Assembly (NCBI GenBank): GCA_030698375.1
Contig: JAUYLL010000125.1
Span: 1 to 64,000, forward strand
Direction: 5' to 3'
Source of the DNA: Nocardioides sp.
GTDB lineage: Bacteria > Actinomycetota > Actinomycetes > Propionibacteriales > Nocardioidaceae
DNA: 64,000 nt
Shown here in pieces: positions 1 through 64,000 of this stretch; within the stretch, counting starts at the first letter, position 1; every line of letters starts with the position of its first letter. The position numbers and the translations under genes are program-made. Under the pieces are notes generated by a model. The model searched no databases. It was not told the origin of the DNA and saw only the letters and a program-made list of their open reading frames with translations.

Positions 1-476
1 GGCATCGGGGGGAGCTGGCCCTGCTGGATGATCCGGTCACGCAGGTCGACCAGCATCGACTCCCCCCGGATGCCGGAGACGCCCAGCCGGGAGCGACGGA
101 ACGACCCGAGCAGGATGACCAGCCCGTAGATGAAGATCACCATCACGCCGACGCTGACTTTCAGCGTGATGCTGTCCTGGCGCCAGACGGCGAGCGAGAG
201 GGCGAGGAGCGTGACGACGACGAACCACGGCAGCCGGCGCGGACCGAGCAGGATCGTGGCCAGCGCCAACGGCAGCACGAAGATCGTCAGCGGGACAGAG
301 TCCTGCATCGCGACGGCCGCCCACAGCACCAGCACGTCGACGCCCAGCAGCAGCCACCACCACACCAGCTCACCGTCGAGGGCCCGCCGAGCCCGCGAGC
401 GCGCGGAGAGGTGCATCACGCGCCGCGTACCCTGCGCCCGGACCACCCGCCGGGTGCTCGGCACGCTCGTCGTCAT
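1..476 (-). CDS. N-terminal part of a membrane protein, probably a PP2C/SpoIIE-family serine phosphatase (truncated by window edge)
   Basis: Open minus frame from ATG at 476 to the window start; hydrophobic TM segments followed by ...GESMLVDLRDRIIQQGQLPPMP, typical of the entry to actinobacterial SpoIIE phosphatase domains. Confidence 0.65.
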   Translation of the reverse strand, partial: MTTSVPSTRRVVRAQGTRRVMHLSARSRARRALDGELVWWWLLLGVDVLVLWAAVAMQDSVPLTIFVLPLALATILLGPRRLPWFVVVTLLALSLAVWRQDSITLKVSVGVMVIFIYGLVILLGSFRRSRLGVSGIRGESMLVDLRDRIIQQGQLPPM

Positions 477-519
477 GGCCCCCGCCTCGTCATAGTGCCG
501 CTCGTGCTCGTGCTCGCGC

Positions 520-1380
520 TCACTGTACGGCGCGGGAACGGAACGTGGGCTGGCATCGGGAACACCAGAACAGGTTGCGCGCGGCGAGCACCTCGGTACG
601 GACGGGTCGCTCGCAGACCAGGCACGGCTGGTCGGTGCGCCGGTAGACGTAGACCTCGCCACCGTGGTCGTCCCGGCGGGGCTCGCGACCCATCGCCTCG
701 GGGGTGTGCTCGGGCCGGACGGTGTCGATGCGTCCGGTCCGCACCCCCTCGGTCATGAGCACCACGAGGTCGTCCCACAGGGTCTCGAGCTGCCTGCGAC
801 GCAGCGTCCGTCCGGGCCGGAGCGGGTCGATCCGGTGCCGGAACAGCACCTCGGCGCGGTAGACGTTGCCGACGCCGGCGAGCACCTGCTGGTCCATCAG
901 CAGCGCCCCGATCGGCGCTCGACTGCGCGAGACCCGCTCCCACGCCCGTTCCGGGACTGCGTCCGTACGCAGGGGGTCAGGGCCGAGACGGGCGACGACG
1001 ACCTCCGCCTCGGCGGGCGTCATCAGCGCGCAGGCGGTCGCCCCGCGGAGGTCGGCGTACGCCGTCCCCCCGGGTCCGGCGTCCGTCACCAGCCGCAGCC
1101 GGACCTGCCCGACGGGGCCGGGCACCTCCGCGGCGCCGGGTCCGAGGACCGTGACCGCGAACTTCCCGTACAACCCCAGGTGCACGTGGACGACCCGGTC
1201 TCCGGCGAAGGTGAGGAAGAGGTGCTTGCCCCACGCCTCCGCCTGCTCGAGCACCGCACCGTCCAGCAGCGCGGCCTCCTCGGCGAAGCGTCCCTGCGGG
1301 CTCGCGACGGCGACGGCCGACCCGGCGAACGCCGCGGTCAGCGCACCGGCGAGCCGGTGGAGGGTGTGTCCCTCGGGCAC
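520..1380 (-). CDS. Fpg/Nei family DNA glycosylase
   Basis: GTG start VPEGHTLHRLAG, MDQQVLAGVGNVYRAEVLFRHRI, C-terminal CxxC...CxxC zinc finger. Confidence 0.93.
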   Translation of the reverse strand: MPEGHTLHRLAGALTAAFAGSAVAVASPQGRFAEEAALLDGAVLEQAEAWGKHLFLTFAGDRVVHVHLGLYGKFAVTVLGPGAAEVPGPVGQVRLRLVTDAGPGGTAYADLRGATACALMTPAEAEVVVARLGPDPLRTDAVPERAWERVSRSRAPIGALLMDQQVLAGVGNVYRAEVLFRHRIDPLRPGRTLRRRQLETLWDDLVVLMTEGVRTGRIDTVRPEHTPEAMGREPRRDDHGGEVYVYRRTDQPCLVCERPVRTEVLAARNLFWCSRCQPTFRSRAVQ

Positions 1381-1381
1381 C

Positions 1382-1894
1382 TCAGGAAGAGGCGGAGCCG
1401 GGGCCGCCGAGCGCGGACTCGGGCAGCGGCGGGAGGTCGCCGCTGGTCTCGTAGTCAGAGAGCATGCCGATCCGCCGCGTGTGGCGCTCCTCGCCGGAGT
1501 ACGGCGTGGCGAGGAAGGCGTCGACGAAGCGGGCCATCTCCTCGACCGTGTGCATCCGACCGCCGACGGAGACGACGTTCGCGTCGTTGTGCTCGCGGGC
1601 GAGCACGGCGGTCTCCTCGCTCCACACCAGCGCCGCACGCACCCCGCGGACCTTGTTGGCCGCGATCTGCTCGCCGTTGCCGGACCCGCCGATCACCACG
1701 CCGAGGCTCCCCTGCTCGGGGAACTCCTCGGCGACCGCCTCGGCCGCCCGCAGGCAGAAGACCGGGTAGTCATCAAGGGCGTCGTAGACGAACGGACCGT
1801 GGTCGAGGACCTCGTGGCCGGCGTCGGTCAGGTGGGTGAGCAGGTGCTCCTTGAGCTCGAGACCGGCGTGGTCGGAGCCGAGATGGACGCGCAT
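1382..1894 (-). CDS. rpiB: Ribose-5-phosphate isomerase B
   Basis: MRVHLGSDHAGLELKEHL..., GGSGNGEQIAANKVRGVRAAL. Confidence 0.93.
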   Translation of the reverse strand: MRVHLGSDHAGLELKEHLLTHLTDAGHEVLDHGPFVYDALDDYPVFCLRAAEAVAEEFPEQGSLGVVIGGSGNGEQIAANKVRGVRAALVWSEETAVLAREHNDANVVSVGGRMHTVEEMARFVDAFLATPYSGEERHTRRIGMLSDYETSGDLPPLPESALGGPGSASS

Positions 1895-1898
1895 GGCG

Positions 1899-2822
1899 TC
1901 AGTCTCCCAGACCGCCGTGGAGCAGCAGGAACCCGGCCACCTGCCGCATCAACGGCTCGGCCGCGTCGAAGGCGTCGGGGTGGCGCCAGAACCCGTGCAC
2001 CTGGCCGAGATAGCGGGTCGCGGTGACCGCCACGCCGGCGGCGGCCATCCGGCGGGCCAGCTCCTCGGCCTCGTCGCGCAGCGGATCGGCCTCGGCGCTG
2101 ACCACCAGGGTCGGCGGCAGGGTGCCCAGCCGCGTCGAGCGCAGCGGGGCGAGATCGGGGTTCTCGAGGTTCTCGGGGGTCCCGGCGTACTGCTCCCAGT
2201 ACCAGGCCGCCTCCCGGGGGTCGAAGCCCACCGCGTCGCGGTAGGAGTCGAAGGACGCGGTCGGGTCCAGGAAGGGGTAGACCAGCGCGACCGCGGCGAA
2301 GAAGCCCGGGTTGCGCAGGGCGGCGACGAGCGCGAGGTTGCCGCCCGCACTGTCGCCGTGGACGTACGCCGGCCCTGCGAGGTCGTGTCCGTCCGCACCG
2401 CCGGCCAGCCAGCGCACCACCGCGTCGACGTCGTCGGGCGCCGCAGGGAAGGGGTGCTCGGGCGGGCGTCGGTAGTCGACCGAGAGGACCGCGGCGCGGG
2501 TGCGGTTCGCCAGCCGCCGCGCCGAGGCGTCGTGCACCTCGACGTCGTGGAAGACGAAGCCCCCTCCGTGCAGGTGCACCACCACCCCTGCGTGCGCGTC
2601 CGCGGGGAGGTAGAGCCGACACGGCACGCCACCGGCGTCGACGTCCACCACCATGGCTACGTCCTCGCGGCGCTCGGTGGCAGCCTCGGCCCGGGCCCGC
2701 TCGCGGGCGGCCTCGAGGTCGTGCCGCGGGTCGTAGGCAGGGAGGTCGCCGGTGCCGACGCCGACCGCCGCCGCCACCTGCGGGAAGAGGCCTCCCGTCG
2801 TGCCGTCCGTCCCGTCGGTCAC
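1899..2822 (-). CDS. Alpha/beta hydrolase (HSL-type esterase)
   Basis: HLHGGGF oxyanion motif, GDSAGGN nucleophile elbow; GTG start overlaps the metG stop. Confidence 0.9.
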
Positions 2823-4621
2823 ACGGTCTCCCCGGCCAGCCGGGCGAGCTCCTCGTCGACGACCGAGGGGTCGAGCTTGGTGAAGACCGGAGTGGGCTTG
2901 GCCACGGTGGCGCCGACCACGACCGGGCGACGACGCCACTCCGGGATCTCGCGGTAGTCACCCGTGATCACCGGGTACGCCGGCCCGCCGTCGAGGTCGT
3001 CGACCTCCTCGATCCGCGGCATCGGCGCCACCTCGCCGGTCCCGCCGAGGGTGGCGTCGACGGCGTTGGCGCTGTGCGGGAGGAAGGGCGCCAGCAGCAG
3101 GTTGCAGTCGGCCACGCACTGGGCCACGACGTGGAGCACCGTGCCGAGGCGCTCGCGCTGGTCCTCGCCCTTGAGCTGCCAGGGGGCGGTGTCGGAGACG
3201 AAGCGGTTGACGTCGGCGACGGTGCGCATCACCTCGCCCACCGCCTGCTTCTGCCGGTGCGCGCGGATCAGGTCCCCGACGGTGTCGAAGGCCCCCTCGA
3301 CCCGGTCCAGCAGCGCCTGGTCGGTGTCCTCGAGGGCCCCGCAGGGCGGGATCTCCCCGAAGTTCTTCGCGATCAGGGTGGCGGTCCGGTTGACCAGGTT
3401 GCCCCACCCGGCGACGAGCTCGTCGTTGGTGCGGCGGACGAACTCCGACCAGGTGAAGTCGCTGTCCTGGTTCTCGGGGCCGGCCGCGCAGATGAAGTAG
3501 CGCAGCGCGTCGGGCTGGTAGCGCTCGAGGACGTCGCGGACGTAGATCACGACGGACTTCGAGGAGCTGAACTTGCGGCCCTCCATGGTGAGGAACTCCG
3601 AGGAGACCACCTCGGTCGGCAGGTTGAGGACGCCGTACTCCCCCGGCTCGCCGCCACGCTCGCCGCGGCCGTCGTAGGCGAGCAGCTCGGCGGGCCAGAT
3701 CTGGGAGTGGAAGGTGATGTTGTCCTTGCCCATGAAGTAGTACGACAGCGCCTCGGGGTCGTTCCACCACGCGCGCCACGCGTCGGGGTCGCCCGAGCGA
3801 CGGGCCCACTCGATCGAGGCGGAGAGGTAGCCGATGACGGCGTCGAACCAGACGTAGAGCTTCTTCGTCGGGTTCTCGCGCCAGCCGTCGAGCGGGACGG
3901 AGATGCCCCAGTCGATGTCGCGGGTCATCGCGCGGGGCCGGATGTCGGCGAGGATGTTCTGGCTGAACCGGATGACGTTGGGGCGCCAGGTTCCCGAGGC
4001 CTCCCGCTCGTCGAGCCAGGCTCCGAGCGCCTCGGCGAGCGCCGGCAGGTCGAGGAAGAAGTGCTGGGTCTCGACGAACTCGGGGACCTCGCCGTTGATC
4101 CTGCTGCGGGGCTCGATCAGGTCGGTGGGGTCCAGCTGGTTGCCGCAGGAGTCGCACTGGTCGCCGCGCGCCCCGTCGGCCTTGCAGATCGGGCAGGTCC
4201 CCTCGATGTAGCGGTCGGGCAGCGTGCGCCCGGTCGAGGGAGAGATCGCACCGCTGGTCGTGCGCTCCACCATGTAGCCGTTGCGGTGCACGACCGTGAA
4301 GAGCTCCTGAGCGACGGCGTGGTGGTTGCGGGTCGTCGTACGGGTGAAGAGGTCGTAGGAGAGCCCGAGCGCGACCAGGTCCTCGACGATGAGCCGGTTG
4401 TTGACGTCGGCGAGCTCCCGCGCGCTCACCCCGGCCGCGTCGGCAGCGACCAGGATCGGGGTGCCGTGCTCGTCGGTGCCCGAGACCATGAGCACGTCGT
4501 GCCCGGCCATCCGCATGTACCGGCTGAACACGTCGGACGGCACGCCGAAGCCAGCGACGTGGCCGATGTGGCGGGGACCGTTGGCGTAGGGCCAGGCGAC
4601 GGCGGACAGAACTCTGCTCAT
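2819..4621 (-). CDS. metG: Methionyl-tRNA synthetase
   Basis: [16 protein letters not shown], zinc cysteine cluster [24 protein letters not shown]. Confidence 0.97.
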
Positions 4622-4679
4622 GGCGCCCGATCCTAGGTGGGACACCGGAGCCGGCCCGCGGCGCCCGGCACCGCCGTCC

Positions 4680-5291
4680 TCAGTCGAAGACGAGGTCGGC
4701 GTCGCGGGAGCGCTTGAGCTCGAAGAAGTAGGGGTAGCCGGCCAGCGCCACCGCGCCGTCCCAGACCTTGCCGGCCTCCTCGCCGCGCGGGATGCGGGTG
4801 AGGACGGGGCCGAAGAACGCCGCCCCCTCCAGCGCGATGACCGGGGTGCCGACCTCCTCGCCGACCTGGTCGATGCCCCGGTGGTGGGAGGCCTTGAGGT
4901 CCTCGTCGTGCTCGGTGGAGTCCATCATTTCGGCGAGCGCGACGGGCAGGCCGACCTCCTCGAGCGCCTCCTCGACGGTCGCGCGGTCCAGGTCCCGCTG
5001 CTCGTTGTGGCGGCGGGTGCCGAGCGCGGTGTAGAGCGGGAGCAGGACGTCCTTGCCGTGGGCCTCCTCCGCGGCGATACAGACCCGCACGGGCCCGCAG
5101 GCGTCGTCGAGCATGGCTCGGTAGTCGTCGGAGACGTCCTTGTCGGCGTTGAGGTAGGCCAGGCTCATCACGTGCCAGGTGACCTCGACGTCGCGCACCT
5201 CCTCGACCTCGAGGACCCACCTCGAGGTGATCCAGGCGAAGGGGCACAGCGGGTCGAACCAGAAGTCGGCGCGGGTCATGGGCCCCATCAT
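4680..5291 (-). CDS. DsbA-family protein similar to mycothiol-dependent reductases (Rv2466c-like)
   Basis: [18 protein letters not shown] with CPF active-site region. Confidence 0.8.
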
Positions 5292-5354
5292 GCTCGGCTG
5301 CTGGTCACCCCCGGGTGACCCGGTGGCGCTGTGGGAGGAACCGGCAGGTCGGGG

Positions 5355-7028
5355 TCAGCGCGGCCGCGCCACGACCACGTGGCCGCGGGGTGACCGCACG
5401 GGGGTGATGAGGTGCGTCCCGGCGTAGGCGACCCGGACGACCCGCTTCCCGGGCGTGAGCCCGCGCACGACGACCCGCGCACGCCCCTGGCTGAGCGGGA
5501 CCTCGACCCGCTGCTGCCCGACCCGGACCACGGCCGTCCCCTGGGGATCGGCGACGCCCGGCGCGACCACCCGGAGCCGCACGACCGCACGCTCGGGCCG
5601 GCCGATCGCCCGGACCCCCAAGCGCGGGTCGGTCACGACCCGTGCGGACCGCTTCATGGTCCGCTCGTAGCTGCGGTAATGCGTGCGGGTGATCGAGATC
5701 CGCGGACGGATCCGCGCCCCGACGTCCTCGGGCCCCAGCTCGTACGCCGACCCGGTGACGCCGGTGGGCACACCGTTGCGCAACCACTGGAGACGGACGT
5801 CGGCGTCGGCCGGCTCGACCGTGCCCGGCTCGACCGTGAGCACCTGCCCCCTGCGCGCCTCGCCGACCACCCGGAAGCCCGAGGCCTGGATCGTCCCCGC
5901 CAGCACCGCCGCCGTGGCAGGAGAGGGGGCGATGCGGTCGTGGTAGCCCTTGCGGCCGTAAGTGATCTCGGCGGTGATCCGCTTCCCGATCTGGGCCTGG
6001 TCCAGAGTCAGCACGGTGCCGGTGGCACCGGGGACCGGCGTGCCGTCGGCCAACCACCGCACGCGCGTCGTGCCGGCGGCCGGGCTGACCGATCCGAGCG
6101 AGACCGACAGCTCCCGGTCCACCTCGGCGACGCCCTCGATGGCCGGTGCCGCGCCCGGTGCCAGCGTCCCTGGCTCCACCGGGGTCGTGCGGGCCGAGTC
6201 GGCCACGCCGTTGAGGTAGCCCGTACTGGTCCCGATGATCCGGACCGCGATCTCCTTGTCCAGGTGCGCCGGTCGGGGCGCGAAAGTCGCGCCGTTCTGC
6301 TTCATGAGCCGGTTACCGTCGACGAACCAGCGGTACTTGTAGCTCCCGGCGGGTGCCCAGGTGCCCGGCTGCGCCGCGAGCGTCGCGCCGACCGCCGGCG
6401 CCCCGGCCACCCGAGGAGCGGCGACGTTCGCGACCTTGACGTCGTTGAAGTGGATGAAGCCGGTGGGCCAGCCTCGCCCCTTGACGAGCCGGCGCCAGCT
6501 GAAGTCGCCCCCCCAGCTGTCCTCGGAGATGATGATCTCGGTGTCGGAGATCACTCGCTCGACGTAGGCCACGTGGCCCGACGACCCCGCCCCGGGGACG
6601 TTCCGGTCCCACCAGGCCACGGAGCCGACCATCGGGACCTGGTCGGTGATGGAGGCCTTCACGTAGCCCCAGTTCCAGGCGTTGCCCTCGCCCGACCACG
6701 GGCGCTGGGCACTCATCCCGCCCTGGACCATGCGGTAGGCGACGTAGTTGGTGCAGTTGTGGCCGGCGTACATGCGCCACCACATCTCTTTGCCGGCGGT
6801 GGCGTAGCCCGCGTGGGGGTATCCGGCCCGGCGGCAGGCGGCGTAGCCGGTGCACAGGTAGGAGGTCGACGGCGCGGCGGTGCGTGCAGCAGCGACGCTG
6901 GGCGGCGACTCGGCCGGAGCACTCTCCGCGCTGGCGGCGGGAGCCACGAGGAGGCTCGCGGTGAGAGCGACGACGACGGCGCTGGCGACGGGGCCGATGA
7001 CGGCGCGCCACCTTCTCGAGATCCTCAC
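5355..7028 (-). CDS. Secreted CHAP-domain protein with C-terminal repeated Ig-like modules
   Basis: Signal peptide RRWRAVIGPVASAVVVALTASLLVAPAASA; GHNCTNYVAYRM ... GHVAYVERV CHAP motif; repeated GxxLxVxPGTxxPA..RxQWLRNG modules. Confidence 0.85.
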   Translation of the reverse strand: MRISRRWRAVIGPVASAVVVALTASLLVAPAASAESAPAESPPSVAAARTAAPSTSYLCTGYAACRRAGYPHAGYATAGKEMWWRMYAGHNCTNYVAYRMVQGGMSAQRPWSGEGNAWNWGYVKASITDQVPMVGSVAWWDRNVPGAGSSGHVAYVERVISDTEIIISEDSWGGDFSWRRLVKGRGWPTGFIHFNDVKVANVAAPRVAGAPAVGATLAAQPGTWAPAGSYKYRWFVDGNRLMKQNGATFAPRPAHLDKEIAVRIIGTSTGYLNGVADSARTTPVEPGTLAPGAAPAIEGVAEVDRELSVSLGSVSPAAGTTRVRWLADGTPVPGATGTVLTLDQAQIGKRITAEITYGRKGYHDRIAPSPATAAVLAGTIQASGFRVVGEARRGQVLTVEPGTVEPADADVRLQWLRNGVPTGVTGSAYELGPEDVGARIRPRISITRTHYRSYERTMKRSARVVTDPRLGVRAIGRPERAVVRLRVVAPGVADPQGTAVVRVGQQRVEVPLSQGRARVVVRGLTPGKRVVRVAYAGTHLITPVRSPRGHVVVARPR

Positions 7029-7177
7029 GAGGACTGATTCTCGCCTCTCGGCAAGCGCGACACACCACAAATGCACAATTTTTACTTTAATACCTCTGGC
7101 GATCACCCGTCCCAGCATCCTCACAGGCCCCGTCCGCCCCCACTGCCCCACCCTCGGGGGGTGACAGGATGCGGGCC

Positions 7178-9742
7178 ATGCCTGGAACCAACCTGACCCG
7201 CGATGAGGCGCAGACCCGCGCCCGCATCCTCGCCGTCGAGTCCGCAGCCATCGACCTGGACCTGAGCGTCTCCGACACCGAGTTCGCGAGCACCACCGTG
7301 CTCCGTTTCTCCTGCCGCGAGCCCGGTGCCAGCACCTTCGCCGACCTCGTCGGCGCCACGATCGAGGACCTGAGCCTCAACGGCACCCGTCTCGATCCCG
7401 AGGATGTCTACCGCGACCACCGGATCCGGCTCGACGACCTCCTTGCGGAGAACGAGCTCGTGGTCCGCTGCCGGCTGCCCTACAGCCGCACCGGCGAGGG
7501 GCTGCACCGGTTCGTCGACCCCGCCGACGACCGTGTCTACCTCTACACGCAGTTCGAGGTCCCCGACGCCCGCCGGGTGTTCACCACCTTCGAGCAGCCC
7601 GACCTCAAGACCACCTTCACCTTCACCGTGACCGCCCCGGCGCACTGGACGGTGATCTCCAACTCCCCCACCCCCGAGCCCGAGCCGGCGGACGACACGG
7701 AGGCAGGGGAGGCCACGGCCACCTGGCGCTTCGCACCGACGCAGCGGATGTCGACGTACATCACCGCGCTGGTGGCCGGGGAGTACCACGAGGTGCGCGA
7801 CGTCTACGTCGGCAAGCACGGCGAGATCCCGCTCGGCCACTACTGCCGCCAGTCGAAGGTCCCGGACCTCGACGTGGAGGAGCTGACGGAGGTCACCAAG
7901 CAGGGCTTCGCGTTCTTCGAGGAGGCCTTCGACCACCCCTACCCATTCGGCAAGTACGACCAGGCCTACGTGCCGGAGTACAACATGGGCGCGATGGAGA
8001 ACGCCGGTTGCGTGACCTTCCGCGACGAGTACCTCCCCCGCAGTCGGCAGGTCCGCTCGTTCTACGAGCAGCGCGCCAACACGATCCTCCACGAGATGGC
8101 CCACATGTGGTTCGGCGACCTCGTCACCATGAGGTGGTGGGACGACCTCTGGCTCAACGAGTCGTTCGCCGAGTGGGCCTCCCACCACGCCTCGGTGCAG
8201 GCGACGCAGTACACCGAGGCCTGGACCGGGTTCACCAACGCACGCAAGAACTGGGCCTACCGCCAGGACCAGCTTCCCAGCACCCACCCGATCGCCGCGG
8301 ACAACCACGACCTCGAGGCCGTCGAGGTGAACTTCGACGGCATCACGTACGCCAAGGGGGCTTCGTCGCTCAAGCAGCTGGTCGCCTGGGTGGGTGAGGA
8401 GGAGTTCCTCACCGGCCTCCGCGCCTACTTCAAGGCCCACGCCTTCGGCAACACCGAGCTCGGCGACCTGCTCTCCGCGCTCGAGGACGCCTCCGGCCGC
8501 GAGCTGCGCAGCTGGGCCGACGAGTGGCTGTCCACCTCCGGGGTCAACACCCTCGCCGCGGACCTCGACCTGGGTGAGGACGGCAGCTACACCCGGTTCG
8601 CGGTACGGCAGAGCGCCCACCCGGACTTCCCGACGCTGCGACGGCACCGCCTCGGCATCGGCCTCTACGACCGCGTCGACGGTCGGCTCGTCCGTCGGAG
8701 GAACGTCGAGACCGACGTGCGCGGCGAGACCACCGACGTGCCCGAGCTCGTCGGCGAGCCGCAGCCCGACCTGCTGCTGCTCAACGACGGCGACCTCACC
8801 TACGCCAAGATCCGGCTCGACCCCCGGTCGCTGGCCACCGTCGTCGACGGCATCGACACCCTCGACGACTCGCTGGCCCGCGCGCTGTGCTGGGGCGCGG
8901 CGTGGGACATGACCCGCGACGCGGAGATGTCGGCCAGCGACTTCGTGGCGCTGGTGCTGCGCGGCATCGGCTCGGAGAGCGACGTGATGGCGGTCAGCAG
9001 GCTCCCCCTCTACGCCCGCCAGGCCGTCGAGACCTTCACCCACCCCGGCCGGCGCGCCACCGTGCAGCGCACCTGGGAGGAGGGCCTGCACGCACTGCTG
9101 CACGCCGCCGAGGCGGGCAGCGACCACCAGCTGGCGTTCGCCCGGGCGTACGCCGCGGCCGCGCACAGCGACGCGGCGCTCGACCTCCTCGAGGCGCTGC
9201 TCGACGGCAGCACCACCAGGGAGGGCCTGACGGTCGACACCGACCTGCGCTGGTCGTTCCTCGCCTCGCTCGCCGCGGCCGGCCGGGCCGACGAGCACCG
9301 CATCGCCGCCGAGCAGGCGCAGGACGCCACGATCTCCGGGCAGGAACGGGCGGCCGCCGCCCGGGCCCTGCGTCCGCTCCCCGCCGCCAAGGAGGAGGCG
9401 TGGGAGGCCGCGGTCGTCCGGGACGACGTCGCGAACGAGACCCAGCGCAGCATCGCCACCGCCTTCATGGCTGCGGGACAGGAGGACGTGCTGGCGCCGT
9501 ACCTCGAGCGGTACCTGGCCGCCGCCGAGACCCTGTGGGAGAGCAAGGGCGTGCAGCGCGCCTCGACGGTGCTCGAGCAGATGTTTCCGCGGCCGCTGGC
9601 GTCAGCGTCGACGGTCGAGCGGGTGACCCGGTGGCTGGAGGAGTCCCCGGCCAACCCGGCGGCCAAGCGCTACGTCCGCGAGGGTCTCGCGGACGTGCAG
9701 CGGGCGCTCGCCGCACAGGAGAAGGACGGCGCCGGAGCCTGA
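7178..9742 (+). CDS. pepN: Aminopeptidase N (M1 family)
   Basis: GAMENAG and HEMAHMWFGD...NESFAEW motifs. Confidence 0.96.
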   Translation: MPGTNLTRDEAQTRARILAVESAAIDLDLSVSDTEFASTTVLRFSCREPGASTFADLVGATIEDLSLNGTRLDPEDVYRDHRIRLDDLLAENELVVRCRLPYSRTGEGLHRFVDPADDRVYLYTQFEVPDARRVFTTFEQPDLKTTFTFTVTAPAHWTVISNSPTPEPEPADDTEAGEATATWRFAPTQRMSTYITALVAGEYHEVRDVYVGKHGEIPLGHYCRQSKVPDLDVEELTEVTKQGFAFFEEAFDHPYPFGKYDQAYVPEYNMGAMENAGCVTFRDEYLPRSRQVRSFYEQRANTILHEMAHMWFGDLVTMRWWDDLWLNESFAEWASHHASVQATQYTEAWTGFTNARKNWAYRQDQLPSTHPIAADNHDLEAVEVNFDGITYAKGASSLKQLVAWVGEEEFLTGLRAYFKAHAFGNTELGDLLSALEDASGRELRSWADEWLSTSGVNTLAADLDLGEDGSYTRFAVRQSAHPDFPTLRRHRLGIGLYDRVDGRLVRRRNVETDVRGETTDVPELVGEPQPDLLLLNDGDLTYAKIRLDPRSLATVVDGIDTLDDSLARALCWGAAWDMTRDAEMSASDFVALVLRGIGSESDVMAVSRLPLYARQAVETFTHPGRRATVQRTWEEGLHALLHAAEAGSDHQLAFARAYAAAAHSDAALDLLEALLDGSTTREGLTVDTDLRWSFLASLAAAGRADEHRIAAEQAQDATISGQERAAAARALRPLPAAKEEAWEAAVVRDDVANETQRSIATAFMAAGQEDVLAPYLERYLAAAETLWESKGVQRASTVLEQMFPRPLASASTVERVTRWLEESPANPAAKRYVREGLADVQRALAAQEKDGAGA

Positions 9743-9759
9743 TCCGCCGGCGCCGCAGG

Positions 9760-10143
9760 TCAGCGGCGGGCCTGGTGCGCGAGCTGCGCCAGGCCCCTGC
9801 TGATCGCACCGACCAGGTCGCCGGCCGCGAGGTCGGCCTGCATCGAGACGACGGCGAGCCGGGCGTGGTCGTCGTCGAGGGAGCGGCGGACGACCTCGCC
9901 GGTCACCACCTCGAGCGCGCGGGCATCGGGGTCGACCAGCACCAGGACCGAGCGCTCGGGGACCACGAGGGTCGCGTGCAGGAGCTCGGCGAACGCCCGC
10001 GGGTCGCCCTCGCTGGCGCCGACGTAGACGGAGAACTCGAACCGGCTGATCGTCTCCGCCGACCGGATGGCCGCGTCGATGCCAGCGCGCTCGCGAGAGT
10101 GCAGCGCCTCACCAGCGGGCACTGGCGCCACCGCTCTCGACAT
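9760..10143 (-). CDS. Conserved DUF5130-like protein
   Basis: MSRAVAPVPAGEALHSRERAGIDAAIRSAETISRFEFSVYVGASEGDPRAFAELLHATL...; coding in actinobacterial context. Confidence 0.65.
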   Translation of the reverse strand: MSRAVAPVPAGEALHSRERAGIDAAIRSAETISRFEFSVYVGASEGDPRAFAELLHATLVVPERSVLVLVDPDARALEVVTGEVVRRSLDDDHARLAVVSMQADLAAGDLVGAISRGLAQLAHQARR

Positions 10144-10501
10144 GAGCGGGTTCGCCGGCAGGAAGCTCGGCGCGCGCGGACGCGGCGCCGACGCCCTTGG
10201 TGGGTCCGCCGAACCACTCCGGGTTGCGCCAGGCGTTCTCCGACTCGGCGTACGCCGGCGCACGCGACGCGGAGAGCCACGACAGGAGGGCGACGACCGC
10301 GAAGGCGACGGCCGGGAGGATGAGGAGCACCATGAGGAACTGCAGGCCCGAGACGGGCTCTGCCTCCTCCCAGCCCACCGGCACGTCGGCCATCGCCGGA
10401 GCCAGGGTGCCCAGCACCAGCATGGCTGTGAGGCCCGTCACGATGCCGAGACGGCGGACGAGGAAGGTACGGGAGACAGGGGCGGAGGACGGCGTCATCA
10501 C
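10109..10501 (-). CDS. Small membrane protein of unknown function
   Basis: N-terminal signal/TM segment plus second TM (LMVLLILPAVAFAVVALLSW); overlaps the next gene. Confidence 0.6.
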   Translation of the reverse strand: MMTPSSAPVSRTFLVRRLGIVTGLTAMLVLGTLAPAMADVPVGWEEAEPVSGLQFLMVLLILPAVAFAVVALLSWLSASRAPAYAESENAWRNPEWFGGPTKGVGAASARAELPAGEPAHVESGGASARW

Positions 10502-10573
10502 GCCTCACAGCGTATCGGAGGTGGGTCCCACGGCGGGTTGGTGCCCGCCATCCGTCCCGTTAGCCTCCGAGAC

Positions 10574-11638
10574 ATGGAACTGCCCTCTTCCGCCACCGTC
10601 TGCGAGCCCCACGACGCCTTGTCCTGCCGGTTCGTGTACCAGTGGACCGAGAACGAGACCTGGGCCAGCGCAGCCACCTTCCTCATCGGCAAGCCGACGG
10701 CGGTGGTCGGCATCATCCTCATCGGGCTGCTTGCCCGGTGGCTGGCCCACCGCGCGATCGGCAGGGTCACCCACCGGGCCGCCAACGGCGTCGTGCCCAC
10801 CGGGTTGACCCATGGCCTGACCCGGGGCCGGCTCGGGCGCTCGCCACGCACGGCCACCGCAGGGACCTTCACCACGGCCCACCACGCGGAGCGTCGGGTG
10901 CAGCGGGCCGAGACGATGGCGAGCCTGCTCAAGAGCATCACCTCGGGACTGATCATCGCCATCGTGATCGTGATGGTGCTGGCCGAGATCGGCATCAACG
11001 TGGCGCCGATCATCGCCAGCGCCGGCATCCTCGGCCTCGCGATCGGCTTCGGCGCCCAGAGCCTGGTCTCCGACTTCCTCGCCGGGATCTTCATGATCAC
11101 CGAGGACCAGTACGGCGTCGGCGACGTGGTCGACCTCGGGGACGCGATCGGGACCGTGGAGGCGGTGACGCTGCGGGTCACCCGGCTCCGCGACGTCGAG
11201 GGGACGGTCTGGTACGTCCGCAACGGCGAGATCATGCGCGTGGGCAACCAGAGCCAGAACTGGGCCCGCGCGGTGCTCGACATCGGGGTCGCCTACGACG
11301 AGGACCTCGCCCGGGTCAAGCGGGTGCTCGGCGAGGTGGCCCACGAGATGTGGGAGGACGACGACTACCGCGGCATCGTGATCGAGGAGCCGCAGGTGTG
11401 GGGGATCCAGGGCCTCGACGCCGACCAGGTGACGGTCCGGGTGGTGCTCAAGACGGCGCCGCTGGAGCAGTGGGCCGTGGCCCGGACCATGCGCGAGCGG
11501 ATCAAGGCCCGCTTCGACTACGAGGGCATCGAGATCCCGTTCCCGCAGCGGGTGGTCTGGCACCGCGAGCAGCGGGTGGAGCAGGACAAGCAGGAGCCGG
11601 CCGGGCAGGAGCCGGCCGGGGCCAGCGGTCCCGCCTGA
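10574..11638 (+). CDS. Small-conductance mechanosensitive channel (MscS family)
   Basis: GILGLAIGFGAQSLVSDFLAGIFMITEDQYGVGDVV pore/beta domain motif. Confidence 0.93.
   Translation: MELPSSATVCEPHDALSCRFVYQWTENETWASAATFLIGKPTAVVGIILIGLLARWLAHRAIGRVTHRAANGVVPTGLTHGLTRGRLGRSPRTATAGTFTTAHHAERRVQRAETMASLLKSITSGLIIAIVIVMVLAEIGINVAPIIASAGILGLAIGFGAQSLVSDFLAGIFMITEDQYGVGDVVDLGDAIGTVEAVTLRVTRLRDVEGTVWYVRNGEIMRVGNQSQNWARAVLDIGVAYDEDLARVKRVLGEVAHEMWEDDDYRGIVIEEPQVWGIQGLDADQVTVRVVLKTAPLEQWAVARTMRERIKARFDYEGIEIPFPQRVVWHREQRVEQDKQEPAGQEPAGASGPA
11591..11620 (+). repeat. Two tandem copies of a 15-bp unit CAGGAGCCGGCCGGG (encodes QEPAG x2)
   Basis: Exact duplication read directly. Confidence 0.9.
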
Positions 11639-11652
11639 GGCGGGACCGCTGG
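11622..11652 (+). terminator. 14-bp perfect hairpin whose 3-nt loop is the mscS-family TGA stop codon
   Basis: CCAGCGGTCCCGCC-TGA-GGCGGGACCGCTGG. Confidence 0.75.
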
Positions 11653-11668
11653 TCCTCGAGGCGTCGCC

Positions 11669-12094
11669 TCAGGCCAGCGAGGCCTCGAGGGTGATCTCGG
11701 TGCCGGCGAGGGCCTGACTGACCGGGCAGCCGACCTTGGCGCCCTCGGCGTGCTCGGCGAACTGCTCGGCGGTCACGCCCTCGACCTCACCCACGACGGT
11801 GAGCTTGATCCCGGTGATGCCGGTGCCGGGGGTCAGCTCGACCTCGGCGGAGGTGCGCAGCGAGGTGGGCGGGGTGCCGGCCTTGCTGAGGGCGGACGAG
11901 AGCGCCATCGAGAAGCAGGACGAGTGCGCTGCCGCGATGAGCTCCTCCGGGCTGGTCTTGCCGTTCGGCTCCTCCGCGCGCGACGGCCAGCTCACGTCGA
12001 AGGTCCCCACGCCCGAGGACTCCAGGGCGACGGTGCCGGCGCCTTCGGCGAGGTTGCCTTCCCAGTGGGTGGTGGCGGTACGGGTGGTGGCCAT
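11669..12094 (-). CDS. OsmC/Ohr-family peroxiredoxin
   Basis: SPEELIAAAHSSCFSMALSSAL ... GCPVSQAL. Confidence 0.92.
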   Translation of the reverse strand: MATTRTATTHWEGNLAEGAGTVALESSGVGTFDVSWPSRAEEPNGKTSPEELIAAAHSSCFSMALSSALSKAGTPPTSLRTSAEVELTPGTGITGIKLTVVGEVEGVTAEQFAEHAEGAKVGCPVSQALAGTEITLEASLA

Positions 12095-12187
12095 ACGAGC
12101 GTGCTCCTTCGTGTCGACGGGGGGGGACCTCGCGAGTCTCGCACGGCCGAGTTGGGTCAGCGTCGACCTGCTGCGCACAATGGACCG

Positions 12188-12619
12188 GTGAGCTTCTACG
12201 AGGACATCGGCGGGTACGACGTCATCCACCGCATCGTGGAGGTGTTCTACGCCGGCGTGGCCGAGGACGAACTCCTGCGGCCGATGTACCCCGAGGAGGA
12301 CCTCGGGCCGGCCGCCGAACGGTTCACACTGTTCCTCTGCCAGTACTGGGGAGGCCCCACGACGTACTCCGACACCCGCGGCCACCCGCGGCTGCGGATG
12401 CGGCACGCCCCCTTCGCGGTCACCCCCACCGCCAAGGACCACTGGCTGCACCACTTCCGCGCCGGCCTCGACGCGGTCGCGCTGACGCCCGAGCAGGACG
12501 CCGAGTTCTGGGGCTACGTCCAGCACGCCGCGCAGTTCATGGTCAACAGCACGGAAGCGCCCCCGTCACCCCCGGAGGGCGACCAGCCGGGCACGCTGCG
12601 CCTCGGAGAGCGGCGCTGA
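12188..12619 (+). CDS. Truncated hemoglobin (group II, trHbO-like)
   Basis: SFYEDIGGYDVIHRIVEVFYAGVAEDELLRPMYP...QYWGGP...RMRHAPF. Confidence 0.92.
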   Translation: MSFYEDIGGYDVIHRIVEVFYAGVAEDELLRPMYPEEDLGPAAERFTLFLCQYWGGPTTYSDTRGHPRLRMRHAPFAVTPTAKDHWLHHFRAGLDAVALTPEQDAEFWGYVQHAAQFMVNSTEAPPSPPEGDQPGTLRLGERR

Positions 12620-13444
12620 CCGCTGCGTCGAGCGGTCGAACTTCACGATGACCACCTCGCCACGGGCGTAGACGCGGGCGTCGGCAGCCGCTGAGTCCCG
12701 GATCTCCGAGGCGATCGTGACCGACGCGCCCCCGACCCGCGCGATGCGTGAGGTGACCAGGTAGGGCGTCGTCCGGAACAGCACCGGGTGCAGGTAGTCG
12801 ACGTCCGTCCCGGCGACGACGACCCACAACGCCTCGTCGGTGCCCTGACCCAGGTCGCGGATGCACGCGATCCGCGCCTCCTGCAGGTACTCGAAGTACT
12901 TGACGTTGTTGACGTGCCCGTAGGCGTCGACGTCGGACCACCGCACCCGAAGGTCGTAGTCGAGCGGGGTGCCGTCCGTCAGCGGGGCGCAGCGGCGCAC
13001 CCCGTCCGGGCGGAGCGCCGGCGTGGTCGGGTCCAGGAAGGTCGCGAGCACCTCCCGCTCCCGCGGGGCCAGGCGTCGTGGCCGCTCCTCCGCGAAGACG
13101 TACGGCGTGAGCACCGACCGGGCCCGCAGGTAGACCGTCCGGCTGCCGTCGGCGGCCTCGTCGAAGACCTCGTAGGCCATGGTGAAGGTCGCGGCCCGCA
13201 CGTCGGTCACCCACGTCTCGATCGAGACCGGCTCCTCGCGGAAGACCAGGGGGTGGACGTAGTCGACCTCGTGGCGCACCACCACGACACCCTCTCCGAG
13301 CTCCTCTCCCCCGCGCACCGGCGCGTGGTGGACGAGCATGTCGATCCGCGCCTCCTGCAGGTAGTCGACGTAGGTGACGTTGTTGACGTGGGCGAGCAGG
13401 TCCATATCGGCCCAGCGCAGCGGGCAGCGGTAGAGGTGACGCAC
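12566..13444 (-). CDS. Double hotdog acyl-CoA thioesterase
   Basis: Two copies of the RWxDxDxxxHVNNVxYxxYLQEARI motif; 54-nt convergent overlap with the globin gene. Confidence 0.88.
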   Translation of the reverse strand: MRHLYRCPLRWADMDLLAHVNNVTYVDYLQEARIDMLVHHAPVRGGEELGEGVVVVRHEVDYVHPLVFREEPVSIETWVTDVRAATFTMAYEVFDEAADGSRTVYLRARSVLTPYVFAEERPRRLAPREREVLATFLDPTTPALRPDGVRRCAPLTDGTPLDYDLRVRWSDVDAYGHVNNVKYFEYLQEARIACIRDLGQGTDEALWVVVAGTDVDYLHPVLFRTTPYLVTSRIARVGGASVTIASEIRDSAAADARVYARGEVVIVKFDRSTQRSAPLSEAQRARLVALRG

Positions 13445-13513
13445 CCGCCGAGTCTGGCAGAGGTCGGGGCCCGACTAGGCTTCCCCCAACATCGAGAGAT
13501 CGGAGTCACACCC

Positions 13514-14728
13514 ATGCCCGAGGCAGTGATCGTCAGTGCCGCACGCTCCCCCATCGGTCGCGCGAACAAGGGGTCCCTCAAGGACTTCCGCGCCGACGAC
13601 CTCACCGCGCTGATCGTGCAGGCGGCGCTCGACAAGGTTCCGGCGCTCGACCCCACGACCATCGACGACCTGCTCCTGGGCTGCGGTCTCCCCGGTGGCG
13701 AGAGCGGCAACAACATGGGGCGCAACGTCTCGGTCCTGCTCGGGCTCGACGAGGTCCCGGGTGCCACCATCACCCGCTACTGCTCCTCGTCCGTCCAGAC
13801 CAGCCGGATGGCCTTCCACGCGATCAAGGCCGGCGAGGGCGACGTGTTCATCTCCGCCGGTGTCGAGACGGTCTCGCGGTTCGCCCGGGGCACCTCCGAC
13901 CACATCCCCGACACCCACAACCCGAGGTTCGACGACGCCAAGGCGCGGACCCAGGAGTACGCCGCCGGAGGCCAGGACTGGCACGACCCCCGCGAGAACG
14001 GTCTGCTCCCCGACGTCTACATCGCGATGGGCCAGACGGCCGAGAACGTCGCGCGGATGCGCGGCCTCTCGCGCAAGGAGCTCGACGAGTTCGGAGTCCG
14101 CTCGCAGAACCTCGCCGAGAAGGCGATCAACGACGGCTTCTGGGCTCGCGAGATCACCCCGGTCACGACCGTGGACGGCACCGTCGTCACGGCCGACGAC
14201 GGCCCGCGCGCCGGTGTCACCTACGAGGCGGCCTCGAAGCTCGACCCCGTGTTCCGCCCCGACGGCGTCGTCACCGCGGCCAACTGCTGCCCGCTCAACG
14301 ACGGTGCCGCTGCCGTGGTGATCATGTCCGACACCAAGGCTGCCGAGCTGGGGCTGACGCCGCTGGCACGCATCGTGTCCACCGGCGTCTCCGGCCTGTC
14401 ACCCGAGATCATGGGCCTGGGCCCGGTCGAGGCGAGCAAGCGTGCGCTGAAGCACGCGGGCATGACCATCGACGACATCGACCTGGTCGAGATCAACGAG
14501 GCGTTCGCCGCGCAGGTCGTGCCGTCCGCGCAGGACCTCGGCGTCGACATGGACAAGCTGAACATCAACGGCGGCTCCATCGCCGTCGGCCACCCGTTCG
14601 GCATGACCGGGGCCCGCCTGCAGAACACCATGCTGAACTCGCTCGACTACCACGACAAGTCCACCGGGCTGATCACCATGTGCGTCGGTGGCGGCATGGG
14701 CATGGCGCTCATCCTCGAGCGCATTTGA
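13514..14728 (+). CDS. Acetyl-CoA C-acyltransferase (thiolase)
   Basis: AARSPIGRANKGSLKDFRADDL, TRYCSSSVQTSRMA, NINGGSIAVGHPFGMTGAR, CVGGGMGMA. Confidence 0.95.
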   Translation: MPEAVIVSAARSPIGRANKGSLKDFRADDLTALIVQAALDKVPALDPTTIDDLLLGCGLPGGESGNNMGRNVSVLLGLDEVPGATITRYCSSSVQTSRMAFHAIKAGEGDVFISAGVETVSRFARGTSDHIPDTHNPRFDDAKARTQEYAAGGQDWHDPRENGLLPDVYIAMGQTAENVARMRGLSRKELDEFGVRSQNLAEKAINDGFWAREITPVTTVDGTVVTADDGPRAGVTYEAASKLDPVFRPDGVVTAANCCPLNDGAAAVVIMSDTKAAELGLTPLARIVSTGVSGLSPEIMGLGPVEASKRALKHAGMTIDDIDLVEINEAFAAQVVPSAQDLGVDMDKLNINGGSIAVGHPFGMTGARLQNTMLNSLDYHDKSTGLITMCVGGGMGMALILERI

Positions 14729-14749
14729 TCGAACGCCCGCACGACGTGC

Positions 14750-14782
14750 GACGCCCCCGGACCCGACGGGTCCGGGGGCGTC
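14750..14782. terminator. 15-bp perfect stem with 3-nt loop between convergent genes
   Basis: GACGCCCCCGGACCC-GAC-GGGTCCGGGGGCGTC. Confidence 0.85.
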
Positions 14783-14814
14783 CGCGCGTCAGGGGTCTGA
14801 CGGGGCAGGCTCGC

Positions 14815-15369
14815 TCAGGCGGTCGGCGCCTCGTCTGCCTGCAGGACGGCCTGGACGGAGAGCAGGATGGTGATGGTGTCGCCGATCATCACCTTGCCGC
14901 CGTCGAGCGGAATGTTGAAGTCGATCCCGTAGTCCTTGCGGCTGATCCGGGTGGTGGCCTCGATGCCGACCCGGGTACCGCCCCAGGGGTCGCCGCCGGT
15001 GCCGAGCACGTCGACGTCGAGCTCGACGGTGCGGGTGACGCCCTTGATGGTGAGCTCGCCGGTCGCCTTGCTGCCGTCGTACGAGGTGCTGGTGAAGGTC
15101 ATCGGGCCGTGCTCCTCGACGCCGAAGAAGTCCTTCGAGCGCAGGTGGCCGTCGCGCTGCTCGTCACGGGTGTCGACCGAGTTCAGGTCGACCGTGGCCG
15201 AGGCGCTGACGCCGCCCGGGGTGCCGTCGGAGACGAGCGCGCCCTCGAAGCGGGTGAACTGGCCGCGCACCTTGCTCATGATGTGGCGGACGGTGAAGGC
15301 GACCTCGGAGTGGCTGGGGTCGATGCTCCAGGTGCCGGCGGGCAGTGCGGTGGTGGTCGTGGCGCTCAT
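14815..15369 (-). CDS. YceI family lipid-binding protein
   Basis: WSIDPSHSEVAFTVRHIMSKVRGQF... Confidence 0.93.
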   Translation of the reverse strand: MSATTTTALPAGTWSIDPSHSEVAFTVRHIMSKVRGQFTRFEGALVSDGTPGGVSASATVDLNSVDTRDEQRDGHLRSKDFFGVEEHGPMTFTSTSYDGSKATGELTIKGVTRTVELDVDVLGTGGDPWGGTRVGIEATTRISRKDYGIDFNIPLDGGKVMIGDTITILLSVQAVLQADEAPTA

Positions 15370-15401
15370 GGGTTCTCCTCGGGAGACGGGGTCGGTATTC
15401 A

Positions 15402-15456
15402 CTTGAACCTTCAAGCAATAACCAGACGGTAGCACGAGATTCATTAAATCTTCAAT
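15402..15456. promoter_or_regulatory. Two copies of a CTTGAA-N2-TTCAAG-type operator in the yceI/marR divergent promoter
   Basis: CTTGAACCTTCAAG (15402-15415, perfect) and ATTAAATCTTCAAT (15443-15456, one arm mismatch). Confidence 0.75.
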
Positions 15457-15479
15457 CATCGGGTCGCTAAGATGCTCGC

Positions 15480-15995
15480 GTGAGCATCTCCTCCCCCTCC
15501 CGCACCCCTGCCGAACCCCCCGACGTCGCCTGGCTCGACCCGCAGGAGCAGCGGGCCTGGCGCGCCTACCTGGTCGGCACCACCCTGCTCATGGAGCGCC
15601 TGGACCGCGAGCTCGGCGAGACCTTCGACCTGAGCCTCTCGGAGTACGAGATCCTGGTCCGCCTGTCGGAGGCGCCGGAGAACCGGATGCGGATGGCTGT
15701 GCTCGCCTCCAGCCTGAGCCACTCCCGCAGTCGACTCACCCACACCGTCAAGCGCATGGAGCTCCGGGGTCTCGTGGTGCGCAGCAGCTGCTCCGACGAC
15801 GGCCGCGGCGTCGAGGCGACCCTCACCGAGGAGGGTGGCTCCCTGCTCGCGGCCGCGGCGCCGCTCCACGTGCGCGGCGTGCGCCGTCTGCTCGTCGACC
15901 TCGTCGGGCCCGCGGACTTCGCCGCGGTCGGCCGGGCCTTCGAGCAGGTCTCCGACGCCCTGGTCGCCGGCCACCCCGACGCCGACATCCGCTGA
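15480..15995 (+). CDS. MarR family transcriptional regulator
   Basis: winged helix SEYEILVRLSEAPENRMRMAVLASSLSHSRSRLTHTVKRMELRGLVVR. Confidence 0.92.
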   Translation: MSISSPSRTPAEPPDVAWLDPQEQRAWRAYLVGTTLLMERLDRELGETFDLSLSEYEILVRLSEAPENRMRMAVLASSLSHSRSRLTHTVKRMELRGLVVRSSCSDDGRGVEATLTEEGGSLLAAAAPLHVRGVRRLLVDLVGPADFAAVGRAFEQVSDALVAGHPDADIR

Positions 15996-16028
15996 GCCGG
16001 CTGCCCGGAGCCCGCGCCCGGCGGGCGT

Positions 16029-17711
16029 TCAGTCGCGGGTGAGCCGCCGGTGGGTCACGCGGTGCGGACGAGCGGCGTCCGGCCCGAGCCGCTCGATCTT
16101 GTTCTCCTCGTACGCCGCGAAGTTCCCCTCGAACCAGAACCAGCGCGCAGGGTCCTCGTCGGTCCCCTCCCAGGCCAGGATGTGGGTCGCGACGCGGTCG
16201 AGGAACCAGCGGTCGTGGGAGGTCACGACGGCGCAGCCGGGGAACTCCAGCAGCGCGTCCTCGAGCGCGGACAGCGTCTCGACGTCCAGGTCGTTGGTCG
16301 GCTCGTCGAGCAGCAGCAGGTTGCCGCCCATCTTCAGCGTGAGCGCGAGGTTGAGCCGGTTGCGCTCACCACCCGAGAGCACCCCTGCCTTCTTCTGCTG
16401 GTCGGGACCCTTGAACCCGAACGACGCGACGTAGGCGCGCGAGTTCATCTCGAAGTTGGCGACCTTGATGTGGTCGAGGCCGTCGGAGACGACCTCCCAC
16501 ACGTTCTTCTGGCCGTCGAGCCCGCCCCGGCTCTGGTCGACGTAGGAGAGCTTCACGGTCTGTCCGACCTTGAGCTCGCCCTCGTCGGGCTGCTCCTGCC
16601 CCGTGATCATCCGGAACAGCGTGGTCTTGCCGACGCCGTTGGGACCGATCACGCCGACGATGCCGGCGCGCGGCAGGGAGAAGGAGAGGTCGTGCATGAG
16701 GGTGCGGCCCTCGAAGCCCTTGCCGAGGTCCGCGGCCTCGAGCACCACGTCGCCCAGCCGCGGGCCCGCGGGGATGTTGATGTCGGCGGTGTCGATCTTG
16801 CGCATCCGGTCGGCCTCGGCGGCCATCTCCTCGTACCGCGCCAGCCGGGACTTGCTCTTGGTCTGCCGGGCCTTGGCGTTGGACCGGACCCACTCGAGCT
16901 CGCGCTCGAGCATCTTGGCCCGCTTGGCGTCCTTCTGGCCCTCGATCTTGAGCCGGTCCTTCTTCGTCTCGAGGTACGTCGAGTAGTTGCCCTCGTAGCC
17001 GTGGATCTGACCGCGGTCGACCTCGGCGATCCACTCGGCGACGTTGTCGAGGAAGTACCGGTCGTGGGTGATCGCGAGGACCGCGCCGGGGTAGCTCTTC
17101 AGGTGGCCCTCGAGCCACTGCACCGACTCGGCGTCCAGGTGGTTGGTGGGCTCGTCGAGGAGCAGCAGGTCGGGCTGCTGCAGGAGCAGCTTGCACAGCG
17201 CGACGCGGCGGCGCTCACCGCCGGAGAGGTGGTCGACCAGGGTGTCGGCCGGCGGGCAGCGCAGTGCATCCATCGCCTGGTCCAGGCGGCTGTCGAGGTC
17301 CCAGGCGTTCGCGTGGTCCAGGTCGGTCTGCAGGTCGCCCATCTCAGCGAGCAGCGCGTCGAAGTCGGCGTCCGGGTCGGCCATCTGCTCGGAGATCGCG
17401 TTGTAGCGGTCGAGCTTGCCCTTGATCTCGCCGACCGCCTCCTCGACGTTCTCCAGCACCGTCGTGCCCTCGGTGAGCGGGGGCTCCTGCTGGAGCATCC
17501 CGACCGAAGCGCCGGGGTCGAGGATCGCGTCGCCGTTCGAGGCGTGGTCCAGGCCGGCCATGATGCGCAGCAGCGTCGACTTCCCGGCACCGTTGGGGCC
17601 GACGACTCCGATCTTGACGCCGTGCAGGAACGACAGCGTGACGTTGTCGAGGACGACCTTCTCCCCGTGGGCCTTGCGGACGTTGCGCAACGTGAACACG
17701 TACTCAGCCAT
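16029..17711 (-). CDS. ettA: Energy-dependent translational throttle protein EttA (ABC-F)
   Basis: Two ABC domains, LLDEPTNHLDAESVQWLE / LLLDEPTNDLDVETL, P-site arm region, C-terminal EENKIERLGPDA. Confidence 0.95.
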   Translation of the reverse strand: MAEYVFTLRNVRKAHGEKVVLDNVTLSFLHGVKIGVVGPNGAGKSTLLRIMAGLDHASNGDAILDPGASVGMLQQEPPLTEGTTVLENVEEAVGEIKGKLDRYNAISEQMADPDADFDALLAEMGDLQTDLDHANAWDLDSRLDQAMDALRCPPADTLVDHLSGGERRRVALCKLLLQQPDLLLLDEPTNHLDAESVQWLEGHLKSYPGAVLAITHDRYFLDNVAEWIAEVDRGQIHGYEGNYSTYLETKKDRLKIEGQKDAKRAKMLERELEWVRSNAKARQTKSKSRLARYEEMAAEADRMRKIDTADINIPAGPRLGDVVLEAADLGKGFEGRTLMHDLSFSLPRAGIVGVIGPNGVGKTTLFRMITGQEQPDEGELKVGQTVKLSYVDQSRGGLDGQKNVWEVVSDGLDHIKVANFEMNSRAYVASFGFKGPDQQKKAGVLSGGERNRLNLALTLKMGGNLLLLDEPTNDLDVETLSALEDALLEFPGCAVVTSHDRWFLDRVATHILAWEGTDEDPARWFWFEGNFAAYEENKIERLGPDAARPHRVTHRRLTRD

Positions 17712-17778
17712 GGCCCGAACCCTACGGCCGGGAGGCGGCCCGGCCCGAATCGGGCCGAGCCGCCGGCGCCGGGACGGG

Positions 17779-18234
17779 TCAGGCAGCGACGCCCTCGCTG
17801 GTGACCGGAGGACCCCACGGGTCCTCAGCGTGGTTCATCTCCTTCACCGCCGGGTCCTCGTCGGCGCTGGGACGCTCCTCGCGGGGCGTCCGGACGAAGG
17901 TGGTCGTCCCGCGGGTGAGGTCGTGGCCCACGAACAGCGCCTCGACCACCTGGGTGACCGAGGGCGTGCCGTCGTCGCGCTTCCAGACGTCGGACTTCAG
18001 GCGGCCCCGGACCACCACCGGGTCCCCCTGGTGCACCGAGCGGGCCACGTTGGTGCCGAGGGTGCGCCAGGCGTTCACGGTGTACCAGGTGGTCTCACCG
18101 TCGTGGAACTGGTTGTCCTTGAAGTAGCGCGGCGTGCACGCCACACGGATCTTGGTGACCGGCCCCCGGCCGGTCTCGGTGGTCACGGGCTCGGCGCCGA
18201 CCCAGCCCTGCAGGACGACATAGGTGTCGTACAC
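17779..18234 (-). CDS. Single-stranded DNA-binding protein paralog without acidic C-terminal tip
   Basis: OB-fold GWVGAEPVTTETGRGPVTKIRVACTPRYFKDNQFHDGETTWYTVNAWRTLGTNVARSVHQGDPVVVRGRL; C-term ends ...GPPVTSEGVAA. Confidence 0.88.
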   Translation of the reverse strand: MYDTYVVLQGWVGAEPVTTETGRGPVTKIRVACTPRYFKDNQFHDGETTWYTVNAWRTLGTNVARSVHQGDPVVVRGRLKSDVWKRDDGTPSVTQVVEALFVGHDLTRGTTTFVRTPREERPSADEDPAVKEMNHAEDPWGPPVTSEGVAA

Positions 18235-18368
18235 GTCGGTTCTCCTTCGGTGGTGCGGACAGTGAGGACCACCGTCGTCACCCCCGCGCTTCGGCGTGCA
18301 CCGGGCGCGCGGGCTGGGGAGGGACCGTGCCGAGGACCACCTGGGGACGGCGAGTGGGCCGCCGGCGG

Positions 18369-18404
18369 ATGGCTCAGCGAATGGCTCAGCGAGTGGCTCA
18401 GCGA
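18369..18404. repeat. Three tandem 12-bp units (RTGGCTCAGCGA) spanning the stop codon of the GTPase gene
   Basis: atggctcagcga/atggctcagcga/gtggctcagcga; gives three in-frame TGA codons on the minus strand. Confidence 0.9.
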
Positions 18405-20035
18405 GTGGCGGAGGCGAGACCCTCGGTGGCCACCCGGCACGCCTCCAGCTCGGCGTCCACGGGACCCAGCAGCGTCCGCTCGGCGACCTCGCGGACGGCC
18501 TTGCGCAGCCGTCGGTCGGCGCGGCGCGCACGGGAGCCGGCGACCATCCCCACGAGCAGCCGTCCGAGGACGGCCAGGGCGACACCGGCGGCCACTCCCC
18601 CGAGCAGGAGCAAGGTCGGCAGCGGCAGGCCGGCGGCCTCCGGCGGGGTGGGCGCACCGGTCTGGAGGAAGCCCATGACCGCGAGCGCCACGAGCCACCC
18701 GCCGCCGGCGAGGGCAGCGAGGAACAGCGCGGTCTGCGCGACCTGGAGCACCCGCGTCCAGGTCGGCAAGCGCTCCGCCTCCGGCGTCATCGCGACGACC
18801 CGCGTCAGCTCGTCGTCCAGACGATCGGTCGCCTCGCCGGCGACCCGCCGCACCGCACGGGTCCAGGCGGGTGTCAGGGGCTGGGTGACCTCGTCGACCG
18901 TCTCCCGGACCGTGGTGGCGACGCGCGCGTGACGCACGGTCGTGGCCTCGGTCGGCGCCTCACCGGGGGCGACCGCTGTCGCCGCCCGCTGCTGCAGGCG
19001 CTGCAACGGGTCGGTACGGCGGCGCGGCAGCCAGGACAGCAGCGGCCAGCCCGTGGCCCGCGCCCCGCGGGACCGGACCGACCCGCGCACCGCCTCGACC
19101 ACGGCCGGCACCCCGGCCGCGTCGACGCACGCGTCGACGACCTCGGCCCGGCGCTGCTTGGACAGCCCCGAGGGCGGGGTCGTCCCGCTGACCTCGGCCA
19201 GCTCCTCGGCCGCGCCGAGCACGTCGGCGAGCAGCCGCGCGTTGCGGGAGTCCTTGGCCCCGACCCTGGCCACGATGTGGTCGCGCAGCTCCGGGATCCC
19301 GACCCCGGTGTGCGCGGAGGTGACGACGAGGGGCACCGCCTGCAGCCCGTCGGCGTCCAGCAGCCGTCGACAGTCGGCGATCATCGCCTCGCGGCGGGAC
19401 TCGGGGACCTCATCGATGTGGTTGAGCACGACGAGCATCACCTCGGCGTGCCCGGCGAGCGGCTTGAGGTAACGGTCGTGGATGGCCGCGTCGGCGTACT
19501 TCTGGGGGTCGAGTACCCACACCAGCAGGTCGGAGTGGGTGACGAGCCGCTCCACCTCAAGGTGGTGGCTGACCTCGGTCGAGTCGTGGTCGGGGAGGTC
19601 GAGGAGCACCAACCCGTGGAGAGCGTTCTCCTCCCCCGGCTGGTCGAGCATCGAGTCGCGGGTGACCCGGTGGCGGTGCGGGATCTCGAGCCAGTCCAGC
19701 AGCGGACCCGCCCCGGACTCGCCCCAGACACACGCCATGGTCCAGGAGGTGGTGGGCCGGCGGACACCCACGGCGGCGAGGTCCAACCCGGTCAGGGCGT
19801 TGAACGTGGAGGACTTGCCCGAGCCGGTGGCACCACCGATCGCGACCACGGTGTGGTCGGCCGAGAGCCGCAGCCGGGTGCCGGCTCGGGCCACGACCTC
19901 CTCGGCGTGCTCGAGCTCGGGACCCTCCAGCCGTCCCTGTGCCGCCTCGACGGCGTGCTCGAGCCCCTCGACCCGGGTCGCGAGCGGCACGCCGCCCTTG
20001 CCGAGCAGTCGCTTGGCGCTGTCCAGGAGGGTCAT
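18398..20035 (-). CDS. Dynamin-like/YfjP-type membrane GTPase (second of tandem pair)
   Basis: P-loop GGATGSGKSSTFNAL, DLPDHDS, NHIDE; two C-terminal TM segments. Confidence 0.85.
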   Translation of the reverse strand: MTLLDSAKRLLGKGGVPLATRVEGLEHAVEAAQGRLEGPELEHAEEVVARAGTRLRLSADHTVVAIGGATGSGKSSTFNALTGLDLAAVGVRRPTTSWTMACVWGESGAGPLLDWLEIPHRHRVTRDSMLDQPGEENALHGLVLLDLPDHDSTEVSHHLEVERLVTHSDLLVWVLDPQKYADAAIHDRYLKPLAGHAEVMLVVLNHIDEVPESRREAMIADCRRLLDADGLQAVPLVVTSAHTGVGIPELRDHIVARVGAKDSRNARLLADVLGAAEELAEVSGTTPPSGLSKQRRAEVVDACVDAAGVPAVVEAVRGSVRSRGARATGWPLLSWLPRRRTDPLQRLQQRAATAVAPGEAPTEATTVRHARVATTVRETVDEVTQPLTPAWTRAVRRVAGEATDRLDDELTRVVAMTPEAERLPTWTRVLQVAQTALFLAALAGGGWLVALAVMGFLQTGAPTPPEAAGLPLPTLLLLGGVAAGVALAVLGRLLVGMVAGSRARRADRRLRKAVREVAERTLLGPVDAELEACRVATEGLASATR

Positions 20036-21753
20036 CCGAGCCCCCCGGTCCCGGCGAACCGTGCGTCGTCGACGCGTCGGACGACCTCGCGCAGCCGCTC
20101 CGCTGCGGTGGGGTCGACCCCGAGGTCGTCGAGCAACGTCTCGAACCGCGCCCGCTCGGGGGCCAGGAGCTCGCGGACACGTCGCTGCAGGTCCTTGCGC
20201 GCCCGCTCCGCGAGGCGGCGTACGGCGGCGTCCCCGAAGACGGCCTCGAGCACCTTCTGGCCCACGACCGCGGTGCCCCCGGCCACGCCCACCTCGGCCC
20301 CGGTCACCCCACCGGTGCTGGCGAAGACGACGACCATGAGCGACACCCCGAGTCCGTTGACCCCGAGCGCGAGGAACCGGGCGGTCCCGCGCTTGTCGGC
20401 GCCCTCGGCGCGGATCATCGTCAGGACCCCGGCCTGCCACTCCTGCACCGTGCGCTCGACGTCGCGGCGCAACTGGCGCGACGGCCGGCCGAGCTCGGTG
20501 GGGCTGCTCTCCGAGAGCACGCGGCCGGCCTCGAGCGAGCGCCAGGCCTCGTCGACCGCCTCGGCGGCGTGCTCGGCGTGCTCGAGCAGGAGGTGCTCCA
20601 GGCCCGACTCGACCGCGACGCTGACCCGCTCGACCTGGTGGGGGCGGCCGCGCACGGTCCCGACCACCCGGTCGCGGAGCACCCCGACCCGCGACTCCAG
20701 CGCACGGAGCAGCTCACCGGTCCCGACGAACTCCTGCCATCGCAGCAGCACCTCGCCGCGCAACAGGGTGCCGTCGGCGGTGGCGGTGTCGACGGCGTCC
20801 AGGGCGGCGTCGTACGCCCGGTCGACATCGGCCCGCAGCCGATTCACCATCGTGGCCTGCTCGGCCGCCGCGTCGGCCACGGGGTGGGCCCGTCGCGAGA
20901 GGGTGCGGATCGCGCCCTCGAGGGTCTGCTTGACCACTGCGGCGCGCGCCCCGGCGTCGCTGGCCAGCGAGTCCAGCCAGCCCCGGATATCCGCGACGGC
21001 CTCGGCGGGCAGCAGGCCGTCGTCGTCGACGGGGCCCTCGAGCACGGCGAAGAGCGGGGAGTCGCGCAGGCCGCGCGAGGTGAGCATCCGCGCGAGGTGG
21101 CTGCTGACCTCCGCGACGGCCTCCGGCGCGGTCCGGTCGAGCACCACCGCAACGGCGGTGCTCCGCTCGGCGGCGGCCTTGAGGAACTCCCAGGGGACCT
21201 GGTCGGCGTACCGGGCGGCGGAGGTGACGAAGAGCCAGAGGTCGGCAGCGGCCAGGAGCTGCGCGGCCAGGATCCGGTTGCGCTCCTCGACCGAGTCGAT
21301 GTCGGGGGCGTCGAGGATGGCCAGCCCGACCGGCACCGTCTCGGAGGCGACCAGCTGGAGCTTGCCGGTGTCGGTGCTGGCGTCGGGGGTGCGGGCCAGG
21401 TCGGGCAGGATCCGCGACTGGTCGAACCACGCCTCGTCGGCGGGGTTGTGGACGAGCACGGGTGAACGGGTGGTCGGCCGGAGCACGCCGGGCTGCGTCA
21501 CTCGCCGGCCGACCAGGGAGTTCACCAGCGTGGACTTGCCGGCGCCCGTCGAGCCGCCGACGACGGTGAGCAACGGGGCGTCGATCTGGATCAACCGCGG
21601 CAGGACGTAGTCCTCGAGCTGGTCGACCAGCTCGGTGCGCGCCACGCGCTGCTCCTCGGCCCCCGGCAGCTCCAGGGGCAGGACGGTGTGGCGCAGCGCC
21701 TCGCGCAGGTGCACCAGCGAGGTCAGCATGTCGGTGGACGGGCTGCGGCTCAT
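20032..21753 (-). CDS. Dynamin-like membrane GTPase (first of tandem pair)
   Basis: P-loop GGSTGAGKSTLVNSL, DAPDIDS, VLDRTAPEA; C-terminal TM region; ATGA overlap with downstream GTPase. Confidence 0.85.
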   Translation of the reverse strand: MSRSPSTDMLTSLVHLREALRHTVLPLELPGAEEQRVARTELVDQLEDYVLPRLIQIDAPLLTVVGGSTGAGKSTLVNSLVGRRVTQPGVLRPTTRSPVLVHNPADEAWFDQSRILPDLARTPDASTDTGKLQLVASETVPVGLAILDAPDIDSVEERNRILAAQLLAAADLWLFVTSAARYADQVPWEFLKAAAERSTAVAVVLDRTAPEAVAEVSSHLARMLTSRGLRDSPLFAVLEGPVDDDGLLPAEAVADIRGWLDSLASDAGARAAVVKQTLEGAIRTLSRRAHPVADAAAEQATMVNRLRADVDRAYDAALDAVDTATADGTLLRGEVLLRWQEFVGTGELLRALESRVGVLRDRVVGTVRGRPHQVERVSVAVESGLEHLLLEHAEHAAEAVDEAWRSLEAGRVLSESSPTELGRPSRQLRRDVERTVQEWQAGVLTMIRAEGADKRGTARFLALGVNGLGVSLMVVVFASTGGVTGAEVGVAGGTAVVGQKVLEAVFGDAAVRRLAERARKDLQRRVRELLAPERARFETLLDDLGVDPTAAERLREVVRRVDDARFAGTGGLG

Positions 21754-22880
21754 CGTGTGCTTCCCACCGTCGGGGTCGGCGCCGGCAGGGGTACGGCGGG
21801 TCGCAGCGCCGCGAGGCGCTCCACGAGCGCCTGTCCGCGCTCGGCGAAGGCCGGCGGCGGCACCCCCCGCAGGTAGCGGTCGTGGAGGAAGCCGAGCTCG
21901 ATCGCCGCCGTCTGGAAGTCCTGCAGTGCCTCGACGCCGGTGTCGCCCCCGACCTCGCGGGCATGCCGCCGGGCGGCTCGCCGGGCGGGCAGCCGGACCA
22001 GCCAGGGCACCTCACCCGGCAGCACGAAGCCACGCTGCACGCAGTCGCCGAGCGCGCGGGCGAGCATGACGCCCTCCCGTCGGCGCACCCACAGGGAGAG
22101 GGCCACCACGACCAGGAAGGCGGGCACCATGAGGAAGAGGTAGGCGACGAAGAAGAAGGCGCCGTCGCCGACGTACGCCGAAGCGTTCCACAGAGCGTGC
22201 GTCACCACGGCGAGGGCGTACCCGACCACCGGCGCGAGCACACGCACACCGCGCGAGCGTGTCTGCACCGCCAGCCCGATGCCGATGCCGACGAAGATCG
22301 TGAACAACGGGTGCGCGAAGGGGCTGAAGATGCCGCGGATGACGAAGGTGGCGGTCGCGCCCTCCAGACCGGCCGGGCCTAGGCCGTCACCGATGTATGC
22401 CGCGGAGTAGTAGAGGATGTTCTCGGTGAAGGCGAAGCCGACGCCGATCATGCCGGCGTACACCACGCCGTCGAGGACCCCGTCGAGGACATGGCGTCGC
22501 GTCCAGAGCAGCAGGAGGATGAACGCACCCTTGGCGGCCTCCTCCGTCACCGGTGCGACCAGGGCCGCACTCATCGTCTCGGGCCGGGCGAACACGTACA
22601 TGTCGACGACCTGGAGGACCAGGGCCGCGGAGGTGGCGACGAGCGCCCCCCACCCGAGGGCGGCCAGCAGCAGCCCGCGCGGCTCGGGCTCGTAGCGGTC
22701 CAGCCACAGGAAGCAGGCCACCAGCGGCCCCACGGGGAGGGCGGCGAGGAGGATGCCCCAGGCGATGGCGTCCGGCGCACCGGAGGAGAGGAGCACGAAT
22801 GCCATCACCACGGTTCCGAGCAGCATCGCGACCGTCACCAGGACGGCGAAGGCGACGCTGTGGCGACGGCGGGAAGGCAT
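21750..22880 (-). CDS. PrsW family intramembrane metalloprotease
   Basis: Multi-TM; RYEPEPRG, PVTEEAAKGAFIL, GVGFAFTENILY motifs. Confidence 0.9.
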   Translation of the reverse strand: MPSRRRHSVAFAVLVTVAMLLGTVVMAFVLLSSGAPDAIAWGILLAALPVGPLVACFLWLDRYEPEPRGLLLAALGWGALVATSAALVLQVVDMYVFARPETMSAALVAPVTEEAAKGAFILLLLWTRRHVLDGVLDGVVYAGMIGVGFAFTENILYYSAAYIGDGLGPAGLEGATATFVIRGIFSPFAHPLFTIFVGIGIGLAVQTRSRGVRVLAPVVGYALAVVTHALWNASAYVGDGAFFFVAYLFLMVPAFLVVVALSLWVRRREGVMLARALGDCVQRGFVLPGEVPWLVRLPARRAARRHAREVGGDTGVEALQDFQTAAIELGFLHDRYLRGVPPPAFAERGQALVERLAALRPAVPLPAPTPTVGSTR

Positions 22881-22983
22881 GGCACAGACCCTATCGGTCG
22901 GCGTCACCGGAGCAGGTGGTCACCGTGCGGGCCGGACGCGCAGACCCTGCCGTGCCTCCGAAGGACCGGCGTAGCCTGACGGG

Positions 22984-24396
22984 ATGGACGACCAGCAGCG
23001 CGAGGAGCCCCGCACCGAGAGCCACGACCCCGCCGTGCCGGAGGCGTACGCCGCGTTCATGCGCACCGGGTGGGGTGACCGCGAGCTCGACCTCCCTCGC
23101 CACCCGGTCGCGGACCCGGCGGCCGACCGGCGCGGGCGGCTCGCCGACCTCTTCCCGGGCGAGCGGCTGGTGGTTCCCGCCGGCGGCTACAAGGTGCGGG
23201 CCAACGACACCGACTACCGCTTTCGCCCGGAGACGGCGCACACGTACCTGTGCGGCAACCAGACCTCCGACGCGGTGCTCGTCGTCGAGGACGGTGAGTC
23301 CGTGCTCTACGCCCGGCCGCGTTCCTCCCGGGAGACCGACGAGTTCTTCCGCGACCGCCAGTACGGCGAGCTCTGGGCCGGCCGACGCCCCTCCCTCGGC
23401 GAGCTGTCGGACTCCCTGGACGTGGAGTGCCGCCACCTCGACGACCTCGAGGGCGCGCTCGCCGGGCGCGGGAAGACTCGGGTGCTCCGCGGGGTGGACG
23501 GTCGGGTCGACGGGATCGTGGACGCCGACGAGGGTCGCGACGGCGACCTCGCGCGGGTGCTCTCGGAGCTGCGCCTGGTCAAGGACCCGTGGGAGGTCGA
23601 GCAGCTGCAGGAGGCATGCGACATCACCACCCTCGGGTTCGAGGACTGCGTGCGGGAGTGGGACCGCGTGCTGGAGATGGGCGAGCGCTGGATCGAGGGC
23701 ACCTTCTTCCGACGGGCGCGGGCGATGGGCAACGACATCGGCTACGACTCCATCGTGGGCGGCGGGCGGCACGCGACCACGCTGCACTGGATCGATAACT
23801 CCGGCCCGATCGTCCCGGGCGAGCTGGTGCTCCTCGACATGGGCGTGGAGGCCTCGAGCCTCTACACCGCCGACGTCACCCGGACCCTGCCGGTCTCCGG
23901 CACGTTCACCCCGCTCCAGCGCGAGCTCTACGAGCTGGTGCTCACCGCGCAGCAGGCGGGGATCGACGCGGTGCGGCCCGGGGCCCGGTTCCTGGCCGCC
24001 CACGAGGCCGCGATGAGCGTCATCGCCCACGGCCTCGACGACATGGGGCTGCTGCCGGTCCCGGCCGAGGAGGCGCTCTCCCCCGACTCCAAGGTCTACG
24101 CCCGCTGGACCCTGCACGGCACCAGCCACATGCTCGGGATGGACGTGCACGACTGCGCGCGGTCGGCGCCCGAGAGCTACCCCCGCGGCGACCTCGCCGA
24201 GGGCATGGTGCTCACCGTCGAGCCGGGGCTGTACTTCCAGGAGGACGACCTGCTGGTCCCCGAGGAGCTGCGCGGGATCGGGATCAGGATCGAGGACGAC
24301 GTCCTGGTGACCGCGGACGGCGCGCGCAACCTCTCCGCGGCGCTGCCCAGGGACGCCGGCGCCGTCGAGGAGTGGATGGCGGCACTGAGAGGCTGA
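22984..24396 (+). CDS. Aminopeptidase P family (M24B) Xaa-Pro peptidase
   Basis: AMP_N domain; GGRHATTLHW, LLDMGVEASSLYTADVTRTLPVSG, HGTSHMLGMDVHD, VEPGLYF. Confidence 0.94.
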   Translation: MDDQQREEPRTESHDPAVPEAYAAFMRTGWGDRELDLPRHPVADPAADRRGRLADLFPGERLVVPAGGYKVRANDTDYRFRPETAHTYLCGNQTSDAVLVVEDGESVLYARPRSSRETDEFFRDRQYGELWAGRRPSLGELSDSLDVECRHLDDLEGALAGRGKTRVLRGVDGRVDGIVDADEGRDGDLARVLSELRLVKDPWEVEQLQEACDITTLGFEDCVREWDRVLEMGERWIEGTFFRRARAMGNDIGYDSIVGGGRHATTLHWIDNSGPIVPGELVLLDMGVEASSLYTADVTRTLPVSGTFTPLQRELYELVLTAQQAGIDAVRPGARFLAAHEAAMSVIAHGLDDMGLLPVPAEEALSPDSKVYARWTLHGTSHMLGMDVHDCARSAPESYPRGDLAEGMVLTVEPGLYFQEDDLLVPEELRGIGIRIEDDVLVTADGARNLSAALPRDAGAVEEWMAALRG

Positions 24397-24439
24397 TCAC
24401 AGCCGCTCGGCTTGGGATCCGGTCGCAGACCGGGGAGGA

Positions 24440-24462
24440 TGCACTCTGTGAAGCAGAGTGCA
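24440..24462. promoter_or_regulatory. Perfect 9-bp-arm inverted repeat overlapping the start region of the TetR gene
   Basis: TGCACTCTG-TGAAG-CAGAGTGCA. Confidence 0.8.
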
Positions 24463-25059
24463 ATTCCGCGGTCTCGGGCCATCAACCCCGAGACCTCTGC
24501 GCGGATCGTCGAGGCAGCGCAGGCGCTCGCCCTCGCGCACGGCATGGACGGCTTCACGATGGAGCGGCTCGCCGGCGACGCCGGGGTCTCCCGCCGCACA
24601 CTGTTCAACTACTTCCCCACCAAGGCCGACGCGATCCTCGGCGGGTCCGCCGTGCTCGCGGAGGAGCAGCGCGCCCAGTTCGTCGCGGGCGGGCCCACCG
24701 GTGACCTCGTCGCCGACCTCGGCCACATCGTCACCGAGGTCCTCGCCACCCGCGGCACGAGTCGGGAGCAGCTGACCCGCGTGCGCACGCTGCTGCGCAC
24801 CGAGCCCCGGCTCCTGCTGGCCGCCCAGGAGGGGATCCACCGCCCCGTGGAGGAGCTGACCGACGCCATCGCCGAGCGCGACGGGTCCGCGTCCGCGGCG
24901 CTCCACGCCCACCTGCTCGTCCGCCTGCTCGTCGGCGTGCTCGACGTCGCCGTCGACCGCTTCCTCGACAACGACAGCCTCGGCGAGGGCTCCGACGACC
25001 TCGATGCCCTGTTCCTCGACACCCTCGCCCATACCCGCGCTCTCGTCGCGCCCCGCTGA
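24448..25059 (+). CDS. TetR family transcriptional regulator
   Basis: ARIVEAAQALALAHGMDGFTMERLAGDAGVSRRTLFNYFPTKADAI; GTG at 24448 has better SD spacing (ggggagg) than ATG 24439. Confidence 0.92.
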   Translation: MKQSAIPRSRAINPETSARIVEAAQALALAHGMDGFTMERLAGDAGVSRRTLFNYFPTKADAILGGSAVLAEEQRAQFVAGGPTGDLVADLGHIVTEVLATRGTSREQLTRVRTLLRTEPRLLLAAQEGIHRPVEELTDAIAERDGSASAALHAHLLVRLLVGVLDVAVDRFLDNDSLGEGSDDLDALFLDTLAHTRALVAPR

Positions 25060-25100
25060 CCCCCTCGCCGACCCCGACTGACCCACCCAGGAGAACGTCC

Positions 25101-27413
25101 ATGGCCACCCTGCTCTACCGCCTCGGCCGCACGGCCTACCGCCGCTGGCCCGTCGTCGTCGCCGCGTGGCTGGTCGCCCTCATCGCCGTCGGCGCGTTCG
25201 CCGGCCTGATGAGCAAGCCGATGTCGGACTCCTTCTCCCTGCCGGGCATCCCGTCGGAGCGAGCCGCCACCCTGCAGGAGGAGCTGTTCACCGACGAGGT
25301 GGCCTCCCTGGAGGCACCCACCGTCACCGTCGTGGTCGCGGCACCCGAGGGTGAGCGGCTCGACACCGGCGAGCGCACCGCCCAGGTCGACGCGCTGATC
25401 GCCGAGATCGGCGGCATCCCGCAGATGCCCGCGGAGCCCGGGCTGGCCAACCCGGTCCAGGCCGGGCCCGCGCTCGAGGCGCAGCTGCTCGAGGGCGCGC
25501 AGGCCGCCGGCACCGACCCGGCAACGGCTCGCGACAACGCGGCGGCACTGACCCCGCTCTCCGCCGACGGCCGGATCGGCACGATGTCGTTCACCTTCGA
25601 CGCCCCGACCACCATGGACGTCGAGCCGGAGACCAGGGACGCGCTGGCCGAGGTCATCGAGGAGGCCGAGGAGGGCTCCGACCTGCAGGTGGACGCCAAC
25701 GGCCCGGGCATGGCGACCGCCTCGCCACCCGATGCCTCCGCGGAGGCCATCGGCATCGCCGTGGCCCTCGTCATCCTCGTCATCACCTTCGGCTCGCTCG
25801 TGGCCGCCGGCCTGCCCATCGTCGCCGCCGTCGTCGGGGTGGGCCTGAGCATCGGCGCCGTCACCGGGGCCAGCGCGTTCGTCGAGGTCAGCTCGACCAC
25901 CCCGATCCTCGGCACCATGCTCGGCCTGGCCGTCGGCATCGACTACACGCTCTTCATCCTCGCGCGTTACCGCGCCGAGCTCGACCACACCGACGACCGC
26001 CAGGAGGCCACCGGCATCGCGGTCGGTACGGCGGGCTCCGCCGTCGTCTTCGCCGGGCTCACCGTGATGATCGCGCTCGGTGCCCTCGCGGTCGTGCGCA
26101 TCCCCTTCCTCACCTCCATGGGTGTGGCAGCGGCCGGCGCCGTCGCGGTCGGCGTGCTCGTCGCGCTCACGCTGCTGCCGGCGATGCTCGGCATGCTCAA
26201 GTCGAAGACCTTCGGTGGTCAGGTGCGGCGCTACCGCCCGACCCGAGAGGACGACGGACGCATCCTCAACACCGGGGTGCGCTGGGCACGCACGGTGCGC
26301 AAAGCGCCGCTGGCCGTGCTCGTCGTCGTGGTGCTGGTGCTCGGGGCACTCGCCGTACCGATCCAGGGCCTGCACCTTGCCTTCCCCACCGACAGCACCG
26401 CGCCGGCCGACACCACCCAGCGGGAGGCCTCCGACCTGGTGGCGGAGGGCTTCGGCCCCGGCCGCGAGGCACCGATGCTCGTCGTCGTCGACGGTCGCGA
26501 CCTCACCTCCGAGGAGGCCGGGGCGGCGTTCGCCCAGGTGGCCGCCTGGGCAGGTGACCGGCCCGACGTCGCCAACGCTCAGGTCGTAGGTGTGAACGAG
26601 GCGGGCACCGGCGCCAGCGTCCTGGTGACCCCGGCCTACGGTCCCGACCGGGTCGAGACCCAGGAGGTCCTCGAGTCGCTGCGCGCCGAGCAGTCCGCGA
26701 TCGAGGAGCAGACCGGTGCCACCACCGGCGTGACCGGGCTGACCGCGATCACCACGGACATCTCCGACCGGCTCTCCGGCGCGATGCCGCTCTACCTGAC
26801 CGTGGTGGTCGGACTGGCGTTCCTGCTCCTGATGCTCGTCTTCCGCTCGGTCCTCGTCCCGCTGACCGCCACCGTCGGCTTCCTGCTCTCGGTGCTGGCC
26901 ACCCTCGGCGCGACCGTGCTGGTCTTCCAGGAGGGCCTCTTCGGGCTGGTGGACCCGCAGCCGATCGTCAGCTTCATCCCCATCTTCGTGATCGGGATCG
27001 TCTTCGGGCTCGCGATGGACTACCAGGTCTTCCTGGTGACCCGGATGCGGGAGGCGCACGTCCATGGGATGTCGGCCCGCGACGCCGTCGTCGACGGCTT
27101 CCGGAACTCCGCACGGGTGGTGACCGCCGCGGCGCTGATCATGACCTCGGTCTTCGCCGCCTTCATGCTCATGGACGACCCCATCATCAAGTCGATGGGC
27201 TTTGCCCTGGCCGTGGCAGTCCTGCTGGACGCCTTCCTCATCCGGATGGCCTTCATCCCGGCGCTGATGTACCTGATCGGCGAGAGGGTCTGGAGGCTGC
27301 CCGGCTGGCTGGACCGCCTGCTGCCCGAGGTGGACGTCGAGGGCGAGAAGCTCGAGCGTCCGCACCTCCAGCAGCAGCGGGAGCCGGAGCCGGTCGGGGC
27401 GGGACGGGCCTAG
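25101..27413 (+). CDS. MMPL family (RND-type) transporter
   Basis: 12 TM architecture, GLAVGIDYTLFILARYR and GLAMDYQVFLVTRMREAH. Confidence 0.95.
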   Translation: MATLLYRLGRTAYRRWPVVVAAWLVALIAVGAFAGLMSKPMSDSFSLPGIPSERAATLQEELFTDEVASLEAPTVTVVVAAPEGERLDTGERTAQVDALIAEIGGIPQMPAEPGLANPVQAGPALEAQLLEGAQAAGTDPATARDNAAALTPLSADGRIGTMSFTFDAPTTMDVEPETRDALAEVIEEAEEGSDLQVDANGPGMATASPPDASAEAIGIAVALVILVITFGSLVAAGLPIVAAVVGVGLSIGAVTGASAFVEVSSTTPILGTMLGLAVGIDYTLFILARYRAELDHTDDRQEATGIAVGTAGSAVVFAGLTVMIALGALAVVRIPFLTSMGVAAAGAVAVGVLVALTLLPAMLGMLKSKTFGGQVRRYRPTREDDGRILNTGVRWARTVRKAPLAVLVVVVLVLGALAVPIQGLHLAFPTDSTAPADTTQREASDLVAEGFGPGREAPMLVVVDGRDLTSEEAGAAFAQVAAWAGDRPDVANAQVVGVNEAGTGASVLVTPAYGPDRVETQEVLESLRAEQSAIEEQTGATTGVTGLTAITTDISDRLSGAMPLYLTVVVGLAFLLLMLVFRSVLVPLTATVGFLLSVLATLGATVLVFQEGLFGLVDPQPIVSFIPIFVIGIVFGLAMDYQVFLVTRMREAHVHGMSARDAVVDGFRNSARVVTAAALIMTSVFAAFMLMDDPIIKSMGFALAVAVLLDAFLIRMAFIPALMYLIGERVWRLPGWLDRLLPEVDVEGEKLERPHLQQQREPEPVGAGRA

Positions 27414-27424
27414 ACTCGCGCCGC

Positions 27425-27500
27425 GCCCTCGTAGCTCAGTGGACAGAGCAGCGGCCTTCTAATCCGACGGTCCCAGGTTCGAATCCTGGCGGGGGCACCA
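27425..27500 (+). tRNA. tRNA-Arg (anticodon TCT), CCA encoded
   Basis: Cloverleaf: acceptor GCCCTCG/CGGGGGC, T-arm CCAGG-TTCGAAT-CCTGG, anticodon loop CTTCTAA; anticodon stem has mismatches. Confidence 0.9.
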
Positions 27501-27553
27501 CGAGCTGTGTGTTGCTATGTCACCTCTCAATCGAAGTAACGCAATCGGCCACC

Positions 27554-30529
27554 TCAGTCCGCGCAGGGCCCCACGTCGCCGCCGGGGAAGCACACGTAGA
27601 CCGGCGCACTCGTCGACCGGGCCCCGCTGGCGTCGGTGACGGTCGCGCGCAGCCGGACGATCCCCCGCCCGGGAGCGTGGACGTCGTCCACGGCCAGCGT
27701 CCCGGACAACCGCCCGGAGATCCGCGAGGACGGGTGGGAGTGGTAGCTGCTCCCCGCGTAGTGCAGGAAGTCCACGGCGAGCTCGACGTCCTCGGTCAGG
27801 GCCTGCTGGGTGTCACCGTCCGGGTCGCTCACCACGACGCGCCAGTCGACAGTGCCGTCACTCGCGACCACCCCGTTCGCCGGAGCCTCGAGCCGGATGC
27901 TCGCGGCCCCGCCGACCCGGGACCAGGTGATGTCGGCGAAGGCGCGCTCGGCGTCACCGTGGACCATCTCGGCGCGGACGACGTGCTGGCCGCGGCCGAG
28001 CGTGACGTCGTGCTGCCGCGTCTCGGCGGGCCAGAACGCGTTGGCGTAGAAGTCGTGCACGACCTTGTCGTCGACCCACAGGCGGACCCACTCGTCACCC
28101 TGCACCACGAAGCGGTAGGTCCCCTCCTCGAGATCGAGGCGGCCACGCCACGCGGCCCCGAACCGGTCGCCGGGGTGATCACGGTCGTCGACGCCGTCGC
28201 CGACCCACGGTGACCCCGTCGTGTCCAGGTGGATGCGGGACTCGCAGGTGGCCTCCCCCATGACCTCCGACGGCAGCTGCGCGGCGGCGTACGGGAAGAG
28301 CCACTTCCACTCGTTGTCCGCGAACTCCCGGTCGAAGACGGAGTCCGGGCCGTCGAGGTCGTGGAAGGTACGACGGAAGGTGCCGACCGGGCAGGTCTCC
28401 GCGAGCGCCTCGCCAGTCCACCGGATCCGCTGCAGCGCACCCCCCATGATGGAGACCGACCAGACGAGCCCGTCGGGTCCGGTGAAGAACTTCACCGGAC
28501 CCCCGGCGGCCGATGCGTCGGCCAGGAGCGCGAGACCGGAGACCCTCCCGTCGGCGGTCATCTCGGCGGTGCGGATGAAGTTCTGCGCGTAGTCGCCGAA
28601 CACGTAGCGACCGCGCCACGGCTGCGGGTAGGCCTCCGAGGTCAGGAACACACCCCCGGAGACCGACCCCCCGCCCGTGGCGTGCGGGTAGGCGTGCGCC
28701 GGAGGTATCGCGACGCCCGGCAGGCGCACGTCGGCGCAGCCGTGCCAGGGGCTGGAGGGGTCGGTGACGTCACCCAACGACGTCTCCTGCTTGCCCTCCA
28801 GGCACGGCCACCCGAAGTTCGGGACCCCGGTGTGCGGCTCGTCGAGCAGGTGGACGTCGATCTCCTCCGCGTCCCCCTCGCCTACGTCCCCGATGACCAG
28901 GCGTCCTTCGTGCACCGTGAACCGGAAGGGGTTGCGCAGACCGAGCGCGAGCACGCGGGAGGCATTGCTCGACCCGTCCCCGGTGTAGAGCGGGTTGCCC
29001 GGGACGCCCCGTCCGGTGGTCGCGTCGATCCGCAGCACCTTGCCCGCAAGCACGTCCGGGTCCTGCGCGCGCCAGGCCTCGTGACGACCGAGCAGTCCGT
29101 CGTTGGTCAGGTAGATCGCCCCGTCACCGATCCCCACCAGCAGTCGGCCCTCGTCGTCGAAGACCAGGTCGCCGATGGTGTGCGCCTCCCCGAGCAGCGG
29201 GACGCAGTCGTCGGTGCGGATGTCTCCCGCGCTCGAGCATGCGGGGCCGCTCACCGAGCCGAGCACCACGTGCCGCGACCCCGGGTCCAGGACCTCACCG
29301 TCCCAGGTGAACCGCGCGACCTGCTGGCTGCGCTCCTGCCCGATCGCGTCGTCGCGCACGTAGCTGAGGTAGACGAAACCGTTCGAGGCGACATCGGGGT
29401 CGATGGCGATCCCGATGAGACCGGCGTCCCCACCGTCGTGGACCTCGTCACGCAGGTCGAGCACCTTCCGCGGCGGGGACCAGCCGGTCTCCTCGGCCGG
29501 CTCCACCACCTTGACCAGACCCGACTTCTCGGTGACGAGGACGGCACCGGACGGCAGCGACCCGGCACTCGTGGGGAGGAACAACCCGGACTGGACCGTC
29601 TCGAGGGCGAAGCCCTCGGCCACTCCTGAGTCCATCCCGACCGGTGCCGCTCCGGTCTCGTACGTCGCCGCGTCGCTCAGCACGCTCTCGACCGGGCCGA
29701 CCGCGCGGGCCACCACGTCGTGGACGCCGATCCGCGACGACCACGTGGCCCGCCACGGGGGGCTGGTTTCCTCGGCGACCAGCACACCGTCGGCGAAGAA
29801 CCGGACCCTCTGGACCGCCCCGGTGGTCGTGGCCGCGGCGTGCACCTGGGCCCCGTCGGTGACCGCCTGCACGGCGACCGTCGGCGGATGGAGGACCGCC
29901 GAGCCGGTCGCCGGGGCACCCTGGTGCGGCCCGAGGCGGACCCGCAGCGACGCGCCGCGCGCCACCGGGACCCCCGCGACGGGCACGACGCGGGACCGCC
30001 CTGCGCGGACGGTCCTCAGCGTGTGCCACGACCGGTCCGCGGTCCGCTGCTGCACGTGCACCGCCCGGCCCCGGCGTACGTGGGAGAGGACCGCCCGCAC
30101 GTCGACGCCGCCCGCCGCGGCCCGGCTCGCGGTGAAGGAGACCGTCTGTGGTGCGGTGGCGTTCACCCGGCGTACCCGCGAGACCGCGCGCGGGTGGCGG
30201 CGCTCGCCGACCCGGTGGGCGGGTGCCACCACGCGCAGCCGTGGGCGCGGCTGCCGCACGCGGTAGTCGAACGTCGCCACACCCGTGCGCTTGGTCCGGG
30301 AGCGCGCGACCGTGGCCCACCCCGTGGGGGCGCGCTGCTGCAGCCGCACCGGCCGCACCCCACGAGGGAGCCGGACCCGCACGGTGACCCGCTCGCCGAG
30401 GATCGGCGGAGCCGGGGCGACGGTCGGGATCGGCCGCGGCGCTGCAGCCGCGGGCTCCCCGGGTACGGCGACCGCAGCGGTCAGGCAGGTGGCCAGCGCG
30501 ACCAGGGTCGCTGCGGCTCGGCGTAGCAC
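27554..30529 (-). CDS. Secreted PQQ-type glucose/sorbosone dehydrogenase-like beta-propeller with PA14 domain
   Basis: Signal peptide; GLIGIAIDPDVASNGFVYLSYV, LALGLRNPFRFTVHEGRLVIGDVGEGDAEEIDV, C-terminal PA14-like YRFVVQGDEWVRLWVDDKVV. Confidence 0.87.
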   Translation of the reverse strand: MLRRAAATLVALATCLTAAVAVPGEPAAAAPRPIPTVAPAPPILGERVTVRVRLPRGVRPVRLQQRAPTGWATVARSRTKRTGVATFDYRVRQPRPRLRVVAPAHRVGERRHPRAVSRVRRVNATAPQTVSFTASRAAAGGVDVRAVLSHVRRGRAVHVQQRTADRSWHTLRTVRAGRSRVVPVAGVPVARGASLRVRLGPHQGAPATGSAVLHPPTVAVQAVTDGAQVHAAATTTGAVQRVRFFADGVLVAEETSPPWRATWSSRIGVHDVVARAVGPVESVLSDAATYETGAAPVGMDSGVAEGFALETVQSGLFLPTSAGSLPSGAVLVTEKSGLVKVVEPAEETGWSPPRKVLDLRDEVHDGGDAGLIGIAIDPDVASNGFVYLSYVRDDAIGQERSQQVARFTWDGEVLDPGSRHVVLGSVSGPACSSAGDIRTDDCVPLLGEAHTIGDLVFDDEGRLLVGIGDGAIYLTNDGLLGRHEAWRAQDPDVLAGKVLRIDATTGRGVPGNPLYTGDGSSNASRVLALGLRNPFRFTVHEGRLVIGDVGEGDAEEIDVHLLDEPHTGVPNFGWPCLEGKQETSLGDVTDPSSPWHGCADVRLPGVAIPPAHAYPHATGGGSVSGGVFLTSEAYPQPWRGRYVFGDYAQNFIRTAEMTADGRVSGLALLADASAAGGPVKFFTGPDGLVWSVSIMGGALQRIRWTGEALAETCPVGTFRRTFHDLDGPDSVFDREFADNEWKWLFPYAAAQLPSEVMGEATCESRIHLDTTGSPWVGDGVDDRDHPGDRFGAAWRGRLDLEEGTYRFVVQGDEWVRLWVDDKVVHDFYANAFWPAETRQHDVTLGRGQHVVRAEMVHGDAERAFADITWSRVGGAASIRLEAPANGVVASDGTVDWRVVVSDPDGDTQQALTEDVELAVDFLHYAGSSYHSHPSSRISGRLSGTLAVDDVHAPGRGIVRLRATVTDASGARSTSAPVYVCFPGGDVGPCAD

Positions 30530-30582
30530 CGCGTCAGCGTAGGCGCGCGGCGCCCGCTTTGATCACGTTTCGGCTGAACCCG

Positions 30583-30627
30583 TCGATCACCAGGGACTGG
30601 GCTGGTAGTCATCGACGAACCGGCCGT
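30583..30627. repeat. Left copy of 45-bp imperfect direct repeat (vestigial SDR 3' end, encodes minus-strand GRFVDDYQPSPW*)
   Basis: 39/45 identities to 31598-31642. Confidence 0.85.
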
Positions 30628-30661
30628 CGTCGGGTTCGCGGCGGCACCTAGGGTCGTCCCC

Positions 30662-31567
30662 ATGCCGGCCGAGCCCTCCCGCCGTCGACGACCGCACCGC
30701 GCCCTCGGTCTGGCCCTCGTCACGGCGCTCGTCGCCGTCGCCGCCTGGTCGCACGACCTCGCGCCGTCGGCGGCCATCGCGGACGTCGAGTCCGACGAGC
30801 TGCACGTGATGTCGTTCAACCTGCGCCACGCCACGGCGCCCGGTCCCTCCTGGCGCGTCCGCCGCCCCCTCGTGCGCGCCCTGATCCACCAGGAGGAGCC
30901 TCACCTCGTCGGGACCCAGGAGGGTCAGCCGGAGCAGCTCGCGGAGATCGACGAGGACCTCGGACGGCGCTACGGCTCGCTGCGGCGCGGCAAGCACGCC
31001 CAGGAGCCGCAGTTCTTCTTCGACCGGCGGCGACTCAGGCCCCTGGAGACGGGGCACTACGCCCTCTCGGACGCGCCCGACGAGGTCGGCTCGCGGGGGT
31101 GGGGCGGATGCTGCGCCCGCAGCGTGTTCTGGGTGCGCTTCCGCGACGAGGTGACCTCGCAGCAGTTCTACGCGGTGAACACCCACCTCGAGGCGTTCTC
31201 CGCTAGGGCACGCAGGAAGTCGGCCGCGCTCATCCTCGAGCGGATGCAGGCCTTCGACTCGACCCTGCCCGTGGTGCTGACCGGCGACTTCAACGAACCG
31301 GCGGGCCAGGGTCGCCCCGTCCACCGGCAGCTCGTCGGCTCCGGCCGGTTCGTCGACACGTGGGAGCAGGCCGCGCGGCGCAGCAAGCTGGTCGGGACCT
31401 TCCACAAGTTCGGTCGCCGGAAGCGGGAGGGCGGCCGCATCGACTGGGTGCTCACCTCCCCCGGGGTCACCACCCGCCGCGCCGCGATCAACACCTTCGC
31501 GGTGGGCGGCCGCTACCCCAGCGACCACTTCCCGGTGCAGGCGGTCATCCGGTTCCCGACTCCCTGA
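30662..31567 (+). CDS. Endonuclease/exonuclease/phosphatase (EEP) family protein, probably exported
   Basis: LHVMSFNLRH, VGTQEG, YAVNTHLEA, LTGDFNEPAG, SDHFPVQAVI. Confidence 0.9.
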   Translation: MPAEPSRRRRPHRALGLALVTALVAVAAWSHDLAPSAAIADVESDELHVMSFNLRHATAPGPSWRVRRPLVRALIHQEEPHLVGTQEGQPEQLAEIDEDLGRRYGSLRRGKHAQEPQFFFDRRRLRPLETGHYALSDAPDEVGSRGWGGCCARSVFWVRFRDEVTSQQFYAVNTHLEAFSARARRKSAALILERMQAFDSTLPVVLTGDFNEPAGQGRPVHRQLVGSGRFVDTWEQAARRSKLVGTFHKFGRRKREGGRIDWVLTSPGVTTRRAAINTFAVGGRYPSDHFPVQAVIRFPTP

Positions 31568-31597
31568 GCCGGACCGACCGCACCGGGCCGGGACCGG

Positions 31598-31642
31598 TCG
31601 ATCACCAGGGGCTGGGCTGATAGTCCTTGACGAAGCAGCCGT
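31598..31642. repeat. Right copy of 45-bp imperfect direct repeat (actual 3' end of the SDR gene)
   Basis: 39/45 identities to 30583-30627. Confidence 0.85.
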
Positions 31643-33116
31643 GCAGGTCCTCGCCGGCCTCGCCCCGCACGATCGGGTCGTAGACCCGGGCCGCACCGTC
31701 GACGAGGTCCAGCGGCGCGTGCCAGCCCTCGGCGGCGATCCGCAGCTTCTCGTGGTGGGGACGTACGTCGGAGATCCAGCCGGTGTCGACCGCGGTCATG
31801 AGGATCCGGTCGGTCTCGAACATCTCGCCGGCGCTGGTGCGGGTCATCATGTTCAGCGCCGCCTTCGCCATGTTCGTGTGCGGGTGCCCGGGGCCCTTGT
31901 AGCGGCGGGAGAACTGGCCCTCCATCGCGGACACGTTCACGACGTACGCCCGCCGCGCGCCCGCCGCGACCGCGGCCCGCATCGCCGGTCGCAGCCGCGA
32001 GACCAGCAGGAACGGGGCGATCGAGTTGCACAGCTGCACCTCGAGAAGCTCCAGCGGGTCGACCTCGTCGACGACCTGGGTCCAGGAGTTGTTGGCCTGC
32101 ACGTCCGGCAGCAGGCCCCCGGCGTCGACGGCCGTGCCTGCGCGGTGCGCGTCGAGGCTGGCGCTCCCGGCCTTCAGCGCCAGGGCGCTGATGGTCGCGG
32201 CGCTGTGGACCGCCAGCGCGTGCTCGGGCGACTCGCCCTCGTGGCGGGCGGCGGCATGGGACTGGAGGGTGCCCATGATGGCGGCGGGGTGGGCCTCGGA
32301 GATCTGGTCGAAGGCCACCATCTCCGGCAGCGCCTGGTCGGTCGGCAACGGCACGGACTCGCCCTCGACGAGCTGGCTGTAGGCCCCGGGCGTACGGCGG
32401 ACCGTCTGGCACGCGTTGTTCACCAGGATGTCGAGGGCTCCTGCGGCCGCCACGTCGTCGGCGAGCGCGATCACCTGGGTGGGGTCGCGCAGGTCGATGC
32501 CGACCACCTTGAGCCGGTGCAGCCAGTCGGCGCTGTCCTCGGCCGCGGCGAACCGGCGGACAGCGTCCTTGGGGAACCGCGTAGTGATCGTCAGGTGCGC
32601 ACCGTCGCGCAGCAGCATCAGCGCGATGTACATCCCGATCTTGGCGCGCCCGCCCGTGAGCAGCGCCCGCTTGCCGGACAGGTCGGTGCGCTGACCCCGC
32701 TTGGCATGCGACATCGCGGCACACGTCGGGCACAACCAGTGGTAGAACGCATCGACCAGCGTGAAGTCCTCCTTGCAGATGTAGCACCCACGAGCAGTGA
32801 TGAGCTCCCCGGCGAAGGCGCCCTGCGCGGTGGAGACCAGCGGGATGCCGGCCGTCTCGTCGTCGATCCGCAGCGCCGAGCCGGTGGCGGTGCTCTCGAT
32901 GATCGCCTGGTCGTGGCTCTGGCGGCCCAGGCGGATCTCGGCCCGCCGGGACTTCTTGATCAGCTTGTACATCGACGACGCCGCACGCTTCATCGTCGTG
33001 ACGTCCTCGTGGTCCGACGGGAGCGCCGCGACCTCACGCAGGACCTTGAGGGCCACCGCGAGCTCGTCGGGGTCGATCCGCGCGGGCGGGCCATCGGGGA
33101 AAGGCGTCCTGGTCAC
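31602..33116 (-). CDS. Long SDR-family oxidoreductase with N-terminal double-CxxC zinc-knuckle insertion
   Basis: CYICKEDFTLVDAFYHWLCPTCAAMSH followed by Rossmann LSGKRALLTGGRAKIGMYIAL, DILVNNACQT; C-term CFVKDYQPSPW. Confidence 0.85.
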   Translation of the reverse strand: MTRTPFPDGPPARIDPDELAVALKVLREVAALPSDHEDVTTMKRAASSMYKLIKKSRRAEIRLGRQSHDQAIIESTATGSALRIDDETAGIPLVSTAQGAFAGELITARGCYICKEDFTLVDAFYHWLCPTCAAMSHAKRGQRTDLSGKRALLTGGRAKIGMYIALMLLRDGAHLTITTRFPKDAVRRFAAAEDSADWLHRLKVVGIDLRDPTQVIALADDVAAAGALDILVNNACQTVRRTPGAYSQLVEGESVPLPTDQALPEMVAFDQISEAHPAAIMGTLQSHAAARHEGESPEHALAVHSAATISALALKAGSASLDAHRAGTAVDAGGLLPDVQANNSWTQVVDEVDPLELLEVQLCNSIAPFLLVSRLRPAMRAAVAAGARRAYVVNVSAMEGQFSRRYKGPGHPHTNMAKAALNMMTRTSAGEMFETDRILMTAVDTGWISDVRPHHEKLRIAAEGWHAPLDLVDGAARVYDPIVRGEAGEDLHGCFVKDYQPSPW

Positions 33117-33150
33117 CGGGAGATGGTAGGTCGCGCGGGGCCGCCGACCC

Positions 33151-34002
33151 TCATCCCCACAGGTCGCGGACCCGGTCCAGCACCCGCACCGCCTGGTCCC
33201 GGCCGGCGCGCGCCGACGCAGCACGGGCCGCGGGGTCGAGCACGTTGCGGCCGATCGCCGCCCGGGACGCCTCGTCGGGGGCGAGCACCACGTGCGGTAC
33301 GTCGCCCAGCAGCTGCCCGGCGGGCCTCATCGGTCCGACGCCGCGGTCGATGGGAGCCAGCACCAGCACCCGGGCGCACTCCCCCACCATCAGGTCGGCG
33401 TGCGTCCCCGACAAGGCACCGCCGTCGACGTGCGGACGGCCCTCGATCGGGACCGGCGGGTAGACGCCGGGCACCGCGCAGCTGGCCGCGACCGCGTCGA
33501 GGAGCGGCACGCCGCTGTCTGCGTCGAGCACCCGGAGCGCACCCGTCGCTGCGTCGACCGCCGTGACGGCGAGGTGCAGCTCGGGCCACTCCAGGGAGGG
33601 CAGCCGGCCGCGGATCGCGGTCAGTCGCGCCTCCAGGGTGGGGGTGCGGCCGGCCTCGGCCCGACGCACCGCGAAGCGGCCGAGCTGCCGCGCCATCGCG
33701 ACCCCGTCCCCGCGCGCCCGCGCCAGGGACGCGACATACCCGAGGAGGACCCGGGGACCGACCGTCGCGGCCTTCTCCCCCGGTCGGGGCACATGCTCGG
33801 CGGCCTGGGTCGCGAAGAGCTCCTCGACGGGCGTGCTGCTGCGCAGCTGCGCGCCCACGACCGAACCGGCCGAGGTGCCGAGCACCCGGTCGGCCTCCCG
33901 GAGGTCGACGCCGGCATCGAGCAGTCCCGCCACCAGCCCGGTCTCCCAGGCGATGCCGGTGATGCCGCCGCCTCCGAGCACGAGTCCTCGTCGTCCGTCC
34001 AC
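33151..34002 (-). CDS. Patatin-like phospholipase
   Basis: GLVLGGGGITGIAWETGLVAGL, GTSAGS, DGGALSGTHADL. Confidence 0.92.
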   Translation of the reverse strand: MDGRRGLVLGGGGITGIAWETGLVAGLLDAGVDLREADRVLGTSAGSVVGAQLRSSTPVEELFATQAAEHVPRPGEKAATVGPRVLLGYVASLARARGDGVAMARQLGRFAVRRAEAGRTPTLEARLTAIRGRLPSLEWPELHLAVTAVDAATGALRVLDADSGVPLLDAVAASCAVPGVYPPVPIEGRPHVDGGALSGTHADLMVGECARVLVLAPIDRGVGPMRPAGQLLGDVPHVVLAPDEASRAAIGRNVLDPAARAASARAGRDQAVRVLDRVRDLWG

Positions 34003-34053
34003 GAGCCGCAGGCTAGCGGCCCGGATCGCGATCGCTACGGTGAACGCGCACAC

Positions 34054-34134
34054 CGACACGGGGTGCCCGGCAGCTGCCGGGCTGAGATCACACCCGTCGA
34101 ACCTGATCTAGCTCGCACTAGCGAAGGGATGTCG
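34054..34134 (+). ncRNA. TPP riboswitch (THI element)
   Basis: GGGGTGCCCGGCAGCTGCCGGGCTGAGATCACACCCGTCGAACCTGATCTAGCTCGCACTAGCGAAGGGA; P1 CGACA/TGTCG. Confidence 0.95.
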
Positions 34135-34137
34135 CGC

Positions 34138-34806
34138 ATGGCGCGCACCGCTGTTGACCTGGACCTCTCGCTCTACCTCGTCACCGACGTGGACGCTGTG
34201 GCGGCGACCGGACGCGACCTGGTCGACACCGCCGTCGCGGCCGTCACGGGCGGTGCCACGACGGTGCAGCTGCGGGCGAAGCATCTGCCCGTGCGGGAGC
34301 AGGTCGAGCTGACCCTGCGGCTCGCCGACGCCCTGCCGACAGACACTCCCCTCCTCGTGAACGACCGGGTCGACGTCGTCCTGGCCGCCCGGGCTCGAGG
34401 GGCCCGCGTCGCGGGCGTGCACCTCGGGCAGACCGACCTCGACCCCGCCGACGCCCGTGCGCTCCTCGGACCTGACGCCGCGCTCGGCCTCTCCACCGGT
34501 ACGCCGGCCCGCGTCCGCGCTGCCGCGGCTGCGGGTGTCGTGGACTACCTGGGGCTCGGCGCGTTCCGCCCCACCGCCACCAAGCCCGACGCGCCGCCGG
34601 CCCTCGGCCTCGACGGCGTCGCCGCCCTGGTCCGTGCGAGCCCGCTGCCGACCGTCGCCATCGGCGGCATCGGCCCGGCGGACGCAGCCGCCCTGCGACG
34701 GACCGGGGTCGGCGGCATCGCCGTCGTCTCGGCCGTCTGCGCCGCTCCCGACCCCCGCGCCGCCGCAGCCGCGCTCGCTACGGCCTGGGCGGAGGCATCC
34801 GCATGA
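34138..34806 (+). CDS. thiE: Thiamine-phosphate synthase
   Basis: LYLVTDVDA, TTVQLRAKH, LLVNDRVDVVLAA, VHLGQTDL, LGLGAFRPTATK; alternative ATG at 34129. Confidence 0.93.
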   Translation: MARTAVDLDLSLYLVTDVDAVAATGRDLVDTAVAAVTGGATTVQLRAKHLPVREQVELTLRLADALPTDTPLLVNDRVDVVLAARARGARVAGVHLGQTDLDPADARALLGPDAALGLSTGTPARVRAAAAAGVVDYLGLGAFRPTATKPDAPPALGLDGVAALVRASPLPTVAIGGIGPADAAALRRTGVGGIAVVSAVCAAPDPRAAAAALATAWAEASA

Positions 34807-35729
34807 GCACCGCCCAGGACGCAGTGACAGACCCCCCGGTGCCGCGGGTGTTGAGCATCGCCGGCACGGACCCGACCGGCGGCGCCGGTGTCCAGGCCGA
34901 CCTGAAGAGCATCGCGGCGCAGGGTGGCTACGGCATGGCAGTGGTGACCGCGCTGGTCGCGCAGAACACCCACGGGGTCCGGGCCGTGCACACACCCCCC
35001 ACCGCCTTCCTGCGCGCCCAGCTCGACGCTGTCGCCGACGACGTCGAGGTCGACGCGGTGAAGACCGGGATGCTCGGAGACGCCGCGACCGTCGCCGCGG
35101 TCGAGGAGTGGCTGCTCCGCATCGCGCCCCCGGTCGTCGTCGTCGACCCGGTGATGGTCGCCACCAGTGGCGACCGGCTGCTCCGGGCCGACGCCGAGCG
35201 GGCCCTCGTCGCGATGCTCGGCGCGCTGGGCGGGGCAGGCGGCTCAGACGTGCTCGTCACACCCAACGTCCCCGAGCTCGGGGTGCTCGCCGACGCCCCG
35301 CCCGCGCGGTCGTGGGACGAGCTGCTGGCGCAGGCACGTGCGGTCGCCGCCGCCACCGGGGTCACCGTCCTCGCCAAGGGCGGTCACCTCGAGGGCCCGG
35401 ACGCCGACGACATCCTGGTGGCGCCGGGGAGCGCAGGCGGTCCAGCCTGCCCCGTGGTGCTGGCCGGCCGTCGGGTGGCGACCACCTGCACCCACGGCAC
35501 CGGGTGCTCACTGTCGTCGGCGGTCGCGACCGCCCGGGTCCGGTACGGCTCCTGGGAGCCGGCCGCGCGGGAGGCCAAGCGCTGGCTGACCGAGAGCCTC
35601 GCCGCCGCGGAGTCGCTGAGGGTCGGCACCGGCCGGGGGCCGATCTCCCACCTGGCCGGGCTCTGGGAGCGCGGCGGGCTCGAGACCCGCCTGCGCCCCG
35701 CGGGGGCCACCGGGGCCGCCGGCGCCTGA
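34803..35729 (+). CDS. thiD: Hydroxymethylpyrimidine/phosphomethylpyrimidine kinase
   Basis: SIAGTDPTGGAGVQADLKSIAAQGGYGMAVVTALVAQNT; ATGA overlap with thiE. Confidence 0.94.
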   Translation: MSTAQDAVTDPPVPRVLSIAGTDPTGGAGVQADLKSIAAQGGYGMAVVTALVAQNTHGVRAVHTPPTAFLRAQLDAVADDVEVDAVKTGMLGDAATVAAVEEWLLRIAPPVVVVDPVMVATSGDRLLRADAERALVAMLGALGGAGGSDVLVTPNVPELGVLADAPPARSWDELLAQARAVAAATGVTVLAKGGHLEGPDADDILVAPGSAGGPACPVVLAGRRVATTCTHGTGCSLSSAVATARVRYGSWEPAAREAKRWLTESLAAAESLRVGTGRGPISHLAGLWERGGLETRLRPAGATGAAGA

Positions 35730-35751
35730 GCACCAGCGGGCCGTGCGTGGC

Positions 35752-36930
35752 TCAGACCTCGGCGGAGAGCACGACCCCGCTGGTCGGCACGCCCGTCCCT
35801 GCGGTGACGACGACGTTGCCGACCTCGCCGGGCTGATTCACCGAGGTGCCGCGGACCAGCCGGACCGCCTCGGCGATGCCGTTCATGCCGTGGAGGTACG
35901 CCTCGCCGAGCTGCCCACCGTGGGTGTTGGTCGGCAGCCGCCCGCCGAGCTCGAGGTTGCCGTCGGCGATGAACCCGGCGGCCTCGCCACGTCCGCAGAA
36001 CCCGAGCTCCTCGAGCTGCGGCAGCACGAACGGCGTGAAGTGGTCGTAGATCACGGCCGCCTGCACGTCGTCGGGACGCAGCCCGCTCTGCGCCCAGAGC
36101 TGGTCGCCGACCAGGCCCATCTCCGGGATGCCGGAGATCGAGGAGCGGTAGTACGACGTCATCATGTGCTGGTCGTCCCCGGACCCCTGGGCCGCCGCGG
36201 CGACGTACGCCGGAGCGTGCGGGAGGTCCTTGGCCCGCTCGGCCGAGACCAACACCAGTGCCTGTCCGCCGTCGGTCTCCTGGCAGCAGTCGAGCAGGTG
36301 CAGGGGCTCGGCGATCCAGCGCGAGGCCTGGTGCTCCTCGAGGGTGATCGGCCGGCCGTGGAAGTGCGCCTTCGGGTTGGTGGCCGCGTGCTTGCGGGCC
36401 ACGACCGAGACGCGACCGAAGTCCTCGGAGGTGGCGCCGTACTCGTGCATGTAGCGGCGCGCGAACATCGCCACCCACTGGGCGGGCGTGGAGAGCCCAA
36501 ACGGCGTCATCCACGAGTACGCCGCGCGGTCGGCGTTGGTGTCCAGCGCCCGGTCGGCCTGACCCAGCCCGTACCGCTCGCCGGAGCGCTCGTTGAAGGA
36601 GCGCCAGCACACCACGACGTCGGCGAGCCCCGCGGTGATCGCGGCTGCCGCGTGGGCGACCGTGCCGCAGGCGGCCCCGCCGCCGTACCCGACCCGCCCG
36701 AAGTAGGAGAGGTCCCCGATGCCCAGGTTGCGGGCGATGTGGATCTCGGAGCTGGACTCGGCGGTGAAGGTCACCAGACCGTCGACGTCGGAGGGCTGCA
36801 GGCCGGCGTCGGTGATCGCGGCGAGCACGGCCTCGCAGCCGAGCTGGAGCTCGCTGCGACCGGACGCCTTGGAGAACTCAGTGGCGCCGATCCCCGCGAT
36901 GGCGGTGGCGCCGGACAACGGGGCGGTCAC
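35752..36930 (-). CDS. Thiolase-like lipid-transfer protein (Ltp2-type aldolase)
   Basis: AIAGIGATEFSKASGRSELQLGCEAVLAAITDAGLQPSDVDGLVTF; context with MaoC/DUF35 partner. Confidence 0.85.
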   Translation of the reverse strand: MTAPLSGATAIAGIGATEFSKASGRSELQLGCEAVLAAITDAGLQPSDVDGLVTFTAESSSEIHIARNLGIGDLSYFGRVGYGGGAACGTVAHAAAAITAGLADVVVCWRSFNERSGERYGLGQADRALDTNADRAAYSWMTPFGLSTPAQWVAMFARRYMHEYGATSEDFGRVSVVARKHAATNPKAHFHGRPITLEEHQASRWIAEPLHLLDCCQETDGGQALVLVSAERAKDLPHAPAYVAAAAQGSGDDQHMMTSYYRSSISGIPEMGLVGDQLWAQSGLRPDDVQAAVIYDHFTPFVLPQLEELGFCGRGEAAGFIADGNLELGGRLPTNTHGGQLGEAYLHGMNGIAEAVRLVRGTSVNQPGEVGNVVVTAGTGVPTSGVVLSAEV

Positions 36931-37367
36931 GCGGGAACCTCCGGAAGCTGCAGGGTGACGGTCCCGCTCACGTGCGGGCCGAGCGAGTTCTGGCCGACGA
37001 CCTTGAGGTCGACGGTGCGGGCCGCGTCGTCCTTGGCGGTGACCTCACCGCGCAGCACCATCGTGTCGCCGGGGTAGTTCGGCGCACCGAGGCGGATCTT
37101 GACGCGCTTGACCCTCGCGGCCGGCCCGGCCCACGCGGTGGCGTAGCGGTCGACCAGCCCGTTGCTGGTGAGGATGTTCATGAAGATGTCCTTCGACCCG
37201 CGCTCCTGGGCGAGCGCCGGGTCGTGGTGGACGTCCTGGTAGTCGCGGCTCGCCATGGCGGTGGCGACGATGAGCGTGCGGGTGATCGGGACCTGCTGCT
37301 CGGGCAGCGTGTCGCCGACCGAGACCGTCGCGAGGTCGAGGCCCGTGGTCGTCCCGGCGCCGCTCAC
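36927..37367 (-). CDS. MaoC-type enoyl-CoA hydratase subunit (ChsH1-like)
   Basis: MASRDYQDVHHDPALAQERGSKDIFMNILTSNGLVDRYATAWAGP. Confidence 0.82.
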   Translation of the reverse strand: MSGAGTTTGLDLATVSVGDTLPEQQVPITRTLIVATAMASRDYQDVHHDPALAQERGSKDIFMNILTSNGLVDRYATAWAGPAARVKRVKIRLGAPNYPGDTMVLRGEVTAKDDAARTVDLKVVGQNSLGPHVSGTVTLQLPEVPA

Positions 37368-38467
37368 GAGGCGATCTCGCTCGCTGCGAGCACGTCGCCG
37401 AGGTCCTCGAGCGCCTGCGCCGACCCACCCAGGGTGGAGGCGATCTGCTTGCCCCAGAGGAAGTAGCGGTGGACCGGGTAGTCGACGTCGACCCCGATGC
37501 CGCCGTGCACGTGCTGCACGCGGTGCACCACGTCGAGCCCGGCCTGGTCGCACCACCACTTGGCCACGAGCGCGGCGCGGTCGGCGTCGGGCTCGTCGTG
37601 CGAGGTGACCGCCTGCCACAGGGTGACCCGCATGGCGTCGATGTCGATGTAGCAGTCGGCGAGCTGGTGCTGGACGGCCTGGAAGGTCGCCAGCGGGCGG
37701 CCGAACTGCTCGCGCTCGGAGAGGTACGACGCGGCGAGGGCCAGGGAGCCCTGGGCCACGCCGACCTGGACGGCCGCCAGCGCCACCGTCGCGGTACGCA
37801 GCGCCGAGCCGAGCACCGGGCCCCCCGGGGTGCCGACGGCGGTCGCCCGCGCTTCAGTGAGCACCAGGTTGCCCGCGCGGTCGCGGGTGGTGGTCTCGGT
37901 CGCGGTCCAGTCGAGGCCGTCCGCGTCCGTGGGGAGCAGGAAGACGCCCGCGCCCTCCTCGGAGGTGGCGGAGACGAGCACGTGGGTCGCGCCGTCGTAC
38001 GCCGGCACGACGACCTTCTCCCCGGTCAGCAGCCAGTCTTCGCCGGCGCGCACGGCGGTCGTCGTCGGAGCGGACACGGTGGCGGGGGCGACCTCCTCGA
38101 GCGCGAGGGTGACGCGCACGGAGCCGTCGGCCATCCCGGGGAGGAGCGCCCGCGTGGTGGCGTCGCCGTGGTCGGCGAGCAGGAGCCCGGAGACGCCAGC
38201 GGCCCACAGCGGGACCGGGGCGACGTGACGGCCCTGCTGCTCGAGGACGACGCAGAGACCGGGCAGCCCGAGCCCAGCGCCGTCGTGCTCCTCGGGCACC
38301 GCGATGCCGAGCAGCCCGGCGCGGGCCAGCTCGCCCCACAGGGCGTCGTCGACCCGCGACTCGGTCGTCTCGACCGCACGGAGCCGGTCGGTGGTCGCCT
38401 TGTCGGCGAAGATCTGCTGCGCGAGCCCCTGGACCTCCAGGAGCTCCTCGCCGAGGTGGAAGTCCAT
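37364..38467 (-). CDS. Acyl-CoA dehydrogenase (FadE28-like alpha/beta partner)
   Basis: ACAD fold; LLGIAVPEEHDGAGLGLPGLCVVLEQQGR, HVHGGIGVDVDYPVHRYFLWGKQI. Confidence 0.87.
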   Translation of the reverse strand: MDFHLGEELLEVQGLAQQIFADKATTDRLRAVETTESRVDDALWGELARAGLLGIAVPEEHDGAGLGLPGLCVVLEQQGRHVAPVPLWAAGVSGLLLADHGDATTRALLPGMADGSVRVTLALEEVAPATVSAPTTTAVRAGEDWLLTGEKVVVPAYDGATHVLVSATSEEGAGVFLLPTDADGLDWTATETTTRDRAGNLVLTEARATAVGTPGGPVLGSALRTATVALAAVQVGVAQGSLALAASYLSEREQFGRPLATFQAVQHQLADCYIDIDAMRVTLWQAVTSHDEPDADRAALVAKWWCDQAGLDVVHRVQHVHGGIGVDVDYPVHRYFLWGKQIASTLGGSAQALEDLGDVLAASEIAS

Positions 38468-39423
38468 CAGGCCTCCTGGGGCTGGGACGGGCGGAACAAG
38501 GGCAGGGTCAACTCGGGGTCGGCGACGAGCCAGTCGACCTCGACGGGCATGCCGATCTCGACGTCCTCAGGCGCGACGCCGGTGAGGTTGGTGATCAGGC
38601 GGGTGCCCTCCTCGAGCTCGACCACCGCGACGAGCAGCGGGTAGTCGAAGGCGGGGTGGGGCGGGTGGTGGGCGACGACGTAGCTGTAGACGGTGCCGCG
38701 GCCCGAGGCCTCGATCGTGTCCCAGTCGAAGGACCTGCACTCCGGGCAGGCCGGGCCGGGCGGGTGCCGCAGGGTGCCGCACCCGGTGCACCGCTGCACC
38801 ACGAGCCGCTTCTCCTGCGCGGCGTCGAACCAGAACCGGTTGTCGAGGTTCAGCGCCGGGCGCGGACGCAGGGCGCGGGGCGCGGTCTTGGTCTCGTCCG
38901 CCTCCTTCGGGCGGAAGCGCAGCGTGCGCCAGCGCTGGGTGGCGACGACCTCGTCGCCGACCCGGTAGGTCTTCAGCGTGGTGACGAAACGCCCCACCCC
39001 GAGACCGGTCGACTTCTCCGGGGAGATCTCCTCGACCACCTCGTCGGCGCTGACGTGCTCACCGGGGAGCACCTCGCGCTCGAAGGTGAAGTCGGAGTCG
39101 GTGGCCACAACGGAGGTGTAGCCCGCCTCGTCGAGCACGGCGATCAGGTCGGCGTACGCCCCGCCCCCGGCGGACGGCTTCGTCCAGGTGGCGGCGTACC
39201 CACGCATCGACCACGCCTGCATCATCGACGCGGGCGCGACGACACCGGGCCGGCCGGTGGCCCGGGCGGCGTCCTCGTCGAGGTAGACGGGGTTGTCGTC
39301 CTCCATCGCCTCGACCCAGTGACGGATCATCGGCACGTTGACCGGGTCCTGGCCGGGCTTCGCGGGCTGGAGCTCGGCGCCGAGGAAGGCCTTCAGCCGC
39401 TGGTCGATCTCGGGGGCGCTCAC
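38467..39423 (-). CDS. Bifunctional MaoC-like/DUF35 OB-fold protein (ChsH2-like)
   Basis: N-term hotdog EDDNPVYLDEDAARATGRPGVVAPASMMQAW; C-term CTGCGTLRHPPGPACPEC rubredoxin-like zinc ribbon plus OB-fold. Confidence 0.87.
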   Translation of the reverse strand: MSAPEIDQRLKAFLGAELQPAKPGQDPVNVPMIRHWVEAMEDDNPVYLDEDAARATGRPGVVAPASMMQAWSMRGYAATWTKPSAGGGAYADLIAVLDEAGYTSVVATDSDFTFEREVLPGEHVSADEVVEEISPEKSTGLGVGRFVTTLKTYRVGDEVVATQRWRTLRFRPKEADETKTAPRALRPRPALNLDNRFWFDAAQEKRLVVQRCTGCGTLRHPPGPACPECRSFDWDTIEASGRGTVYSYVVAHHPPHPAFDYPLLVAVVELEEGTRLITNLTGVAPEDVEIGMPVEVDWLVADPELTLPLFRPSQPQEA

Positions 39424-40586
39424 TTGCCACGCCCCATCCGCGGGAGGCCGAGGCCCTGGGTGGCGACCATGTCGCGCAGGATCTCGTTCACGCCACCGCC
39501 GAAGGTGTTGACGATCCCCTGGCGGGAGAGCTGCTCGATCTGCCCGCCGAGCACCGCGGCCGGGGAGTCGGGCCGGACGCGACCGGCAGCGCCCAGCACC
39601 TGGGTCAACGAGCGCTGGACCTCGATGTGGGTCTCGGTGCCGTAGGTCTTGGCCGCGCCGGCGGTCGCGCCGGTGAGGGTGCCCTCGGCGACCTCGGTGG
39701 TCATCTTCCAGTTCATCAGCCGCATCGCCTCGAGCTTGGCGTGCGTGCGGGCCATCTCGGTGCGCACCCACTGCTGCTCGATGACGCCGTTGTCCTTGGC
39801 CCAGGCGAGCACGTGCTCCCAGAGCTGGATCATCCGGCCACCGAGTGCAGCCAGGCCGACGCGCTCGTGGTTGAGCTGGGCGGTGATCAGCCGCCAGCCG
39901 CCGTCGACGTCGCCGACGACGTTGCCGGCCGGCACCCGGATGCCGCTGTAGTAGGTCGCGGTCACCACCATCCCGCCGACCGCCTGGATCGGGCTCCACG
40001 AGAAGCCCGGGTCGTCGGTCGGCACGATGATGATCGACATGCCCTTGTGCTTGGGCGCCTCGGGGTCGGTGCGCGCGGCGAGCCACACGTAGTCGGCCGT
40101 GTTCGCGCCGCTGGTGAAGATCTTCTGGCCGTCGATGACGAACTCGTCGCCGTCGCGGACCGCCTTGGTCTTCAGGGAGGCGAGGTCGGTGCCGGCGTCG
40201 GGCTCGGTGTAGCCGATCGCGAAGACGATGTCGCCGTTGAGGATGCCGGGCAGGTAGGCCTGCTTCTGCTCCTCGGTGCCGTACTCCATGATCGTCGGCC
40301 CGACGGTGTTGACCGTGACGAAGGGGAACGGCAAGCCCGCGCGCTGCACCTCGTCGAAGAAGACGTACTGGTCCTCGATTGTGCGGCCCTGACCGCCGTA
40401 CTCGGTGGGCCAGCCGATGCCGAGCCACCCGTCGCGGCCGAGCATGCTCACCACCTCGCGGAAGCGGTCACCGCCCACGCCGGCCTCACCGACGGATCGT
40501 CGGTCGTCGGGGGTCAGCAGGCTGGTGAAGTACGACCGCAGCTCCTTGCGCAGCGCGATCTGCGCGTCGGTCTCACGAAGGTCCAT
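39420..40586 (-). CDS. Acyl-CoA dehydrogenase (FadE29-like)
   Basis: GIGWPTEYGGQGRTIEDQYVFFDEVQRAG, AIGYTEPDAGTDLASLKTKAV, NTFGGGVNEILRDMVA. Confidence 0.9.
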   Translation of the reverse strand: MDLRETDAQIALRKELRSYFTSLLTPDDRRSVGEAGVGGDRFREVVSMLGRDGWLGIGWPTEYGGQGRTIEDQYVFFDEVQRAGLPFPFVTVNTVGPTIMEYGTEEQKQAYLPGILNGDIVFAIGYTEPDAGTDLASLKTKAVRDGDEFVIDGQKIFTSGANTADYVWLAARTDPEAPKHKGMSIIIVPTDDPGFSWSPIQAVGGMVVTATYYSGIRVPAGNVVGDVDGGWRLITAQLNHERVGLAALGGRMIQLWEHVLAWAKDNGVIEQQWVRTEMARTHAKLEAMRLMNWKMTTEVAEGTLTGATAGAAKTYGTETHIEVQRSLTQVLGAAGRVRPDSPAAVLGGQIEQLSRQGIVNTFGGGVNEILRDMVATQGLGLPRMGRGK

Positions 40587-40603
40587 ACGGCGATCATACG
40601 GGT

Positions 40604-40634
40604 GAGTAGACAAGTGTCAACCAGGTGTCTACTC
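40604..40634. promoter_or_regulatory. 31-bp inverted repeat (9-bp arms) in the acyl-CoA dehydrogenase/TetR divergent promoter
   Basis: GAGTAGACA-N13-TGTCTACTC. Confidence 0.8.
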
Positions 40635-40641
40635 TCGGGCC

Positions 40642-41277
40642 ATGGACGCCTCCACCGGCGCGCGGGTCGTGCCCACGCTGCTCTCCCCCGCACGGGCCGC
40701 GACCCGGGAGAAGCTGATCGTCGCCGCCCTCGAGCTGGCCGAGGATGGTGGGTACGACGCCGTCGGCATCCGCCCGGTCGCCGCCCGGGCCGGGGTCTCC
40801 GTCCCGACCGCCTACCAGCACGTCAGCTCCAAGGACCAGCTGCTCGTCGAGGCCCTGATGAGCCTCGGCGCGCGCTCTACCGAGGGCGTGCGGCAGCGCC
40901 CGCCCGCCGACTCCTCGCCGGCCGACCGGCTGATGCGGGTCTTCCGCCGGGTGATGAAGCAGGCCGCCGCGAAGCCGCTGCTCTACTCCGCGCTCTACCG
41001 CGCCTACGTCGCCAGCGGGCCGCTGACCGCCGGGGCCCCCGACATCGCCGTCGGCTTCGGCCCCGAGCGCGCGGCCTGGATCGGCGAGACGCTGCGTGCC
41101 GGCGACCATGCCGGCGTCGAGGACGCCGACCTCGAGGCCGCCGCCCGGATCCTGTCCACCCTCTTCCTCGGCGCCATGGTCGGCCTCGCCGCCGGCCGCC
41201 CGAGTGCCGAGGTGCTCGCCGTCCTCGACGACGCCACCCACCGCCTGCTGCCCGAGACCCCCAGGAGCACGACGTGA
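40642..41277 (+). CDS. TetR family transcriptional regulator
   Basis: LIVAALELAEDGGYDAVGIRPVAARAGVSVPTAYQHVSSKDQLLVEAL. Confidence 0.92.
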   Translation: MDASTGARVVPTLLSPARAATREKLIVAALELAEDGGYDAVGIRPVAARAGVSVPTAYQHVSSKDQLLVEALMSLGARSTEGVRQRPPADSSPADRLMRVFRRVMKQAAAKPLLYSALYRAYVASGPLTAGAPDIAVGFGPERAAWIGETLRAGDHAGVEDADLEAAARILSTLFLGAMVGLAAGRPSAEVLAVLDDATHRLLPETPRSTT

Positions 41278-42077
41278 CTGCCATCGACCCCGTCCGCTAC
41301 GGCCCGTGGGCGGTGATCGCCGGCGGCTCCGAGGGAGTGGGCGCGGCCTTCGCCGAGCAGCTGGCCGACGCCGGCCTCCACCTCGTCCTGCTCGCCCGCA
41401 AGCCCGGGCCGCTCGAGGAGACCGCCGAGCGCGTCCGCGCCCGCGGCGTGGAGGTCCGCACCCTCGCCGTCGACCTCACCGACCCCGGGGCCCCCGCGCG
41501 CGTCGCCGAGGTCACCGCCGACCTCGAGGTGGGCCTCTACGTCCACAACGCCGGCGCGAACACCTACGGCCACGAGTTCGTCACCGGCGACCTCGAGCGG
41601 TTCCGGGCCGTCATCGACCTCAACATCACCGCGCAGATGGCGCTCGTGCAGCTCTTCGGCGCCCCGATGCGCGAGCGCCGCCGCGGCGGGATCCTGCTCG
41701 TCGGCTCGATGGCGGGCTACTTCGGCCAGGAGCAGATCAGCGTGTACGCCGCCGCGAAGGCGTTCTGCCGCGTCTTCGCCGAGGGCCTGTGGCTGGAGAT
41801 GCGCGAGCACGACGTCGACGTCCTCGAGCTGGTGCTCGGCACGACCCGCACCCCGGCGATGGCGCGGGCCGGCCTCGACCTGGACCTCCCCGGGCTGCAC
41901 GTGGCCGAGCCGGCCGACGTGGCCCGTGAGGGTCTGGAGCACCTCACCGAGGGTCCCGTCTGGATCGCCAGCGGTCACGCGGAGGCCGCGCACAAGAGCA
42001 GCGGCCCCGACCGGGTGCGGATCCTGCTCTCCGCCCAGAAGCTGACGCGTCGCCTGCTTCCCGCGGCACACCGATGA
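41274..42077 (+). CDS. SDR family oxidoreductase
   Basis: AVIAGGSEGVGAAFAEQLADAG, NAGANTYG, GSMAGYFGQEQISVYAAAKAF. Confidence 0.9.
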   Translation: MTAIDPVRYGPWAVIAGGSEGVGAAFAEQLADAGLHLVLLARKPGPLEETAERVRARGVEVRTLAVDLTDPGAPARVAEVTADLEVGLYVHNAGANTYGHEFVTGDLERFRAVIDLNITAQMALVQLFGAPMRERRRGGILLVGSMAGYFGQEQISVYAAAKAFCRVFAEGLWLEMREHDVDVLELVLGTTRTPAMARAGLDLDLPGLHVAEPADVAREGLEHLTEGPVWIASGHAEAAHKSSGPDRVRILLSAQKLTRRLLPAAHR

Positions 42078-42087
42078 GGGCGGCCCG

Positions 42088-42966
42088 ATGAGGATCGGCA
42101 TCGTCAGCCCCGTCGTCACGCGCCTGCCGGGCGTCGCCGGGGACTGGGAGGCCTCGGCGGGGATCGGCGAGCTCGCACGGGTCGCCCAGGCGGCCGACCG
42201 ACTGGGCTTCGACCACGTCACCTGCAGCGAGCACGTGGGCGTGCCCGTCGACGTCGCCGAGCAACGCGGCGGCACCTACTGGGACCCGCTGGCCACGCTG
42301 GGCCACCTCTCCGCACTGACGTCGCGCATCCGCCTGGCCACCCAGGTGCTCGTCCTCGGCTACCACCACCCGCTCGAGATCGTGAAGCGCTACGGGACCC
42401 TCGACGAGGTGTCCGGGGGCCGCGTCGTGCTCGGCCTCGGCGTCGGCAGCCTCGAAGAGGAGTTCGCCCTGCTCGAGGTGCCCTTCGCCGGCCGTGGCGA
42501 GCGCGCCGACGACGCCCTCGCGGCGCTGAGGGCTGCCTGGGGGCGGCGCGTGCCGTCGTACGCCGGGAGCCACCACGCCTTCGACGGCTTCGTCGTCGAG
42601 CCCCACGGTGTCCGCACGGACGTCCCGCTGTGGATCGGTGGCCGCACCAGGCGGTCCCTGCGGCGCGCGGTCGAGCTCGGCACCGGGTGGGTGCCGTTCG
42701 GTCTCCCGCTGGACGACCTGGCCGCGATGCTGGACGGGTCCGACCTGCCCGCCGACTTCGAGGTGGTCCTCTCCCCCGGCCGACCGCTCGACCCGCTCGC
42801 CGATGCCGACCGGACCCGCGCGCGGCTCGAGCGCACGATCGCCGCCGGTGCCACGTTGCTCAGCGTGACGGTGCGTGCCGACTCGGTCGACCACTACGAG
42901 GACCAGCTCGCCGCCCTGGCCGAGCTCGTCGACCTGGAGCCGCCCGCCACCGGGGGTGCCGCATGA
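42088..42966 (+). CDS. LLM class F420/flavin-dependent oxidoreductase
   Basis: AADRLGFDHVTCSEHV, LATQVLVLGYHHPLEIVKRYGTLDEVSGGRVVLGLGVG. Confidence 0.9.
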   Translation: MRIGIVSPVVTRLPGVAGDWEASAGIGELARVAQAADRLGFDHVTCSEHVGVPVDVAEQRGGTYWDPLATLGHLSALTSRIRLATQVLVLGYHHPLEIVKRYGTLDEVSGGRVVLGLGVGSLEEEFALLEVPFAGRGERADDALAALRAAWGRRVPSYAGSHHAFDGFVVEPHGVRTDVPLWIGGRTRRSLRRAVELGTGWVPFGLPLDDLAAMLDGSDLPADFEVVLSPGRPLDPLADADRTRARLERTIAAGATLLSVTVRADSVDHYEDQLAALAELVDLEPPATGGAA

Positions 42967-43457
42967 GCGCCGAGGGGTCCCGCACGGTCGAGGAGCGGCT
43001 CGCCGCCCTGGAGGCCGCGCGGGCGATCAGCGACCTCATCGCGACCTACGGCCCGCTGGTGGACTCCGGGGACGCCGAGGCCGTGGCCGCGCTCTGGGAG
43101 CCCGACGGCATCTACGACATCGACGAGACGCGGCTCGAGGGGCACGCTGCCATCGAGGCGATGGTGCGCTCGCGCGGACACCAGGGCCTGATCGCCGCGG
43201 GCTGCGCCCACCTGCTCGGCCCGCCGCGGGTGACGGTCGACGGTGACGAGGCAGTCGCCGTCTGCCAGTCGCTGCTCGTCGCCCACGGCGAGAAGGGCTT
43301 CCGGGTGCTGCGGGCGACGGCCAACCACTGGCACCTGCGTCGCGGGCCGGCGGGGTGGCGGGTGCGGGTGCGCACCGGCCGGGTCCTCGACGGGCGGACC
43401 GAGGCGCCGTACCTCCTGGCCGAGGGGGCGCACGGCCGACGGGTCGACGAGACGTGA
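42963..43457 (+). CDS. SnoaL-like/NTF2-like polyketide-cyclase-fold protein
   Basis: LEAARAISDLIATYGPLVDSGDAEAVAALWEPDGIYDI. Confidence 0.85.
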   Translation: MSAEGSRTVEERLAALEAARAISDLIATYGPLVDSGDAEAVAALWEPDGIYDIDETRLEGHAAIEAMVRSRGHQGLIAAGCAHLLGPPRVTVDGDEAVAVCQSLLVAHGEKGFRVLRATANHWHLRRGPAGWRVRVRTGRVLDGRTEAPYLLAEGAHGRRVDET

Positions 43458-45043
43458 GCGCCGGCACGGTCGCGGCGCCCACCTTCGGCTCGCTGGTCGC
43501 CGCGCGTTCCGAGGACGACAGCACCGCGCTGTTCTTCGAGGACGAGCGCTGGACCTGGCGTGAGGTCGTGGCCGAGGCCTGGCGACGGGTTGCCCTGGTC
43601 CGGTCGCTGGACCTCCCCGCTCCCGGGCACGTGGCTCTCGCCTGCGCCAACACCCCCGAGCACCTCTTCTGGTGGTTCGCGGCCGGGCTCGGCGGCTTCA
43701 CCGTCGTCGGGGTGAATCCCACCCGGCGCGGCCCCGACCTGGCCCGCGACCTGCGGCACACCGACTGCCGCCTCGTCGTCCACGACGCGACCCGCGCCGA
43801 CGCGCTGGACGGGGTGGACCACGGCGTCCCGCCGGACCGGGTGCTCGACGTCGAGGCTCCGGCGTACGGCGACCTGCTGGCCTCGTGCTCGCCCGCGTCG
43901 ACGGATGCGGCGCTCCCCGAGCCGGGACGCACGCTGTCGCTGGTGTTCACCTCCGGTACTACGGCGGCCCCGAAGGCGGTGATCTGCTCCCAGAGCCGGA
44001 TGGGACGCATCGCCCTGCAGCAGCAGGAACGACGCAGCCTCACGGCCGACGACGTCTTCTACGTGGTGATGCCGATGTTCCACTCGAACGCGGTGATGGC
44101 CGGCGTCGCTCCCGCGGTCGCCGCCGGGGGCGCGATCGCGCTGCGCCGCAGCTTCTCCGCCTCGGGGTTCCTGCCGGACGTGCGGCGGTACGGCGCGACG
44201 TTCTTCAACTACGTCGGCAAGCCGCTGTCCTACGTGCTGGCCACCCCCGAGCAGCCCGACGACGCCGACAACTCGCTGCGCATCGCCTTCGGCAACGAGG
44301 CGAACGAGGCCGACATCGCGGCGTTCGGCCGCCGCTTCGGCTGCCAGGTAGTCGACTCGTTCGGCTCCAGCGAGGGCGAGATCCGGATCATGCGCACCCC
44401 CGAGACCCCACCCGGCTCGTTGGGGGTGGCTCCGGAGGGGACGGTGGTGCTGGACCCCGAGACGCTCGACGAGTGCCCACGCGGGGTGTTCGACACCGAG
44501 GGGCGGCTGCTCAACCCGGACGAGGCGATCGGCGAGATCGTGAACCGCGAGGGCGCCGCGCTCTTCGAGGGCTACTACGCCAACCCGGATGCCGAGGCCG
44601 CCCGGCTGCGGCACGGGTGGGCGTGGTCTGGCGACCTGGCCTACCGCGACGAGGCCGGCTTCTGGTACTTCGCCGGTCGCACCGGCGACTGGCTGCGGGT
44701 CGACGGCGAAAACCTCGCGGCCGCGCCGATCGAGCGGCTGCTCGCGCGATTCCCGGGGGTCGTGGCGATCGCGGTGGTGGCCGCGCCGGACCCGGCCGTG
44801 GGTGACCAGGTGCGTGCGGTCGTGGAGATGCGCCCGGGCACGACCTTCGACCCCGAGGCCTTCGGCCCCTTCCTCGCGGCGCAGCCCGACCTCGGCACCC
44901 TGTGGGCACCCCGGGAGGTGTGGGTGGTCGACGCGCTCCCCCGCACGCCCACGAACAAGGTCGTCAAGCGGGCGATCCCCGACGTACCCGAGGGTGCGAC
45001 GGTGTTCCGTCGCGTCGACCGCGAGCTGCTCTACACGCGCTGA
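43454..45043 (+). CDS. AMP-binding acyl-CoA synthetase
   Basis: LVFTSGTTAAPKAVICSQ, DSFGSSEGEIRI, GWAWSGDLAYRDEAGFWYFAGRTGDWLRVDGENLAA. Confidence 0.93.
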   Translation: MSAGTVAAPTFGSLVAARSEDDSTALFFEDERWTWREVVAEAWRRVALVRSLDLPAPGHVALACANTPEHLFWWFAAGLGGFTVVGVNPTRRGPDLARDLRHTDCRLVVHDATRADALDGVDHGVPPDRVLDVEAPAYGDLLASCSPASTDAALPEPGRTLSLVFTSGTTAAPKAVICSQSRMGRIALQQQERRSLTADDVFYVVMPMFHSNAVMAGVAPAVAAGGAIALRRSFSASGFLPDVRRYGATFFNYVGKPLSYVLATPEQPDDADNSLRIAFGNEANEADIAAFGRRFGCQVVDSFGSSEGEIRIMRTPETPPGSLGVAPEGTVVLDPETLDECPRGVFDTEGRLLNPDEAIGEIVNREGAALFEGYYANPDAEAARLRHGWAWSGDLAYRDEAGFWYFAGRTGDWLRVDGENLAAAPIERLLARFPGVVAIAVVAAPDPAVGDQVRAVVEMRPGTTFDPEAFGPFLAAQPDLGTLWAPREVWVVDALPRTPTNKVVKRAIPDVPEGATVFRRVDRELLYTR

Positions 45044-45050
45044 CCGCTCC

Positions 45051-45434
45051 TCAGGCCACGCAGAACTCGTTGCCCTCGGGGTCCCGCATGACGACGTGGG
45101 CGAGGCGGTTGCCGTAGACCTCCTCGCGCACGACGGTCGCCCCGAGCGCGACGAGCTTCGGCACCTTGGCGCGGATCAGCCTCTCCCGCTCGAGAATGTC
45201 CCACGGTCCGTCCCCGGCGACGCGGATGTCGATGTGCACGCGGCTCTTCGCCGTCTTTCCCTCGGTCACCTGCAGCCAACTGATGAGGGGGCCCCTGCCG
45301 GCCGGGTCGACGATCGACGCACTGTCGGGGTCGTCGTACCCGGGCTCGGGGACGTAGCCAAGGGCCTCGGCCCAGAATGCAGCCAGGCGGTGGGGGTCGG
45401 TGGCGTCGCAGCCGAGGGTCCAGTGGATAGCCAT
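45051..45434 (-). CDS. VOC/glyoxalase-like domain protein
   Basis: LGCDATDPHRLAAFWAEALGY ... HVVMRDPEGNEFCVA. Confidence 0.88.
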   Translation of the reverse strand: MAIHWTLGCDATDPHRLAAFWAEALGYVPEPGYDDPDSASIVDPAGRGPLISWLQVTEGKTAKSRVHIDIRVAGDGPWDILERERLIRAKVPKLVALGATVVREEVYGNRLAHVVMRDPEGNEFCVA

Positions 45435-45508
45435 GGCCGGGAGCGTAGGGACGCCCACCGACGCCGTACGACGATTTCCACAGGGTGCGTAGTCAGCCCG
45501 GGCAGGCC

Positions 45509-46894
45509 CTACTCCCGTCGTGGGTACGGCGGCGGGTCGAGCCCGCGGGAGGTCCGGGCGAGGACGTGGGACCCGGCACGTCGCGCCACCGGCTGGCCGT
45601 GGCGGTTGGTGAAGCGGTAGGCGCGGCCGCGGTGGACGTCGGGACGCTCGTGCGGCGCGCCGGCTTCGTCTCCGTCGGTGGCGCCGAGGGTGATCACGAG
45701 CTTCCCGCGGTGCACCAGGCGGTGACACGGCGCGCAGAGCCCGATCAGGTTGTCCAGGTCGGTGCGGCCGCCTGCGGACCACCAGGTGAGGTGGTGGATC
45801 TCCTCGATGGGCAGCTCGCAGGCCGGTGTGGCACAGCGGCGGTGCTGGTGAGCCTCGATGGCCTTGCGTTGGCGCAGGGTGGCGACCCGACGGGTGCGCC
45901 CGACGTCGAGCACCCCGGAACCAGCCTGGTGTCCGGCGGTCATCACCGCGGTGGTGTCACCGAGGCAGGCGAGATACCCGGCGAGACCAGGCCCGATGGG
46001 CCCGAACCCCTCGAGCTCTGCCACCTCGACCTCACCCGGGTTGGTTGAGGTATGAGCGAAGCGAGCTTCGAAACCCCGCTCACCACCCGCCGCGGCATAG
46101 ACATCCACAGGAGTCGTGACCGTGACGTGGGGTCGCACCCCGCGGTCGGCGGGCAGGACGCCGGCGCCGAGGATGCCGGTGAGCAGCGCCGAGAGGCCGG
46201 CCATCCGCCGCTGCGACGGCGAGCGGTCGTCGCCCTCGTCACGGGGCACCGAGAGGTTGTCGAGAACCGTGCGGAAGGCGGCGCCGGTGGTGGCTCCGAG
46301 GAACCCGGTGACGTGGAAGCCTTCGGCGCACGGGGTGAGGCGGAGGTCCTCGCGGTCCATGCCGGCGGCCCAGGCCTCGTCGAGGTCATCGGGGAACAGA
46401 TGGGCGCGCAGGCGCTTGACCAGGCGCAGCAGCGCGCCGGGCTCGTGGGTGGTGGCGTGGGCAAGGAGCGCCTCCTCGGCCGCGACCATTTTCTCGACGC
46501 CGATGTGCTTGATGCCGTAGGCGAGCGCGCTCAGGTGCTCCAGGCGTAGCCGCCCGGTCGCCGCAGCCTCCCCGACCCGCGGCAGCACGCTCGCGACCGT
46601 GGTGGCGCGGTGCAGGCGGGCGGTCTCCTGCGGGTCGATCCGCAGCTCACGACGCGCCCACGTCGTCACGCTCGAGGCACCCTCATCCTCGTACGCCGCC
46701 GTCGCGACCAGCTCCTCGACACCGCCCACCCGTACGGCGTCCAGCACGCCGCGACCCAGCTGCGCGGCCCGCAGCACGTCGGTCGCCGGAGCCAGCGACT
46801 CGACGACCTCGGCCACGTCCCGCAGGACCTGCGCGACCTCCGCGCGGTCCAACGCCCCCGTGGGAGGGGTCTCGGGTGACGGAAGAGCGACCAT
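45509..46894 (-). CDS. DUF222 domain-containing HNH endonuclease (13E12-type)
   Basis: RREL, DLDEAW, PSQRRMAGLSALL, HRRCATPACELPIEEIHHLTWWSAGGRTDLDNLIGLCAPCHRLVHRGKL. Confidence 0.93.
   Translation of the reverse strand: MVALPSPETPPTGALDRAEVAQVLRDVAEVVESLAPATDVLRAAQLGRGVLDAVRVGGVEELVATAAYEDEGASSVTTWARRELRIDPQETARLHRATTVASVLPRVGEAAATGRLRLEHLSALAYGIKHIGVEKMVAAEEALLAHATTHEPGALLRLVKRLRAHLFPDDLDEAWAAGMDREDLRLTPCAEGFHVTGFLGATTGAAFRTVLDNLSVPRDEGDDRSPSQRRMAGLSALLTGILGAGVLPADRGVRPHVTVTTPVDVYAAAGGERGFEARFAHTSTNPGEVEVAELEGFGPIGPGLAGYLACLGDTTAVMTAGHQAGSGVLDVGRTRRVATLRQRKAIEAHQHRRCATPACELPIEEIHHLTWWSAGGRTDLDNLIGLCAPCHRLVHRGKLVITLGATDGDEAGAPHERPDVHRGRAYRFTNRHGQPVARRAGSHVLARTSRGLDPPPYPRRE
46043..46075. repeat. 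Palindromic repeat embedded in-frame in the DUF222/HNH gene
   Basis: GGTTGAGGTATGAGCGAAGCGAGCTTCGAAACC; core CGAAGC-GA-GCTTCG; minus-strand reading GFEARFAHTSTN. Confidence 0.75.
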
Positions 46895-46907
46895 GACCCA
46901 TTCTCTA

Positions 46908-46923
46908 TCGAACACCTGTTCGA
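46908..46923. promoter_or_regulatory. SOS (LexA) box upstream of the DUF222/HNH gene
   Basis: TCGAAC-ACCT-GTTCGA, perfect match to the actinobacterial TCGAAC-N4-GTTCGA consensus; 13 nt separate it from the ATG at 46894. Confidence 0.88.
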
Positions 46924-47124
46924 CTACAACCCTCGTTTCCGAATCTGTGGAGAATTTCCAGATGAGGGTTCGAACGCCGCGACGAGGGCGGACGGGGCCA
47001 CCACGAGGCCCGGTCCATCAAGTGGCACGGAGGGAGTCTCCGCCGCTGATGGACGTCATCCAGCGCTGGTGGGCTGGACGCGAGGGAGCAGGACGGTCCG
47101 CATTTCCCCCTCTACGCTCCGAAC

Positions 47125-47913
47125 ATGGCCTTAGCCCAGGACTCCACCAGGCTCGCTGTCCTCATCGACGGCGACAACACCACTCCCACGATCATCGAGG
47201 CTCTGCTCGCCGAGATCGCGAAGTACGGCAGCGCGACCGTCAAGCGGGTGTACGGCGACTGGACCACCCCCAACCTCCGGGGCTGGAAGGAGGTGATCAA
47301 CGCCCACGCGATCCAGCCGGTGCAGCAGTTCGCCTACACCACCGGCAAGAACGCCACCGACAGCGCGCTGATCATCGATGCGATGGACCTGCTCTACACC
47401 GGGAACCTGGACGGCTTCTGCCTGGTCTCCTCCGACAGCGACTTCACCAAGCTCGCCTCCCGACTGCGGGAGTCGGGCAAGACCGTGTACGGGTTCGGTG
47501 AGCCGAAGACGCCGCGGCCACTCGTGGCCGCGTGCGACAAGTTCGTGTACCTGGACGTGCTGCGCAGGTCCGAGGAGTCAGAGCGTCACAGTGAGAAGGC
47601 CCCGGCCTCCTCGGCTCCCGCGCGCAGGAGCGCGAGCGAGCTCCGCGGCGACGCCAAGCTGATCAAGCTGCTTCGGGAGGGGATCGACGTGGCATCGGAC
47701 GACGACAGCTGGGCCAACCTCGGCGGCGTCGGAAGCTATGCCGCCAAGCAGGAGCCCGATTTCGACTCCCGCAACTGGGGTTATGCCAAGCTGATCGATC
47801 TGGTGACCGCGATCGGGCTCTTCGAGGTCAAGCGCGGCGCGGGGCAAGGGGTGCGGGTGCGTGAGAAGCCCAAGGGCCAGGCGTCCAGAAAGAGTGCGGC
47901 CGGCGAACCCTGA
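47125..47913 (+). CDS. NYN/PIN-like nuclease domain protein with probable C-terminal OST-HTH (LOTUS) domain
   Basis: LAVLIDGDNTTPTIIEALLAEIAKYG, KNATDSALIIDAMDLLY, GFCLVSSDSDFTKLASRLRESGKTVYGFG; tail ...WANLGGVGSYAAKQEPDFDSRNWGYAKLIDLVTAIGLFEV. Confidence 0.9.
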   Translation: MALAQDSTRLAVLIDGDNTTPTIIEALLAEIAKYGSATVKRVYGDWTTPNLRGWKEVINAHAIQPVQQFAYTTGKNATDSALIIDAMDLLYTGNLDGFCLVSSDSDFTKLASRLRESGKTVYGFGEPKTPRPLVAACDKFVYLDVLRRSEESERHSEKAPASSAPARRSASELRGDAKLIKLLREGIDVASDDDSWANLGGVGSYAAKQEPDFDSRNWGYAKLIDLVTAIGLFEVKRGAGQGVRVREKPKGQASRKSAAGEP

Positions 47914-48506
47914 GGCCTGCGCAGGCCATGCCGGGCCCTACCGAGCGCGCATCCGCGGCCGAATGCCCTAGGCCCGACCTGCTCGGATCGAGTGGGTACG
48001 CCCCTGTGAACTCGCCATTCCGGCATCGCAACTAGCGCCCCGTCCCAAGGCACTTGTTCCATGGTGAGCAACGGCAAGGCAAAGGACATCTGAGCGGTCG
48101 CGCCGTCACGCGGCGGGAGGACGCACCGCTGTGCCGGACGCGATTTCTGCGCATGCGGCAACGGACGGCATGCTGGAGGTCGACCTGTCTGTTCATCCGA
48201 GGGGACGACGTGCCTGTCTTCGATGTGCAATTGGCCGCAGTTGGACCTGGCCGGTTCTTCGCCAATCACCCTGCCGTCTACAGGCTCTCACTGGCCGGGT
48301 CCAGTGGCGCTTCCGCGTATGCACTGATGCGCGCGGGAAGTCCACGAGGTAATCGGCGCCCGCTCTGGGCAGCGATGGCCGTTTTGGAAGCGGGGATCAC
48401 CGTGGGCATCATTCGGGCCAGAAAATCGGCCATGGATGGCGACGGAGTGCGCACCTCGTCGAACGAGCGGATCGGGGGCTCGGAGGTGTAGTGCCCGCCG
48501 ACACAC

Positions 48507-48680
48507 TCAGGCGGCTGTGGCGGAGGTGACGAGGGCGTTGAGCTCGAACACGAGGACCGCCACGTCGGTGTCAGCGCGCAGCTGTCCTCGTCGCACGGCT
48601 TCCTCGGCGGCCTCGGTGAGCAGGCGCATCCAGTCCTTCCGGTTCATCAGGACGCGTTCCTTCAGCGGGCCTGGCCGCCC
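48507..48680 (-). pseudogene. Remnant of a TetR-family regulator (C-terminal domain only)
   Basis: Minus frame reads GPLKERVLMNRKDWMRLLTEAAEEAVRRGQLRADTDVAVLVFELNALVTSATAA*; no N-terminal HTH, abuts the next gene's 3' end. Confidence 0.75.
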
Positions 48681-48695
48681 AGCTGTGCGCGCCCC

Positions 48696-49463
48696 TCACC
48701 CCGAGTCGCGGATGCTGCGCGGCTCGATCGGCGGGTAGCACTCCCCGTCACCGAGGATCTCCAGACCGGCCAGGTCACCCTCCTGGAGATCGGTCACCTG
48801 ACTGCCGTACAGCACGGGATTCATCAGCTGGTCGCGGTCGTCGACGTGGGCGAGCCCGATCAGGTGTGCCAGCTCGTGCAGCATGACGGCACGGACGGCC
48901 CCGTCCCCGCCCATCGACGTCATCCGATCTACGTCGAAGACCACCGAGCCGCTGACGTTGCGGGGCGTGCCACCTCCGACACTGACGAACGCCGGCCCGC
49001 CGTACCCCGCTGCCCGCCCTGAGAGTCGGTCATCTTCTTCCGGGTTGGAGTAGGCGATCAGGGCCGGGGCCCAACGGTCTCCGTACCGGTCCGGCTGGTA
49101 GAGCCGGCGCCGCTGCGCCGGGGCCTCGTCGGTCGAGCCGGCATCCTCGAACTCCAGCCCCGTGGCCTCCGCGATGCGCTCGAGGCTCTCCTCCAACAGG
49201 GCTCGAGCGCCCTCGGGCTCGTTGTCGGGCCGGACGACGTAACGGATCGGCTCGCACGTGCTCCACCGAACCGGCTCGCCGTCGTCCAGGACGTGCACGA
49301 AGGCGTACCCGTCTCCGTCACCCCCGCCGTCTCCGCCCCCGCCGCCGTCAGAACCCTGGCCCTGGCTGGGCGGTGAGGGCGCCTGCTCCGGCACCTCGCT
49401 CACCACGACACATCCCGCCAGCATCGCGACCGCCGCAGCGATCACCACCAACCAGATCCGCAT
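48696..49463 (-). CDS. Matrixin-like (M10-type) zinc metalloprotease lipoprotein
   Basis: Lipobox VAMLAGC; Gly/Asp-rich linker; HELAHLIGLAHVDDRDQLMNP. Confidence 0.85.
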   Translation of the reverse strand: MRIWLVVIAAAVAMLAGCVVVSEVPEQAPSPPSQGQGSDGGGGGDGGGDGDGYAFVHVLDDGEPVRWSTCEPIRYVVRPDNEPEGARALLEESLERIAEATGLEFEDAGSTDEAPAQRRRLYQPDRYGDRWAPALIAYSNPEEDDRLSGRAAGYGGPAFVSVGGGTPRNVSGSVVFDVDRMTSMGGDGAVRAVMLHELAHLIGLAHVDDRDQLMNPVLYGSQVTDLQEGDLAGLEILGDGECYPPIEPRSIRDSG

Positions 49464-49528
49464 CGCCCCTCCTCGGTCCTCTCGAGGCTATCGACGACGC
49501 CAAGGCTCCCTCCCGACCGGCAGGAGCC

Positions 49529-50425
49529 CTACCCCAGCACCTCCGCCGCCCGGCGTACCTGCTCGACGTCGCTGCCGGTCGGCACCAGGTGCACCTCGTC
49601 GCACCCGAGCGCGGCGATCCGGTCGAGCACCTCGCGCAGCTGCTCGGCGGTGCCGGCGAACCCGAGTGAGGGGACCATCGCGTCGACGACCTCGCGGGGC
49701 AGCCAGGTGAAGTAGTGCTTCAGGTGCCGGTCGACCTGCTCGCGCGCGGACCCGTCGCCCTCGTCGAGGGCGAACCAGAACGACGTGGCCAGGTGCGGCG
49801 CCGACCGACCCTCCTCGGCCCACGCCTCGCGCACCTGAGTGAAGGTCTTCTCCAGCGCGGCGAGGTCGAGGTCCATGGTGATGCCGGCGATGCCGTCGGC
49901 CCACGCGGCCGCGGAGCGGATCGACTTAGGCCCGACCGCCCCGATGAGCAGCGGCGGACCCCCTGCCTGCACCGGCGGCGGACCGACGCGCCGGTGAGCC
50001 GACTCGACGGTCCACTGAGGCTCCCCCGCCCAGATCCGTCGCATCGCGGAGACACGGCGGGCCATCTCTGCCCGGGTCTGGGTGGCCGGGTCGGCGCCGA
50101 CGGCGCGGTAGTCCTCCTCGCGCCCGCCGACGCCCAGGCCGACGGTCAACCGCCCCTTGGCCAGCAGGTCCCCGGTCGCCAGCGCCTTGGCGAGCCAGAC
50201 CGGGTCGTGCAGTTGCGGGATGATCACCGTCGTGACGATCCGGACCCGGGAGGTCCAGGCGGCAACGGCACCGAGCAGGGTGAGCGACTCGGGGTTGTCG
50301 AAGACCATCCGCTCGCCGAAGCACAGTGCCGAGTACGGCCCCTCGTCGACGGCCCGCGACCACGCCTCGAGCACGTCGGCGTCGAGGTCGGGCTCCATCA
50401 CCGGCAGGGTCATGCCGACGTCCAC
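49529..50425 (-). CDS. LLM class F420-dependent oxidoreductase
   Basis: LAKALATGDLLAKGRLTVGLGVGGREEDYRAVG, PLLIGAVGPKSIRSAAAWADGI. Confidence 0.9.
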   Translation of the reverse strand: MDVGMTLPVMEPDLDADVLEAWSRAVDEGPYSALCFGERMVFDNPESLTLLGAVAAWTSRVRIVTTVIIPQLHDPVWLAKALATGDLLAKGRLTVGLGVGGREEDYRAVGADPATQTRAEMARRVSAMRRIWAGEPQWTVESAHRRVGPPPVQAGGPPLLIGAVGPKSIRSAAAWADGIAGITMDLDLAALEKTFTQVREAWAEEGRSAPHLATSFWFALDEGDGSAREQVDRHLKHYFTWLPREVVDAMVPSLGFAGTAEQLREVLDRIAALGCDEVHLVPTGSDVEQVRRAAEVLG

Positions 50426-50428
50426 GAC

Positions 50429-51628
50429 TCAGCCCTCCGGAGCGGAGAGCAGGGTGACGACGCAGGCGCCGCCGAGGCCCAGGTTGTGCTGGAGGCCCAG
50501 CCGCGCACCCTCGACCTGACGTGCGTCGGCCTTGCCACGCAGCTGCCAGGTGAGCTCGGCGACCTGCGCCACTCCGGTCGCACCCAGCGGGTGCCCCTTG
50601 GAGATGAGCCCCCCGGAGGGGTTGACCACCCAGTCGCCGCCGTACGTCGTGGCCCCGGACTCCACGAGCTTGCCGCCCTCACCCGGTGCGCACATGCCCA
50701 GGCCCTCGTAGGTGATGATCTCGTTGATCGAGAAGCAGTCGTGCAGCTCGACGACGTCGACCTCGTCGATGCTGCGGCCGGTCGCCGAGAACAGTTGCTC
50801 GGCGGCGAGTCTCGTCATCGGCGCGCCCACGGCGTCGATCATCGACCCGGTGCCGAAGCTGTCGGCGGTGTCGGTGACCAGCGCCTGGCCGAGGATCTCC
50901 ACCGCGGAGTCCTGGAGCCCGTGCTCGCGGACAAACCGCTCGCTGACCACGATCGCCGCGGCCGCACCGTCCGAGGTCGGCGAGCACTGCGAGCGCGTGA
51001 GCGGCTCGTGGACGGGCTTGTCCGCGAGCACCTGCTCGAGCGTGTAGGCGTCCTGGAACTGGGCGTACGGGTTGTTCGTCGAGTGCTGGTGGTTCTTCAC
51101 CGCGACGGCGGCCATCTGCTCGACCGTCGTGCCGTAGCGCTCCCGGTGCTCGCGTGCGGCGTTGCCGAAGACCTGCGCGGTCATCGGACCGCTCCCCCAG
51201 CCGTACGCCGGCACCATCACGCCGAGGGTTCCGTCCAGGACCGTGACCCCCGGGGTGCTTCCGGCGCCGCCGGCCAGCGCCTCACGAGTCATCTGCTCGA
51301 AACCCACCGCCAGGGCCACGTCGACCACACCGGACTCCACCCACTCGCGCGCGAGGAAGAGCGCCGAGGAGCCGGTGGCGCAGTTGTTGTTGACGTTGAC
51401 GATCGGGATGCCGGTGTGGCCGAGCTCGTAGAGCGCCCGCTGGCCCTGGGTGGAGGCCCCGAAGACGTAACCCACCGCCGCGCGCTGGACCGCGTCGTAG
51501 GTGATGCCGGCATCCGCCAAAGCGCCACCGACGGCCTCGACGACCATCTGCGGGTAGGTCTTGCCGTTGGTCTCGATCTTGGTGAACTTCGTCATGCCGA
51601 CACCGGCGACGTAGGCGCGCGTGCTCAT
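50429..51628 (-). CDS. SCP-x/Ltp-type thiolase (lipid-transfer protein)
   Basis: AYVAGVGMTKFTKIETNGKTYPQMVVEAVGGALADAGI, NNNCATGSSALFLAREWV, NPSGGLISKGHPLGATG. Confidence 0.9.
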   Translation of the reverse strand: MSTRAYVAGVGMTKFTKIETNGKTYPQMVVEAVGGALADAGITYDAVQRAAVGYVFGASTQGQRALYELGHTGIPIVNVNNNCATGSSALFLAREWVESGVVDVALAVGFEQMTREALAGGAGSTPGVTVLDGTLGVMVPAYGWGSGPMTAQVFGNAAREHRERYGTTVEQMAAVAVKNHQHSTNNPYAQFQDAYTLEQVLADKPVHEPLTRSQCSPTSDGAAAAIVVSERFVREHGLQDSAVEILGQALVTDTADSFGTGSMIDAVGAPMTRLAAEQLFSATGRSIDEVDVVELHDCFSINEIITYEGLGMCAPGEGGKLVESGATTYGGDWVVNPSGGLISKGHPLGATGVAQVAELTWQLRGKADARQVEGARLGLQHNLGLGGACVVTLLSAPEG

Positions 51629-51643
51629 GGGGTTCCTCTCGGC

Positions 51644-52480
51644 TCAGCTCGGGTTCAGGGGAGGGTGCAGGGGGCCACCGCCGAAGATAGGGCGGTGAGA
51701 GGCGGGCTGGCGACCATCGTCCTCGGTGATCCCGTGCGCAGCCGCGTGCTCCGCGGTCACGACCACCTGGCCGGTGAGGTCTGCGGTGGCCGGGTCTGCA
51801 GCGAGCGCGGCGACGACGCGGCCCTGCAGGAGCGGGGTCTCGCCGTCGGCGATGCGGAAGCCCTCGAACTCCTCCAGCCCGCTGCCGATGAGCAGCTCGG
51901 TCTGGACGAGGCCCGGCCACAGGCCGACGACATGCACGCCGTGCGGCCGCAGCTCCAGGCCGGTGTCGGCGGTCATCTTGTCCAGCGCCGCCTTGCCCAT
52001 GCCGTAGAGCACCGAGTGCAGGTGGGCGCGGGCCCCGAACGACGACACGTTGACGACCAGGCCGTGGCCCTGGGCGATCAGCCCGGGGGCCGCCGCGTGC
52101 AGGGCGACGTAGTGCGGACGCAGCCCGACGCCGATCAGCGAGTCCCAGTCCTCGAGCGGTCGCTTCCAGAACGGCTCGGGCCGGAACGGGTTGACCATCG
52201 GGCCTGCCCAGACGTTGTTGACCAGCAGGTCCAGGCCGGGGCCCTCCTGGACGTCGAGGACGGTACGCCGGACCGCGGCGTCGTCGGTGTGGTCGCAGAC
52301 CACGGACACTCCCCCACCGCCGGCCGCGGCGCCGATCGCGTCGAGATCGGCCACCGTCGCCTCGAGGGCGTCGGCGTGCCGACCGGTGACGTGCACCGTC
52401 CAGCCGGCCTCGGCCAGACCCAGCGCGATGCCCTTGCCGACGCCGCGGCTGCCGCCGGTGACCAGGGCGGTGCGGCTCAC
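51644..52480 (-). CDS. SDR family oxidoreductase
   Basis: ALVTGGSRGVGKGIALGLAEAGW, LLVNNVW, NVSSFGARAHLHSVLYGMGKAALDKM. Confidence 0.9.
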   Translation of the reverse strand: MSRTALVTGGSRGVGKGIALGLAEAGWTVHVTGRHADALEATVADLDAIGAAAGGGGVSVVCDHTDDAAVRRTVLDVQEGPGLDLLVNNVWAGPMVNPFRPEPFWKRPLEDWDSLIGVGLRPHYVALHAAAPGLIAQGHGLVVNVSSFGARAHLHSVLYGMGKAALDKMTADTGLELRPHGVHVVGLWPGLVQTELLIGSGLEEFEGFRIADGETPLLQGRVVAALAADPATADLTGQVVVTAEHAAAHGITEDDGRQPASHRPIFGGGPLHPPLNPS

Positions 52481-52995
52481 TCGATCCCGCCCATCACCAG
52501 CGCGTCGTCGGGCAGCGGACGGACCATGCCCCACAGCATCCGAACGGCGGAGGTGGCGATGCGCCACTCGCCGTCGACGCGGCGGTAGGTGTCGTCGTAC
52601 GCGATGCCGCTGACGGTCTCCGAGCGCCCGACCGTGTCGACCTGGCGGAACCGCAGGCTCCAGGTGCCGGTCGCCTCGTCGCCGTCGACGGTGATCACCG
52701 GGTGGCCGGCGTGGTGCATGTCCCACACGGCGTAGGACCCGTCCTCGGCCCTCTTCAGCGCGACGGCGGCGAACATCTCGACGAGCGCCTCACGTCCCTC
52801 GAAGCGCCCCAGCGGGCCGTAGTCGCAGACCGCGTCCTCGACGAAGGAGGCTCGAAAGGTCTCCATGTCCTTGCCGTCGGCGGCCTGGAGGTAGCGGTGC
52901 TTGAGCGTCCGGATGGCCTCGAGGTCCTCGAGCCAGGCGAGCCGCGCGGCGAGGTCGGTGGGCTGGCTGGTGTCCTGGTCAGTGTCGTGGGTCAC
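52477..52995 (-). CDS. SnoaL-like/NTF2-like protein
   Basis: LEDLEAIRTLKHRYLQAADGKDMETFRASFVEDAVCDYGPLGRFEGREALVEMF. Confidence 0.87.
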   Translation of the reverse strand: MTHDTDQDTSQPTDLAARLAWLEDLEAIRTLKHRYLQAADGKDMETFRASFVEDAVCDYGPLGRFEGREALVEMFAAVALKRAEDGSYAVWDMHHAGHPVITVDGDEATGTWSLRFRQVDTVGRSETVSGIAYDDTYRRVDGEWRIATSAVRMLWGMVRPLPDDALVMGGIE

Positions 52996-53005
52996 CCCGG
53001 CATAC

Positions 53006-53019
53006 TAGAACTTGTTTCA
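53006..53019. promoter_or_regulatory. KstR-type operator 1
   Basis: TAGAACTTGTTTCA matches TNNAACNNGTTNNA, divergent promoter. Confidence 0.78.
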
Positions 53020-53040
53020 GTTTCGCGAGAAGGTGTCGTC

Positions 53041-54054
53041 ATGAAGGTTGATCTCCAGCTCGATGCGCGGCCCGGCGAGGCCGCCGACCGCGCTCGTGTC
53101 CTCACCGGCAGCGGTGCCGACGGCCTGTTCACGTTCGAGGGGCCGCACGACGTCTTCCTCCCCCTCGCGGAGGCAGCAGGTGCGGTCGAGACCGACCTGA
53201 TGACCAACGTCGCCATCGCGCTCCCCCGCAGCCCGATGCACCTGGCCCACACCGCCTGGGACCTGCAGATGGTGAGTGGTGGACGGTTCCGCCTCGGGCT
53301 CGGCTCGCAGATCCGGCCGCACATCGAGCACCGGTACGGCAGCACCTGGGACCGGCCGGCCGCGCGGATGCGCGAGTGGGTGCTCGCGGTCAAGGCGATC
53401 CTCGGCGCCTGGCAGGACCGCACCCGCCTGGACTTCCGCGGCGAGTTCACCCGGCACACCCTGATGACACCGAACTTCGACCCCGGCCCGCTCCCGTACG
53501 GCGTTCCGCCCGTGCTGCTGGGTGCGCTCGGCCCGGTGATGACCCGCACCGCCGCGGAAGTCGCGGACGGCCTGCTCGTGATGCCGTTCAACTCCGCCGA
53601 GCACTTCCGAGAGCGCACCCTCCCCGCAGTGGCCGAGGGTCTCGAGCGCGGAGGCCGCGAGCCGGGCGACCTCGCGGTGCTGCCGCAGGTGATCTGTGCC
53701 GTGGGGCGGACCCCCGCCGAGGTCGAGGCCGCGTCGATCGGGGTGCGCGCGCTCGTCGGCTTCTACGGCTCCACGCCGGCGTACCGCCCCGTCCTCGAGG
53801 TCGCCGGGCGCGAGTCGTTGCAGCCGGAGCTGAACCAGCTCTCCAAGCAGGGCGACTTCGCCGCGATGGCCGACCTCGTCGACGACGACCTGCTCGACAC
53901 CATCGCGGTCCGCGGGACGCCGGAGCAGTGCGCCGCCGAGATCGACCGCCGGTTCGGCGGGCACACCGACCGGATCTGCGTGTACTTCCCCGGCGTGGAC
54001 GTCCCCGCCGACCTGCTGGCCGACCTGGTGGCCGCGATCCACCGCCTCGGCTGA
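53041..54054 (+). CDS. LLM class F420/flavin-dependent oxidoreductase
   Basis: LMTNVAIALPRSPMHLAHTAWDLQMVSGGRFRLGLGSQIRPHIEHRYGSTWDRPAARMREWV. Confidence 0.9.
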   Translation: MKVDLQLDARPGEAADRARVLTGSGADGLFTFEGPHDVFLPLAEAAGAVETDLMTNVAIALPRSPMHLAHTAWDLQMVSGGRFRLGLGSQIRPHIEHRYGSTWDRPAARMREWVLAVKAILGAWQDRTRLDFRGEFTRHTLMTPNFDPGPLPYGVPPVLLGALGPVMTRTAAEVADGLLVMPFNSAEHFRERTLPAVAEGLERGGREPGDLAVLPQVICAVGRTPAEVEAASIGVRALVGFYGSTPAYRPVLEVAGRESLQPELNQLSKQGDFAAMADLVDDDLLDTIAVRGTPEQCAAEIDRRFGGHTDRICVYFPGVDVPADLLADLVAAIHRLG

Positions 54055-54057
54055 CAG

Positions 54058-55638
54058 TCAGACCGAGCGGTTCGAGCCCTCCCAGTACTGGGCGCGGATC
54101 GCCTTCTTGTCGAGCTTGCCGATCGGGGTGAGCGGGATGGCGTCGACGTAGTCGATGGACTTCGGCGACTGGACCGATCCCTTGGCCTCCTTGACCGACT
54201 CCTGGAGCTCGGCGGTCAGCGTCGCCTCGTCGACCTCGGCGCCGTCACGGAGCTTGACGACGGCCTTGACCGCCTCGCCCCACTTCTCGTCGGGCACGCC
54301 GATGACCGCGGCCGCGGCGACCGCGGGGTGGGCCGAGAGGACGTCCTCGACCTCACGCGGGAAGACGTTGAACCCGCCGGTGACGATCATGTCCTTCTTG
54401 CGGTCGACGATGGTGAGGAAGCCGTCGCGGTCGGCGCGGGCGATGTCGCCGGTGTGCAGCCAGCCGCCGCGCAGCGCCTCCTCTGTCTCGGCGGGCTTGT
54501 TCCAGTAGCCCTTCATCACCAGCGGACCGCGCACGCAGATCTCGCCGGGCTCCCCCGCGGGCACCTCGTTGAGGTCGTCGTCGAGCAGACGCACGTCGAG
54601 CCACGGCACCGGGCGGCCGCAGGAGGCCAGTCGCGCGTCGTCCTCGACGTCGTGCTCGTCGGTGCGCATCACGCTGATGGTCATGCCGCACTCGGTCTGG
54701 CCGTAGTACTGGAAGAACACCGACCCCAGCTTGGCGATGCCCTCCTTGAGGCGGGCCGGCGACATCGGGGCAGCACCGTAGAACAGGGTCCGCAGGCTCG
54801 AGGTGTCGCGCTTCTCGAGGTCCGGGTGGTCCAGGAGCATGTAGATCATCGTCGGCACCAGCATCGTGGCGTCGATCTTGTGCTCCTCGATCGCCGCGAG
54901 CACCGCCCCGGGCTCGAAGTACGGCAGCACGTAGAGCGCCCCGCCCTTCATCAGCGTCGGGATGAAGAACGCCGCACCCGCGTGACTCAGCGGCGTCGCC
55001 ATGAGGAACTTCGGCTGCTCGGGCCACTCCCAGTCCGAGAGCTGGATCTGGTTGAGCGCGGCGCCGGCGCGGTAGGCCCCCATGACGCCCTTCGGCTTGC
55101 CGGTGGTGCCGCCGGTGTAGACCAGGCTGCTGAGGTCGTCCGCCTCGACCTCGGCGGCGACGAGGCGCTGGGGCTCGAAGGTCTCGGCCAGCGCCAGGAT
55201 GTCGGTGCCGACCTCGGACGGGCCGAGGGAGAGCAGGTTGGTCAGCGTCGGGACCCGCTCGGCCAGCTCGGCGACCCGCGCGTCGAAGCTCGGGTCGAAG
55301 ACGATCGTCTCGATCGCGGCGTCCTCGAGGACGTAGGCGTGGTCGTCGGAGGAGCCCATCGCGCTCAGCGGCGTGTTGCGGCAGCCGCTGACCATCGCCG
55401 CACCGAGCGCCACCAGCACCTCGGGCCGGTTCGGCGAGAGCAACGCGGTCGTGGAGCCCTGGGTGATGCCGAGGGAGTCGAGCGCCTGGGCGAAGGTGCT
55501 CATCCGGTCGCGCAGCTGTCCGCCGGTGAGGACGATGTCGCCGAGGTAGAGGGCGGGCTTGTCCTGGTGGCGGTCGAGCGCGCGGACGAGGAGGTCGCCG
55601 ACGAAGGCCGGGCGGTGCAGGAGGGAGTCGCTGGTCAT
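54058..55638 (-). CDS. Fatty-acyl-CoA synthetase (AMP-binding)
   Basis: SSLVYTGGTTGKPKGVMGAYRAG, YYGQTECGMTI, GWLHTGDIARADRDGFLTIVDRKKDMIVTGGFNVFPREVEDVL, TPIGKLDKKAIR. Confidence 0.94.
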   Translation of the reverse strand: MTSDSLLHRPAFVGDLLVRALDRHQDKPALYLGDIVLTGGQLRDRMSTFAQALDSLGITQGSTTALLSPNRPEVLVALGAAMVSGCRNTPLSAMGSSDDHAYVLEDAAIETIVFDPSFDARVAELAERVPTLTNLLSLGPSEVGTDILALAETFEPQRLVAAEVEADDLSSLVYTGGTTGKPKGVMGAYRAGAALNQIQLSDWEWPEQPKFLMATPLSHAGAAFFIPTLMKGGALYVLPYFEPGAVLAAIEEHKIDATMLVPTMIYMLLDHPDLEKRDTSSLRTLFYGAAPMSPARLKEGIAKLGSVFFQYYGQTECGMTISVMRTDEHDVEDDARLASCGRPVPWLDVRLLDDDLNEVPAGEPGEICVRGPLVMKGYWNKPAETEEALRGGWLHTGDIARADRDGFLTIVDRKKDMIVTGGFNVFPREVEDVLSAHPAVAAAAVIGVPDEKWGEAVKAVVKLRDGAEVDEATLTAELQESVKEAKGSVQSPKSIDYVDAIPLTPIGKLDKKAIRAQYWEGSNRSV

Positions 55639-55649
55639 GGCCGACACCC

Positions 55650-55663
55650 TAGAACGTGTTTCA
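55650..55663. promoter_or_regulatory. KstR-type operator 2
   Basis: TAGAACGTGTTTCA matches TNNAACNNGTTNNA. Confidence 0.78.
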
Positions 55664-56323
55664 GTTCTCGGCCAGGGTCTCGGCCATCGCGGCCGCTGCG
55701 CCGGACACGTCGATGACCACGAAGAGCCCCTCCGCGCTGACGCAGACCTCGCCGTCCGGGGTGAGCACCTCACCGGTGGTGACGATCCGCCGGCCGTCGA
55801 CCGAGACCTGGCGGGCCACCACCTGGAGCGGCACGAACAGCGGCGTGCGCCGGTGGTAGCGCAGGGCCAGCTTGGCGGTCATCCCCGAGGTGCCGGCCCA
55901 GTGGTTGGCCATCCCCAGTGCGTGGTCGAGCACGAGCGCGGTGCAGCCGCCGTGCACGTGACCGGGCGGCCCCTGGTAGGCCAGGCCGAAGGTCACCTCG
56001 CCGCTGACCTCCTTCTCACTGCGGCCCTGGACCACCAATGGCGGGGCGAGCGCGTTCTCGGGCCCGGTCACCGGGTCGTGGCGCGTCATCTCGAGCCCGC
56101 CGACGCCCCACATCTGCCGGATCCGCTCACCGAGATCCGGCGCGTGGTCCTCGAGGTGGTCGGCGAGCCGCTCGAGCTCGCCGGCAACGCCCTCGAGGTC
56201 GGCCGCGGAGCCGCGGCCGGCGCGCACCAGCCCGTCCACGACGCGGCGTGCCGCGCGCACCGCCCGGTCGACCCCGTCCTTCGTCGGCTCTGCCACCAGC
56301 TCGGGCGCCCACTCGTCGGTCAT
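55661..56323 (-). CDS. PaaI-type hotdog thioesterase
   Basis: VTFGLAYQGPPGHVHGGCTALVLDHALGMANHWAGTSGMTAKLALRYHRRTPL. Confidence 0.88.
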   Translation of the reverse strand: MTDEWAPELVAEPTKDGVDRAVRAARRVVDGLVRAGRGSAADLEGVAGELERLADHLEDHAPDLGERIRQMWGVGGLEMTRHDPVTGPENALAPPLVVQGRSEKEVSGEVTFGLAYQGPPGHVHGGCTALVLDHALGMANHWAGTSGMTAKLALRYHRRTPLFVPLQVVARQVSVDGRRIVTTGEVLTPDGEVCVSAEGLFVVIDVSGAAAAMAETLAEN

Positions 56324-56333
56324 GGCACCGATC

Positions 56334-56960
56334 CTAGAACGTGTTCCACTCCGAGGGGGACCGGCGGCGCCGACGCTCCTCGCGACCCCGCAGCCACCAG
56401 GCCGCGAGCGCCCCGCCGAGCGCGCCGAAGAGGTGGGACTGCCACGAGACGCCCGGCTGGCCGGGAAGCACGCCCCACAGCAGCCCGCCGTACGCCAGCA
56501 GCAGGACGACGCCGAGGGCGATCTCGCCCACGCGCAGGCTGAAGACGCCCCGCAGGATCAGGTAGAGCAACCAGCCGAAGACCAGCGTCGAGGCACCGAG
56601 GTGGATCGTGTACGTCGGCGCGACGAGCCAGGTGCCCATCCCGCCGACCAGCCACACGATCGCGGTGACCGCGAGGCCGCGGGCCAGGTGCGTGGCCAGC
56701 ACCAGGAAACCGAGGACGAGCACCGGGATCGTGTTGCCGATCAGGTGTCCCCAGCCGGCGTGCAGCAGCGGGGCCAGCAGGACGCCGATGACACCGTCGT
56801 CGCTGCGGGGACGAATGCCGCCCCCGTCGAGGGTGCCGCCGAGCAGGGTGTCGACCCCCTCGAGCACCCACAGCACGACGACGAAGGCGAGGGTCACCGC
56901 GGCGGCGGTGCGCCACCGGGGAGCGCGGTCCCGGACCGCGGCGCTCACGCCTCCGCCCAC
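56334..56960 (-). CDS. Rhomboid family intramembrane serine protease
   Basis: HAGWGHLIGNTIPVLVLGFLVL, IHLGASTLVFGWLLYL, SWQSHLFGALGGALAAW. Confidence 0.9.
   Translation of the reverse strand: MGGGVSAAVRDRAPRWRTAAAVTLAFVVVLWVLEGVDTLLGGTLDGGGIRPRSDDGVIGVLLAPLLHAGWGHLIGNTIPVLVLGFLVLATHLARGLAVTAIVWLVGGMGTWLVAPTYTIHLGASTLVFGWLLYLILRGVFSLRVGEIALGVVLLLAYGGLLWGVLPGQPGVSWQSHLFGALGGALAAWWLRGREERRRRRSPSEWNTF
56335..56348. promoter_or_regulatory. KstR-type operator 3
   Basis: TAGAACGTGTTCCA matches TNNAACNNGTTNNA; overlaps rhomboid stop codon. Confidence 0.78.
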
Positions 56961-56968
56961 ACCCACGC

Positions 56969-57736
56969 TCAGCTGCCGATGCGGTCGCGGAGCGTCGCGA
57001 TCACCTCGGCGAGCGTCTCGCCGCCGAGCTGCTCGCCGTCGACGACGACGGTCGGGGTGCCGGTGAAGCCCTTGTCGCTGAAGTCGGCGGTGGCGTCGAC
57101 GACCCACTGCTCGAACTGCAGGTCCTCGATCCCCGGACGTACGGCGGACTCCTCGGCGCCGGCTTCGACGGCCAGGGCCACGAGCTCGTCGTCGGTGGGC
57201 TCGCCGGCACCGCCCTCGGTCGGCTGCTGGGCGAAGAGCAGGTCGTGGAAGGCCTTGGCCTCCTCGGCCCCGGTGGTGTCGAGGACCACGGCCATGGCGT
57301 TGGCCGCGCGCCGGGGGAACTGTGTCTCCGAGCTCCTGTCGAGGATCGCCACGGGGAAGATCTCGAGGCGGAGGTCGCCGGCGTCGGCCGCGGCGGTGAG
57401 CTCGTCGTTCATCTCGGCCTCGAACGCCCCACAGACCGGGCAGAGGAAGTCGGAGTAGACCTCGACCGTCATCGGCGCGTCCTCGGCGCCGTAGCCCACC
57501 GCGTAGGTCTGGGAAGCGCCGGCCGGTGGTGTGCTCGGCTTGCCGGTGTCCTCGGTGCCCGACTGCCACCACACGAAGAGACCGACCAGCAGGGCCCCGA
57601 CGAGCAGGACGGCGCCACCGATCAGCAGTTGGCGCCGACGCTCGCGTCGGGTCTGCTCGGCACGGATCGCAGCAGCACGCTCGGCGGCCGCTCGGGAGGC
57701 GGCGCTGCGGCTGGCCGCGGACTTCTTCTTCGACAC
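56969..57736 (-). CDS. Membrane-anchored DsbA-family thiol-disulfide protein
   Basis: Cytoplasmic basic N-term plus single [33 protein letters not shown]. Confidence 0.9.
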
Positions 57737-57825
57737 GGTCGGCCTCTCGGGTCTCGGGGGCGGTCCCCCCAACTGTAGTGAGCGCGACTGAGGGAACTCT
57801 GAGCGCGCCGAGTAGGGTCGCCCGG

Positions 57826-58500
57826 ATGAATGACCGACTGGTGTGGATCGACTGCGAGATGACCGGACTCGACCTTGAGGACGACGCGCTCATCGAGGTG
57901 GCTGCGCTCGTCACCGACTTCGACCTGAACGTCCTCGGGGACGGTGTCGAGGTGGTGATCCGGCCACCGGCCGAGGCCCTGGAGCAGATGATCGACTTCG
58001 TCCGCGAGATGCACGTCAGCTCGGGCCTGCTCGACCGGCTCGACGAGGGCGTCACCCTGGCCGAGGCCGAGGAGCGGGTCCTCGCCTACGTCCGCGAGCA
58101 CTGCCCCGACGGTGTGCGCCCCCCGCTGGCAGGCAACACCGTCGGCACCGACCGGCTGTTCCTGGCCCGCGACATGCCCACGCTGGAGGAGTTCCTCCAC
58201 TACCGCGTCGTCGACGTCTCGTCGATCAAGGAACTCGCCCGGCGCTGGCACCCCCGCGCCTACTTCGGCTCTCCGCCCAAGACCGGAAACCACCGGGCGC
58301 TGGCTGACATCCAGGAGAGCATCGAGGAGCTGCGCTACTACCGCGAGGCGGTCTTCGTCCCTTCGCCCGGCCCCGACTCCGCGCGGGCCAAGGAGATCGC
58401 GGCCACCCACGGCGGCTCGCTCACCGGCGCCGGGCAGGCCGCGGACGAGGTCTTGGCCGAGGTTCCGGAGAAAGCCACTGACGAGGCGCCGAAGGGATGA
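57826..58500 (+). CDS. orn: Oligoribonuclease
   Basis: [69 protein letters not shown]. Confidence 0.96.
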
Positions 58501-59402
58501 CGGCCTGGCTCCTGACCCTGGTCGGGCTGGGGCTGGTGGCGACGGCCGTCCGCGACATCTTCCACACCCTGTGGCACCCCCACGGGTTCGGCGGGGTCTC
58601 CCGCCTGCTGTTCCGCGTGGTGTGGCGGTTGGGCAAGCCGTGGAACCGGGGCACACGGTCGACCGAGATGGCCGGGCCGCTGGGACTGGTGCTCACCGCG
58701 GTCTGCTGGACCGCGCTCATCGTGGGCGGCTTCGCCCTCGTCTACCTCCCCCATCTGCCCGAGGGCTTCCACCACAGCGAGCCCCCGTTCCCCCGGGGCG
58801 CCTCGGGGATCGAGGACGCCCTCTACGTCTCCGCCGTGGCCCTGGCGACGCTCGGGTTCGGCGACATCGTGCCGGCGACGCCGTGGCTGCGTGCCGTCGT
58901 ACCGCTCCAGGCGCTGCTGGGGTTCGTGCTGCTCACGGCCGCGATCTCCTGGGTGCTGCAGCTCTATCCGGCGCTCACCCGACGACGCGGGTTGGCGCGG
59001 CGGCTCGACACGATGGCCCGCACCGACGCGGCGGAGACCGTCGAGCACGGCGACCCGAGCATCGCCGTCGGGCTCCTCGAAGGTGTCCGCGAGGGGCTGT
59101 CCGAGGTGGAGATGGACCTGCTCCAGTACGGCGAGTCCTACTACTTCCGCGAGCGGGAGCCTCGGCGGTCACTGCCCGCGTGCCTGCCGCAGGTCGACGT
59201 GCTCATCGCCGCCGGAGCCCGCTCGGAGTCGCCCGAGGTACGCCGCGCGGCCACGATGCTCGATGTGGGCCTGGCCGCGCTGCTCGACCTGGTGTGCGAC
59301 GACTTCCTCGACACCGCCGACGCCGACGACCCGCGGGCGAGCATCCTCGCCACCCTGGCCGCCGACCACCAGCACGAGCCGGGCCACACCTCCCGGACAT
59401 GA
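58497..59402 (+). CDS. Two-TM potassium channel family protein
   Basis: Pore/filter [27 protein letters not shown] flanked by TM helices. Confidence 0.85.
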
Positions 59403-59407
59403 ACAAC

Positions 59408-59446
59408 GGGGAGGATCACCGTCACCTGGTGACAGCAAGCCTCCCC
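59408..59446. terminator. Probable bidirectional terminator hairpin
   Basis: GGGGAGG ... CCTCCCC outer arms with inner GTCACC-T-GGTGAC palindrome, between the channel gene (+) and tRNA-His (-). Confidence 0.65.
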
Positions 59447-59456
59447 GCTGATCTCT

Positions 59457-59534
59457 TGGGGTGAACGACGGGACTTGAACCCGCGACATCCGCGACCACA
59501 ACGCGGCGCTCTACCAAACTGAGCTACGCCCACC
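59457..59534 (-). tRNA. tRNA-His (anticodon GTG), G-1 and CCA encoded
   Basis: GGTGGGCGTAGCTCAGTTTGGTAGAGCGCCGCGTTGTGGTCGCGGATGTCGCGGGTTCAAGTCCCGTCGTTCACCCCA. Confidence 0.95.
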
Positions 59535-59635
59535 ATTGCCCCCGGCAAGCCGAAGGCGATGAGAAGTGTACCGGTAGCACCGGAGTGCTCCGACCACCCC
59601 CGGGATCACCCCTCCGACGGACCCCGGGCCACCCC

Positions 59636-60628
59636 TCAGAGGTTGCCGAGGTCGCCGTGGATCGTGGGATGGACGCCCATCCGCCCGCGCCGGAAGTCCT
59701 CGTAGGCGTCCATGACCTCGGCCTTGGTGTTCATCACGAACGGACCGGCCCACGCCACGGCCTCCCGGATGGGGCGGCCGCCGAGCAGGACGACGTCGAG
59801 CGCCGGCGTACGGGTGTCCTGGGTGTCGTCGGCCGCGAGGGCGAGGTAGTCGCCCGCGCCGAGGACCGCCAGCTGGCCTGCACCGACGGCGGCACGGCCC
59901 GCGCTCTCGGCGCCCACGCTGCCGCGCCCGGAGAGCACGTAGGCGAGGGCGTTGAACTCCACCGGCCACGGCAGCTCCAGCCGCGCGCCGGGGGCGAGGG
60001 TGGCGTGCACCATCGTCATCGGGGTGTACGTCGACCCCGGTCCGGTCACCGGCCCGGCCGTACCGGGCAGCTCCCCCGCCACGAGGCGCACGAGCGCACC
60101 GCCGTCGTCACTGGTGGCCAGCCCGATCTCGGACCCGCGGATGTCCTGGTAACGCGGCTGGCTCCACTTGGCGTCCCGCGGCAAGTTCACCCACAGCTGG
60201 AGGCCGTGGAACAGCCCGCCCTTCGTGACCAGCCACTCGGGCGGGGCCTCCTTGTGGAGCAGGCCGCTGCCGGCGGTCATCCACTGGGTGTCGCCGTCGG
60301 TGATCGACCCGCCTCCGCCGGTGGAGTCCTGGTGGTCCATGACCCCGTCGATCATGTAGGTCACGGTCTCGAAGCCGCGGTGCGGGTGCCAGGCGGTGCC
60401 CTTCGGCTCGCCCGGCGCGTACTCGACCTCACCCATCTGGTCCAGGTGCAGGAAGGGGTCCAGGTCGCGCAGATCCGCGCCCGCGAAGGCGCGGTGGACG
60501 GGGAACCCCTCCCCCTCGAACCCGCGCGGCGCGGTGGTCACCTGACGCACGGGTCGGGGCTGGTCACCGAGGCCGGGCGTGCGCAGACGCGCGAGGGTGG
60601 TGGTGTCGTCGACGGTGATCGCGGGCAT
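59636..60628 (-). CDS. Pirin family protein
   Basis: WHPHRGFETVTYMIDGVMDHQDSTGGGGSITDGDTQWMTAGSGLLHKEAPP. Confidence 0.95.
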   Translation of the reverse strand: MPAITVDDTTTLARLRTPGLGDQPRPVRQVTTAPRGFEGEGFPVHRAFAGADLRDLDPFLHLDQMGEVEYAPGEPKGTAWHPHRGFETVTYMIDGVMDHQDSTGGGGSITDGDTQWMTAGSGLLHKEAPPEWLVTKGGLFHGLQLWVNLPRDAKWSQPRYQDIRGSEIGLATSDDGGALVRLVAGELPGTAGPVTGPGSTYTPMTMVHATLAPGARLELPWPVEFNALAYVLSGRGSVGAESAGRAAVGAGQLAVLGAGDYLALAADDTQDTRTPALDVVLLGGRPIREAVAWAGPFVMNTKAEVMDAYEDFRRGRMGVHPTIHGDLGNL

Positions 60629-60736
60629 GGCGGCCTCCTGGCTCGGTGGTATCCAGCACAACGATAGTTGAAAGTTTGATATTCCCCAGGCGATCGCCCG
60701 TCGCACCCCCGCCGCCGACGGGCTAGCGTTTCGTCG

Positions 60737-62326
60737 ATGACCACCACACAGAGCGGACCCGCCGACCGCAGCCACTACGACGTCGTCGTCGTGGGCGGTG
60801 GCCACAACGGCCTCGCCGCCGCGGCCTACCTCGGCCGCGCCGGCCTCTCGGTGCTCGTCCTCGAGCGCCTGCCCCACACCGGCGGCGCCGCAGTCAGCGC
60901 GGAGGCGTTCCCCGGCCTGCCGGCCCGGTTGTCGCGCTACTCCTACCTCGTGAGCCTCTTCCCGGAGCAGGTCGCGCGCGACCTCGACCTGACCCTCGAG
61001 CTGCGCTCGCGGCGTACGGCGTCCTACACGCCCGTGGTCCGCGACGGTCGCTCCACCGGGCTGCTCGTCGCCCGCCCCGAGGGCGAGGAGACCGCTGCGT
61101 CCTTCCGCGAACTGACCGGCTCCGACGACGCCTATGCCGCCTGGCAGCAGTTCTACGGCGAGGTCGAGAAGCTGGCCCGGGTCGTGGCACCGACCTTCAC
61201 CGAGCCGCTGACGACCGATCGTCTCCTGCGTGAGCAGGTCGACCCCGCCACCTGGAGCGCCATCGTCGAGCGCCCCCTCGGCGAGGTGATCGAGGAGCGC
61301 TTCACCGACGACACCGTGCGCGGGGTGGTGGCCACCGACGCGCTCATCGGCACCTTCGCCTCGATGCGCGACCCGTCGCTGGTGCAGAACAAGTGCTTCC
61401 TCTACCACCTGGTCGGCAACGGGACCGGCGAGTGGCGGGTGCCGGTCGGGGGCATGGGCGCGGTCACCGACGCCCTGCTCGACGGCGCCCTCGGTGCGGG
61501 CGTCGAGGTGCGCACCGGCGCGGGGGTCAGCGCGATCCGCAGCGACACCGACGGCGCCGAGGTCACCTGGCACGACGGCGAGCGCCACCACTCCGTCACC
61601 TGCGGGCACGTGCTCGCGAACGTCGCGCCGTCCGTGCTCGACATCCTGCTCGGCTCGCCCGAGGCGGAGAAGCCCGAGGGGTCCCAGCTGAAGATCAACT
61701 TCCTGCTCGAGCGGCTGCCCCGGCTGCGGTCGGGGGCCGACCCGGCCTCCGCCTTCGCCGGCACCTTCCACGTTGCCGAGGACTACAGCGAGCTCGAGCA
61801 GGCGTACGCCGAGGCGGCCGCCGGCCGGATCCCGACGCGTCCGCCCGGCGAGCTGTACTGCCACTCCCTGACCGACGACTCGATCCTCGGTCCCGAGATC
61901 ACCGAGCTCGGGTGGCACACGCTGACCTACTTCGGCGTGCACATGCCCGCACGGCTCTTCGACACCGACCCCGAGGCGGCCAAGTCCGAGGCTGTACGGC
62001 GGGCTCTCGCCACCATCGACGAGCACCTCGAGGAGCCGCTGGAGTCGTGCCTGGCCCGGGACCCGCACGGCAAGCCGTGCCTGGAGGCGAAGATCCCGCA
62101 GGACGTCGAGCGCGACCTCGCGATGCCCGGTGGGCACATCTTCCACGGCGACCTCGAGTGGCCGTGGGCGCCGCACCGCGCCCGCCTGGAGACCCCCGCC
62201 CAGCGGTGGGGAGTCGCGACGAGCGCGGAGCGGGTGCTGCTGTGCGGGTCGGGCGCCCGCCGGGGCGGTGCGGTCAGCGGGATCGCCGGCCACAACGCCG
62301 CCCAGGCGGTGCTGGGCGCGCGGTAG
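60737..62326 (+). CDS. FAD-dependent oxidoreductase, phytoene desaturase/PYROXD2-like
   Basis: DVVVVGGGHNGLAAAAYLGRAGLSVLVLERLPHTGGAA; C-term LLCGSGARRGGAVSGIAGHNAA. Confidence 0.92.
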   Translation: MTTTQSGPADRSHYDVVVVGGGHNGLAAAAYLGRAGLSVLVLERLPHTGGAAVSAEAFPGLPARLSRYSYLVSLFPEQVARDLDLTLELRSRRTASYTPVVRDGRSTGLLVARPEGEETAASFRELTGSDDAYAAWQQFYGEVEKLARVVAPTFTEPLTTDRLLREQVDPATWSAIVERPLGEVIEERFTDDTVRGVVATDALIGTFASMRDPSLVQNKCFLYHLVGNGTGEWRVPVGGMGAVTDALLDGALGAGVEVRTGAGVSAIRSDTDGAEVTWHDGERHHSVTCGHVLANVAPSVLDILLGSPEAEKPEGSQLKINFLLERLPRLRSGADPASAFAGTFHVAEDYSELEQAYAEAAAGRIPTRPPGELYCHSLTDDSILGPEITELGWHTLTYFGVHMPARLFDTDPEAAKSEAVRRALATIDEHLEEPLESCLARDPHGKPCLEAKIPQDVERDLAMPGGHIFHGDLEWPWAPHRARLETPAQRWGVATSAERVLLCGSGARRGGAVSGIAGHNAAQAVLGAR

Positions 62327-62344
62327 CCCGCGCGCCCGCTCAGA

Positions 62345-63085
62345 TCAGACGTCAGCCGGGTCGACCGTGACGATCGGTGCGCTCGTCGGACGCTCCGAGC
62401 CGCCCATCGGCTCGATCGTGATGGCGACCTTCGTCCCCTCCGCGGGCAGGCCCATCGAGGCCCCGGTCTTCGGGTCGTCGAGCACCCCGGCGGGCTGGGC
62501 GATGTCGCCCACCACGGTCCAGAGCTGGTAGACCTGCCGCGGCCCGAGGTCGGGGAGCTGGGCCGTGTCCACGGCCATCTGCCCCTCGGCGGCCGACAGG
62601 GCCACCCGCACCTTGCCGCCGTTGCTGGTGTCGACGGTGACCGAGCGGGCGTCGTCGGCCTCGAAGACCTGGACCACGCCCCCCGCGAGGGGGACGCCGT
62701 CGTCGCGCATCGTGTCGGAGACCAGCACGCCACCGATCGCCAACGCGACGACCGCGGCTGCTGCGGCGAGCAGCCCGCGGGCGGGCAGGCGCCGGCGCAA
62801 GGGCACCACAGAGCCGGGGACGGTGACCGGGTCGGAGGGCAGCGAGGCGACCCGCGGAGGCAGCTGCGGGGCCCGCTCGACCTCGTCGAGCACCCGTGAG
62901 CGGAGGGCCGCCGGGGCGGCGGCAGCCTCGGCCGCGCCCATCAGGGCCGCGGCGTGCTGGAGCTCGGCGACCTCCTCACGGCAGGCGTGGCACTGCTCGA
63001 GGTGCTCTTCGAACTCGGCGGCCTCGCGGGGGTCGAGCGCGTCCACGGCGTAGGCGCCGGAGAGGGTGTGCACGTCGGTACTCAT
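62345..63085 (-). CDS. RskA-type anti-sigma factor
   Basis: HTLSGAYAVDALDPREAAEFEEHLEQCHACREEVAEL zinc anti-sigma motif, TM, RskA C-terminal domain. Confidence 0.92.
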   Translation of the reverse strand: MSTDVHTLSGAYAVDALDPREAAEFEEHLEQCHACREEVAELQHAAALMGAAEAAAAPAALRSRVLDEVERAPQLPPRVASLPSDPVTVPGSVVPLRRRLPARGLLAAAAAVVALAIGGVLVSDTMRDDGVPLAGGVVQVFEADDARSVTVDTSNGGKVRVALSAAEGQMAVDTAQLPDLGPRQVYQLWTVVGDIAQPAGVLDDPKTGASMGLPAEGTKVAITIEPMGGSERPTSAPIVTVDPADV

Positions 63086-63663
63086 CGAGCTCCCTCCAGG
63101 CAGTCTCGGAGACGGATGAGTCCGTCTCGCATTCTCGTCTTGATGGTCGGCAGGGGCCTGTCGAGCAGGGTGGCCACCTCGCCGTAGGTGTAGCCGTTGA
63201 AGTAGGCCAGCCGCACGGACTCCAGCTGGAGGTCGGTCAACGTCTCCAGGCACTCGCGGACCGCTCCGTGCTCCTCGGCCCGGATCACCCGGTCGCCGGG
63301 TTCGTCGAAGGAGACGTCGTCGGGCGCGCCGTGGTGATCCTGGCGGCGCTGGGACTCCGAGCGCCGCACGGCGTCGACCGCGCGACGGTGGGCGATGGTC
63401 ATCACCCACGTCTTGGCCTTCCCCCGGCCGGCGTCGAAGCGGGACGCCTTGCGCCAGACCTCGAGGAAGACCTCCTGCGTGACGTCCTCGGCACGGGTGG
63501 GATCACGGACCACCCGTCGGGCCAGGCCGTAGACGGAGGAGGAGAGGGTGTCGTAGAGCTCCTCGAAGGCCGCGCGGTCGCCGCGGGAGACCCGCACGAG
63601 CAGCCCGTCGACGTCGCCAGGCCCGTCGGAGGGGACCAGTCGGAGACCGGGACCTGCGCCCAT
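63082..63663 (-). CDS. ECF sigma factor, SigK-like
   Basis: Sigma70 r2/r4: RAEDVTQEVFLEVWRKASRFD, LAYFNGYTYGEVATLLDRPLPTIKTRMRDGLIRLR; coupled to rskA-type gene. Confidence 0.92.
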   Translation of the reverse strand: MGAGPGLRLVPSDGPGDVDGLLVRVSRGDRAAFEELYDTLSSSVYGLARRVVRDPTRAEDVTQEVFLEVWRKASRFDAGRGKAKTWVMTIAHRRAVDAVRRSESQRRQDHHGAPDDVSFDEPGDRVIRAEEHGAVRECLETLTDLQLESVRLAYFNGYTYGEVATLLDRPLPTIKTRMRDGLIRLRDCLEGAR

Positions 63664-63860
63664 GCGGCACCTCTGTTCTCTGAAGATCTGCGCGAGGTCC
63701 TTCCTCACCACCACTCGAGAGTAGTTCGCCCGAGGGGTCCACGGGGATTGGTCTGGGCCATCCGCGGGTACGGCACACCGCCCTCTCGGGCACCCCCTCG
63801 GGCAGTCGGGCGCCGATTCGCTGCCCGGTCATCCCGCTGCTAGAGTCGTTCCTGCTTCGC

Positions 63861-63933
<73 letters not shown>

Positions 63934-64000
63934 CCGCTGGCCAGGCCGCGGGTCCCCCCAGGATCCGCGGCCTGTGTCGTTCTCCGTCGCTACTCCACCG

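Follow-up and report, generated by a model that had tools for sequence, protein, structure and literature searches.

A displaced copy of an SDR gene end beside an EEP-family gene: probable scar of an old recombination event

INTRODUCTION

Homology-facilitated illegitimate recombination is an established reaction, known experimentally from three naturally competent species and from E. coli conjugation (PMC3240628). Spots of gene turnover without mobile elements, which recombine at flanking core genes, have also been described (PMC5635113). A third relevant class is that of integrative elements at gene 3′ ends, in which the insert is surrounded by direct repeats and the gene end is restored by one of them.

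Here we analyze a 64-kb stretch of DNA (hereafter the window, meaning the whole stretch) in which an EEP-family gene lies between two direct copies of the 3′ end of a neighbouring SDR-family gene. The initial annotation had proposed either an insertion that restored a gene end, as in att-type integration, or a recombination scar carrying a foreign SDR allele. We find that an old recombination scar, made in the window lineage within a region of gene turnover, most likely accounts for the copy distant from the SDR gene.

RESULTS

A direct repeat of the SDR gene end

The repeat is real. The direct repeats of 45 bp given by the initial annotation (30583–30627 and 31598–31642, 39/45 identities) were reproduced in coordinates and match, and a repeat search gave 43 of 50 identical positions without gaps (86% over 50 nt; 30578–30627 versus 31593–31642). 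Both copies have the same orientation and stand 1,015 nt apart. As described before, the right copy is the true SDR 3′ end and the entire EEP gene falls between the copies (Table 1). That the left copy is not a chance match was likewise upheld: in order-3 Markov shuffles of the region 29500–33224 (n = 150) the best 45-mer match was at most 33 (mean 30.3), versus 39 observed. The SDR-tail pair is one of three direct 45-mer pairs with at least 36 matches in the window, and in the 3.46-Mb assembly a core of 33 nt, allowing up to 3 mismatches, matched at these two places only, with no third copy. Further direct 45-mer pairs were seen at 12868 (+474, 41/45) and, inside ORF 16029–17711, at 16275 (+849, 40/45); the latter perhaps corresponds to duplicated ATPase domains.

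Table 1. Features of the variable stretch (window positions)
Feature	Position	Strand	Description
tRNA-Arg (TCT)	27425..27500	+	Left-hand landmark of the variable stretch, conserved across the three genus members
GSDH-family (PF07995) protein gene	27554..30529	-	Big_7 and PA14 domains (Pfam); absent from G001 and G002
Left repeat copy	30578..30627	-	Decayed stub of SDR 3′ end, GRFVDDYQPSPW-stop; GSDH/EEP divergent intergenic region; 43/50 to right copy
EEP-family (Exo_endo_phos) protein gene	30662..31567	+	Pfam PF03372, E=8e-15; N-terminal hydrophobic segment by eye
Right repeat copy	31593..31642	-	True 3′ end of SDR gene plus 9 nt past stop
SDR-family gene	31602..33224	-	N-terminal extension; conserved C-terminal tail ...GCFVKDYQPSPW; Pfam adh_short, residues 185-274; coordinates of longest ORF

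The right copy reads GCFVKDYQPSPW-stop and the left copy, located in the 132-nt intergenic region between the GSDH-family and EEP genes, reads GRFVDDYQPSPW-stop. Identity extends beyond the stop codon, with TGATCGAC-GGT in both copies, and these common post-stop bases were absent from every SDR relative listed. Simple scans around the copies gave no promoter- or terminator-like sites.

The SDR gene itself is widespread, being present in 219 of the 346 genomes of the bacterial family. Its true start is probably internal to the longest ORF, since most relatives match only from about residue 25–50. The N-terminal extension is long and the SDR Pfam match spans only about 90 residues; the best NCBIfam models listed for the protein all scored far under their cut-offs. 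No second tail occurred at the 44 SDR loci examined in relatives: the tail matched once at the nucleotide level in 43 and at the protein level only in the remaining one.

Gene turnover between tRNA-Arg and SDR

The genus comparison comprised three genomes, that of the window and those of two relatives, G001 and G002. In G002, read on one contig in the window orientation, the order starts with an M24 peptidase gene, whose window homolog is 22984–24396, and continues with a DHFR-like homolog, tRNA-Arg, transposase-like genes, TetR, a small ORF, EEP and SDR; the transposase-like genes stand just downstream of tRNA-Arg, and the one tested belongs to DDE_Tnp_1_4. G001 carries the peptidase gene, a DHFR-like gene (a name assigned by eye), two other genes, tRNA-Arg, TetR, a small ORF and SDR. 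The window order is peptidase gene, a different TetR, an MMPL gene, tRNA-Arg, GSDH-family gene, stub, EEP and SDR. Gene content between tRNA-Arg and SDR is thus unlike in all three genus members, and a gene-turnover spot is the best explanation of this stretch. A duplicated tRNA-Arg 3′ end was considered as an integration mark and rejected: no second copy occurs in the window, where the best other match is 16/22.

The stub was absent from both G001 and G002. The three gene orders put it precisely at the boundary between window-specific DNA and DNA in common with G002: it forms the right edge of the block with the GSDH-family gene and adjoins the EEP region common to G002. The GSDH-family gene is sporadic, as judged by a search with a 401-aa part of its protein. 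EEP is missing from G001, which has a single SDR tail, and an EEP homolog occupies the same place and orientation beside SDR in G002, where the SDR tail is again single. The repeat is therefore not carried along with EEP.

This bears directly on site-specific integration of a 1-kb EEP element at the SDR 3′ end, in which the two repeat copies would be attL and attR. Such an event would produce the geometry seen, an insert between direct repeats one of which restores a gene end, and the EEP-free site of G001 agrees with it. It is nevertheless highly unlikely, given that G002 has EEP at this position yet only one tail, that the 44 SDR loci hold no such repeat at the gene end and that EEP loci elsewhere carry no tail. 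By Pfam, moreover, no recombinase or transposase family was found in EEP, SDR, the GSDH-family gene or 8 further flanking genes of the window. Of the two origins first proposed, the recombination scar is retained, since the left copy is a decayed stub confined to this lineage and lies at a synteny breakpoint, and the att-type EEP cassette is not. The initial annotation had expected relatives lacking EEP to show one tail, and had regarded EEP with both tails in all relatives as refuting. G001 provides the EEP-free, single-tail site; G002 corresponds to neither wording and speaks against a cassette.

Divergence of the EEP gene

EEP is sporadic as well, with 11 of 346 family genomes positive at E <= 1e-25, and a scan of genome contigs with EEP returned distant homologs only. 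The nearest solved relatives of the protein are EEP-family proteins, one of them named mannosyl-6-phosphatase. At 14 EEP loci elsewhere no SDR tail rose above background, the best match being 28/45 in one. Hence the further cassettes with the same tail that the initial annotation had thought worth seeking among relatives appeared neither at these loci nor at the 44 SDR loci.

The same loci bear on the possibility, also envisaged at the outset, that the left copy is a selected, independently conserved regulatory element of the GSDH/EEP divergent promoter region. Its location in the 132-nt intergenic region would suit such a role. A counterpart upstream of EEP was found neither in G002 nor at the 14 other loci, however, the left copy still reads as a decayed coding tail and a simple scan detected no promoter-like site, which makes a regulatory origin the least credible of the readings considered.

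The EEP proteins of the window and G002 are only 46–48% identical although encoded at the same place, and most neighbouring genes reach 65–93%. On this account one may imagine the SDR 3′ end as a recurrent recombination target in the genus, where related EEP genes entered more than once by gene-end-restoring exchange; we consider this very doubtful. The two EEPs were sister in two trees (support 98/95 and 97/90), and one alternative pairing was not rejected (AU p = 0.09). A single ancestral EEP gene evolving fast is the simplest account, and on these trees the two genes may instead be xenologous.

Age and source of the stub

Judged against G001 and G002, the stub has about 5 changes of its own in 50 nt and the right copy about 1. 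The stub changes K to D, C to R and AGC to AGT hit positions conserved in the SDRs of both relatives, a pattern that fits release from constraint. Fourfold sites of SDR differ by 41–45% between the window and G001 or G002, and by 32% between the latter two. Set against this divergence, the few stub changes suggest that the copying event came after the split from G001 and G002, a rough estimate that assumes unconstrained decay and uses small numbers.

Because the post-stop bases shared by the copies are unlike those of any relative listed, the copy appears to have come from the window lineage or a very near relative. The tail Q codon common to both copies is not diagnostic, as the residue varies between Q, E, K and A in relatives. 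An SDR allele from a distant foreign donor, as suggested in the initial annotation, is disfavoured by the same shared post-stop bases, and this part of the earlier proposal is weakened.

Proposed joining of two locus versions

As a single event, the stub is most simply explained if two versions of the locus were joined, one crossover being homologous and the other illegitimate; we give this account a probability of about 0.5. After separation of the window lineage from G001 and G002, a version with a GSDH-family gene directly after SDR would have met another with EEP after SDR. The homologous crossover would have fallen in SDR or in the left flank, and the illegitimate one would have connected the final ~15 codons of SDR in one version to a point ~35 nt upstream of EEP in the second. 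Both accessory genes would then have come together at one locus, along with a useless remnant of the SDR tail that would since have decayed. We infer the two parental versions, the transfer direction and the pairing of a homologous with an illegitimate joint. ComEC-family genes were found in the window genome, G001 and G002, which permits DNA uptake in all three.

Against the joining of two versions, GSDH directly downstream of SDR was seen in no genome examined, so that one proposed parent is unseen, and the shared post-stop bases require very close parents, or that one of them was the window lineage itself. A coarse 40-codon identity profile of SDR, compared without a near parent, had no clear mosaic switch.

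The data are explained almost equally well by a short templated insertion. Here a polymerase repairing a break upstream of EEP would have copied ~50 nt from the 3′ end of SDR nearby into the joint, by template switching or end-joining filler synthesis, possibly at the arrival of the GSDH gene. The post-stop bases found in both copies and in no relative listed, the direct orientation at 1,015 nt and the shortness and arbitrary ends of the copied piece all favour such local copying, for which no unseen parental version has to be assumed. Ku occurs in both G001 and G002; in the assembly of the window, which is only 87% complete, it was not found. The exact gene end within the copy is left unexplained. 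We regard this route as possible, if on the unlikely side.

Tandem duplication of the SDR tail together with EEP, followed by loss of the distal EEP, would also yield the observed order, leaving one extra tail whose right edge abuts the EEP upstream region. It is improbable: two events are required, no EEP remnant was seen left of the left copy and the repeat ends a few bases beyond the stop codon.

DISCUSSION

The stub is a readable, roughly datable fossil of the way in which accessory genes next to a conserved gene can change where no mobile element is evident. It also calls for caution: direct repeats around a gene need not denote a mobile cassette, and comparison with relatives removes that reading here.

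As in integrative elements at gene 3′ ends, direct repeats surround the putative insert and one copy would restore the gene end. In contrast to such elements, no integrase was found, the repeat occurs in one lineage only and EEP of G002 stands without it. Two att copies would be expected at an occupied site and one at an empty site; the empty site of G001 and the occupied site of G002 have one each.

The locus differs from the integrase-free turnover hotspots (PMC5635113) in that the G002 version has a transposase gene and the genus is represented by three genomes. It resembles them in having differing accessory genes between the same conserved neighbours, with no recombinase family among the window genes scanned.

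With respect to homology-facilitated illegitimate recombination as studied experimentally, our case is proposed from sequence, with a putative donor, putative crossover points and presumed DNA uptake. The outcome would be of the same kind: a join made through homology on one side and illegitimately on the other would leave a displaced gene-end stub, and the segment 30578–30627 is such a stub at a synteny breakpoint. Accordingly, the SDR-tail stub is a fairly ordinary product of a known kind of event.
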